This document shows positions 1 through 64,000 of a stretch of DNA of 64,000 nt, piece after piece. Origin of the DNA: Pegea sp. RAD2-039 (lineage: Eukaryota > Chordata > Thaliacea > Salpida > Salpidae). Each line of letters starts with the position of its first letter. The stretch's first letter is position 1. The DNA lies in assembly GCA_034620365.1 (NCBI GenBank), contig JAQGEQ010000071.1, positions 2,728,001 to 2,792,000 on the forward strand. Reading direction: 5' to 3'. The notes beneath the pieces were generated by a model. That model searched no databases, was not told where the DNA came from, and worked only from the letters and a program-made list of their open reading frames with translations. Both the position numbers and the translations under genes were made by a program.

Positions 1-3000
1 CACAGAATTTTAGTTTAGCTTATAAATCGACAATATTTTCACAAATATAACATGACAAACAATGAACCTAAAATACTCATCAAATACCTTCTTCATTAGG
101 GACTTTTAGATGTTTTTAGTCAGAAATCCAGAACTTATTACAATAAGAAGTATCAATAATACTGAATATACTCATATAACGAATATCAAAGTATCTTAAT
201 GACTTAATTACATTAATGAGTTGTTTACACCAAGGATGTGATATAAACCTAGTCAGAATATTATCTCAAGGACAATAAGTTTTAAATTTAAATAAAATGC
301 TTAAAAGACTGCAACAAACCATAGTTAATAAATGCTAAGCTCTGTAAGTTACTAAAACAAAAGCTTGTCTTGTCTTTACGTGTAACCAGTTGTGGTATTA
401 GTATCAAAGTAAATGTAAGATAAATAGATTGTTCTTTTAGCCTTCAAATATACCTACAGTATAAAATAAACAAATCTTTGACATATGATCAGTTTGTATC
501 ATATTAACAATACTGGAAGATAGTTCATGTTGATGTAGATACAAATTATTTCTTTTTCACTTTTAAAAGCTAAAAACTCTGGTAAATGATTATTCAAAGT
601 CTCAATATCAATAATTATAAATAGCTTTCTCTAAAGCTTAAGCTAAAATAATAAAAATCGCGGGCATTTATCTAGTTTATAGTTCTTTAAACAACATTTT
701 TAAGCAAAACTTTTAACTCTAATTTTCAAGATAATAAATCTTTCTGTTAATGAAATGCTTCAAACCTAAAACATGTTTGTGCATTTGACAGCTAGTTTCT
801 GCCTCTTAAATAAATGAAAAGTTTTTCAACTGCTGTTCTTATAGCACAAGTAATTGTTTTCAATGAAAGTACCAATACATTTAAACAAATGTAATTTAAA
901 ATTAGATTAATTGAAATTGGTTCGTTATAAATTAAACCTTTGTTGGCAACTACTACTATTAGTCCTTTTTTTCTAAATGGTTTGCAAAAACAAGTTCACT
1001 TGATAAAACTAGCTTTAGAATAACTAATTTCAAGCAACAACTGGTAAATAAAATGTTTTAATTATTATATATTTAGTCTATAAAAATTATAAAAAAAGTT
1101 GTTAGTTTTAATTGTTTATTTTCTGTTTAAAATAATATTTGTTTTTATCTAAGAAGTTGTTTGTCAAGTAAATAAACAAACGTTCTACATTTCAGTACTA
1201 AATGTCATTATTAACAAAAATATAAGCTTCAATTTTGAATTTCTTATACGGGAATAGGTTTTACGAGAGTAATATGATGTTTAAATTTACTTAAAGCTAT
1301 TTTCAAATCTAGCAACTTTATAATGAAAATCAGTAAAATATCTATGAAGTAACATAAGATATCATCCACAAAAAGACGAAGTAAAACATTTTTTACATAA
1401 TTTTCTTGGGTTTTACTTCATTTTTTGCTTACGTAAACATGTTTCAAGTATTGCCAAAGTTACAGAAAACAGTGAATTCTATTTAACTAAAGCATTTTTA
1501 TACAGAACACTTTGTTAGATAAGCAAGCAAAAATCTTTAGTAACTCGTTGAACTTTTTGAAACAATGTAAACTTCCTGCCAATTTTCACAACCGCCTCTT
1601 TTTTCCTTTATTTTTCTTTAAGTGATCATGAGTTACCAATTACTGTGACTACGTAATTATAACTTAAAAGTTTAATTCTTCATACTATGGATTAAGCAAT
1701 TTCTCATTCATCTTATATACCTAAATGATTCGATCGTATTATTTAATTTAAAAGAAGACTACCTGAATCAATTCGATTATCAATCTTCAATTAATAGGAA
1801 ACAATTATTTATACAGCTTAAACCACTTTTCCGCTTTCTATATTTAGTACAGTTTTCGATTTCCTTAATATACTCAATAAACAACCTCAGATTCGTAAAA
1901 AATTAGATAACTGTTACAATTTAGCTGTTTAATTCATACAGCTGTGTAGAAACATTATTCACAGCTTGCTAATTTATTTTGAAGTAATAACAAATTTCCC
2001 TTTTGATAGTCTTTTAATTCTAAATGTGTAAATTCATTATTGAAATTGGTTACTTGGCTATATAAATAAAGCTAGATTTAAAGTTTAAAAATCTAAATTC
2101 AGTTGGAATAATTCATGAGTGTTTTTAAGTGAAATATAAATTTTAATTATGAATGAATAAATTATGAGCTGTGATTTGTTTATTAGTTCAGAAAAAAACT
2201 ATTTTGTAGCTTATTTAAAATAAACTCGTTCACTTAAGCTAACAGCAAATAAGCGTTGAGTTAACTAAAAGATTAATTTCGTGTTTTTATACATGTACAC
2301 TAAGCGAATAAAGTATTGTATATACATAATGTTAGTCCAAAGGCTGAAAAACTGATGTATTGATATAATTCTACTACATTATCCAAAAATTTAACTTTAT
2401 TTATAGAAAATCAGCTAGAAAATAGCCAAAACACCTTACAACAATAATTAGATAAGATACTATAAACTACCTTATCTAATCATTTTGTATTTTTTTAGTT
2501 TTAGTTTCACACCAAAGTTCATTTCTCATTTAAAAGGTATTACAAAAAATCATATTAACAATAAAAAAATTTCCTTGAAGTAAATGTTGGTTGTTGCTTA
2601 ATTGAGAAAATACTAACAATAATCAGGGAGTTTTCTATACTTTTAATAAGTTTTCTAATATGAGAGCTAAGAAGTCTTCGGAACAGATTCAAAAAAATAC
2701 AAATATCTAACTTCCTCTAAACTATATCCTGATATAGCTTATTGAAACTAGTTCTAAAAATAAGTGATTTTAGAAAAAAAGAGAAGGTTATTGTAACAAC
2801 AAATGAAATAAAGTTGGTTTTACGCTAGCAAAAGCTGCAATGTAATTTAACTTTCTAATCTTAAATAATCAATCATCATATCTCATTTTTGTTTAAGATA
2901 TACCATGTACGAGCTTTATTCAAAGGTGTTAAGTGATAAAATAAGTCTAGTTTCATTTTTATTTAATCTTCAGAAAGTTCTCTTCACATACTATGTTGCT

Positions 3001-6000
3001 AATTTAATTTATGTGCTTCTTTCTTGTGGAGACTGAATCTCAATTTCTTCAAGATTAAAAAAAAGAAAAAAAAAACAGCAATGTGTGCTAATTAAATTTA
3101 TAATACTAATCTGCTAGACTTGTCGTAAAATCAAATAAAAACACATCATAAACAAAACGTTTTTAAAATGTAATACAGACAAGCACAAATGAAGTATGGA
3201 AAAAGTAAAAATGAAGTATTTCTTTCAAAAAACTTTATTAAAAGGACAAAAAGTAAAAACAGCTTCTTATAATCAATGAATTTGTGAGTTTTAATAAAAA
3301 ATAAAAACTTCAAAGCCCCCTTTTTAGTACTTATCATTTAAAAGAATATCTAAATTGCTTGAACTTGAAAGATAAATAGCATACCATTTGAGCTTGTTTA
3401 TTTAGTTTGAGCAAACATTTTAAAGTCCTGTTGTAAGATCAAAGAAGTCTTATTGGACAAATTTCTTCTAAGTACATGTTAATATACAAACTTTTAAATG
3501 TAAAAAGTTTTGAATTATTAAAAATATAATGATAAGCTTCATATCGATTGGTGGTATTCTGCGGTGTTTTCATAAAACCTTAAATTTTTTAAAAGCTTTT
3601 ATAGGTGTTATTTTAATCATTCATCTTTTTCTTTCTTGAAAAGATGTTTTAACATTTGTTTAGACTTAAGCAGACACCTGTTTCTTTTGTTGTTTGATTG
3701 ATGGAAATCAAAGATGTATTGTATAACATTTTACAGTTTTTAGAATTTCTGTTTTAAGCAAGGTGTAAAAACTACTTAAAATTTATTCATTTTTTTATTA
3801 AAATTGCTTTTAATTTAAACCTTTTTCAGTTATACTTAAGAAATTGTTCAACAATTTTAACAGAAAAGTCGATCAAACGTTGAAGGTGTAGACAATAAAA
3901 GACTAAACTACAAATGCACTTGGTATTTGCTCTATAAAACCAAACTCAATCTTTCAATAATTCTCTGTTTTCTATCAAATCAACAACAACTTTTCGCATT
4001 CGGTGATAATTTGTTTATAATGAAAGTTTTAGTAAAGTTGCTTTATTACATGAGCAATGACAGTTTAGAAGCTAACAGTTTTATTTTTAATGAGATTAGT
4101 AGTCAAAAATAGATGTTATTTAACAAACATTATGTACACAATTGTTTTCTGTAGCTTCAATAGTAATGTGGCTCGCCAATGTTTCCGAATGATGCCAGAA
4201 ATTTGCCTGTAGGCACAAAAGCTTTGAAACATCCTCAATGATGTGCTGCTTGTCATGGATTTGGATTATAAGAATGCTAACAGTCTGTAATGATGAAGAA
4301 ATGCTTCGTTTATGTCTTGTTTTTAGTTACTTCCGGTCTTTTAAGAAATTTCAAACAACTCTATTCATTTCATGACCATCAGCATAGTGAGTTGATGTTA
4401 AAAAAAAGTTGGTATTAAAAATGTTGATTATTTAATATATTTAAATCAGTTTGTTAGTTGTACTGTGTAAACAAACTATCACAGTTTTCAGCTCATTTTT
4501 AAGATAATTTTTTAATCTCTTTAACCAATTGAAAAAAGTTCAACTTAAGTTGTTAAATACTTTTCACGAAACTTGTCAATTGTTACCATCTAGATTCTGT
4601 TCCTCTGGCGTCAAGTGAATTACTTTTCGCGCTTTTCTAGTAATCATTACAACTTTCTTATAATTTTTGTTATTGTCTTTAGCATCAAATAAAAGATTAA
4701 TCATCATAAAAATACACTTTTAGGGCATCATAAAGTTTATCTTATTTCTGTTAAACATTTTCTTCTAATGCATCATACAAATATTTATTTAGGTTTACTT
4801 AAAAACGAATTATTTAAATTCTTGTAATATATCTTTATAATAAGCACTTTGCTTTCAAAAGTCTATTAACCTGTGTTAAGAAATTATTGATTTCACTAAC
4901 CGCTACTATATGCCGTGTCTATTTATTCAAAAGAAGATGAGGCTACCCAAAACTTGTAAGACAACTTGAATGCTTCATTTACTAAATACAATGCAAATAT
5001 CAAATATCAAATGCTTTTTTACCAACGTGCAGTGATTCATTTTTGAAATAAAGCTTCAAATAGCTTGAAAACAAAGTGAACAGTAAAATAAATTTTTAAT
5101 TGAAATGACTTTTCTACTATTTTTAATGTTTTAATTAGTGATAATGTCTTTGAAAAAATAAGAATTACTTATATAAAAATGTAGAAATTTGCTTAATTGT
5201 TTTGTTTTAAATAGTGAAAATTATTAATAATAAATATATATTAAATTTACATGTTAGTAAGATCAAAGTTACTTTAAAAACTCATTTGAAATTGCAACAT
5301 TAAATTTGATCAAAATGATTAGGTTTTGTCGCAAAAGATTCAGAATTCTAACACTTAATAGTTTCGACAAATTGAGAACCGTTTTGAGAAAAACTTTTCT
5401 AGTTGTTGCTTAAGTTTTATTAAAATCTATCAAGTTTACTTACTCAGATATTATTACCACAAATGTTATACGTGAGTCATATATAATCAATAAAAAATGA
5501 TTTTTATCTGTTTAAAATTCAAATTTATATCTAAAGTTCAGATCACAGTATAAATTGTTCAAATAATTCGTAATACACCTGCTTGATTTTAACATAAAAT
5601 TTAATTATTTTCTCATAACCATATGTTGGTATGTAGAGTTAAACATAATCAACTTGTACAGTGGTTTTTTGTCTAACTTACAATTAACAATCTTGATTAA
5701 AAGTGAAGTTGGTATTTCATATAATATCAATAACTAGAAATTATACAAATCTTTGTTACTATGTTTAATTGACTAAAACTTAAAAGTCTTTTTACATATT
5801 ATATCTAAGCTATTAGATCATAACATTCTAATTATGAACGCTAATGTACAAAAGATGTTGAATTAAATATAAGGAGTAATATGAAAGATTAACTTACAAA
5901 AAAATAAATGACCTGTTTAAAGATCAAATTAGCCAAAAATAATATTATTCAACATATAGAATCATTGAAATATTTACATTCAAGTTAATATTAAATCAAT

Positions 6001-9000
6001 ATTAGTTGTGAGATAAATGTACTTGATAACTAGATCAACAACTTTTCGTAAATTAAATTCGTTCCAAATACAGATGGCAAAATACATTTTAACAAAAAAG
6101 ATTAATTTTATTTTTTAAATTTTCTTTCTTAGTGAGCTTAAAAAAACGAATTAAAAACTGAAAATTTCCAAATTATTTAATTGGTGTTTACCTAAAACAT
6201 TTCGTGAAAGACTTATAAACTCCGGTTGAAAGGAAGTCACTATTGGTCATTAGTAAATCAAATGCAGAAGACAAAACAAAAATGTTTTATAAAACTCCAA
6301 CTATTGATTATTTGAAATATAATCAAATTGTATAAAGTAAACTGAACAAAAGTGTACAATAAATGTTTTCAAAATTTTAAGATGACATCTTTCTATCTTT
6401 GAAGAGTAATTGACATTTTAATTAAAATATTTTAACTGTGTAGTAAAAACTTGTAAAAATTGAAACAAGTGTTTTAATTACGATAAGAACATTTCTAGTC
6501 AAAAGATTATGTATTTTTTACGTCTTACTTTTTCATAAACATAAGATTGCTCTTTATGCATTGTTGAAATATCTCTTTTGTGTGAAGTAGTGACTAATTA
6601 AACTGATTTCTTAGCAAGCTAGAAATGTTAAATAGTAATAAAACTAATGACTTTGGCAATACAAAGAATTTGTTTGTTTTTTAATATTGCTAAGGTATTA
6701 ATTAACAACATATTTGTCTAAATCACTTACCTTCAAGATAATTTATTTTCATCTTAAACAAATATTATTTTTATTTTCAATTACATGATTTGTACTTATT
6801 TGTAATTATTGTGTTTTAACTTCTTTTTATTTTATGCTTTTACTTTTGAAGCTATTAAATCTGTATATATTTTTTAACTACTTATAATTAAAATATTTAT
6901 AACAACTATATAAATAATATTTTCCCATTCTTTTTTAATGTGACCTTTAATTGATGTTTTTATATAAATAGAAAGTATTTGCGTGCCATTAATATTTTGA
7001 GCTGACAATGAAATGTGATATTTTCAATATTATCTCGACATCTTCTTGTATTTTTTATTATAGTTCCAAAAAGTAACGTATTCTACTGTCTTAAAATCAG
7101 TTCTTCAATCTTATCAATAGCTGTGATAATTAATCTTAAAGTACCCAATTTTTCAATCGATTTAGCTCAATTTATTTTCATATAATCTGGTTGTTTACTT
7201 TGCTTCAGTACTTTGAAAATTAAGGCTGAAAATACTGTGCATGGGTTACCTAATAATCATAAATTTGACTTCATTGAAATCTGTCTAATGATTGAACAAT
7301 TTAATCCTAGTCTAACATTTGAGTTTAGATTATAAAACATATATTTAATCTTTTATTACAAGAATGTCGTAATCTAATTTAGTTTAACATTTCACTAGTC
7401 GAACGGTTTTTGAGCTTTTAATGCCTTATTGTTAAACAGGTAATGATTAAAATAAAGTTAAAAATAGTAGATCCTTAAAACAAATATTATTCTCAAAGTT
7501 CGACAAATTTTTTAAGCTATAGTTAAACTATTGTAAAAGGCTTTATTATCAATTCTTTTTCACTACCTGATAACTCTTTAAATCCTTAGAAAGTAAGCTG
7601 AGAAAACAAGCTGCATCAGAGTTTATTTATGTTGTTTGATCTATTTTCTCCGACAAGACTGGTTCTCATTTTATCATTATAAGAGTATAGTGCACCCAAA
7701 TGAGAAAATATAAAGGTATTAGTTTATGGCTAATTAGTAGTAGTAAGGCTTTGAATTACAGACTAGAACAATATAAAACTTAATTATATAAAACATATAT
7801 GCACATTTTTTAAAGTAAGATTTAACAAATAAGAAATTGAATGCATTCAAGAAGCAAATTGTAAGAAAAACTGTATAAACTTTCAAATCGAAGTTTACTC
7901 AAAATACAAGTATTTGCTGAAACTGATGTAAGCTTTGAAATATCTTTTAATTATTAATCAGAGCAAAAAATTTGTCAAAAGCTTTTATTGTTCCTTACAA
8001 GTATAACTTTAATTATAGTTGATGAAATTAAAGAAAGAAGTAAAGCTGAAAAAACTTTAATGAAACACGAAATTCTCTCGGGAAGTATAAATTATACAAA
8101 AACTTCACTGTGAGAGGTTTTTATAAATACTTCTTTTCAATATCTTTTCTTGCTCCAATAAGCCCTTTTAATTCATTTTACTAATTGTACGAATATTTGA
8201 ACACTCTGCAATATAAAAGTTACAAAGAATTATATATAAATTGGTTTGTATTTTTTTTTTTGATAATAAAGTTATTTTATAATAATTTTTGAATAACGAA
8301 TTATATTACGGCTATTTAATCATTCATTCTTCTGAAATAACAGATTTGAAATAGGTTTAGTTTGTGCAATCAACTGTAACTTGCCTATAACTCATCGCTC
8401 AGTTACTGTTATTTTTACTTTAATGATATTGTTTGAAATATTTAAAGATTATCTTCTAAACGTATTGAGGTATTTTCGATACTTAAGTGTACCTTGTTTT
8501 TTTTAAATTACTATTTAAAGATTTGATCTATTAGTATGAGTATTCCCTCAGACTATAGATCTTTTTTTATGTTAAAAGATGTTTTTTATAAATCTTGTAT
8601 GAAATATGTTTTAAAATTAAAGTTGTATAAAGCTAATAAACTTCAAAACGATAATTGTTTAAAAATTTATGTTTTCAATCAATGACATTTTACAACTTTG
8701 ATTTTATTCACTTACCCCAACATTTAGACAAAGCTGAGCTGAATTTTTAATAAGTCTCTTGTTTGATCGTGATAATTTTAAAAAACGAATAAAATTTTTT
8801 CAAAGTTTTAAACAAAACATAATTAAATACTTCAACTACTTTCAAAGCAATTTCGAAAAACGATATTTAATCAAAAGCAAGAAAATATTTTCAGCAAAAG
8901 AATTAATATAAATTTCAAGTGAAGAAAATCACTTTTTATTTTTCGACTTTATAGTTTGTTTAAGTAAAATTATTATTCAGTTAATTAGCTTTAATATTAA

Positions 9001-11500
9001 TTAATATGAACGTCAGCTCATCAATAATTTGATTGACAACTAAATAAATATTGAGATGTTTATTGATTTTCAGGTCTTATAGATCATCTATAAAAATCTC
9101 TTTATTTTTTGTTTAGTTCGTTGTGTGTGAAATAAAATAAAATTTAGTTTACTAATCTAATTAAAAATTAACGTAATCTATTTAGAGAAATCAAACTGAT
9201 TGAAAAACGTTTTTATGAGTAATCTTTTAGCTAAATACTTATTATATAATTTTCATACAATTCAAAGATCTAATCATATTTACGGATAATTAACTTCATC
9301 AATTTACATTCATCTTCGAAAAGTAGGGCTTTAAATTTTACAATTTCATCAAAACATTAAAAGCTGCCAAAGGTATAAAAGTTGCTGTTTATTTTCATCT
9401 AAAATATAAAGTTCTCTTATAAATTAGTCATCTAATTCAACAAAATAGCTTAGACGAAATGATTCGTGATAGAAAATAAATTCCAAAATCTTAAGTTTTA
9501 TGTTTTAGATGTATTATAATACTCACTGAACAATATCAGTTACTTAATCATAAGAAAATATGTTCTATAGAAAGTAATAAACGACTATAAGTGTTTCAAG
9601 TAAAATTTATAATGATTTATGTGAATTTTGAATATTTTCAGCATAATTCAAGTAACGTATTGATTTATGAAAGTTGATATGACTAAATGCGTTGTTAAAC
9701 TTCAGTAGTATTTCTCTTTACAGACAATAAGCTGAAACACTTTTTTAAATAAATTAATTATAGCTGCTAACACATACTAAATATAAAGTACTATTTGCAT
9801 ATAATTACAACTAATAAAGCAAAACTTATTCATTATCAATAGCTTTTTTCTACCAATCTTCAGTACATTTTTAAACTTAATAACCAACTGATAGAAATAT
9901 GTCAAAAATAATAGCAGGAACAAAAAACACCGAAATCACAACCGATGTTTGAGATTTTATTGCCTTAATTGATATTCTTTTATTCAACATTATAATTTAA
10001 TTACGTTTAAAAAAAGTTTAATAATTCAGAACTCTTGCCAAGAAAATTGCATACAAGTCTAAAATTAAATGTAAACTTTTGTCATCTAACTTCTCCTTCA
10101 GAGTTGACAGTTTTGCAAGAGTATTCTTTCTATTAGTCTCAAAATTACCACTTTTTTAAAGCGCTTAAATAAAGTAAACTTGATTGTTGATATCTAATAA
10201 CCTGACCCAATATTATTCATATGAATTGTCAAAAGTTGTGGAAACTGCAAGCTAAAATAAATTGGATTGAAAGAAAATAAATATTTTCATTAAATTTACA
10301 GCTAATTTAGATTTTAAGCATTTAAACACCTGGCAATAAGCCTACTCATTAATTCAAGTAATTAATTTTTGGCTCAATCAGAAATTAGTTTGTAGAATAA
10401 TTTTTTAAGAAATCTATCATCATGAATGTCAAATCACACCGATGAAAAAGATTTATTTCTGACAAATTTAGGAAAGTGTAATTTGAAAAGCTACCAATTA
10501 TGTAAAATAGTGTTATCCTTTTTTTTGCCTCATTCACTTTACTTAATTTCTAACAGACAAAATTGAAAATAGTCTTAACCTAAGTCGACGTCACCAAATA
10601 AATTGTCATTAAGAATTTATTAGTTTAATTGGTAATAATTTCTCTTCTGAAATTTTGATAATAAATCTTGTGAACAATTGGATTAAATGATTAAATGAAA
10701 AAGACTTTCTAGCAAACACCATAAAGTACAAATTAGTATTTTCCTGATTGAACTTTACTGAGAGTAAAAGGTGATTTAAAATCAATTAGATTGTCAAAAC
10801 AACCTACTGATGTAAATTTCCTGTTATTTCTTCAATTTTCTGACATCTGATGAGAAATTCAAATTTCTGGGTTTTTTCTACATTTTATTTTCATACTTTT
10901 CAAAGGTCTCAATGAATAATTGAATCAAATAAACAACAGTCTTTAAAAAAAGATTAGTTCCAAATTTTAGAAGAAAAAATATTTTGAAATACGTATTATT
11001 GAATTATTCAACAGTAGTTACTAATTAGTATAAAGAAAATTTTCAAATTATTTCCTATTAAGCAGTCTGCGAATGGAGAATTATAACTATAATAGCTATT
11101 TCTTCACACATCAAGTTATCGAATGAAAAATTTATAGATATCTAAAAAATATTTATCTGAACTTTTATTGAGGTTTGAACAGTTTTACTCGTAATTTTTC
11201 TATTCTAACTTAGAAACAAATCTTAATTAAAATAAAATCACAAATAATCAATAATATGTTTATTATTAACTAATTTTATTTACAGTTATGAAAGAACCAA
11301 TAAAATTTATTAGATTTAAACAAATATCATTTTAAAAACGATACAATAAACTTTTGTAAATGTTAAGTTTAAATTTTACTTTACTAGTTTTAATATTGAT
11401 TTTAATATTGAAATTTGACACTTTAATCATAAAATAGATTATAAAAATTTGTTGTTTATATAGCTTCCTTTGTATTACAACAGAAACATTATTTTTAGTT
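1..11500. other. AT-rich stretch without a recognisable gene
   Basis: I see no reading frame with coding character, no recognisable exon and no clear mobile element here. Both strands are rich in A/T runs and short chance open frames. One patch near 4,140-4,300 is less AT-rich than its surroundings and may be remains of an old insertion, but I cannot identify it. This may be intergenic or a long intron or UTR of a gene outside the window. Confidence 0.6.
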
Positions 11501-11799
11501 TTTCCAACAAAATTCTCCTATGTCACTTCTTATCTGTAATGAATTATACATTGGGCACTTAACTACATCCACCAAAGCAAGGCAAATACCCAAACAGGCC
11601 TTAAAATAGAAAACTGATGCTTTGAATGATATTGCCGCCATAATAAGCTTTTAAACAATAAAGTTAAATGGATTAGTTCAAAGTGAAGTTAGCTGTTTTA
11701 ACGGTAACAATTGTTCGGTAATGCAATACAATTTAGAATTAATGATAAAGAACAACAATAGTTATTGATCAAATAAGTATTATTTTTAGAATTTAGGAT

Positions 11800-12060
11800 A
11801 GCTGCCATAAATGTTGGAATGTTTAACGACAATCTCTTAAGTTATTTCTTTACGGGTCTCGCTTAGAGAATGCCGATAAGAAAAAAGAAGATGGCGCGGA
11901 CCAACGCCCCAACAAGGACAGCGGTAAACATATTGAGAGCCTACCCATGATAAATGGAGATTAATCGTGACCAAGCTCGGCTAGCTTGTTGCAGTCATAC
12001 TGAAACAATGATATCACTAATGGTTGGATCAGTTTGGTTTCTGTGATTAAGATTATCAAC
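11800..12060. repeat. GC-raised island beside LINE remains
   Basis: The base composition rises sharply above the flanks, with a patch around 11,885-11,930 that includes gcgcggaccaacgcccc. No open frame or known motif could be read on either strand. It lies directly left of a LINE fragment, so it is probably part of the same or another decayed insertion. The identity is unknown. Confidence 0.3.
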
Positions 12061-12099
12061 ATCAGATCCTCTTTATGAAAACGAGTCTATAATAACTCT

Positions 12100-13415
12100 T
12101 TTTGGAGTTGAAAATGTATCTTTTTACTAATCACCAAATTTCATATCTTAAATTACGTTATATTCTATTGTCTGTAAAATTGGGATTCTATAATTATTCA
12201 TCAATATTTTAGTTACAAGTTTTTGATGTTGAGTTTATTTCTTGACAAAGTTAAAGGCTCACTTGTGTACAATAAACGTCCCTTAGATGACGACCTTCGT
12301 TTTGATGGATAACTTTGAATTATCCTAAACCTTAGGGGTAGACAAAATTATCCACAGCCTCATCGTCAGAGTCATCGATGTTGATTGGCTGTGGAGCGTT
12401 GGCTGAAACTTCTTTTTTGGCTGATTTTCATTCCAAAGTTGAGTTTATCCAAGTTGATGAAAATCGGTCCATTAGAACCACATCAAATATTGTGAACTAT
12501 TTTGCCTTGTTCTTTGCCTTCAGGCGCGATATAGTAAAACGTCGTATCTTGAATTAAGGTAGGCTCCTTCAGTAGACAAATGAAACGCTTGTTTCAGCAA
12601 CATTGAGAAAAATGGCCCGAAAGAGCGTTGGGGCAAGGACATATCCCTGTTTTATTCCGTTTTTGAAAATAAACGATTCCGAGCCGCTTCCGTCATACTG
12701 GGAATGTTTTTTTGGTGTTTGTGTAGAGTGATTTCACCATCTTAAAAAGGTCTGGTGAACAGCCAGCCTTCAACAGTATCGAAAAGAGACCTTCTCTACT
12801 AACGAGGTTGGAATCTTCGGTCAATGAACGCAATATACAAAGACCTATGCTGTTCGTTGAATGTTTCTAGTAGTTGACGCAAAGAGAAAATAATGTTTAT
12901 GGTGAAACGTTTTTATCTGAAACCACATTGTGTTTCGAGATATATTCTTTTAGCCAATGTTTGAAGGCAAGGAAGTAACATGTAAGTAAATGTCTTAACT
13001 ACGATGCTAAGCAAGGATATTCGACAGTAATTTTTATAATCGGAACTACTACCCTTGTTTCTCTACAATACTATATTCTTTGTATCTCGCATGGCATGTT
13101 TAATTGCTCCTTCTACATTTGATTATTATTGAGAAGGGGGTAAAAGACAAGTTTTACATCACTTCAGTTGGTGTGGTGGTACACCATCGTTGCCAGCTGC
13201 TTTTTCAGAACCCATTAAAAAATGGCTTTGCTGAGTTCTAATGCTGGTTTGCAATCTAGGCTGTGTATGGTTGGTAAACGTTCCATTTCCTCCAATACAG
13301 TGTTCGCCACTACCTTTGATTAGGATTAAAGAAGCAAAAAATGCTCAACCCACCTTCCTAAATGTTTGTCTTAATTGCACAAGACCTCTCTAGTAGCAGA
13401 TTACAAAAAAGCGGT
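12100..13415 (-). mobile_element. LINE reverse transcriptase fragment (inverted 5' segment)
   Basis: Read on the minus strand, this stretch carries degenerate but ordered pieces of a non-LTR retrotransposon reverse transcriptase. At the high end is a block resembling the 'ALELSKAI..' region before the palm. Then comes IFSLRQLLETFNEQ with SLYIAFIDRRF (about 12,820-12,900), which corresponds to the FSLRQLQEK..PLYIAFIDLTKAFD type of motif. Next is NGIKQGYVLAPTLF (about 12,610-12,665), the GVKQGCVLAPTLFS motif, followed by the EAVDNFVYP block (about 12,330) and finally the thumb region near 12,200-12,290. Stops and frame changes are frequent, so it is long dead. Endonuclease and 5' regions are not seen. 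The clade cannot be assigned by eye. It is the same family as the fragments at 13,420-13,660 and 17,940-18,550. Confidence 0.75.
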
Positions 13416-13419
13416 AAAA

Positions 13420-13660
13420 TATTGGCTTTGCTGACTTGGTCACATTCGTCGGATTAAATACGATCAGATACCGATGATCTGTTGTATAAAGAGCTCTCTA
13501 AAATGACAAGTAACAATGGCTGCCCTTATCTTCGTTTTAAGGATACATGCAACAACGATATGAAATTGCATAATATCGATACTAGCAAATGATAAGATAT
13601 TACAACAGATCGCTTCAAATGATGTTCTCTACTCCACGAACAACTGAAGAAATACCAATA
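13420..13660 (+). mobile_element. LINE 3' coding fragment in opposite orientation
   Basis: The plus strand shows the carboxy-terminal part of the same LINE family. A degenerate copy of the RWLGHVRRM block is followed by LLYKELSK, CPYLRFKDTCNNDMKLHN and CSLLHEQLKK. The same blocks occur on the minus strand at 17,950-18,260 (RPCFCLKDTCKHDMN, DRSEWYSLLCKQLKE). The fragment abuts the end of the antisense segment to its left and begins shortly downstream, in element order, of where that segment stops. The sequence from about 13,740 to 13,790 (gtggcgcactcagtgaggcc) may belong to its 3' end. Confidence 0.65.
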
Positions 13661-14049
13661 TTAGAGAAATGGAAAAAAATCTCAAATATTTTCTAGTTTT
13701 TTTGTACTTTACTGTTTCTTATGATCTGTTTTTGATAAAACCTATGTGGCGCACTCAGTGAGGCCGAAGCAGGTCATGATTATGTTGAACCAGAAAAGCA
13801 ACAATCAAATCTTATTCTTTTTAAATACACTGATAATAGTATTAGTAAAAAAATATATTAGCATACCGCAACAGAAACAAATTTCTTTTTTATGAAAAGA
13901 ATCAGATGAAAATACAAATTGAGACAATTGAAATTTTGGTAACTTCAGCAACCAAAAGGGTTTATTGAAAGGATTCGTGTAATATAAAAACATATTTTTA
14001 CTGCCAGGTGCTGTTATCATCTTTACTTCGATGGCGAAGACGATCAATA

Positions 14050-14470
14050 TAGAAAATCCTAAACTTCCTATAATCAGAATCGATCAAATCTTGCGTCCTC
14101 ATCACTAAAGGGACGTTAGAAGTGTATGCTAGCTTAGTCCCTTGTGCTTACTCTTTGGTTATAGTGGGTAGCAGTGTGTGCTGAAGTATCCTCACTTTTT
14201 TGATCTGATGTCGGTGGCACGGCCCAGTGACCAGGGATAGTTACATCGAGGTCGAAGTGTTGTATATTTTCTGTCTAGGTTTACTATTACAACCTTTGAT
14301 TCCCGGAAGCAACTGCGAGGCCTTGCCGCTTTTTACTCATAGTTAGGGAAGATACTTTTAGCTCATTGCGTATTAGAGTGTCCTCGACGATGAGATGAGA
14401 CTCGAACTTACGCTTACAAAACCCGATTGATTAACAGCCAATCAACTTAAGTGCAAGTCTATCTCACCAT
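14050..14470 (-). mobile_element. tRNA-Ser-derived SINE-like element
   Basis: On the minus strand the first 80 or so bases (14,468 down to 14,386) resemble a serine tRNA. There is an A-box-like start ending in ACTTAAG, an anticodon-arm region GGCTGTTAATC (14,429-14,439) close to the tRNA-Ser(GCU) arm GACTGCTAATC, a long variable-arm-like stretch, and a B box AGTTCGAGTCT (14,398-14,408). About 330 bases of GC-richer sequence follow without an open frame. A tRNA-headed unit with an unrelated body is the structure of a SINE. A decayed tRNA-Ser pseudogene beside an unrelated repeat is the alternative. The anticodon arm has changed, so a working tRNA is unlikely. Confidence 0.5.
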
Positions 14471-14479
14471 TTTCTATTT

Positions 14480-17320
14480 AAAAAAATTTATATAAAGTAG
14501 CAAATTGAATAACTTCAGGATATATAAAAAAGAATATGGTAAATATAAGCTGTTTTGCAGCAGACGTAAAAATGAAGTCAATCAGAAACTTTAACTTTGA
14601 GTATAACAGATCAATTAGTCTTCTGCAGGTTATCAAAGCACCCATAAAATGTTACAATTATATAATCTTTATTTTCAAAACTTTCAAGTTGCCTTAAGCT
14701 TTAAACTATGTTAAATAAACAAAAGTAGAAAGATTTATGATTTATGATCTAAAAACATACTTTTTCTACTTTACTAGAAAATCCTTGAAAAGTTTTAACT
14801 ATAAATTTGTTACTTTAATTAAGTCTGTAAAAATTTTAATCAATTTTTTAGATCACTACAAAATTTACAGCTGATTCTAAATTATCAAACAGAAGACTTG
14901 AAACTTGTTAAACAAAATAAAATTTTACTTGAAACTGATTTTATTGGAAATAGGAAGCTTCCAAACTAAAAAATAATCAGCAAAAATGGTAATAGAATGA
15001 AGTTTCTGCAACCAATAAACAGACATAATAATATAACAAACTGTTTCAGAAACTTATACTATGTTATGTTTTAAGTTTCGCAGTTAGAATTTAACTATTA
15101 AATATATTAGTTGCATAATCCATAACTGATTTCATCATAATTTATTTAAAACCTATGAAGAAAATAAACTTAAATCGGATTTCAAGTTTTCTTAAAGAGA
15201 GTATTTAAAATTATGTAGCGGCTAAAACTTTAGCATCTTTGACCAATCTGCATGGTAGTTTAAAAAAACACATCTGTCTGATTGCTAAATCGACCTATTT
15301 AGCTTCATTCTAAATGTTGAGCCCTCAAGTTAGCTTGGATTGAGTCTGGTTAAAGCGCTAGTCCTCTGCACAAGAATAACTTATGAAATTACAAGTAACT
15401 GACCAAAACATTTGACCAAATTAGGAGCTTATTGATTTTTATGTTTGCCCCCAAAAAACACCAGATGGGAATTAGCATAGTTGGGAAAATACCAAAGAAA
15501 AAAGTAGTAGAAAATAAATTTAATACTTCAATTGAAACTGAAGTTTACTGCAGCCCGATGCATTGTTTTATCAATTCAAAATTTTGATTGAAAAGTATAG
15601 TCCTTTGGGACACAAATTTTCTAAACAAAAATTGAACCACAAAATATGTCAAATGTTTTTTCATAACATGAGAGTTACTTGTTGTTGTTGGCAATTTACT
15701 AAACAAAGTACTTCTAAAAAGTATTTTGTGTTATATTGTCAAAAAACTCTTTATACTATGATAACTATAAAAAGTACAAATAAAAACAAACAAAAAAGTT
15801 CGAATCTTATAATACAATTGAAAGCCACGTCGATAACCAAACCAAACAAGCTACTTGAAGAAGTATTTGTAACTTATTGTGTAAACCATAATAACAAAAA
15901 TACTTAAAAAATTTATAAAAGATGTTTCAGAACAGATTTTTTGCAAACATTACTTAATACCTTCTCTAGATTTTTCACGGGTTCTTAAATACCGCTTTGA
16001 TGAAAATGTTTTTCCCTTTAAACTTAAATATAAAATAAGCATTTAAATTTCATCAATATTTACGTCTTAAATTAATGAAAATTAAAGACTCACAATAAAT
16101 ATATATAAACTAAAATTATAAATTATAAACAGTAGTAGAAAATATAAAAACTAATTATCATTATAAGAATACTGTATCAAAAGATTATGTTACAAATATT
16201 GTTAATTATATGGATGTAGTACAAAGACTTTGTTCAAAATTACCCGCGATTAAAGAATAAATTGATAAAAACTATTTTGTTTGCTTCAGCGACCTCGTAA
16301 GACTTCTGGAATAACTTAAATCAATTTAAAACTTTTACAGACAGATATTGTGCTTGGTGACCGAAGATACTAAAGACACAATTGCTTACGGTTCATCCTG
16401 ATGCCAGTGTGCTCCTCCAAAAATTACTGATGTAAAAACGGTGCCAGATTGCAAACTTGATGTTTATACCAAGTTTTAAAATTAGTTGACTTTGATCTAT
16501 TGCTTAGTTGTAATAAAAAGTATTTTATTAAAAGTCTTATGAATTATATAATAGATTTAAATAATTTAAATGATAGAATTCTAATAAATTAGGTTTTCGA
16601 GCGAGCCTGCTTCTTTTTTTCGATAAGACCGAGTTTTATCTAAAACAAATAAATATAAGTAATTTGAGCCAAATTTCCAGTAATTGCTAAAAGAATAAAT
16701 AAACATAAATAGAAAAAAATAGATTTTCTATAAATAAACTTTCTACTTTAAAATAGTTTTTCTACTTTGATGGGTTTGATGCTCAATTTTCAATTCAATC
16801 ACTCCTAACTGTTCTTTTATTTAAAATAAATCATTATTTCTCTTTTGAGTCTTTCGGATATGATCAAAACAATAATAGATCAAGTCTGTGATGTTTACAC
16901 AGAAACTATCTTCTATAAAAACAAGATTAAAAGTCAAAAAATTAAAAGAAGACTCAAGGGATCAAATCTTTAAACAAAATTTGTAAAATAGATTTTAAAT
17001 GATTCTTAAATGAAAATACTTAAGTGAGAATTGCTGTTACAAGGAATAGTTGATTTTTAAGATTGTTCAATTAACTTAAATATATTGGATTCAGATATAT
17101 AAATTTAACTATATCATTGGACAGAAATATGTTATTCATTTATTCAACGTATGGTTGTAACAAACAAAAACCAAGCTTTATGAGCAAAAGGATAATGAAA
17201 ACGTCTTAAGTGTCACAATTTAAAATTAATACAGAAAGAATAAGAAGACTATAGAGGCAGTAAAGTATAAATTATGAATGAAAAATTTAACATAACAAAA
17301 TAGGAGAAGAAAGTGGTAGT
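14480..17320. other. AT-rich stretch, no gene seen
   Basis: The chance open frame of 114 codons on the plus strand at 15,563-15,907 has strongly A/T-driven composition, no recognisable domain and no splice context. Small GC-raised patches near 15,320-15,370 and 16,350-16,470 could not be identified. Confidence 0.5.
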
Positions 17321-17329
17321 AAACTGGTA

Positions 17330-17650
17330 CTCTTTTAACAATACTGCGGTATAACAGTAAAGTATTTTGCCGCTGACGTAAATGTGTTAAACGTCATTCT
17401 CGTATGGACCGCTGTCACTGGTTGTAAGTAGCGCGTATCGTTAGTATAATTATCGTTTTGTAAGTCGCCTCAATAAAGATTCATTACCATTACACAAATT
17501 ACAGAAGAAAATTACTTAATTCATATCTTTCTAACAAAATTTGAAAAGTTGTGATAAACTTTGATGTACAGATGGAATCGGAAAAGGAATTCCAAACCTT
17601 GATTACTCTCTTGAAAAAGCTGTTACTCAACTGGGTGTTATTAAAGTTGT
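17330..17650 (+). mobile_element. Possible LTR-retroelement fragment (fossil)
   Basis: A GC-raised stretch with the look of the 3' part of an LTR lies here: mixed-composition sequence followed by a polyadenylation-like AATAAA near 17,470. A short open frame beginning about 17,570 follows, as the start of a gag would. Only one end is visible and no second repeat was found, so this is at best a truncated, old and inactive fragment. The family cannot be assigned. Confidence 0.22.
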
Positions 17651-17935
17651 TGAGCGGTCTAATTTTGAATGATCAGCATCTGAGGACGTATGAGATGTTG
17701 TGATCTTTAAAGTATTTTATGAAGTATATTATGGCAAAATCCATTAATAATTCTAAATAGTAATACAAGGTCAGCAAAAGGCGTCGATGTTGCAACAATT
17801 TAATATTCAGCTTATGAAGACGGTTTTCATATGAGGAAAGATTTATGCCACATCTAAGGAAACCTTTTGGGACGATTGTATGAGGTGAAAAGCTTAAATA
17901 GTAACAATAACAATGACCAAATTCGGGTGTTGTTG
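17650..17935 (-). mobile_element. LINE C, 3' coding segment (after interruption)
   Basis: On the minus strand the frame contains NLSSYENRLHKLNIK and QHRRLLLTLYYYLE. This matches the block 'LSYEERLKKLNLPSLEYRRLRGDLI' near the carboxy end of many CR1/Jockey-group reverse transcriptase polyproteins. Its expected upstream part is found at 18,560-19,680 in the same orientation, separated by a different LINE (B). Some sequence between the two halves appears missing. Confidence 0.55.
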
Positions 17936-17939
17936 AAAA

Positions 17940-18550
17940 AGGAAAAGACAATGAAATGCAAAAGAAACATTGTATAAAGTTTCTTTCTTTTCTTTAAAGC
18001 TGTTTTTTTCTTCTCTCTCCTTCAATTGTTTGCAAAGTAGAGAGTACCATTCAGAGCGATCTGCTGCGATGGTCTTCCAATTACTGGTATTGGTACTAAG
18101 CAAATTCATATCATGCTTGCATGTATCTTTCAGACAGAAACAGGGACGGCTGATATTGTGTTTACATCTTGATAGCTCTCCAAACAACAAATCCTGCAAG
18201 GATCCACTCGGCCTCAATTCGACGGACATTTTTGAGCCAGCGAAACCTGTGGTGGCTTAGCATGCTGTACATTGTAGTCTGGTCAATGCGCTTCAAGACT
18301 TCCTCGTTTGAGATCTTTTGCTGCCACGTTCAACGTAATATACAGCAAGAATAAAAGATGTTGAGTTTATTTTTGTTAGCCTTCGACAAAGTCCAAGTTT
18401 CGTTGATGTACAATATTGTACTGCAGACAAAGACTCTATAGATGGTACCCTTGGTATTGATGGAGAGAAATCTTTAACAATGATCAAATATTTCTTGTTC
18501 TCAAAGATTTGAAAATTTAGTATGAAGCTGATAACCCAATTATGAACAAA
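17940..18550 (-). mobile_element. LINE B, 5'-truncated 3' part inserted in LINE C
   Basis: Minus-strand blocks in order are: STILYINETWTLSKANKNKL (corresponding to STLLYGSESWT...), KISNEEVLKRIDQTTMYSML, HHRFRWLKNVRRIE, a frame change, LLFGELSRCKHN, RPCFCLKDTCKHDMN, and DRSEWYSLLCKQLKE. This is the thumb and carboxy-terminal region of the same family as the fragments at 12,100-13,660. The start near 18,550 lies inside the reverse transcriptase, so the copy is strongly 5'-truncated, as is usual for LINE insertions. Frame breaks show that it is old. Confidence 0.65.
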
Positions 18551-18554
18551 TGAT

Positions 18555-19680
18555 TTACGTGTGGATTCCATTTTAAGTCGTGAAAGATGAAGATTTCCAG
18601 GAGCTTAATGACCTGACGTTTGGAAATTTCATTATTGTATGAATAAAAATCAGTTGATGCTGGGTTAAGGTTTGAAGGTTTATTTATTGACAGGTGGAAA
18701 TGATTGTCAGTGACAAGCCTACCTTCTCTAGATTGAAGTGATAAGTTGGTGGATTCCAAAGAAGATTGAAAAGTAACTGATTTAGTACTAAAAAGTTTGT
18801 CATCGTCGGTAAAAAATATTAAATTTCTAAGACCATCTAGTGATATAGAAATGTCTGTAATGTGGTTGATTTAAATGTTGAAAAAAAGAGGGCCAATAAT
18901 GCTGCCTTCAGAAACACCACTGAAAACCTTAGGAAAACTGGAAGTAGTGTAATTAATGATAACCTGTTACAGTCTGTTCTAAAAACATGGCTCAATGCAA
19001 CAGATAAGACTATGGTCAATGTTGGAAAGTTTTTATCAATGTGGAAAATGAAACTGAGTTAAACATTTTGCGAATAGATGAATTGGTTGTTAAATTATTT
19101 GCTGAGTAATATAGCTACTGGTGGAGAGAAGATGACAGATGATCACTGGAAGATCTTTGAGAAAAGAATCTAAATTGATAATTACATAGAAATTTGTTAT
19201 TGAGAAGATAAGTCAAAATTTTCTGACCGGTACAAAAATTCTGCAGAAGATACTAGTGAGGGAAACTGGTTGTTGATTTGGGGGATTATTTTTGTCTCCT
19301 TTTTTAAAAACTGTGATAATGATAGAATTTATCCATTACAAAAGTACGTAACTGGAGGATAATTAGGAATTAAATACATGTAATACAGCTTCTAGATAGA
19401 CATTTCGACAAGGTAGGTAAACTTGTTTCAGTTGAAGAGTTAATTTGTCCTCAATGTTGTGGACGGCGGTGAAAATGTTAAATTCAGTGATAACAAAGTC
19501 CTCAGCTTTTTTTAAGATCACTGAGATATACATTTTTATCTTCATCAATAAGGAGTGGTATGGATGATCTGGAGTTTAGTTTAGATTTAACAAATTTACA
19601 CGATGAGCTGCTGTCCCAAACTTTACTTCCTAATTAAATTTCTTAAATCCATTTAAAATCATTTAAGCTCCAAGACCTGC
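18555..19680 (-). mobile_element. LINE C, reverse transcriptase segment
   Basis: Read on the minus strand this is a second LINE family. It shows KKGDKNNPPNQQPVSLTSIF (about 19,250-19,310; family form 'KKGDP..NYRPISLTSVLCKI'), SGVSEGSIIGPLFFNI (18,870-18,920; 'SGVPQGSILGPLLFNIYIND'), FTDDDKLF (about 18,800; the FADDTKL catalytic box, here with the aspartates still readable) and DLKWNPHVNH (about 18,560). These are typical of CR1/Jockey-group elements. Stops and frame changes are spread along it. It ends at the LINE B insertion and resumes at 17,935. Confidence 0.7.
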
Positions 19681-19689
19681 GGCTTGATT

Positions 19690-22038
19690 TTAATGTACAT
19701 ACTTGAGTTTTATAACTTTCATTTTGATTTATTCTAATTTTCCAGTTTTTGCTCCAACTGAAAAATTCAAAAAACATTTTTTTCTAATCTCTGGTTTTAA
19801 AATTACATAATGATAAATTCTTTCTTGATCAACAAAATCAAGTTTCAAAATATTAAATTAGAAAATACGGAGGAAGATTACGAAATATTTCTAAATATTC
19901 AGATATACAAATATGGCTCGTTAACTAAAAGCTTAGAAAACTGTCAAAATTGAAAATATTTTCATCGTTATGTTTAAACAATGTGTAAAAAGAAGTCTTC
20001 ATCAGTCACAGGATCAAAAATAAAATCTATGGAAAACCAAGAAGAAAATTAATCAAATGGATTTGAAACTACAAGTTAACACTGGAAATATTTTATACTA
20101 AAACTAAGATGCTACTTTCGATTTTACTTGAAACTTTCTGTTTTTATATTCTAACAAAATAAATTTGAAAAAATAGATATTTGCGAAAGTGTTTATTCCT
20201 CCATAACATGACAGAATGTTATATTTAATTATTAATACCTTGTTCAAGTACTTATTTAAAAGAATAAGAAATATATAGTTTGTTATTAAAACGATTGACC
20301 AGTTGCTGCCAAGGCAACATCACATGTTTATTGCTTCTTCATTTGTCATCTAACAACATTTCCGGCTGAATGAAACGCGCAAAAATTATTTACGTTTTGA
20401 AGCAAACAACAAAATGAATAACTGTCCTTCTAGAAGAGTAGCAGCATTTGAAAAGTAGAAACAGAATGGATTGAAAAGTAAAATTTTCATGTTTCATCGA
20501 TAAATAAAATAAAAAAAACTAAATCGGAAACCTTTTCAATTATATACTATAAACTACTTGTACAAATACGTATGCCCAATAGAAAGTAGAAGAACAGTAT
20601 TAAAAATAATTACCGAATTTTGCAAATTACAAAAATGAATATTATAAATAACCACTTTATTATATATTTATCAAATTATTTTGATAATAAAACTGGCTCT
20701 AATTGGTTCAGTATTTTAGGATCATTGGTAATTTTATCCTGCGTAGTTGAGTATCAAACGAATCAACGAAGTGAAATGAGTCTTGCAAATAGCTGTTGGA
20801 GTACGCATAAAAAAGCACAAGCCGGCTAAGAACTTAATAGATGGATGCAGCCTGAACGACAACAATCAGTAAAAAACAGTAAAAGTTACAAGTAATAAAT
20901 GCAACACTTTTCATTTTAAAGATTTTAAAATGGTTTTAAAATCCGATTTTAAACCGTGCCACAATAGACATTACTGTGATAGAAGCTTATTATACGGATA
21001 ATAATTAGTAATTGGAGGTACATTGCATACAAATCAAAGCAGTCTTCAATTAAAGCGTTTGATTGAAGACTTTCAGATGGTTTGAATGTACACAGTGTTG
21101 TTCTCAGTGCTCAGATTCCTCAACGTTACCAAACGTATAAAGCAAGGAGAGTATTGCTTGATAGACACAGTGAAAAGCTTCTCTCCTAAAGACGGTCTAC
21201 TCATATAAATCCTTTTAAAGGTTTAATCGACTCGAACAGGGAAAGAAAATCAATAAGAGGTTGGTGAAAAGCTAGTTTTTTGGTTTTTATTATGGCATTA
21301 GAATACAATGAAAGTACTTAAAGATTGAAACTTTTCAGTGGAAGTTTACATCATCCACTTTATCAAAGTTAGTTTGTCTTTCAACAAATTTTACAAAAGC
21401 TTTTGATTGCTGAAGAAGTTATATTTTTCTTGCTAAGATTAGAAGATTTGTTTTGGCGACTAGCAGAATGACGACAGCAATGAAACTGCTAACCGCTATC
21501 TTTAATTAAACAGATATTTTATCTAGTTGTCGAAAACCAAATACTTTAATAAGTGCACGGTTTAAAAAAATAAATGAAATAGAAAATTCAAGCAAGGAAA
21601 AGAAAATATAAGAAAATAAGTTTGAAACGAAGAAGGATACAATTATTCTTTTTCACTCATTTTTTCATGAATAGAAATAAGTATGAATATGGATATTAGA
21701 AAAATTTTTGAAATGTTGTAAGCCTCACCAATTTGTCAGGAGAAAAAGCTTGAGGACATATTAGAATGCAAGAAGTTCTTTTAACTCAAGAATTTTACTT
21801 AAGAATGAAGTACCAAACTTAATAAAGAAATTGTAGTCGAGTCAGATTTGTCCTCATTAGTATGACCTGCTTTAGGTGTCCTCTTTAAGAATACCAAAAC
21901 TCGTTGACTTGGTTTAAGAAGTTTCAAATGTCTTCATACTTCTCAAGAGTGATTCTTTGGTCTTGATTACAATTTTAAATATCCAGGGAAGCTAAATATA
22001 AGTATAAAAAGAAAATAAACTATCGTATATAGACTATT
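19690..22038. other. Non-coding stretch, including presumed 3' UTR of the FAM78 gene
   Basis: No gene is supported. The part nearest 22,038 should be the 3' UTR of the minus-strand FAM78-like gene, although I could not settle a polyadenylation signal. Patches at 21,060-21,250 and 21,720-21,970 are less AT-rich and may be decayed coding or mobile sequence, but no family was recognised. Confidence 0.4.
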
Positions 22039-24288
22039 TCAACTGTTAGATAACGCTTGTGCTTGAAAACTCATCACTTGCTGCTTTGAAACCGTTTTTA
22101 CCACGCATTCTTTGCCTTTCATAGCTGATGAGCCATTAAATAGAACAAGTTCATTTACATCACTATGTGATTCTTTTGCAGGTACCACTACAACCGGATG
22201 ACCTCCAGTTGGGCGCCATATTAAGGTCTGAGCATTGTTAGCACTTGGTCTAACCAGAGCACTAAATGGTATTTGACATGATGAAAAGATATTAGTTGCA
22301 CTATTACTATTGCTGTTATGATCACCACCGGTAGCAGCAGTAGTCGACATACTGAAACTGGTTCGCTTCTTGTTGTTCATTCGACTTCGTTCTCCATTTC
22401 CACTGGTCACAAATGGTTGTTTTTGAGCTCGTGGAGCTACAATACGCGCTCGACAACCCAGCTCTCTACTTGGGTCTACATCTATTTCTAAGTAAAAATT
22501 CCAACGAACAGTCTTTAGAACTATGATGTCTTTTGTGGTTTCGTTGATGGCTGCTAGCCACGTGATAAGCTTTGATCTCTAACTATTCGTGTCAAGTGAG
22601 CAGATGTTCCCTCACTAACAGGAATGTCCCATGTTACTGAGGGGTAGAAGTTGTCGTTCATCTGTTAACAGAGAACAGCTTTAGTATTTTGATCAAAATT
22701 TCGTTTTTAACTTTAATTGAAGTTTTGAGTAAACTGGTCAAGTCGAGAGACATTTTTGAAATGATAATTTTCGAGGAAGTTTTTTTATCATAAATTATAT
22801 TCATAAATACAAGTTACATAAAAAGGATTCAGTCAGCATTCATCAGTTTATAAATTAATTATATTTTGAAAAAATTTTCAAGACATGAAAAAGACTCGTT
22901 TTAACAGAATTTCATTATTTAAATCATTTAAACATGTGTTGAAATCGGTATCGTTCGGTTAAAACCAAAGCAGCTGACAAAATGTTATCGATTTATTCTA
23001 AGTTGTTTTGATTCATCATAATTAGTTTCAATTGAAAGGTCAACCTAAGTACTTAATACAACTGTTTATATTAAGATGTTTGTTAAACCTTTCTTTTAAT
23101 TTTATAATAAGTTAAATTATAAATAGAAGAATCAATTCGAATATTTTCAAAGGTTTATCCATTTGTTAAAAAGTAATTAAATTCTAAGCTAATAAATTTT
23201 TAAACATGTTTAAAGTAATTGAAGCCGATAACTTGATGCCAGATAAAGCTGAATTTTAAACAGAAAGAATTTAAAACTGTTTAAGTAAAATATGTCAAAT
23301 AGACTTTGCAACTAACCGTCAAGTGCATACACTTGTAGGTATCTGTCGGACCTACTATCGTAGCGATCTCAGTTGTGTTACCGTACCACGGATAGGAAAC
23401 TCCGTCACTATCACTCACAGCAGATATTTTTCCTGTTTTTAATGCTGGTATCTCCCAGCTTGAGCTACAAATTGAACAGTTGCTGATTAACTATTTATGG
23501 TATTGCTTAGCTAAAATTACTCAAAAGAAAATTAGTAGCATGAGATCAGATAGGTTGAAAGAAAACTAGTTAAATAATTTAGCGATAAATTTATGGATTT
23601 TGTTGAATATTGATTTGTGTGCAAAGAAAGGTGTTAGTTAAAAACATTTTCATTTAACAAAAATCAGTAAAAATGGTTTCATCACTAAAAGTTAGTTCAA
23701 ACAAAACGTAACCAATGCTAATTTTAAATCCATTCAAAGTTATAAAAGTTAATATTGATGAGATATTTCTCATAAGTGAACATCAAAAGTTAGATATAAT
23801 TAGATTTTACAAGTAAATAGTCAGGTGAGATCATATGGTGAGTATTTAAAAGATGTTTGAAGCTTTAATATACAAACTTTAAAGAAAGTTGAAAGTTACA
23901 AATGAAAAATATGACATCAACAATGAAATCATTGTTGTTGACTTTGAATTGTTTAAAGTCAACTTTCAAGAATTTATACCAGAAACAATATATAAAAAAA
24001 CAATATTCAGAAAGTATCTCACCTTCCAAGCATTCCGTATTGATTTACAAACTTCATATGATCACAAGCTTGGATCCAACCCACCGTCCATGTTTCTTTT
24101 CGACGTATTGGGGGCATTATGACTTGAGCATAAGCTCGGAAATAAGGAGTTCTATATCGAAGTACGATTGGAGAAAACTCTTCAATTACTGTTGGAGACT
24201 TATCAATACTTGCTTGGACATTACTGTAAATATTTGTTTGGCAAGGACCGACTTTAGCTTTGCTGGAGACACTATGAAAGCATCCCAT
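22039..24288 (-). CDS. FAM78: FAM78-family protein, conserved core
   Basis: Three exons encode the conserved FAM78 fold: 24,288-24,023, 23,464-23,317 and 22,661-22,039, with GT-AG introns in phases 2 and 0. The start MGCFHSVSSKAK matches MGCIQSITCKARIR of vertebrate FAM78B and has the MGCxxS form of an N-myristoylation/palmitoylation signal. IVLRYRTPYFRAYAQVIMPP and ETWTVGWIQACDHMKF follow, then SDSDGVSYPWYGNTTEIATI, then MNDNFYPSVTWDIPVSEG, and near the end SALVRPSANNAQTLIWRP. The core would be 345 aa against roughly 260-280 in vertebrates; the surplus is mainly a Ser/Asn-rich insert and a longer tail in the last exon. In the last exon one base is missing near 22,570 (after codons for RDQS), so the reading frame as given breaks and resumes in another frame; this is either an assembly error or a real lesion. 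The molecular function of FAM78 is unknown. Confidence 0.85.
24286..24288 (-). promoter_or_regulatory. Conserved internal start codon (MGCxxS)
   Basis: This ATG lies inside a long open exon and is where vertebrate FAM78 proteins begin. Glycine 2 can be myristoylated only if translation starts here, so its use decides whether the product is lipid-anchored. No in-frame stop separates it from the upstream coding sequence. Confidence 0.6.
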
Positions 24289-27200
24289 GTTTAGTAAGTT
24301 TTCTGAGTATAAGTTTTGCTTGATAGAGCTTGAACAGTGATTGCTACCTGCTTTGTTTCTGTTTAAAAATTTGCTAAAAAAAGACGAATTTTTAACTGAT
24401 AGTCGTGGACTATTACAAAGGCCTCCAAAAATTATATTGAAGGTGTCACGACTATCTGTTGCTCTGCAATTGGAGAAAGGTGTATTTAGCTCTTGGCTGG
24501 TTGATACAAACGTCCTTCTTGGGTCGAGATTGGAGCTTGCCTTTCCAATTAGTGAAAGATGATTATTACTTGAACTGTGACTTTTAGTCTTTTTTTTGTT
24601 ACTGTTTGTTGAAGATAAAGGTGCCAAAAAACGATTACTTCTTTCACGAGAATACAAATAATCTAGATTTTCAGCTTGAAATGTACCGTTTATGCCACTT
24701 GCTAGCTCAGTATAAGGGTTCTTTTTACAAATCTTTTGCACCGATGGAAATCGTGGAAGAGTTTTTATACTTCTTAATTGGCAGTGTTTACTTTTGTTGT
24801 CATAAATTGAACAATCTGTAGGTAGATGGCTTATCCTGCTTACTTTCAAGTGATCTGTATCTCTTGATCTCACGAATCCTAAATTCGATTTTATCGGAGG
24901 AAATGTCAATTGATCGCTGACAACTTGCTTGTTAGAGTCTTTGTAGCAATCGATGCGGCTTGAAGTAGCGTTTGTATTGCAATTCTGCCAATGAGAGTTT
25001 GAATAATTGGTTTTCAGCAGAGTTTTCTTGTTGGAGATAAGCCTTAGTGAGTGATCTTTTCTCTTATGGAAAGAAAAGTCAAGTGCTGTTGGTTGATGTG
25101 CAAGAGGCACCCCACTTGGGTCACAGAACATACGCCCAGGTGATTTCCAATTAAAATTAGCTGCATTAAAAGAGGATTGAACTTCTGGTGAAATTCTTCT
25201 TTTTAAAGGCTTCGATTGTACTTTCAATTCTTCTCTTTTTACTTCTTTTACAAAATCAGGAAATTTGTTGCGATTGACTTTAAACTGTTTTTTGTGTAGA
25301 TCATAAAGACCTTCTGAAGATTGCCTAATAAAATTATTACTAGGGTAATCGGGGGGAGACCTTTGAAAGCTAAAACTACTACGTAATTTTTGAGTAGAGG
25401 GTTCTTTTTTACTTGCGTTGGACTTTATAAAATCTTTGCGTGGTAAAAAACTCCCGCTGATGTCTAACAGCGTTTCAACTGGAGGCTTGCGGTCAGTTAA
25501 ACGAGGAATGTGATCGCCACAAAATTTCAAATGTGAATTTTTTTCTGTAAAAAGTTAAATCATTTAAAACAATAATTTTAAAGTCTGTTAAAAACTTGGT
25601 TAATCAAACTTTGTTTAAAATAGGAATTTAAAAAAGGGTATATTATGTATATTTAATTTTTTAGCTTTAAGAATAATTGCTCAGATTTTTGTACATCAAT
25701 ATAACTACTTGACACAACATTATTTAAAAATCTTTAGAATGATTTTGCCAGTGGTTAAACATCCAATTATAAAGACATACGTTACAAAATGTTTATTGTA
25801 ATAATCAAGTATAAACAGCATTGTTTCTATTTTTTATGATGTATTATATATTAGTATATATACATGTATATATTATTTATAATATATATTGTATATGTTA
25901 GCTGCTGAAGAAAAATGTGCACATGTAGAATTTGGTTCTGTAAAAATGATACAAAGATTCAAACTTATTCACTTGACAAAGAAACAAACAACTACGAAAT
26001 AGCTGAAGAAGCTGAGAATTTTGGAATTTTTTAAAAACTAAAAGAAACTAAGTGATATTGCTAGATTCAAATACAGGAAGCAAAATTTTGCGTAATTTCT
26101 ATTCAAAAGCACTAGAAATTTTTCAGCAACTACAAAGCAAAGACTTATAATGAGTTTTGTTCACGTAAATTTCGTTAAATAAATTTTATAAAAAATAATC
26201 GTTTTCAATTATGATGCTTTAAGCTGAAAAGCTATTTTCACGAACATCTTGCTATAAATTAGTTTATAATGTTAATAGAAGAAAAAAATAAAATCCAATC
26301 TAAAATGTTGCCTTTAAATAGCTTTTTTGTCTACTCATCAGTCCTGTAATTGATTGAACATATAAATCTACAGCAACATTTACTGGTAACTTCATATACT
26401 ATAATTCTATTCAATTAAACCTGTTTTTTATAAGATAAAAAGAATTACTAGAAAGTTCTGACTAGTAAGCCTATGAATAGATAATCAAATTTTTGAATAA
26501 ATAAAATTTATTTTTCTAACTTATTCTTACAGAAAACCTTTGAAATTCAAACAAGCAAGTCCAGTTGCTGTTAGCTTCGCTGTCACTTCTGACCAGATAA
26601 TTTTACAAGGTGAATTACAGGAAGGACTTCTTTATAGCTTATATAATTTTACTTATTTGTAGGATGAAATGTTTATTTTCTTTTTACTTCAATAATAAAC
26701 ATTAAAACGATTAGTTTCGTGAACTAATATCACCTCAAACTAGTTAATCATAATTTGAGTCATGTAGTCTTTGTAAAACTAGTAAACGCTTCCTCTAGAA
26801 CAGGCTTAGTAAATTAACTATTGTTAACAAAGTCTTTTAGAGATTACAAAATTAATTTCAAACTAGACAAGAAGTGATAATAATTAAGTTGGTGGCTTGG
26901 CACACTCATTATTAATTTCCTCTTATCACACTCTGTTATTAAGTATTATAGTGACAGGCTTCCTGAAGCGAAAAAAATAGATTGACATTCTTATCTCGGT
27001 GCAACAGATGCCGGTAGCTAAGTTTCACAAGTAATAGTTTACAGGAAGAAATGTATTCAATATTACATGGTGCATATTTTGCCCACAAATACATATGTTA
27101 CATTCATTCGTGCGCGAAGTACTAAACAGTAACAATTTCATATTTATAAAAGTTACTTAAGTTAAATAATATAAGGAAACAATTAAATTTTTAGCTGGTA

Positions 27201-30200
27201 AAAAAACTTTTTCAAGTTCTTACAAGATAAGACAGAACTTGGGATAAGTATTATCTTATTTGTATTAAAAATATTTTCATTTTTACAACTTTTTCATTAA
27301 CACTATAATTTCAGGGGTTTGCTAATTGGTGAACAAAGCTTCATGTGAATATTTCAAAGTTTTAGTCAGGTTTAATATAGATTAAATGTAAAATTATATT
27401 AGTATATTTATCGCAAAAATTAAAAATCTTAAATATTATTAAGAAATTCTAACTAAAGATGAAGCAACATGCAAGTCTCATATAAGTAGCTGCTTAAAAT
27501 ATTCACTTTTGTCATTAACTTATTTTGTTGTGCAGTCATAACCATATTATAGCAAATATTTATTATTGTGATCGTGTGTATAAGTAATATCTAGTCAATA
27601 ACATTTGTGAGTCAGTTTAAATAATTATTAAAATGAAGTTTAGAACAAAGCCAGCTGATGAACACGACAAAATGACAAATAATTGGTGCATACCTTCATT
27701 AGAAACTTATGGTAAACCAGTTTTAAATGAAAATTTTAAGAGGGAAAAACAAATCATCAAACTTATTATCATCTATAATCATCAAACTTATAGGTTAACT
27801 ACAGATGTAATTTACGTTCATATTTCAAGAAGTTGAAAGTAAATAATAAGTAAATGAATAAAAAAATTCCATACACTGGTATAATTTTAAATTTAGTATT
27901 GATATGGACACATAAATTAAGTTTTGTTTATTAACATACATACTACTATTTCAAATTTTAGGTATATAGATAAGCACTAGTTTAATTATTCATACCATAC
28001 TTCCTGCTTATAACTCCTTGAGAAAGTTTCTTAGTGAAATATTTGAAGGAAAATATCGAATCATGAAAAAATTGAAGAAAAAAGAGTTTTTTATCAACGT
28101 GAGCGATTAATGTTAAATCAAATAATTTATCAGGAAATTTGTGTACTTTCAAAAAGCACGCACAAAAATTTCTACTTTAGCTTTAAATAAAAAATTGATA
28201 ATCTTTAAAAAAAAAACTAGAAGCTTAAACTGAAATTTATATCACTTAGTGAAGTAGAATTTTTTTATAAAATATTTTAATTGCATACCTTGCAAAAAAA
28301 ATTATCATAAATTTCTTTTTGGCTCAATACTCAATGCTAGATTTTCATTATTCTTTAGTCTTATCAAAACCTTGACTTAAATAAAAGGACTCATCTAACA
28401 AATTGAGATAAAAAGGCACTCAATGTAAACTGTTGTTTGATTAAAAATAATGTTTAAATAAAGTTATAATTCCTACTTTGCTTTGATAGAAAATAAGATA
28501 GTCACAACAGTACAAGCAAAAACCGGCAGGATATTGCAAGCTACAATGTTGTCAGTATTTATTAAAACTGTTTTATAGTGTTTTAAGAAGTTAAAACGAC
28601 TAAGAATTTGAATCTAATAAAGTATAGATATTATAAGAGTTATATTTTTGGAGTTCATATGCTATATTGTAAAGTTTAGTATTGATACTTATTAAAGGCA
28701 ACATTAAGTAATATAGCATACAAGGCTCGTATGTTTAAACTACTAACACAAATCTGTTTAAATCATTTTTAATAACAAAAATAAAGCTAAAGTTAGTTTT
28801 TGCAGTATATTGCTAGTTAGCAAGCTATGTAAATATCAACTATTTACTAGAATCTATTATTTTTTCAGTTACAAAAAGTATAAGAAAATTAGGTTTGTTC
28901 ATTAAGCTTGAAAATAATCTAAGAATAAATATTTTTTCAAACATGAATAGTCTCAAATATTAAATGGAAAAAAAATCATTTTTACTTGGAAAAGTAGATT
29001 TTAAAAGTATCCAATAAAAAATTTCAGTTTGACATTTATTTTTGACATTTTACTTAAACAAAAGTTTTAATATTTCCGATTATTGTTGATAATATATTAT
29101 ATTATTTTCCTACTTACAGTAATCTTTATAACCTTATGACAGAAATACTAAACTTTTTACTAAAATCAAACTTTAGAATAAAACTAAACAAATTAAATCT
29201 GTTAGTTTTCCAAATTAGAAGTTATTCAAACTATATCATGTTACACCACAAACATTTACGAAAGTTACTTACGCAAACGTTTTCTAAAAAAATGTTTTTA
29301 TTCTTATATATAACTTTAAAAACTTGTTGATACTTTTTTGCATAAGCAATTTCATCGTCTTAGTTTAAGTCATAAATTTCTATAATTACACGTTTTGATT
29401 ATTTAGCTTAACCGAGTTTTTAAGAAAACCTTGAAATTGAATCGATTTTTTAACAACTTATCGGTTAGATATCTAAAAACAAACAAAGAATGACCTTTAA
29501 AAACAGACTAATTTTGGAAAATACAATTTTAGAAATCAAATTGTAAAAGTCCTTCTATGAACCATTAATTTGTAAAGTTAAAATCTAAGCAAGACATCTT
29601 GCTCATAACGGAATCATAAAATTAAAAGTTTACAAAACAATAAAACTTTATTGCAAAAACTGCTCAACCAACAGCTTTTAGTATCATATTAAATAGAAAA
29701 TACAATTTTTGTGAATCAAGTTGCAGAATTGAAATTGTTTTCATAAAAACTTTAATCAACTTACCACGTTTATTCAGGAGTTTTTTTCCAGGGTCACTGA
29801 TCCAACAATTTTCTGAGATCTCTTTTTCGGAGGAGTCTGTAACCGAAAAATGATTGTTGTTGTCACAGAAATTGTTTCTTTTTCTTTTCAACGGTGGCTC
29901 CCAGCTTTTATCTCGCAGCTGAGACCTGTTCGAATACTTCTGTTGCTTCATTTTGCATAATAAGCTACCAAAATTACAACCTTAAAACTATAGTTGCTAA
30001 TAAACCAAAAACATTGTTAAGAGAATATTGAACTTTTTAAATAACATAAAAAACATATGAAAGAATAAACTGAAAAAATGTAAATATCAATTTTTGCTTC
30101 AAGTCATTTTCTTTCACTCGTCAAAATTTGAATAAACTTTTTTAATCTTTTAAGTTTTTGACTACCATAATTTCAGCCTTGCTGAATCAGCTAAATGCCA

Positions 30201-33200
30201 CTAATTTTCAGTCTTGCTTAAAAATTCTGAGCTCTAGCAGCTTAATAAAGTGAAGCAGCGTTAATACAATTGCATTTTCAATTTATAGTCATATGAGTGT
30301 GATATTACTCTCTAAATATTTTTATACTTAACTTTATGATCGTGATAACAAAAGTGGATGTTACATAAAATAATATCCGGTTTTTTTTAACTAAAAATAA
30401 TACATCATAAAATCAAAGGGCTTATAGATAAAAAAAACAAAATTTCATAAATGTTTAAAAGTTTAAAAGTTTTAAATAAATTGAATGACCAACTTATAAA
30501 CAAACATTTCTTAAACTTTGGAACTTATACAAAACTTAGCAAAGAACTAAAGAAGTTCTTAGCACATATTTTCTAAATCTCATAACAAGTCTGCTTCTTC
30601 AACAACCAACAAACAGTTATCAAACTTTAAAGTTGAGGATTACAAAACTAGCTGTAAAATTACGCATTTTTGATTTACCAACTTGTATTTATATGCTGAG
30701 AAGATTGTTCAAAACACAACTGAATATTTGTTATCATATTGTTTTACTTAAGCTAAATTAGGACATTTTGCTTTGTTTTTGCCTACTAGGAAATGTCTTC
30801 TTCTAAATTGATAACTTCCAGAAGCGCTATCTATTTCAATAGAATATTAAATTCACTTTTCTAATTTAATAATATTGTGACTACCAAAATTTTTTGTGAA
30901 AGATATGCTAATTCTATAAACAATTTTAAATAATCAAATCTAAATTTTTTAACAAATTTGAAATTTCTTTAATAAACGATAAAAAATTGATGTAGGCATA
31001 TATGGATTAAATTATTAAAATAAGATATTATTTATTACAATTTCATAATTTAAAAATGATAAAAAATGGTTTACACAAATGATAAAACTTTTATTGCTAC
31101 ATTTTAATCTAACTCAAATCAACTATACTCTATACATACAAAGAAATGAAAGTTAATTTGAATACAACAATAAAATATCTTATGAATATCCTCTTGGATA
31201 TTATAAAATCTGATAATGTCAAAAATACTTCTATTTTATAAAGTTGAATACTTTTTTTATGAATAAGCTGCTTTTACCATCATTTAGGTAATATTTACAA
31301 ACATTTTGAATTATTCATAATAAAGTAAACCCAAAGTTAAGCTAAGATAAATAAAATAATAGATAGGTAAAAATAATTAAGAGCTTTAAGATAACAACTT
31401 TCAAGCAACAAAATCAAATTACAACAATTATTTAGTCAAACAAAAGAAGTAACCTTGTCAAAAAAAGTAAAAGTTAACTATAAGATAATTAGATACTTTA
31501 AAAAAAAATTTCTAAAACTTATCAAAATTTTTTAACAAATACCTTTATAAAACACGCATAAACACTAAAATTATTATTCTAAATTTACTTTTTTTATAGA
31601 TATACAAATTCAAAGTTGAAGTTAAAACAACTTTTAAAAAGTATTTTCTTCTTATTATTAGGTCATCCCAGTTGTCACTAATCTTGCAAACAGAAGTCTG
31701 AACTTTTTTGACAACAAACTTACTTGATTACTTTCAAATTTAAAATGATACAGAAGGTGCTTTAAGACTATAGAAGATTTTGAAAAGTTTATTCCTACAT
31801 CTTAGTGAGCAAAATACCTTGTCTGAAATGATCTGATAATAATAAGGATTACTTGAGCTCTAAAAAGAATCTGATAATCTACATGAAAGAGATGAATATT
31901 TTTAACCCATATAAAACTTACTTTATTTTGGTTGAAACATGATCTAATCAAAAAACTGTTTACTCATTCTTATAAATCTGTTTGATATACGAGTCTTTTC
32001 TTTTTCAACTTATTCTAGTCTTTTCTTTTTCAACTCGATGATACAACTCTGCTGTCAGTTTTCAGACTAATAAGGAAACAAAACAGAAACTTCTGACATT
32101 TATAGAAATAGATACTGAAAGTTTTACATAACACTTATGTAATTAAAACAATGTAATTACTATTTCAAAACATTAACTGGTCAATAAATAAATCAGTAAT
32201 TAAAAAATCCCAAATTCAGATGTTTTGTAATGAGTTACAAAGAAATAGTTATTACAGTTAAAACATTAAGTTGGCTTGGCAAAAAAGAGCTTCTATTTAA
32301 GCATTCTATAAACATCTTTATTGAAATAATCAGAGTTATAAACTTATTCTACAGTAATAAAAACTTTAATTACTCTAGTTAAATTATTCATCTAAAACTG
32401 CAAGCTAGAAGCTCATGAAGTGAAACATTCTTATCAGAAAATCTTTTCTGTTTGTGTGTTCTGAACTCAAAAAAACAAATATCTTCATTTAATTACTTAA
32501 ATTCTGCTTGCTTTTTGTTCAATAAATTCAGTTGCATGCCGTTAAAAAATACCAAAAAGTTATATACCAGCATTTGAAAATTGCTCTGTTTTTATAATTA
32601 AATAACAAAGAAAACACAAAATAAAGTTGTAAATACAAAAAAGGATGTAAGCTGACTGGCTAACGCCTTAGATAAGAAGTTTAGTTTCTCCTTTTGTTTA
32701 TTTTCATACCACATCAAAATAATTATGAGAAAAGTAAAACATTGAGTGATATATAAAAAAGTTTCCCTCTGCTGTATAAACTAATAAAAAACTTCTTATT
32801 ATCTGTAAAAGCTATTTAAGATCACTAAGATTACTTTTTTTCAGCAAAGTATGTGTATAGCAATTATATTTACAAGATTATAGACGTTGGCAACAACTGA
32901 TTTAAAATATTGAGCTCCATTTTTTTTAATTTGCTTAATGTGAAGTATATATTCTATTTAAAAGTTTATTTAGAATTTTAATTTGAAAGTCGTGAGTATT
33001 CTTTTTATAATGCTTATAAACAACAGAATGTGTTTTATGTTTTTTAAATTTTTTCTTAATGTTCTATTTCTCACTGTGAAGTTAATTGTTTTGTATATAG
33101 CTTTTTATCTCATCATTGATTTAAATTTTAACAGCTAAAGGAACCCTAAATAGTTTAGAATAGTATTCATAGAATTTTATTAGATAAATCAATAAGTGAT

Positions 33201-34064
33201 TTCTACTTAAAAATTATTTGATTCCTCATAAGTATCAAACAATTCAAAATTACAAAGTTGAAGTTGAATAAAAACTGTTTTGTAAATTTCCTCTAATATT
33301 TAATATTACAATTTATCAATAATTATATATTTATATAACTTCTAGGGCAGAACCTGAAGATATCAGTAATTATAAGTTATCTATTTTATGCCAGAATAAT
33401 GTTCATAAATAGTTTGAGATTAACTTGTTGAAGATTAATAGAATATTTATAAAAATTAGAGAAATCAAAAGGTTAACTAAACAAATCTTCATTACAAAAA
33501 GCATAAGCAATTGGAATGGATCCAATCAAGTTTTGCTGCAGCTCATGAATTATTCATGATGTCTAACTGATGTAAATAACAGAAATTGAAATTTATAATT
33601 TCTCAACATATCTTTTGTTTCAATGCATTAAACTTTAAAAACCATTTTTTACTTTGAAATTAAAACAAACTGAATCCTATTATTTAACTTATTACTTTAC
33701 AAGATATCTTATAAGATTTTATTGATATATTTGATCATTTGCTATCAAAGGCAACGAATGATTGAAAATTTAATTTATAACATTATTTAAAGCAAGTCAC
33801 CTTTTTGATGTCCAGTTTTTGTTCTTCCTTGGTTGGCTAGATTTCCTTTTAATTGAATTAGTCAAGGGGTGGTGGTCTGAGCTGGTTGCTATCAGTTTGA
33901 AATAATGAAAAATAACTGGAATAGAAGTTTAAAATTATTAGATGCTTGAAGTTAATGACAAAATTAAACTCACCAGATAACAAAGTAAGAAAATGTTTGC
34001 GGTTCTTTTGACTTTTCTTCAGAGATGTAGTAATAGTTTGAATTAAATATTTGTGAATAATCAT
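24289..34064 (-). CDS. In-frame N-terminal extension exons of the FAM78 gene
   Basis: Upstream of the conserved MGC start the frame stays open for 418 codons to a splice acceptor (ttttacag) at 25,545. Three further exons join with matching phases: 34,064-33,974 (ATG, ends phase 1), 33,888-33,801 (phase 1 to 2), 29,964-29,765 (phase 2 to 1), then 25,544 onward. Each has a consensus-like GT donor and AG acceptor. The sum to the MGC codon is 1,635 nt, exactly 545 codons. The encoded sequence is Ser/Lys/Asn-rich, probably disordered, with basic patches (PPLKRKRNN, NSIKRKSSQPRKNKNW, KPLKRRISPE), and I recognise no domain. Met codons are rare in the large exon, so starts within it are only possible at MFCDPSG or MGCFHS. 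Whether it is translated as a fusion, a separate isoform, or partly 5' UTR cannot be decided from sequence. Confidence 0.5.
25545..29764. other. Large intron of the FAM78 gene
   Basis: This is a 4.2 kb intron between the 29,765 donor (cgtg|gtaagt) and the 25,545 acceptor (tttttacag) on the minus strand. It is AT-rich, with a TA-alternating tract at 25,840-25,900. One exon-like piece lies on the opposite strand at 26,533-26,609. A 67-codon plus-strand open frame at 27,633 has no further support. Confidence 0.45.
26533..26609 (+). CDS. Candidate isolated exon, unknown gene
   Basis: Between a good acceptor (cttattcttacag) and a donor (caag|gtgaat) lies a 77-base piece with one open frame, KPLKFKQASPVAVSFAVTSD followed by QIILQ. 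Its base composition is more balanced than the surroundings. No neighbouring exon could be joined with confidence, and it runs opposite to the FAM78 gene within its intron. It could be part of a nested gene, a decayed exon or chance. I do not recognise the family. Confidence 0.25.
29965..33800. other. AT-rich intron of the FAM78 gene, nothing recognised
   Basis: This lies between the second (33,801-33,888) and third (29,765-29,964) proposed exons. It contains only short A/T-driven frames and no repeat that I can name. If the upstream exons are rejected, it is intergenic. Confidence 0.4.
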
Positions 34065-37000
34065 TTAGATGCGCTAACTAGTGCGCCAGTATTTAACTGT
34101 GAGTGACGCATTCTTACACTGACCCTGAACATCGTCAATTGATAAATGATTTGTTTGGTAGATTAATTTCAAAGGCTTTGTCAACCTTGTTTAAACAATA
34201 GTTGTATTTATCTTTTAAAGTAAGATTTAGTTCGTTTTGACTATATTTGATATTTTATTAATAATAAAAAAACTATTTTAATTTAGAATAATTAATCACG
34301 ACTTATATAGATGATTAAACTGCTAATGATAAATTTTAACAAAGTAAATGTTCTTAGATATCAATTATTCAAGTTTATCATACTTAAAATATTGATTAAA
34401 TAATCTAATTAAGTTTTGTATGTTTTGTACATTATCTTGTAAAGGGGTCTCTATACATTTTAATATGGATAAAATATTGTAGTGACCTATACATCCAAAA
34501 AAAAATTAAACTTATAAAAAAAAAATTGTTTAATCAAAACTCTTTATCATCGAAAACAACAATTACATGAATAATTATTAATCATTTATCTCTGAAAATA
34601 AAACTCTTTTAATAATAATAATAAATCACTTTAAAAAGTCCCAGACTTAAAACTTTAGTAACCTGTTAAGTCTTAATAATTACTAAACTATGCGAAATAA
34701 AAGATATTTTCTTTGCTTTAAAACACATGACGATAGTTTGACAAATTAGTAAAATAGTTTCAACTATTTTCTTGTCGTTGCAAATACATGATTGCTAGAT
34801 ACAATCATGTTTGATTCACTTAATATTAAGACATTAATTGTTTTATCATTGTTGTAATTTTGCTTTTTCTCGAAGGTGATTACGATGAAAGTTTATAACT
34901 TATGGCATCAATTACTAAATTGTTTTGATCAAAGCTGATATTTTGAAGCAAATTAGCTTAAGGATAGCTAATTTTTATACTAACAGACAAATATATTTCA
35001 TATATTCTAAGATGCCCTTTAACCTAATTCAAATTTGTAGAGTTTTTTTGATAGTTAATAAAAGAATTTCGGAAATTTTAAACTTATACATGATAAAAGT
35101 CAATACAATTTGATATATAAATGTAAAACTTTTGATTTCAAAATAGTTTCTAAAGTATAAAATTCATAGAATTCATGTCTACTGCATGCCTTTTATTGGT
35201 TTATAAATTATTAATCTTTTTATAAAATTATTTTTCTAAAGTTTTTTTTTAATATTACCTATTTATAACTTAATTTATTAACAGTAAAACATTAAATAAC
35301 TTTTTTAAACTGGTCACAGCTACCATAAGACAAGTTTTTAAAATGAAATAAAGAATTTTGAAAACATAATATTTTATGATTTTAACAAAATGTCTGAATA
35401 AATGCCACTCAAAACAAATAAATGAATTTTAACTATTTCTGAAAATCTACAATCAAAGATACATACAACAAATATATAAACAGAAATAGCTAATGGTATA
35501 TAGAATTCAAATTTTAGGTAAATATTATGCTGATAGTCAGAAAACAGTAAACATAAATAATAACTATTGATAATAAAATATTACATATAATCATTTATAA
35601 ATTATAAATTCCGATAACTTCTGAATAAACTGTTCAATAAAAGTATTATTATATTATTATTACTATGTTTAATGTTATCTTTATTTTACTAGAAAAACAT
35701 TTTAAACATATGTCTGTAATAAATTAGCAGATTGATCTGTCTAGAAAACTGTTATTTAAGCTTTAGGAACTGCACTCTTTTGATTGTTTAATCAGTTTAG
35801 CATTTAATTTCAACAAAAAGTTCAAATTAACTTTATTAAAGATTTTAGTACTCAGTAGAAAACATTTATAATACAAATTTACTTTGAACGGGTTTAGTAG
35901 AGTTTTATAATCTTTTAAAAAACTATGCTAACTCACAAAAACAAGCTTCTAATAATTTACTGGGTATAAATTTATACAATATTGAAATAAACATCAGTCA
36001 TCAAGACTAAATAAAAAACAGCTTTTTACTTTTTAGTGTTTAAAAGACTAATTAGTTTTTTCTTATTTTAAACTAAGTAAATTACTCCAGCATTGATAAA
36101 TCTCTATTTTACTTAAAATAAAAAAACTAACAGCTTAAGCTTTATTACTAGTTCTCAAGTCATAAGCTTTCAGTTCCTCATAATATAACTTTGCTTGTGA
36201 TGAAAATGTGATAAGCTTCTCTCAAAGTAGCTTTTCCGTTTAAACTTTTATTTTAAGTATCACTTTTTTTAGCAAAACTTTAGTCTGATTAACTGTGAAT
36301 AGACAGGTTAAATCGTTATAGATAAATAAAGCACCAACAAAAGCAACAAAATTAAAATCAAGATAGCTGAAGCTTAATCGTGTAGGTTAGCCTGCTTCCG
36401 GTGTCATTTTGCACTAACTAACTGTTACATTACTATACAGTGACGTAGCTTAATACATGCATATGTTTATCAGTTTTTTTCTAGTTTGAATTTGCTGTAA
36501 TGCACAAACTATAGACAGTATTAATCTTCTTTATATTTGTATTTTTAAAATTTGTCTCATAAATATTTGTTTGAAAATATTAAATAGCAGCTTAATGCTC
36601 TTTTATCAATTTGAGAATATGATTTACTTTAGATTACGTTTACTTTTACATCTATTTAAATTACCTCTCTTATTTCTTATAGGAAAGAACCTAATGTTGA
36701 TTAAATTTATAAAGTTACAGACAAAAGTTCTTATAATCAAGTTTCCTTTAAAATATTTAGGGCAACCCATTGGTACTACTTTTTTTTGTCATTGATAAAT
36801 AGCTTGATAAATATATGTTGAATTAAATTTAGGTATTGGCAATTACAAGCATAGATCTATTTTCAGCTAAAATGTACTTTTTTTTGTCAAGAGTTGATTT
36901 TTAAATTCTTTAAAATTTCTCAACAGTTAACTAATACAAAAATTATTTGCAGCAAACATGATTACATATAAAACTTAAAATATTAGCTTGTGCAACTAAT

Positions 37001-40000
37001 AACATTAGTAGCTTTTGTGAAAGTGTAACTTTTTTTATGTAATTTTAATTCAGTTAAGAATTATTTTGAAACTTTTATATAAAAAACTTCAAATATATTT
37101 AGAATAGGTCACATGCGGTGCACACAATTATTAAAGTTTTATAAGACTTTATAAATATTATCAAACAATATACAATTATTAATAAAAATCAGTCTTTTCT
37201 AATCACTTTCAGCTTTTTTAAATGCTCCCATTTGAAACCTTAACAACACTTATGATCAAAAAGTAAAAAATAGTTCAATAAAATAAATAAAGATTGATTT
37301 GTAAGCCATTATCATTCAAATTCATCCTGATACCTAATTCAAAACTTTTCTAATAAATCGGAAAACAATGTTTAGTAAATGATTATAGACTTTGTATAAA
37401 GATTTTGTTCAACAAGACAAAACTCATTCAAACAATCTAAGTTAAAATAGTTTTAACTTACTCTAAAATCAACAACTTAAAAGTTATGTCTGTTTAGTTT
37501 ATGAAACTATAAATTCGTCAAATATGCAACATAATAAGCATTCTTAAGAGCAAATTGAAAAAATTTTAGTATAGCAATTAAATTCCATCTTTGTACTATC
37601 AGTAAATTTGTATGCAGTATTTGATGGACGATTTTTATATATTTTTATCTTTTTAATTTCAAACTAAACAATAGCATTAGATTTTCTTAGCCGCCAATTA
37701 TTTTTAGTAAATTTCCTGTTTAAATATATTACAAATATCACACTAAGAGAAATTATATTAAAAATATATTTATTTCATACGATTTACACTTACTTTTAGA
37801 AATAAAAGATGAAAAAACAAAAAATCTATGCATTATCTGATTAACTAAAGATGTTTTTTTAACTATATCGATAAATAGAAATTGAATAATGATAATAGCA
37901 ACTTTAACTTTTATTGACTTTGTACATTAAGTGTTAAACCAAATATGCTAATTTTTTTAATATAAGAAGTATTTCATTAATTTCTTAAATCATTTTGAAA
38001 ATTATAAAGTTTTAAAGAATTATTCACCGTTTGAACCTCAGCTTTAAAGTTTAACATTATTAAGAAGAAAATATTCATAAGTAACTAATTTTGATAAAAA
38101 CTTGAACTTAAAAGTAATTCTGAAATCAGGGTGTTTAATAAAAAGCTCAAAAATAATAAAACCTTACAAACATCTGCTTCAACAAAGACAAAAATAAAAA
38201 TCTTACAATTAAAACATTTATTCAGCAAAAATAAAACTATTTTATTAAGTTTAGCTAATTTTTCAAAAGCTACATCAAATATCAAAAGCAGCTGACAAAC
38301 ATATGTACTTAAACAAAAATTCATAAGCAATTAGTCTAAAAACTCGGTTAGCTTAACTTGTCTTTTGAATTAAATCTTGCTTCTTCAAGCTCAAAGTGAT
38401 ATCATATATTGGTTAGCTTATTTTGATAATAAAGTCCAATAAAAGTATTTTAAGTTTTTGAAAATAGATTTGCTACTACAAATATTTAACAAATTTGTAA
38501 ATTTGTTTTCAAACATTTTGAAAATATATACATTTTTTTTACTTTTTGAGGTTATATTCGTTTATTTATATACAAACTTTATACAAAACTAATATACTAT
38601 CATATGATTTTTTCTAATTTTATAACTTTTGAATAAAATTTTGTAATAAAACGTAATAAAAATTCGAATCAATATTTTTTAGAAATTTTTGAAAATCTTT
38701 GATGAAAATCATGGAAATCTTCAAAACTCATAAATAAAAATCAATTTTTTTTTTCAAATTTTAAAGATAAAATATTATTCCTTAATAAACTTAAATGAAA
38801 CTGTTATTTAGATAAGTTATTTCATATTAGATTTTGAATACTTAAATTAATTTTATTTAAACTGTGAAATAAAACGCTACAAAGTTTTTAATCAACTTCA
38901 TTTTCTGTAAATCAATTATTTCTGCAATATTTTAACAGGTCTAATTTTATTTTACAAAAAATAATTCGTCTTTAATCAAAAGTAAGTTTTTATTTTGAAA
39001 ATGTAACTTTAGTTTATTCATCTACTTAAAAATCTGAATTATGTCGAAGAATTAATAAATTATAAAACTGAGTTGAAGGAAATAGTATTATAAAATCGAT
39101 TTTAACACAATCTGTAGACTACATTAAGCTTAAATGGGATAGAATATATTGAAGTTTTTAAGTATTTATATATATACTAGTGTTTATAGCTCAATAAATA
39201 GTTTAATTTTTTGTATATTTTTATCATAACTCTTGTTTATAAATATAATAAACTTGAAAATATTGGTTTTTAATAAATTCAAAAAGTTTTGTTTTTGTTA
39301 AATTGAATAGTTAAAACATAATTGCATAATCAAAAGACAAGATAGACAGAAATTGAGTCATTTATTATACTGTTACCTTGTTTATATTTTAAATTAAACT
39401 CAATTCTCTATATTTAACAGCTACACACTATAAAAAGTGGTGTAAAAAATTTTAAACAATAAATTTTTCTTAACTAATGCAATATTAAAGAAGACGTTGA
39501 ATTCTATTATAGTAAAAAAAGGCTGAATGTTAATACACAATAATTTGATAAAGTTTCTTCAGTTTACAAAAGTTTTATTTACTCCTTACATAACTATAAA
39601 AATTTACCTTAATTTTTTTATAACTCAATTTATATAAAGTAATTTTATCTAAATAATCAAATTTGCTTTTTGTTGTTTTATAAGTAAGTAGAATTTTATT
39701 GATATTAATATTTAATTTTAAAGAGATATTTTACCATTTTCTAACTCATCTAGCAAATGGTTTTATTATTTGCCAGTTGCATATTTAATGTTTACCAAAT
39801 AAACCTTATGCAAAAGTATTTATAACTATTTTTTTAAACATTTAACATATATTAAAATTTTAGCAATATTTGAATTTTCAAATTTACTACTTTTAAACTA
39901 TTATAACAAAGATATAAATTTGTTTTCTAAAATTTTAACTATTTGTAATAAAAGGACAAATTAATTTAATACTTAATGATAACAATACTTATATTTATTT

Positions 40001-41340
40001 TTATAACTTAGTCACATTTTTAAAACTTATGATATTTTTGTTTCATTAAAAGTCTATGAAAAACAATAAGTTTAAGCTGATACTTCAATAAACTAAAATA
40101 ACTGAGCATTTATACAATTTTGGCTTTGCATTCCTTTGTAAATCGATACATCACAGAGCAAAGAAGAATTTTATCCTTAAAACTGAATCTGGTGTTACTA
40201 TTTGAAGATAATGAGTTAAAACAAGTGCTCTAAACAACCAAAATTAGAGTCACTAGCAACAAAACTAAAATATTAACTAATGTTCAATGGTTTAAACTCT
40301 GCTTTAAAAAAACTTCAAGACTGAAAACTGTTGATCTTAAATATGATTTGTTGATTAATCTTGAATATTAATTCTCTTTCTTTCATAAAAACTGACTTTA
40401 TATGCAAGTAAAATCTACTTTAAAGTTGAGTTTTTGCCTAGAAGTTGTGTATTAGGAATTCACATAGGCACATTTCTGTGGTAGGAACCAAGCACATGCA
40501 TTATTTAATACTTCTAGTTGTAGCTGAACAGTCGATTTTTATGTTAGATCGATTTTTATTGAGTTTATCAACGTCATATTTAACTCAGCTACCTAAGTTT
40601 ACCAAAAAACGATTCATATAGTTTTCAAAGAAATTATATGAGTAAAATTAAAAACTTTTCTCGATAAGAAAATTAGTTTGAAAATCTAAAACGTTTTGAA
40701 CTTTACTTACTGGTTAGGAACCGGAACTTTAAGCTTTGAACAAAAAGACCAAATGATATAACATTATAGAAAATTAATCTAGCAAAACAAATATTCGATT
40801 AGTAGGTAGTAGAAAAATAAATGTTCCAATAAGATTGAAAAACTTAATACAATAAACTTTAATTATCTGGTTATGATTAGATAACTATCCTAGTTGATTC
40901 ATTCAGTTATCTGTTTAAAGGTACACTTTTGCAACTGATATTCTAACAAGCTTAACTTATATAGATGTGTTAACGCTGTCATTAATAAACAACCTATCAT
41001 AAACTAATTTCCAAAAAGTTAAAAAAAACTTTTTAAGCAGTTAAGAATTTCTTACAGAATAATACTGAATTAAAATGAAATCGACATTAAAGTGAACAAC
41101 TGTTATTTTAGGATATTAAATCTTTTTTTTTCCAATTTGATTTCTATCTTTTGATGCATAAAAGTAAACAATACATCAGCATATACAGTTTGGTAATATG
41201 CCAGCATTGTCAACTGTACATTAAAAGTTCTTCAAACGCTCGAGTAACTTTGCAGACAGGCTCTCTAATCAAACATTTTCTACTGTTTATATTTTGTACC
41301 AAAACTTTCAACTCGGCTGCTTGCTGTCAGTAAAACCTAA
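34065..41340. other. AT-rich stretch, no gene seen
   Basis: No coding exon, RNA gene or mobile element could be supported. The part near 34,065-34,200 is the presumed upstream region of the FAM78 gene. A short GC-raised patch lies at 36,370-36,460 (including gtagcctgcttccggtgtc-like sequence) and is unidentified. Confidence 0.5.
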
Positions 41341-41375
41341 CTAAAATATTAAACTTAGGAACGCCTGACTTAGAA

Positions 41376-41482
41376 TCAGTCCTCTTCTTTGTAGATCTCA
41401 TCTTCTGAAGGGTGGATGAAAAAACCACCGGTTACATCTGTCGCACGCTTTTTATCAAGGGAATAGATTGGAGAGAGATGCG
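41376..41482 (-). CDS. Possible terminal exon of an unknown protein
   Basis: A GC-raised minus-strand piece has an open frame ending in SPIYSLDKKRATDVTGGFFI, HPSEDEIYKEED and a stop at 41,376-41,378. A splice acceptor (cactgtag) would begin the exon at 41,482 in phase 1; the frame is open back to 41,504. The amino-acid mix is that of a real soluble tail rather than A/T noise. I found no partner exon in 41,600-46,300, so it may be an orphan exon, a retrocopy fragment or the end of a decayed gene. The family is not recognised. Confidence 0.35.
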
Positions 41483-41584
41483 CTACAGTGTGTGTTCGAT
41501 CACGTCAGATAGCTTCTTCTTTATGCACAATATACTACTGTGCTTGAACTTGCTACCAGCAGCTGTATGTAAAACGTTAAAGTA

Positions 41585-44500
41585 AGAATTTCATTTCTTA
41601 TAGCTTCTCAGGTATCAAACCGTCTGTTGCATTTTCGTACTAATGAGACTTAAATTATTTTATTTCAGACATTTTTGGAGCTTCTTACCAAATTTAATTC
41701 ATAAGCTGATACATTAGATCAACAAAATTCTGTTTTTTGATAAGTTTTTTTTAGTTTTAAGACTCTAAGAATTTTTTAAATTATTGTTTATTAACAAGAC
41801 TTATCAAATAGATCTAGAAGTTTATTTAGAGAGCTATTTGTAAGAAAAATGGAAATATTAATAATTTATTTCTCAAATTTAATTCAAAAGTTAATGTAGC
41901 TTACATTCACAATCCATATAATTATACTAATAACCAAAAATTATTTTGTTGAAATTACATCAATCAAGAAAGGTAATTACAAAAAATCTTTCTTTTTATC
42001 ATCTGTTGCTTTAACAATTGCAACTTTCCTGCATTACTTGATTATTAGTCTATTTAATTTCATTTAGTTATAAAAAAATCACCTAAAAATACTAAAAAAG
42101 AAAATAATACTTACAATGAAAACTTTTATAAATGTCCTTCAAGTTTTCTTAATGAGCTATTCTATTAAAAACCTTTCTTGCTCTTACTTACCGAAAGTAT
42201 TGACTTAGTTGGTAAACCACCCATACAGTTTTAAACATTTATCTTGGAAATTTTAAGTAAATTAAAAAAAAACAGTTTTCACTTAAATGTGGCAAGATAA
42301 TTGATTTGTTATTGAAGCTTACATGTTATGTAACTAAAGATAGAATTAAGTTATTTAAGGATTTTAGTCTAAATATATAATTAAGTTTTGCTATGTTCTT
42401 TTTTAGCCTTGAAATGATTGCTAAAAACATGTTTACATTTTTTCTTTAAATATTTTATTCTTGATTGCATTAAAAATGCTTTATATAATTATTTACATCC
42501 TTTTCTTATTAACCTAACATCGAAATTCAACATTTTTTTTTCTGACAAATTTAATAATTTTAAAAGCAAATATAGTTTAAACAATCAGTTTCAATCATTT
42601 TAACGTTTATAACTATTGATTTTTAAATATATCACATCTTGTAAATAATCATAATCGTTATGTTTTTACCAATATTTGTTTATATTATTTGTTTATTCTT
42701 AAAAAGCCTGTTTATTAACTAAGAAATGAGTAAAATAATTGTAAAAATTAAGTTAAGTTAAAAATGATAAAAAAGAAAACTAATAAACCAAAACGAGTTA
42801 TAATAAAAAAAATAAAAATGAAAAAAATCGACTTTAAAAATTGTTTGATAAATTAAAACTGATCTATCTTTTTTATATATGAATACATAAAACAACTGAT
42901 AAAGGTTATTGAATCAAAACATTTGAGCATTAGACTTAGCAAAAATCTTTCATCATACTCACAGTAAAATCAATAAAATTTTACTTTGCATTGCGATAAA
43001 GATTTGTCAAAAATTTAAATCTTTTTTGGCAGTAAGTCTTTCAAACTTTGCTGATATAACTACCATCAGCTGTTATTGATTGGATTAAGCTACTTCACTA
43101 TTTGTCTAATAAGATTGGATTTTTGTTTCAATTTGTAAGTTACCAGTAATTTAATTATCATTTATACAAGGCTAAATGAAGTTTTAAGTGTTTAAAAACT
43201 CTTTAAAAATATTTACAATTAATTGTAGGTAAAGTTAATAATGATTTGATTTTTTGTGAAAATTTAAACTAAACACTTTTACTTATACTGTGAATGATTT
43301 ACAAATAAACTTGATTTTTTTCGATTTTTAAACCTAATCTAAGAATTAGGAAGATACACTTGATTTTTTAAATTAATCTCTTAAAAGAGCCTAAATTAGA
43401 AAGTGATGAATCAACTTAAATATTTTAAAACTTGTTGAATATTATAAATGAGCTTTTTTATCTTATTAGGAGTCTACTCTTCTTCAAGTATGCATCTTTG
43501 AATTATGCAAGCTGTTTCTTCAGTAGGCAAATCATTTAATTTTTCAAGCTAGTTTTTCCTCTCTCTCAACTTACTGAATGCTTTAAATTTTCTCTTTTTG
43601 TTCTTGAAATTTAATTATTTATAAAATAAGCAAACAACCAGCTATGCAACTACCTATTTTTTAGCTTTAGAAGCTACTAGAATTTCAATTTATTTTGCAT
43701 TTAAGTTTGATAAGTATTTAACCGTTATCTTTGTCTAACCAAACCATTGGTGCAATGAACAAAAATAAAAACAAAAATTTAGGGCAAATAAATCGAAGCT
43801 TACTCTTTTATTTAATTTCAGAAAAATCGTTTAATTATAAAACAAAAAATGTTTAATTGTAATGCAGTAATAACAATATTTATTAACTAAATGATAACTT
43901 TTGAGGGACTTTGTTACATGAAAACATGAAAAAACTTATTTTTATTGTTATGCTGAAACTTTTACTACAAGCAGGAACAAATGTTTGCCTGGATTAGAAA
44001 AAGACTTAATATTTTTAAACTTTCAAAGAGATTTTAATTTATTGAAGTAAAACATATAAAAAGAATTTTGAAATTTACACCAATCTTTCTCATGAGATAA
44101 AGTTTTAATTTCTCTTTGAAAAATGATAAGAAAAAAATCTTTATTTTAAGATATTGTTTCTCCATCTCATTTTTATATTGCATTAATTCTGTTGTTGATC
44201 TTGAGCTTGTTTAAATATGACCAATTTTGAAAATAGGCGATTGACACCCACAAGAAAATAGATTTGTGTTTATGTTATGTTTCAAAAGGCTTGGTTTTGT
44301 TGATTTATAGAAACATTAAAGAAGGTTCCCCTAAAGATAAATCTTATTTTACTTTTAAACCTGTACTTATGTACTGAAAGATTATGAGTTAACACAGGAA
44401 TATAGAAACAAATTTATGAAAGTAAAGCTGATTCTTATATTGTTTGTTAAATCAGATAATTATGTGACTAAATTTTGATTATTGCAATTGTTATTTATAA

Positions 44501-46324
44501 TTATGGTTGATCTACATTTTTGAAAAATAACAATTTATACAAAACTTACTTCTAACTTTTGAACTATTTTCAAATAAATCAAAAAAATATTAGTTTTTAA
44601 ACAAGGGTTTATATTTCCTGATTTTAGTCATTTGTAAAATAATTGTTTTGGTTTTATTAGTAACATGTTTATTATTCAACAGTTCTAAAATTTTAGCAAT
44701 CAGGTAAACCTAGCAGAATATTTATTTTTTTATAAATGTTTGGTAATCTTTAGTTTTAAATTAATTTTATAGCAAATTTTCTGACATTATTACTATCTTT
44801 TTAATCGACCCACTATCATCAAGTGAAACACAATGTACAAAACCAGCTAGTCTTTGAAACTGTGGAACCATGGCACAAGGTTTGATTGTGATAGTTGAAG
44901 AAGTATTGATGTATATGCTAAATTAAATCGATATTTTTTCAAGTTAATTGTGAGTTGAATATTGGACCTTTGTAAAGATATCAGCTGGGCTTTTCACGTG
45001 GCAAAGCGAATAAGAATGGGCCATGCAATAACAAATATAAAGATAAATGAGTCTAAAACAATCGTCTATCAACCTAAGCAAACATTTGGATAAAAGTATT
45101 AAACAACTGAAAATCGAACAAATATAAACTTGCATTATGTAATTGTATTTATCATCTATTTATATATCAATATTATTTATTTCTCTCTACTCTATCTACA
45201 GTTATGAAGAGATAATGGAAACTTCTAACCATAAATTGTGTTTACATTTTAGCATTTTACTGCTATACCTACAGCTTCCAAAATTGTTCTTAGAAATCTA
45301 TTATGGATAATTATTTAAATTTTATTTATTTAAGTGGTTCACATTTATAATTTTTGATAACAGGCACCCTCCTTCGCATTTATTGTAATAAATGAATAAA
45401 TTATTAGTTGTAAGACAGTGGCAGTTAAAAGCTTCAGTACTGGATTAATGTTGATCAATAAATTGTAGTTTCATAACATTATCAGAGTTTATTAAAATCT
45501 TGTAAATATATTAACTATAAAACATTTTAAACTACTTGATGAATTGATTAATAATCACAATCATACTTATTAGTAACTACAAAAACGCTTATATTATAAA
45601 AATATTATTCGACCATTTTGTTCAAGCCTGACCATGTTGTTATGGTGACAACTTTTACACAACTTATCAACTTTGTAATAAAGCAATACTACTTTAAACA
45701 CATCTCTATGCAAAGTTATTTTTACTTTTTGTAAAAACTTTCTCAAGATGTTTTGTAAACTCTAACCAAAGAATCAAAGTTAGTGATTTTTCAATATTGA
45801 ATTTTATTCCTTATTATTTTTTTATCTTTATTTATTACTTTGGTTTCTTTAAAAATCAGACTTTCTCTGCTAAAATCTTTATTCGAATTGCCTTAATTAT
45901 GTTACAATAAAATTATTGAAAATGTTTAGTTTTTTGTAAAATGGTTTTAGTTAGCATAAACAATAATTAGTTTAACTATCTTGTGCATTTAAAACACATT
46001 TGTTCAACTTTTAATGTTATATTTCAAACAATTTTTAAGATTCATAAATTTTCAAAATATAGAATATTGAATGAAGATATTTTTTTGATTAATGAGATTA
46101 GTATTCTTAAGTTGATAGATAATAAAAATAGTAATATTATTCTTTTTTAGACATAGTTTACTTGTTAGTTCATTATTTATTCTAACAGTTTAACCAATTT
46201 AGAACTAATTTATTCTTACAAAAAATATGGTAAAACTTCTTAACAAGCTCTAACATTTTGTTTCCTGACCTAACTTGTTTAATTCCCATTTATATATTTA
46301 TGAAAATACAAATGATATTTTAGA
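41585..46324. other. AT-rich stretch, no gene seen; KIF9 upstream region at its right end
   Basis: Only chance frames are visible. A slightly GC-raised piece at 44,800-45,020 could be an old insertion but shows no convincing protein match. The sequence immediately left of 46,325 should hold the KIF9 promoter or a trans-splice acceptor (tgatattttag one base before the ATG). No TATA box or other element can be singled out in such AT-rich sequence. Confidence 0.45.
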
Positions 46325-49300
46325 ATGCCAAAAAATCGAATTAAAGTATTTGCTCGCTTCAAACCAACACATCAGTTTCCATCTGAATCTATTCAATATT
46401 CAAGTAATGAACAGGTAAAATACAAATTGAATTTAAACAGAGAAATACATAAAAAAACAATTAAATTTTTTTATAGAATATATATTTTTCATTTTGATAT
46501 TCAATTAAGAGCAAGTCTAAATAACAACTTTTAATTATTTGTTAATTACCAAGTATATCTATATGATAAAGCTAAATACTTTTTCTGCATACTTTTCCTT
46601 TTAAAGATCAAAACAAGAAAATGACTTTTTCAGAATTCTGCTTGTTTATTTTCACAGACAATAACAATTCATCCAAAAAAAGAAGGTCATCCATACCTTA
46701 ACAATGTCTTATCTGATCTTAAGTTTACTGTTGATGGTATACTTCTCAATTCAACTCAAGAGGAAGTGAGATTATCTCTTACAACTAAAAATACAACCTT
46801 TTCTTTTGTAGTAGTAGAAATAATAAATAAAATAAATAATTAATAAAATTCATGAAAATTTACAACTATATTCAGGTTTATGAGAAAGCTGTTTCAAAAA
46901 TGACTACTAAGGCCCTAGAAGGTTTTAACTGTACTCTTTTGGCGTATGGACAGACAGGAGCTGGAAAGACATACACTATTTCAGGAGCAACGGAAAATTA
47001 TAAGTTACGTGGGATTATTCCAAGAACTCTCTCTAAGGTTTGTTTTTGTCTGTCATCATAGTCTTAACTGACTCAAAATCTAAAACAATAGATCTTTTCT
47101 GCTACTGAAGAGCAACAAGATCAAGTGATTAATGTTCGTATTTCATATATGGAAATTTACAATGAAAACGCGTTTGATCTGTTATCTACGATGCCTGGAA
47201 GTGAAGTGAATGAAAGTGAGTTCTTCTTTTAAGTTGTATTTTGCAAAAAATTTAATTATTGATCATTTTATTCAGGAAAAAAGATGACGAATAAATTGCA
47301 TGCAAATGACACTAGTTTATCTTTTATTGATAATCCAGATGGTAGTGTGTATATTCGAGGCTTGTCTATACATGCAGGTTCTTTTTTAACAAATAAAAGT
47401 TTATTTTATTGGACTGATTCATGTGTTTGTTTATTTCATTAATTAGTTTTTTATGGTTTTTGATTTATGTATAGATTAAATTGTATAAATGATGCAAATA
47501 CAAGTTATTAGATATATTTAATAAATGTTTTTATAGTTAGTTATTTTATTCAACAAGAATTGAGCTGCAAATTTCTTGTTACAGCTGGAAATGAAGGCGA
47601 TGCATTGAATTTGTTCTTTGAAGGTGAAACTAACAGATCTATTGCAGCTCATTCATTAAACAAAAACTCATCTAGATCACACTGTATATTCACCATTTAC
47701 ATTGAGGTTACTTTTTATCTTTTAAATACTTGTAAAGCCTCTTCTTGAGATTTCTTCCTCTAATGTTCGTTCAAAACATTATTTATGAATGATTTGAAAT
47801 TTCCAGAGAACTTTTTGGCTAAACTCAACTTTTGAAAGTTTACTTCTAGAAAAATTTATTCCAATTTTTTTAATCAATTTATTAACGACTTTTTTAATGA
47901 CTTTTCAGTCAAGATCACGATCCGAATCAAATGCAAAGTACATCACTTCTAAATTTCACCTTGTCGATCTTGCTGGGTCAGAACGAATCAATAAAACAAA
48001 AGTAACTTGTCTGATTTCTTAGAATCAGTTACCATAGAAACAAGAGCTTGAAACATCACCCAAGTTTCATATAAAGATTTGTAACTGATAAACTTGTTGC
48101 AGTCTGAAGGACAAACAAAAGTAGAAGCTTTGTATATCAACAAATCATTATCATATCTTGAACAAACTGTAACCGCAATGGCTGAACCTTATAGAACCCA
48201 CATTCCTTACAGACAAACCAAATTAACCCATGCTTTAAAAGTAACTTCAATTATTTAGACTTTTTTTAAGTTTTAAGATTTATGATATAAATCTTTAAAT
48301 TTGTTATTTATTTTAGTAAACTCTTAACTTTCAGGACTCTCTCGGTGGAAGATGCCCAACTACTTTGATTTGTAATATTTATGCAGATGAAACCTACTTA
48401 GAAGAGACAGTTGAGTTTGAAGAGAATTTTGAAGCTTAAGATTTAGTTTTCTGCTCTTTATAGATGGCAACACTTCGGTTTGGATGCCGTATGATGAGGA
48501 TCCCTGTTCATGCTTGCAGAAACGAGTTTCTTGATCCATTAGCAAAAGTTAATGAGTTGACAGATGTAGTGAAAGCGTTGAAACTAGTAAGTTATGTTTC
48601 AAATGATCATCATCAATTATTTTAAGATTTTATCTCAAAATATAATTTGAAGAATTTCTACTCCAACTCACATTAAATGTAGAAAATATCCAATTTATTT
48701 TATTCATCTTGTCTTTGGAAGAAGTATTTATTAGATAAACTTCTCATTTAATTTCAGGAGCTCTCGATGCATGACGCTTTAGCAAATAGGGTTGGAATGG
48801 AATATGAACCACTTTCAGAAGGTCAACTTGTCGATATTAAAAACCAAGTCAGTCGAAATTATCATACCATCAAAACTATTTTTAATTTCGTTTCAAAAGC
48901 TTCTTTAATCAAATTACATTTAGATGATTGAAGAAAAGCTTTTAATAAATTTGCTGTTTATATATAAAAACTATATGATAGGTTAGGCATTTTATGGAAG
49001 GAAAAACCAGTGACATAGATGTTCAAAGTATGAGGCATCTAAATGCGATCTTCACTCAGTTTCGTCATGTTGCTAACAGCATGGAAAAAGAAGTAATGAT
49101 GAACCTAAAACATCGTTTTGTTTTAGTTGATAAATCAGACCAAGAAACAATTAGCATGCTGCAAAAGGTATACATGATGCTATAGAGTGTCTCCTTGTAG
49201 ATGAGATGATTGTTTTACCTTCCAGCAGATCGGTTTCAATTTAGATGATGACGCAAACTTTGTTGAAAGTAATTTTGGTGGTCACCAAACAAGTGAGGGT

Positions 49301-51341
49301 AAAGGACTGAAGCAAGGCAGGAATCAGCAAGCAAAAGAGTCGAGTAAAAAGCGTCGAGAAAAGAGTACAAGATCAAAATATCAAGGAAGGTTTGCCATCA
49401 AAACAACCTTGTGTCTTCCAGTTGATCTGAGTTTGATTTCTTCAGCAGCTCTTCAAAACCTAATCAAGTCCTGTCTTCATCGAGCTTAGCTGATGCGCCC
49501 ACTGGTGGTTCAAAATCTGACAGAAGCAAAAAAGAGTCTTCTGCTCTTCAAGATAAGCAGCAAGTCGAAAGGACCCAAACTCAGCAAATGGAACGTCCAT
49601 CTGTAAAAGAACATGAGAATAAAGAGAAGTCAGCAAATCGTGAAGGAGTCGATTCAGCTAGAAGAGATGGGAGTCTTGGATCTACTGAAAGTGTGAACGC
49701 ATATGAATTAGATAAGAAGACTTCAAGCAGGCCTGGGTATGCAAAAACCTTCACATGAAAGTTGATCAAAATATTTATTTCTTTTCTAATTTTTTTGATT
49801 ATTTAAAATTTCAATCTCAAACAACTTCAAGTCCTTAAACTTAAGATCTATTTTGTTATTCACTTACACTAACCCACTTATTTAATCTCAATTATCTAGT
49901 CTCCGATCAGTCAGCTCAATAATTAATTGCTTAAAAAGGTACAAAAGTTCATCATTAACTTTCTGTCATGATTGAAAGCTCATCAGACATTAAACTTTGA
50001 TGTACTTGGTTAGGGTTAGGGTTTTTTGTATTTTTTTAACTAGTATCTCAAAAGATGAGATCATTAAGAATACTTTTTACTATTTACAAAGACCTGAAAG
50101 TAATATCTCTCTTTTATCACAAATGACTGTTTAAATATATAATAAATTGTTTTGATTAAATAGAAATTATTTTTTACAATTTAGGTTGTTTATAAAGAAA
50201 TCTATTTTTCTCTCTGTCATTGTCTTAACTTACTTTTGTATCAGATTGAAAATAAAAAATCTTTTATTTTGAAGAACTCCTCCAGGTAAAAGCGAAGCTT
50301 ACGAGGAGTTTAAAAGAGAAAGAGGAAAAGAAATTGCCCGAATATTGAATGAAAATAAAACAATATTTCAAAGCAAAAAAAGAACTGTAAGATTTTTTTT
50401 AACTATTTTGTAATTTATGAAAAAGTAAAATCGATCCTTTAGGTTCGAGATCTTGCTCATGCAGTAAATGCCAGCAAGCATATGATTGATGGAGCACGTA
50501 TAGCTTTAGAAAGAAAACGTCAGGAAAGATTAGAACAAGGTTTGTTTGATGTGAAAACAATTTGCTAAAATTCATTAAAATTAAAAAAAATGTTGGTCAG
50601 GTGAATTTGTGGATGAAGAAGGTGAATTAGTGATCGATGAAGAAGAGTTTGAACTAATCTCACAGTTAAAGACCTTGAAGCAAACTTACCGGTTAGCCTG
50701 ACACAGTTTCGAAGAAATCACTTTTAAACCAACAAATTGCTTTCAGTTCTGACTACAATGAGTTGCGAAATGTGAAGTCTGAAGTTGAGTATTGTGAAAA
50801 ACTTGTGAAGCAGTGCCGTGAAAGATTAGTAAGAGGTGAAAGATCTTCTTCATCTTCTCAATCATTTGAAATTATTTTCATTCTAGAGTTTGACAATTGG
50901 TACAATGAAATGTTTTTAAACGATGGAGAGATTTTATCTAACACTATCAACAACAACAGAAATATTATGATTAGCAATACCAGCTACCAGCAAAACAAAC
51001 TTATCGTTCCTGTTCAATTAAACACTGAAGATGAACAAGTATAAATTGATCACTAGGTGGTGCTAGAACTTAATCAATATTTTCAGGAAAAATTTGATCG
51101 TCTTCAACAAGAAACAATGTTAGAAGAACCAGATGCAACTGCTTTTCTAAACGCGCAGCTAAGAACACGCAGACGAGTAAATAAAAAATAGATTCTGATG
51201 ACTTGTACTCAAAACTTATTGCTTTTAAAACAGAAAATTTTGGAAAAATCTTATGAACAAACGCAACCTCATAAAAACGTCGGAACCCCGAGAATTTCTG
51301 TTCGAAATCGACCTCCAAATCAACTTTCTTATATTTACTGA
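46325..51341 (+). CDS. KIF9: Kinesin-like protein KIF9 (kinesin-9 family)
   Basis: A microtubule motor of the kinesin-9 family, which acts in the axoneme of motile cilia and flagella. The model has 21 exons: 46325-46414, 46658-46765, 46876-47037, 47092-47215, 47276-47377, 47585-47706, 47909-48001, 48103-48240, 48335-48409, 48464-48586, 48758-48847, 48982-49167, 49229-49389, 49449-49736, 50275-50386, 50443-50539, 50601-50691, 50747-50835, 50887-51038, 51087-51176, 51234-51341. All introns are GT-AG and the sum is 866 codons plus stop (human KIF9: 790 aa). The motor domain spans about residues 5-345: P-loop GQTGAGKT (91-98), FEGETNR, switch I NKNSSRSHCIFT, switch II LVDLAGSE (254-261), and YINKSLSYLEQ. 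The KIF9-specific tail follows: FMEGKTSDIDVQSMRHLNAI, a Ser/Lys/Gln-rich linker, a coiled coil with IDEEEFELISQLKTLKQTYR, and EFDNWYNEMF. All catalytic motifs are intact. Confidence 0.95.
50008..50023 (+). repeat. Short interstitial TTAGGG repeat
   Basis: The sequence ggttagggttagggtt sits in KIF9 intron 14 (49,737-50,274), the longest intron of the gene at 538 bases. It comprises two full TTAGGG units with partial flanking units. It may be a trace of telomerase-mediated break repair or chance. Confidence 0.6.
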
Positions 51342-52327
51342 CTTCCCTGACTGTTTTAATTACTGTGAAGCGTTAACTACAAACTCATTTATATTTCAAA
51401 TTTATATTTTTCTTCCCATTCATCTATCTAACAATTAGCTTCTACAAAAAAGTTGTTATCTTTAAAGCCGCTCAAGTTTTTTTCCAATTATTTCCAGTTT
51501 CAGACATAAGGATTAGATCTACAATCGTCTTACTGTAAAGTCTTTGTATTCTGTGATAGAAGAAACAAAAATGATGAGAGAATATCAAAACTTGTTTTAT
51601 CATTTTTATCATTATATTATTATAAGCATCCACATTTACTCATTACAGAAGGAACTTTCTTACAATTTTCTACCTAAATTTTGTAATTTTTAATATTTTT
51701 TCTAATCAAGCAACATAAGCACTTTTGCTCTAATATTTTATACTTTTAGTAATTTCACAACTTTTCACAACCTATTTGTGATTACTTTTATATCATCTTT
51801 CTAGATCTTTTAAATAACCAATCTACCGAGTCATAAGTCTGCAGAAGACCTTACATGAACCAACAAAAAGTTGATTTTTTTGCCAGTCAGTTTATATTAT
51901 ACTGTGCTCTATAGTTCATAATAAATTCATAGATGTAAAGTAAGTTAGCAAATAGCTTGTTGTTGTTAAAGTTGAGAACCACTGTTAAAGAATAAATAAT
52001 CCAAAGTTGTTTTGAAATTTTATCAAAGATCGTATTGACGTACAAGCAAAAAATCAATATTTACCACTGATTGGTTAGTATGCGTCATCACAGAAATTTC
52101 ATTTATTAGAAAAAGGATTGTTTTGAATAGTAAACCTCTAATTAATAATTTATACACGTGTTTTAGATGACATACAGATTAAGCCGATCATATAAATGAT
52201 ACAAATTAACTTTCACGATAAATACTTCAGAAATCCTAAAATTTTAGTTAATTATGAAATATTTAATAATTAATAAAGGGTTTATGTTTACAAAGCCTAA
52301 AAACTGGAGCTTGTGTACATGAAATAT
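51342..52327. terminator. Convergent 3' ends of KIF9 and alkaline phosphatase
   Basis: KIF9 (plus) and the phosphatase (minus) face each other across 986 bases that must hold both 3' UTRs. Plus-strand polyadenylation signals AATAAA occur at 51,920-51,925 and 51,992-51,997. For the phosphatase an AATAAA overlaps its stop codon (52,327-52,332 on the minus strand), and further A/T-rich variants lie below. Which are used cannot be seen. Confidence 0.45.
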
Positions 52328-55300
52328 TTATTTGAGCCTGTTATAAAAAAATAATAATCCAACTGCAAGCAAAAAAAGAACAACTTCAAGCCCAAACATT
52401 GCATTTAATGCTGTTTCAGCTGTAGAAACATTCAGTTGATACCCAAGAAATTCAACTGGTTTATCTTCCAATGAATTAACTTCTTTGCATAACTCAGTTA
52501 CTCCTCCAACACAAGATGCATATCTATACATACATTTTATTTTTATAATTTATTTCATAAAAGTTTGAATATCTACAAACAATTTTGCAACAAACGTATA
52601 ATCTCAAAACTCATTAGATATTTAAAATACAATCAGAGAAAAATTTACCTCATCACATGAGCGATGTAGCTTTGCTCATGAACAGAGTGAAAGAGATGGG
52701 ACATAGGTCCTGATGCAAGAATAGGTATGTCATCTCCACCATGAGTTTCTGAATCTTTTGGAACCGCGCTTTGCTGTTTGTAATCAATACCTCCTGTAAA
52801 TGTCATTTTATATTTCAATGAATACAAAAAATTAGTTACTCAGTTACAAAAATTGGAAAAATGTTTCGGAAGGTTTTTCAAGTAGATCTTTTACCAGTTG
52901 TTTCAGTTGTCAAAATTTCTCTATTATTAGGTTCACCAGTACCCTGATACCCTTCACCATTGCCATACAGTAAACCAGTATATGGTTTTCCATCTGCAGC
53001 ATCATCAGCAGTTAGCCCTGAAAATGGTCAACAAATCAGTGAACCCATTGAATTAGATCAACAAAATTGAAGTAGTCTACCAAATATTGGATTCCCTCTC
53101 TCTGGATATCCAGCAAACGTAAATGTATGTCCATGATCAGCAGTCACAATGATCAAAGTATCAGATGATGATGTCATTTGACGGGCTTTTGCGATAGCGT
53201 TGTCAAATTCGACTGTTTCATGTAAAGCTCGATATGCATTTGAGTTATGATGAGCGTGATCTAAACACAACAAATAGTTTTTCTCAGTTCTTCTTTCCAA
53301 ATATTTATGATTTTGCTTATTTCAAACTTTTACAAATTAATTATCTCAAAAATCTCTTTATCCTGTTGTATATCTTCATTTGCAATCAGCAAAGTATACT
53401 TGATAAAAACAACCAAAAACTGATTACAATTTCAAAATCAATTAGTGTTTTAATTGGACATTTTTTCTTTGAAAGTTTAGATTCATATCTTTTTGTTAGA
53501 TAATTTTGTCGAAATTAGCTTATATCTTACCAATTCTTCCTCCTTCGACAAGCAGAAAAAATCCTTTTTCATTTTTTCTCAGAATTTGGATTGCTTTTTC
53601 AGTCATTTCTGATAAACTCGGTTCACCGGTAGGACTTTTATTTCTATCAACTTCATACTGCATATCACTAGGTTCAAACATTCCTGTAATGCAGCAGTTT
53701 GTTTAAGAGTACAAAATAAATCATAATATTTATTCAAGTTTTCAAATTTATTTGATTTTTAGCTAATCATTTATTAAAAGTTTTCAAGTTCTACTTAACC
53801 AATAAATCTCTAAATTTGCACTGAGTAAGACTGCCATATTTTTTTTTTAATTGTAGATATATTTGTTTAAAAGAACAACAACAAACAAGACACCAATTAA
53901 ACTAAATAACGTGGCTCCTCAAACACCTGTCAGCCCACAGAAGCCGATAAGAGGGTTGACAAATTTTAATGAGATAAGTTTTCAGTTGCTCACCTAACAG
54001 ATGATCAACATCATAAGGGTCAATGTTGTCAAAATCTTTTTTATTCCAGACATATCTTGCTGATCTTCCAAGGTTTTTCATCTTTTCCTGCCACTTTGCA
54101 ACTAAATCCTGTCCATCTCCTCTACCATGTTTTTTTTCTGGATATTCTTCATCAGAAAGAGAACTTGGTCGAAAGTACTTTCGGCCCCCGCCAAGCAACA
54201 CCTGGAAATTCAAAATTGGTCGAAAGCTATGAATAAAATCTTAATAAAATTGTTGGATAAAAGAATAAAAAAAAAAAATTTTTTCTGCAATTATAACGTA
54301 AGAAATTTTGCATATGACTGTAAGCTTATAAAACCTTTTCAACAGATTATGAAATTGAGAGCTTAATCTTGTTTTTGTAAAGAAATTATTTATGGATAGA
54401 CTGAAAACTCAAGATACAAACACAACTTATAAAAGTAAACTAACTAAATACAAACCTCGATATTTGAAGAAGTGGAATACAGTTGATAAGCAATATCAGT
54501 GCAACCATTTTTGACAGCTTCTTCAGTTAGGTCAGTATCATCATACCAATATCTGGTTGCTGAATGAGCATATGCACCAGAAGGAGTGGCGTGGTTTAAG
54601 CGTGTAGTAGTCACAATTCCCGTTGATTTTCCTTAAATGGAATTATAAAAATGAGTTTAAAATTAAAGTTGCTATCATTAATATAAAATAGTTGATTACT
54701 TTTAAAAACTTGGGTTGATAATTAATCAATTTCAGTCCCTTATACGAGATAATTGATGTTTATAAATTTTAGCTTTTAATAAAATAATCATTTATTAATC
54801 TTAATGATTAATTACTAAATTTGACATTTATTTTGATCTAGTACTTTATTACCTGCATAATGGGAGTCCATTAAAACAGACTGAACTTCCTCTCCTTTAG
54901 TAGTATTACATAAGCCAGGAGTTATAGCAGCTGTTAGACCTATAACTGCCATATGTGTCTTAACTCCAGTCAAATAAGCAGTAGCAGTACCAGCAGAATC
55001 TGGGACTTGGTGATTTACATTATACGTCTGAAATTAAAGATCAAAATAATATTTTTAACTAATTTGAGTTAGATTGTTTTCTTAATTTTTACAATCTTTG
55101 ATATTGTTTATCAATTACTAGTTTGATTTTAGTTCTTTGCATTCATGGCTAATATAAAAATGATCAAACTTTTGCAAAACCCATATGTTCAGCAAGATCC
55201 ATTGAAAGAACGGCTTCAGCGCCAAGCTTATTTTCACTTTGGCCCTTTAAAATTCTTCCAGCAGTAATGCTAGCCGTAGCCATACCATCACCCAAAAATA

Positions 55301-56019
55301 AAATCACATTTTTTGCTACTTTTTTCTCACGGTTTTGTAACTTTAAAGCCAAATTCAGTTCTTCGTTAGCCTTATTATACCAAAACTCTGCCTTTGTTTC
55401 ATCTGTTAAACAATTTCAAATTTAGCGGTATGGTAAGAACGTTAGAAATTTGTTTAATGAAGTTAAATAAAAATCAATCACAGACAAATTAAATGAAAAG
55501 TTCCAAATGTTAGTGACTATATAATTCAGTTATTTTTTTTTATTTAAAGCATGAATATCTATGGGTTATTGTTTCTCATAAATATTTGATAAATTTTTCG
55601 ATTTCATTTTTCATGCTTTATTTTTTATTCATTAATAATTATTGTGTTAAGAAATAATGACGAGAAAATTGAGAGTAGTTAGATTAAAGCTTAAAAATCA
55701 ATAAAATAATCAAATATTTAAAAATTGTTCAACAGTATTATAGTTTATTAGCTTATGTTAAGAAATTAGAATTTGAAAAACCTTCATTGATTTTAGCATT
55801 TTTGTTTGATCTTCCACAATTTTCAGGATGCATCTTTACATTTTTGAAATCATCAAACAAATGTTCTTGTACATCTTTTCCTTTGTTTACCCATTTTTCT
55901 GACTTAAGTTCAACTAAATTGATGTTATCTTGCATTTGATGATATTCATCACATTGAACAAGACCAAACACTAACAATTCAATCAGCACAAATAGGAATA
56001 AAATCTTCATCTGTTTCAT
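52328..56019 (-). CDS. Alkaline phosphatase, tissue-nonspecific type
   Basis: A zinc/magnesium ectoenzyme that hydrolyses phosphomonoesters through a phosphoserine. There are ten exons: 56019-55782, 55402-55170, 55027-54853, 54631-54456, 54201-53994, 53683-53531, 53260-53081, 53017-52895, 52793-52649, 52523-52328, giving 608 aa with all junctions in frame and GT-AG. A signal peptide ([19 protein letters not shown]) opens it. Catalytic parts are intact: LGDGM (D118), [11 protein letters not shown] (nucleophile S168), LNHATPSG (H229, T231), VEGGRIDHAHH (E390, D395, H399), TADHGHTF (D436, H437) and ETHGGDD (H513). It is longer than human TNSALP (524 aa) because of about 80 residues before the domain. 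The C-terminus is a hydrophobic stretch followed by FYNRLK, compatible with a membrane span or a GPI signal. A second ATG at 56,010 follows an AG (gaaacag), so the shorter start is possible. Confidence 0.95.
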
Positions 56020-57048
56020 ATAAGCAAGCTCTCAATTAAAACTTTTTAAAACTATAATATAGCATTTGAACGATAGAACAGTCACTTAGTTATTGAACAG
56101 TTGGGTTAATATTTGATTAAGTCTGCGCTTTTGAGAGCCAACATTGTACAATCATTTCTTTAAATTTTACACCAAAATCAAATTATATGCTGAAATTTTC
56201 AGCTAAAGATAATTAAACTATGGAAATATTTTTCAACTGATAAAATATATGTAAAATATTTATAAAGTATTGGACAATAAATTTTGAAAATCTATTCACA
56301 CAATCTGTTGCATTGCTTCAAATAGATTTCTCTTTTAGAGCAAACTATCTTTTCTACACTTTTATGAACTAGCAACAATTCTTTATTTGATTTAGTAGTA
56401 GTTGTAAACAAATGTTTTTTTAAACAGACCTGATAGATATTTAGATGCATAAAACCCCAAGTGAACACTTTTTAACAAGTTAAAAGCTTTTTAAAATAAA
56501 CTTTCAAATTGATTACTATTAAAACAATCTTATAAATAATCAATATTAGAATTTGTAATTGTGCCAAATTTATTAAACTAAATTTTATAAAAATTATTTA
56601 CTGCATGTACATGAGTAAGAAAATAAATTTAGAGAAGGTTTATTTTTAACGAAATACTAATGAATTGATTTTTTCTATTTAGGGACACTTGAACTGATCT
56701 TCGATGTGTTTTTATCAAATGTTCAAATTATTATTGAAGAAAATTAACAAAAAAATATCTGATATTAAACAGTTAGAGCTTAATCAGAAATTCTGAGGTA
56801 AAAATTTCTAAATTGAATTTGCAAAATAACTTCTTGCCAAAAACTCCGCATTCAAAAAAAGCTCAAAAAACTAACTGCTATTTGATACAATATTTATAAA
56901 TAATATTAGATTATCATTTATTACTTAATAAATAGATAAAATGATATTTTGAGGATTCATTATTCAGTAATCCCTTTGAAGACTACATAAGAGTAGATTT
57001 GTTTGATGCAAGTAAAATACAAGTTGAGTCACGTCTGGAGACGCTGTT
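56020..57048. other. Intergenic region between phosphatase and CELF 3' end
   Basis: AT-rich sequence upstream of the alkaline phosphatase start; it should contain its promoter. No specific element can be singled out and no gene is seen. Confidence 0.5.
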
Positions 57049-57054
57049 TTTATT
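57049..57054 (-). terminator. Candidate polyadenylation signal of CELF
   Basis: AATAAA on the minus strand lies about 1.23 kb past the CELF stop codon, at the lower edge of the GC-richer stretch. This would define a 3' UTR from 58,283 to about 57,030. Other A/T-rich candidates exist, so the choice rests on the composition change. Confidence 0.35.
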
Positions 57055-58283
57055 CATATCTCCGAGCATTACGATACAAAAAACATAAACAGCAACAATC
57101 ACATATATCCGTTCAACTTGGCTTGAATGAATCACGTGACATCATGATGTCGTCGCAGTACATAGAGCCCCCCTCAAGTAAACAGTACCATAAAACAACA
57201 CTTGCAACGTCTTTTTGTTTTTTTTTTAAGAAAAGTAGATGAAATAAAAGAACAAAACAATAAAAAACAACACAACGCAACAAATATTTTCAAATCTACA
57301 TATAAATCGCGCCAAAACAAGAACTTAGAAGAATCAAGACCCCTTTTCATGTGTGTAGGTCTTAAAAGGGAGATTGGATTACTAACAGAGCATGCAAACC
57401 AAAAGAGTTATTAAATGTAAAAGTTGGTTACTGACTATGAAAAGTAGGAGTTACATTAAGGATAATAACATATTAAAAGGAAGATGGTTGTATGAAAAAG
57501 ATAACATTTTGAAGAGAGCAAAATCGAATCATCTAAATAAGTTGTAATCGAATGGCTTATGTGCACAACGCTGCTTTATTGTCACAGTTGATACTATGAA
57601 GCCCTTAGCTAATTGGGGCTTCTATGAGATGCGGTATTTAAGATTGTGCAGATAACGTATATAGGCGTCCAATAGTGATAGAGCCATGTAAATTTAATTG
57701 AAATTGTGTTATAATCGTTTAAACAATTAATAATGAAATATAAAATATACAAAATTTAAGAGCGGTGGAAATATAGAAAGGCTGAAAGTGGGCAGCAACG
57801 CTGAACACGAGCATTAGAACGGCAGAGAGATGTAGTTAATGAAGGTCTATTTAACAGTGTAGCTTAGACGGCAAACGTATGCAGCAAACACAAACCCAAC
57901 TTGCAATTCACGTAAATTGAAACAACACCTTAAAGAGACAAATCGCTTAAAAAATGTCTAACAACAAAAACACGACATCAAAAGATGATATATCGACATT
58001 TGAAAATAAACAACACGCCTATATAAGGATGCTGAAGTGAAAGTAGAAGAACGAAACGCCTTCGAATAAAATAATAAAATTTATAAACAACTGCAAACAG
58101 ATAAAGCCATAACAAACAAATAAAATAAACAAACACCGTCGCCTCTACAGAACACTGTAACGAAACAAATATAGAAAGATTCTTACAGCACATTGACATA
58201 CGAATCTGTATGAAAATGTTTGTAGATTTGAATGCAAATAAATTTTCTGCCATTCGAAATATCAAAGCTTAATCTCAAATGCT
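57055..58283 (-). other. Presumed long 3' UTR of the CELF gene
   Basis: Downstream of the CELF stop the sequence is clearly less AT-rich than other non-coding parts of the window and lacks a conserved frame. The open frames here (57,003-57,414 plus; 57,978-58,265 minus) have no protein signature. A stem with GAAGCCC/GGGCTTC arms lies at 57,598-57,622, and a second with CCCTTTT/AAAAGGG arms near 57,339-57,370. Long 3' UTRs with regulatory structure are usual for RNA-binding-protein genes. Confidence 0.5.
57598..57622. repeat. Perfect 7-bp stem, 11-base loop in CELF 3' UTR
   Basis: GAAGCCC, an 11-base loop (ttagctaattg), then GGGCTTC. The arms are GC-rich in otherwise AT-rich sequence and could form a hairpin in the CELF transcript (minus strand). 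It could be a protein-binding or processing element; no function is known from sequence alone. Confidence 0.4.
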
Positions 58284-61200
58284 TCAATATGATGGTTTGT
58301 TGGCAGTTTCACTTTTAGGGCGTTTTAATTGTACTTTTAGCCGTTTCATTCCTATTTGAAAGCCATGCATAGTCTGGATTGCATGTTGAGCAGATAGTGG
58401 ATTGTCATAACTGACAAAACCTAAAAAACAAGTATTGATTAGACGGGTTGAAAAATCCAAATCGGATTGAACTGAATTTGTTTATTGCTAATTAATCAAA
58501 TGAAATTGAAGTTACCAAAACATTTGCTCAAATTTGTCTGTTTGTCAATAAAGACTTTAGCTGAGATGACATTTCCATAAGATGCAAAAGCTTGAAGAAG
58601 ATCATGATCTGTGAAATGAGTTGGAAGATGATAGATAAAAAGATTTGATCCTTCAGGTCCTGTAGAAGATCAAATGAAATTTCAAGTAAAATCTCATTGA
58701 AATATTTCGTTCATCTATTTCAATTTTAAATAAAGTCTTCAAATTAATTGTGAATAATCGATAAGGGTTTACCCACATATTCAACCCAGCATAATTGAAA
58801 AATCAAATTTAAATGAATGATTTTCAAATCAACGAAATAATTTTAAAGATTTGTTAATTAGAGGTAAGAAGCAAACGAGTTGAAATGACGATTTAAACAC
58901 CGACTACATCAGTGATCTTATGAAACAGATGAAGTGAAGATGAATTGTGACAATAAACTCAAACTGAAATATTCCAAATTAGAAAATGAGGTAGAAAATT
59001 TGCTGACAAGTTTGTGAAATCATCACCATTAAAATAAGAACAATTTTTATATATTATTTGTTATTAAAGAAAAGATTATTATTGAGACAAAGCAAGCCAT
59101 AAAATGAGAAATATTTCATCTTTTTATTCGAAAATTGCAGTAAAGGAAACTTTGTTATAAATATATAACAAAGTCTTTAAATAATTTAATCTTACCTTCT
59201 CTATGACTTCCTGCAGGTTGAAACGAAAGTGGTGGGTGATTCAGCATAGCTGCACAAAAATGTGTTGAAACACTTGTGATGGAAACAATAAAAAGCTAGT
59301 TGATGTATTATACAATGCATACCCAGTGGAAATGGTGAGAAGATTTTAGTCATAAATCGGTTATTTGATGAAAGTAATTTATAACTGAATTGGATATATT
59401 TCTGGGCATTCATTGAATACATACAACTTACATCGAGAAAATATCCTACCTAGCATGCCTGCTGCTGTTGGATCCAAAATAGGAGAGTTATTTCGATCAA
59501 TACTACCCGCCGATGGACGTAAAGCAAAATTTGATTCTCCATGATCATGTGTGGACAGATTGCCATATAAGGAGCTTCCTCCGTTATTCAGATTGTAACC
59601 AGCTTTTGGAAAAGGAGCTGTAATTTGTAAGTTGCAAATAGAAGATGTAGAAATGGAAGAGTTATGACAACAAACTTGAATTGTTGGAAACTGTAGAAGC
59701 ACCAGGATGTTGACTAACAAATGATGTTGATGATTTACTGGCAGTTGGTGATGTACATCCATTCATCTTCTGACCTTGAGTATTTAAAAGGGTTTGAGCA
59801 GCAGCAGATGCCAACAAAAGTGCATGTTGTAGTTGTGCTGGACTCCAATCTATTAAAAGTAATTTATATCTTCATTTTCATTCATAAAAATCGAATTTGA
59901 AGAAATGTAAACAACAAATCATATGATTCGACAACATATTTTGAAGAATAAATTTTGCATGATGAAAGAATATGCAGCAAAAGATAGTAAATAATTTAGT
60001 GATTAAAGTGACCTCCAGTCTTTAATAAAAAATTATCTGAACGGAAAATTGCGGGAATATCGAATAGATAACTACTTTAGGATAATTCAATGTTTGAAGA
60101 TTGTTCTAAAAATTGTTGATTTTCAACTAAATTCAAACTTTCCATAAAACAAATTGATTTGTAGAAGTTAATGTAATAACAACTCAGTTTAATGACATAC
60201 TTGCCAAATTATTCATCAGATAAGGAGTACTACCAGCTAGCGCTTGAGCAACCTGAAAAATAATTGAATATGACACTTATAGAAAGATTAATTCTCAGAT
60301 AAGAAACTACAATGACTTAAATAAAGATGAAGATACTCTAAACACTCTTACAGATACTTCTAAAGTAGTCACAGTTGATATACAATCTGAAAATATGAGC
60401 TTATATAGTGACCACTATAAAACATTCCATGACATTATGTGGGAAAGAAAAAAGTTATGTCATGTTAAACACAAGAAGCAACCTCTACTAGCGCTTGTTG
60501 TGTAAACAATTTGAATCTATTTAAATAAGAATAGGATTGATGATGTATTTATCTCTACACAGTTGGATATCAAACTCTGATTGAATTGAAGAAGCAAATA
60601 GAAAATTAATTTTTTTAAAAGCTTTGAATCAGCTTGACACTATACATTTGTAGCTGGTTTGTCTGTTTAATCACACTGATGCTACATATGGTAGCTTCTT
60701 GTACATTCGAATTTGTAAATGAAAACTTACAGGTGCGAAAGCTGCAAGACTAGATATGTTTTTCCATTGAGATGTAAATTGATTTAACTGTTGAACAACT
60801 TGAGCTTGTATCTTCTTCCATTCTCTTTCTTTTGGTGAATCAGCTAGCTTGACAACTATAGGTGCTGAACAACCCTACACCAAGAAGTTTAGAAGAAGTT
60901 TAGAAGAAGCACTTGAATTAAGGACTGGATATTTAGCAAGTTTGCAATTGTAAAAATCGCTTTAATTAAATAATCTAGGAAAAGATTAAAGTTTATAAAA
61001 AGATGCGTAAAAAGATTAAACACAAGAACAAATTGTTTTCTATTTTAACAACAAAAATTTATTCAATTCAACTAGAAGAACTAAATTGTTCACTTCTTAA
61101 TAAAAATCGAACAACTTCAAGCAGATTTGAATTTAAAAGAAAAACATCAACAAAAATAATTATTCAACGAAGTTTTCGATAAGATCAAAAATTTTTCGAT

Positions 61201-63073
61201 AAATTCGGGTTTTAAACTCATTTATAGAAATAAAATAGATAATAAGTTCTAGTAAATGCATGATTAGAAATTTGGAAGTAGTTTTTTGGTAAATGAGATT
61301 AATGTTAGGCTGTAAATGACTATTTTGTAAACATTAGATTAGAATTGATGTGAAATTATTCATCATATTGACATAAACAACAAATGAAATAGGAGAAAGA
61401 ATTCTATTTGCATCAAAGATTTCAAACAATCTGCAAAGTAAAAGATGAGTTCATTTACCTCCATGGTAGTGGACTGATGCATGCAGTGAATAGCGTTCTG
61501 TGCAGCTGATCTCCTAGAGAATGTAACAAAAGCACAACCCTTACTCACACTATCTCGGTTGACAAGAACCTAAAAGAAGCAAACTAAACGTAAATATGAG
61601 CTTTTGACGACTAGTTTCAGTTAATTTTATTACTTGAATATTACAAGTAGCTTCGCACTATTTACATCACATAACTTCATCTAACTAGAAATTGATAAAC
61701 GAAACTAACCCGACATTCTTCAATATTACCGAACTGACCGAACATTCGCCTAACATCTCGTTCAGTTAGTTGTTTGTTTAGCATTCCTACAAATAATTTC
61801 CGATCTTCAGTTTTGTTTTCAATATCGGCAGGCTTCATTTGTATACAATGATGCATCTACAAGTTTGTAATCAAATTAGTGAGTTTGAATAGAGTGAGAT
61901 AAAAAAAATAAATTTCAAACAGACAATACAGCTCAGAGGTTACTAAGAGCTATTAGTGAGTTCACCAAATGATAAACAAAACCATAAATCAAATGTCTTA
62001 AACGCATCGTTGAAAAAATATAAAATTATCAGCACTCACCCCAGCAAGTGTTTTTACATTATGAAGGGCATTTTGGGCATCTAAAGCAGCTTTGCGGGTG
62101 TAAAAAGTAACGAAACAGCAGCCTGTGATGAAAGAAGTTTGTGTTAGATCTTGTTCATAGTTCAAATATAAGTTAAAGTAAATATTTGTAATTAAGTCAA
62201 TAGTGTTCTAGTTAAGATACAACTTTTCTGCAATTTGAAATAAAAATTTAAATATAAACATCCAAAGACAGTAAATACATGGAAAATTTGCGTTATATGT
62301 GAAAATTTTAAAGTTAAATAATTCTATTAATATTTCTAATCAGAAATTTATAGAATTTTTTAAAAGTATTAAAAAAGTTTAAAAAATTCTTATCAAGTTA
62401 TAAGAATTAAACTAGTAGCATGACTCAAAGGTGTCTGAGGAAACAAAAGCTTGCTTCAATAACAAAATGTATCAAACAATGTTGAAGAATAAAAACAAGT
62501 AAAATAGATAGCGTAGAAATGACGTAGTAAGAAAATCCATATTAAGCACAACATACAGAACCCAGTAAATATTTTATATTATAAAGTCAGGCACAAAACT
62601 TTCAACCTTAAATTTAATATTACAATTCAATATACAAAGTTGCATAACTCCTGAGCAAGTTTCAACAGCAGTTTCAGCAATTTTATACAAACTATCAACA
62701 GTCAGTGACCAGTCTTTACAACTTATTTGAAATTTTGGTAATTTATAAAACATTCTATTTTAATTTTATAGACAAAAGCTTATTTGATTTATTAAGCAGA
62801 AAAAATAATTCTTGTATCTTTAAAGAGCAGAAATTTAATTCAAAAACCTTTGCTGAGAGAGCTTCCTTTTTCTCTCAAAATATTTAATGAGTATATAGGT
62901 CCAAAGTTATCTAAGAGATCATGAATCTCTGTTTCTGTCCAAGTTTTGGGAATCTGTCCAAGGAACATCTTGATTGCATCAGCATCAGGTTGGTCTGGCC
63001 TATTGACCAATGCAGTGTCTGAAATTTTATTCAAAAGATTGATAAGATTATCAATGGCACTATTTGTTAACAT
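58284..63073 (-). CDS. CELF/Bruno-like RNA-binding protein
   Basis: A three-RRM regulator of splicing, translation and mRNA decay, binding GU-rich RNA. The 11 exons are 63073-62848, 62122-62040, 61856-61710, 61569-61459, 60874-60731, 60252-60201, 59849-59703, 59617-59450, 59249-59196, 58659-58516, 58420-58284, giving 470 aa with every junction GT-AG and in frame. RRM1 begins [18 protein letters not shown] (from residue 32) with RNP1 [18 protein letters not shown]2 has [20 protein letters not shown] and [16 protein letters not shown] divergent Gln/Ala/Ser-rich linker follows. RRM3 (384-462) has [32 protein letters not shown] and the family end [13 protein letters not shown]. The ATG at 63,073 is the first in frame and lies just after a T-rich acceptor (aatcttttag). 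CELF subgroup (1/2 or 3-6; planarian bruli is a member) cannot be set by eye. Exon 7 may end instead at 59,775. Confidence 0.95.
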
Positions 63074-64000
63074 CAAGTTCAACTAAAAGATTTAAAAATT
63101 GCATATTTTGAAGTATCTAGTTAGAGGTTGTCATAAGCACATCTAAATATTCCTTATAAACTAGTGATCTTACATTTTTGAAGTAAAAATATCACAACAT
63201 TTCATAAAAAATACTTTTACATACCTTTAAGACTTACACTCATATCTTGACAGTTAGAAAGAAATCCACAAAACAACAATTACAATAATCAAAATCAAGA
63301 TATTAACTAACTATAAGTTACAATCTTTCATTTGCCGTTTTAAACTGCTGCAACTGAAGCTATAAGTTTATATTTAACATTTATTTTAAAATAGGAAACT
63401 AAAATTAAAACCCAGATACCACACTATAACCTTATTTCTTAAAATTAATTGTTATATAAATTTGAGTACAATATTTTGTATTTGCGCTTTTTAAAAGATA
63501 ACTATTTTACTTCTAACAAATCTAGAAGTATAAAAGAATTCTCGTTCAACAGCTACAAGCCAAAATAAATCTTTTATAGACAAACACTATAAGTATTCTA
63601 ATAGATCTTTAAAGATGTACTTTTTAAATGAATAATTTCTAGGATTTTTGAAACAGCTGAAAAAATGTAAACTGCATTTCAAATACAAAAATGGTAGCTG
63701 AAGATTCTGTTGTATACGCTAAGCAGGTTATACCATTTTAAATTATATTAAAATAACTATTTGAACAAAGTTCACTCGAAACATTACAAATAATGGGGTT
63801 TAAATGAATATTTGAGGAAAAGTAAAATAAAATTTTTCCTGTTAGCACTTGTGCCTAAACAATAAATGAGATCAAACTAAGCAGCCACAATAAAGAAGAA
63901 AAAATAGTATTAAGCAGAGAAAAATGTACTTCAATATTAAAAATAATTTTAAATAATTAATTTATAGCATCAGGCTAAATTTTTTAAATCGTAATAGTGA
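63074..64000. other. Upstream of CELF, no gene seen
   Basis: AT-rich sequence that should contain a 5' UTR intron, a trans-splice acceptor or the promoter of CELF. No further exon is recognised before the end of the window. Confidence 0.5.

Follow-up and report, generated by a model that had tools for sequence, protein, structure and literature searches.

Where does a FAM78-type protein begin when its MGC start codon lies inside an exon, within one long open frame that continues far upstream? This question is raised by a minus-strand gene of Pegea sp. RAD2-039, located in the stretch from 2,728,001 to 2,792,000 of JAQGEQ010000071.1 (64 kb, GC content 27%), which as a whole is referred to below as the window. 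FAM78 proteins occur widely among animals; we know of no study of them, nor of an established function for FAM78A and FAM78B. Human FAM78B consists of about 261 residues and FAM78A of about 283, a difference which implies that the annotation of FAM78A itself may include residues ahead of MGC. Among the matches listed for FAM78A and FAM78B in the literature, titles and abstract openings indicated no functional work, and no paper was found that joins FAM78 with myristoylation or with Brachionus, or FAM78A with non-AUG initiation. The gene was analyzed in the window, and genome-wide searches covered the 387-contig assembly of 105.7 Mb.

Organization of the FAM78-type gene

The spliced model on the minus strand consists of six exons with GT-AG at all five junctions (Table 1). 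The running length modulo 3 after exons 1, 2, and 3 is 1, 2, and 1, as had been proposed in the original prediction, and the ATG of MGCFHS was verified to lie at 24288, inside an exon with 418 further codons open upstream of it. Two other points of that prediction had to be corrected: the codons ahead of MGC number 554 upon recount instead of 545, and the core, which had been taken as an unbroken frame, is interrupted in exon 6, where the spliced frame terminates after 727 codons. Exons 4 and 6 each match only themselves in a sequence search of the assembly; the idea that the extension stems from a transposon or a multi-copy element was rejected, since exon 4 matches the genome once, at itself.

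Table 1. Exons of the FAM78-type gene model, with positions numbered from the first letter of the window
Feature	Position	Strand	Description
Exon 1 candidate	33974..34064	-	91 nt; GC 26%; stop codon immediately 5' of ATG 34064
Exon 2 candidate	33801..33915	-	115 nt; splice-compatible; GC 36%
Exon 3 candidate	29765..29964	-	Open; GC 39%; donor GTAAGT
Exon 4, whole	24023..25544	-	MGC ATG 24288 internal
Exon 4, upstream of MGC ATG	24289..25544	-	418-codon in-frame, ATG-poor stretch; putative N-terminal extension and probable scanned leader
Exon 4, from MGC ATG	24023..24288	-	Start of FAM78-type core (MGCFHSVSSKAK...); A at -3, G at +4; from translation and junctions
Exon 5, core	23317..23464	-	SSWEIP...SDSDGVSYPWYGNTTE...; junction phases 2 and 0; GC 45%; codon score 0.38
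Exon 6, core to stop	22039..22661	-	Frame change near 22569-22564; 179-codon frame 22578-22042

The core is assigned by us to the FAM78 type on the basis of motifs, namely the words ETWTVGWIQAC, SDSDGVxYPWYGNTTE, NDNFYPSVTW, and RDQS..TWL, which we take to be characteristic of FAM78 cores. The N-terminal MGCFHS fits the MGxxxS motif of the myristoylation type with Cys at position 3, the lipidation being predicted. The core piece gave no credible match in Pfam, NCBIfam, or PDB sequences (best, Ig_7 with E of 0.065, under the cut-off, and a PDB chain with E of 0.66), and neither a FAM78 family model nor a FAM78 structure was encountered in these searches; no relatives were found in viral and prokaryote collections with the 89-residue core exon as query. 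Against the FAM78 size of about 261-283 residues, exon 4 alone adds 418 codons and the originally predicted model 554, and a short form starting at MGC would lie nearer to this size than a long form.

For the extension, no Pfam domain was detected up to E = 10, no NCBIfam family up to E = 1, and nothing credible among PDB sequences (best E, 5.9). As judged from its composition, the extension is basic, Ser/Lys/Asn-rich, and probably disordered: in the charge-hydropathy comparison it falls on the disordered side (mean hydropathy 0.393 vs a boundary of 0.445), while a 173-residue piece of the core does not (0.472 vs a boundary of 0.417).

Other features were noted in the window and in the genome. 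An open frame at 50697-51041 on the plus strand carries a Pfam KIF9 domain (E 3.6e-9, over the cut-off) and belongs to a kinesin-like gene, and another at 53905-54240 on the minus strand matches the Pfam alkaline phosphatase (E 4e-11, over the cut-off). A 133-codon open frame at 23893-24294 on the plus strand, antisense to the FAM78 start region, probably just mirrors the coding strand. No Rfam family matched in the window at gathering scores. Among the kinase-domain matches listed for the genome, several each are clustered on contigs C75, C265, C260, and C14, and in many of these a single open frame spans the domain completely, perhaps representing an expansion of intron-poor kinases.

Coding signal upstream of the MGC codon

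None of the 418 codons of exon 4 ahead of MGC is an in-frame stop, and the other frames of this stretch contain 27 and 38 stops in the forward direction and 36, 20, and 23 on the opposite strand. The probability of 418 open codons was estimated to be about 5.3e-11 from the dinucleotide composition of the stretch itself, and about 2.5e-17 from that of the adjoining intron, in support of the earlier claim that such a long open frame is unlikely by chance in AT-rich DNA. This frame, with 511 codons from stop to stop, is the longest in the window, and the runner-up of 179 codons belongs to the same gene. The GC content of the exon-4 stretch is 36% as compared with 23.6-24.6% in four intron stretches.

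For measurement of codon usage, a model was built on 28 open frames, each 220 codons or longer; kinase loci supplied 25 of them and three 10-kb stretches the other three, and repeats were removed by a 60-base key. The exon-4 stretch scored 0.105 in frame, and the scores of the 28 control frames, each taken when left out, lay between 0.014 and 0.337. The 37 intron windows, on which the non-coding part of the model had itself been trained, gave a mean of -0.23 and a maximum of about -0.09. One reverse frame of the stretch slightly outscored the true frame (0.135 vs 0.105), indicating that the codon score alone cannot choose the frame. An earlier model from kinases only, superseded by that from the 28 longer frames, gave for the whole stretch 0.139 in frame vs 0.228 in one reverse frame, and with this kinase-only model the synonymous-only score of the stretch showed no signal (-0.04).

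The frame was further examined against a null set of 300 stop-free random sequences of the same composition. The contrast among the three forward frames was reached by none of the 300, the in-frame score by 10, and the inequality of GC across codon positions by one. When the stretch was divided into thirds, the frame contrast was strong in the first (0/300) and not significant in the middle and the last (104/300 and 59/300, respectively), the last third still showing unequal GC by codon position (1/300). The stretch was taken as coding because of its exon-like GC content and the frame-specific codon signal in its first third, and we conclude that translation of a good part, at the least, of the exon-4 frame ahead of MGC is very probable.

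Depletion of ATG ahead of the MGC start

The 1254 nt of exon 4 ahead of MGC contain four ATGs vs a dinucleotide expectation of 11.9, a feature which the original prediction did not mention and which is newly found here. No other trinucleotide expected more than 8 times is as depleted as ATG, for which the ratio of observed to expected is 0.34, the next lowest being 0.64. The stretch is the ATG-poorest of 1255 minus-strand segments of 1254 nt, taken with a step of 50 over the 64 kb; the minimum on the plus strand is eight ATGs per segment of this length, 18 overlapping control coding segments of 1254 nt contain at least 20 each, and segments of the same length in two large introns contain at least 15.

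The depletion was also evident when only the out-of-frame ATGs were counted. The stretch contains three, as compared with 8.9-33.8 per 418 codons in all 28 control frames, and its ATG z of -3.05 lies below the controls (-1.85 to 1.69). Permutation of codons gave a mean of 12.1 out-of-frame ATGs, with three or fewer in none of 2000 permutations. Synonymous shuffling showed no deficit (mean 4.5; three or fewer in 478 of 2000), indicating that the avoidance of ATG sits in the order of residues and not in synonymous choice. If selection is responsible for the deficit, it acted on a weakly constrained peptide, and a peculiar peptide could by itself yield the same deficit. Out of frame, ATA (z -2.95), CAT, and TAG are likewise under-represented, and AAG is over-represented (z 3.99). 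Some trinucleotide with z below -2 is found in 26 of the 28 control frames and one below -3.05 in four, and ATG is the lowest trinucleotide in none of them.

The contexts of the few ATGs are weak. The base at -3 is T or C in all four ATGs of exon 4 ahead of MGC, and the MGC ATG itself carries A at -3 and G at +4. Along the spliced 1440 nt from ATG 29951 in exon 3 to MGC, the four ATGs present all lack a purine at -3. On the genomic strand, a gap of 1432 nt free of ATG with a purine at -3 covers the exon-4 stretch together with 179 nt of the preceding intron; this is the longest such gap on both strands of the window, the second being 1170 nt on the plus strand, and at 33 other loci (286,104 strand-bases) the longest comparable gap is 979 nt. 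The depletion of ATG points to a translational route to two forms, by leaky scanning, and not to a plain fusion.

Exons 1 to 3 and candidate upstream starts

The in-frame codon scores of exon 1 (-0.16) and exon 2 (-0.12) are in or near the range of the intron windows; at 30 and 37 codons, respectively, both exons are so short that their scores are noisy. The other forward frames of exon 2 score 0.19 and 0.23, each with three stops. Exons 1 and 2 are probably untranslated or not exons, and we would not rely on ATG 34064 of exon 1 as a start. In exon 3, whose GC content is coding-like, another forward frame scores higher than the frame in question (0.24 vs 0.13), and no frame-specific signal was detected, the contrast being reached by 152 of 300 nulls. 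Taken together with the coding signal of exon 4, the original reading stands with respect to the exon-4 frame, for which a fused long form or two forms of different anchoring fits, but not, in view of these codon scores, with respect to the exact 5' exons.

Exon 3 contains an in-frame ATG at 29951 with A at -3, from which the extension would be 481 codons in length. Another ATG at 29958, also with A at -3, opens a frame of 16 codons (29958-29910, minus strand) that overlaps ATG 29951 and represents a possible regulatory upstream frame. If present in the same mRNA, these two ATGs would catch most scanning ribosomes, and the mRNA for a short form would then either lack exon 3 or be tolerant of these ATGs.

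Frame change in the last exon

As observed by eye, the reading frames before and after about 22569-22564 in exon 6 are offset by one, and the entering frame meets TAG at 22556-22554. After the change, 179 codons are open to the stop ending at 22039, and coding signal persists in this frame, its contrast being matched by one null in 300. The change falls between 'RDQS' and 'TWLAAIN', which we take to be conserved FAM78 words that adjoin each other. The change may be due to an error of assembly, to a damaged allele, or to recent decay, and no second copy or haplotype lacking the change was found in the genome search with exon 6. Programmed -1 frameshifting was rejected as the leading explanation, as inspection by eye detected no slippery heptamer X XXY YYZ at the change. 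A tiny GT-AG intron of 30 nt, also noted by eye, was rejected because its removal leaves the frame unaltered and would delete residues that we take to be conserved.

Possible production of two forms from one exon

The stop-free frame, the near-absence of ATGs in all frames, and the strong context of the MGC ATG, which opens a motif of the lipidation type, altogether favour two starts. We therefore propose, giving the proposal about an even chance of being correct, that exon 4 of this single-copy FAM78-type gene serves a dual purpose, as an extension and as a scanned leader, so that a short form would be lipidated and a long form would not. The first 418 codons of exon 4 would constitute an N-terminal extension in frame with the core, and the same stretch would be the leader that scanning ribosomes cross on the way to the MGC start. 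The short form would be initiated at ATG 24288 and carry an end of the myristoylation/palmitoylation type (MGCxxS). The long form would arise from an inefficient upstream start, either the weak in-frame ATG 25131, a near-cognate codon, or, if exon 3 is included, ATG 29951; it would be unlipidated, because its MGC would be internal and not N-myristoylated, and the two forms may differ in location. Expectations of leaky scanning were tested on the exon-4 stretch, which proved to be free of in-frame stops and to contain few and weak AUGs.

A bolder version, which we put forward tentatively and consider doubtful, is that a 5' leader exceeding 1.2 kb became a domain of 418-481 residues while avoiding ATG in all frames, so that one mRNA would give both a FAM78 with a lipid anchor and a long FAM78 that is soluble and possibly nuclear, at a ratio set by start-codon stringency, the avoidance of ATG having shaped the order of residues. 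The extension includes PPLKRKR, which resembles a nuclear signal. A lineage able to bypass the lipid anchor through an upstream start would offer a natural test of the purpose of the anchor. More broadly, a stretch both coding and depleted of ATG is a signature by which dual-start genes can be scanned for computationally without transcript data.

The best-surviving alternative, which we judge unlikely, is the use of two promoters or splice choices, in which long transcripts run from exon 3 on and separate ones, starting or spliced just upstream of 24288, give the MGC form with no leaky scanning. Use of the short start is suggested by MGCxxS with its A at -3 and G at +4, the ATGs of exon 3 with A at -3 would block scanning, and acceptor-like sites are present inside exon 4 at 24373 and 24463; these sites are, however, two of four tied as the best among 93 AGs and are not exceptional, and separate transcripts leave the ATG poverty of the whole upstream part of exon 4 unexplained. 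Trans-splicing of the bdelloid type into an internal acceptor was also considered, but the rotifer leader, as given in the available part of PMC3795323, showed no match with up to one mismatch, and the idea is unsupported for that leader only. In the available part of PMC1925144, no evidence of such a spliced leader is described for a monogonont rotifer.

It is improbable that the long fused protein alone is made and that MGC is an internal relic. The continuous frame and its codon signal would agree with this, but the appearance of MGCxxS and of its start context is that of maintained features, and few ATGs precede MGC. More improbable again is the converse, that the upstream part of exon 4 is an untranslated leader open by chance and that the MGC form alone exists: the ATG depletion suits a leader, and the middle and last thirds lack codon-frame contrast, but the probability of the open frame (about 5e-11) and the contrast of the whole stretch (0/300) stand against it. 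Least probable of all is that the FAM78 copy is in decay or is broken by an assembly error (under decay the extension would have no functional weight), as suggested by the frame change within a stretch that we take to be conserved and by the failure to find a second copy, because the rest of the core coding stretches is open and the 179-codon frame keeps its coding signal.

Comparison with known systems

The dual use of exon 4 proposed above may be compared with known cases. With FAM78A and FAM78B, the gene has in common the MGCxxS start and the core words, and differs in the 418-481 extra in-frame codons before MGC, in a Ser/Asn-rich insert in the last exon, and in 44 residues that follow the VVVPAK end. 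With XL-alpha-s of GNAS, it would share a long disordered N-terminal part in frame with a lipid-anchored signalling protein; the XL-alpha-s part is provided by an alternative first exon and promoter, whereas here the same exon is used.

N-terminally extended proteoforms produced by leaky scanning or non-AUG starts are an established kind, according to the available parts of PMC9082881 and PMC9789052, and such an extension can alter location, as in the case of FGF2 (from a title cited in PMC9789052). The arrangement proposed here has in common with those described there an in-frame upstream extension, the same mRNA, and a second start at the main AUG, but the extension is far longer than the 50-codon stretch evaluated in the available part of PMC9789052, and its initiation is inferred. 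POLGARF of the POLG mRNA, which as described in the available part of PMC9082881 is encoded in another frame, is 260 aa long in humans, and starts at CUG, resembles the present case in that a long frame is translated from a start within the leader and ribosomes that scan past it still reach the main AUG.
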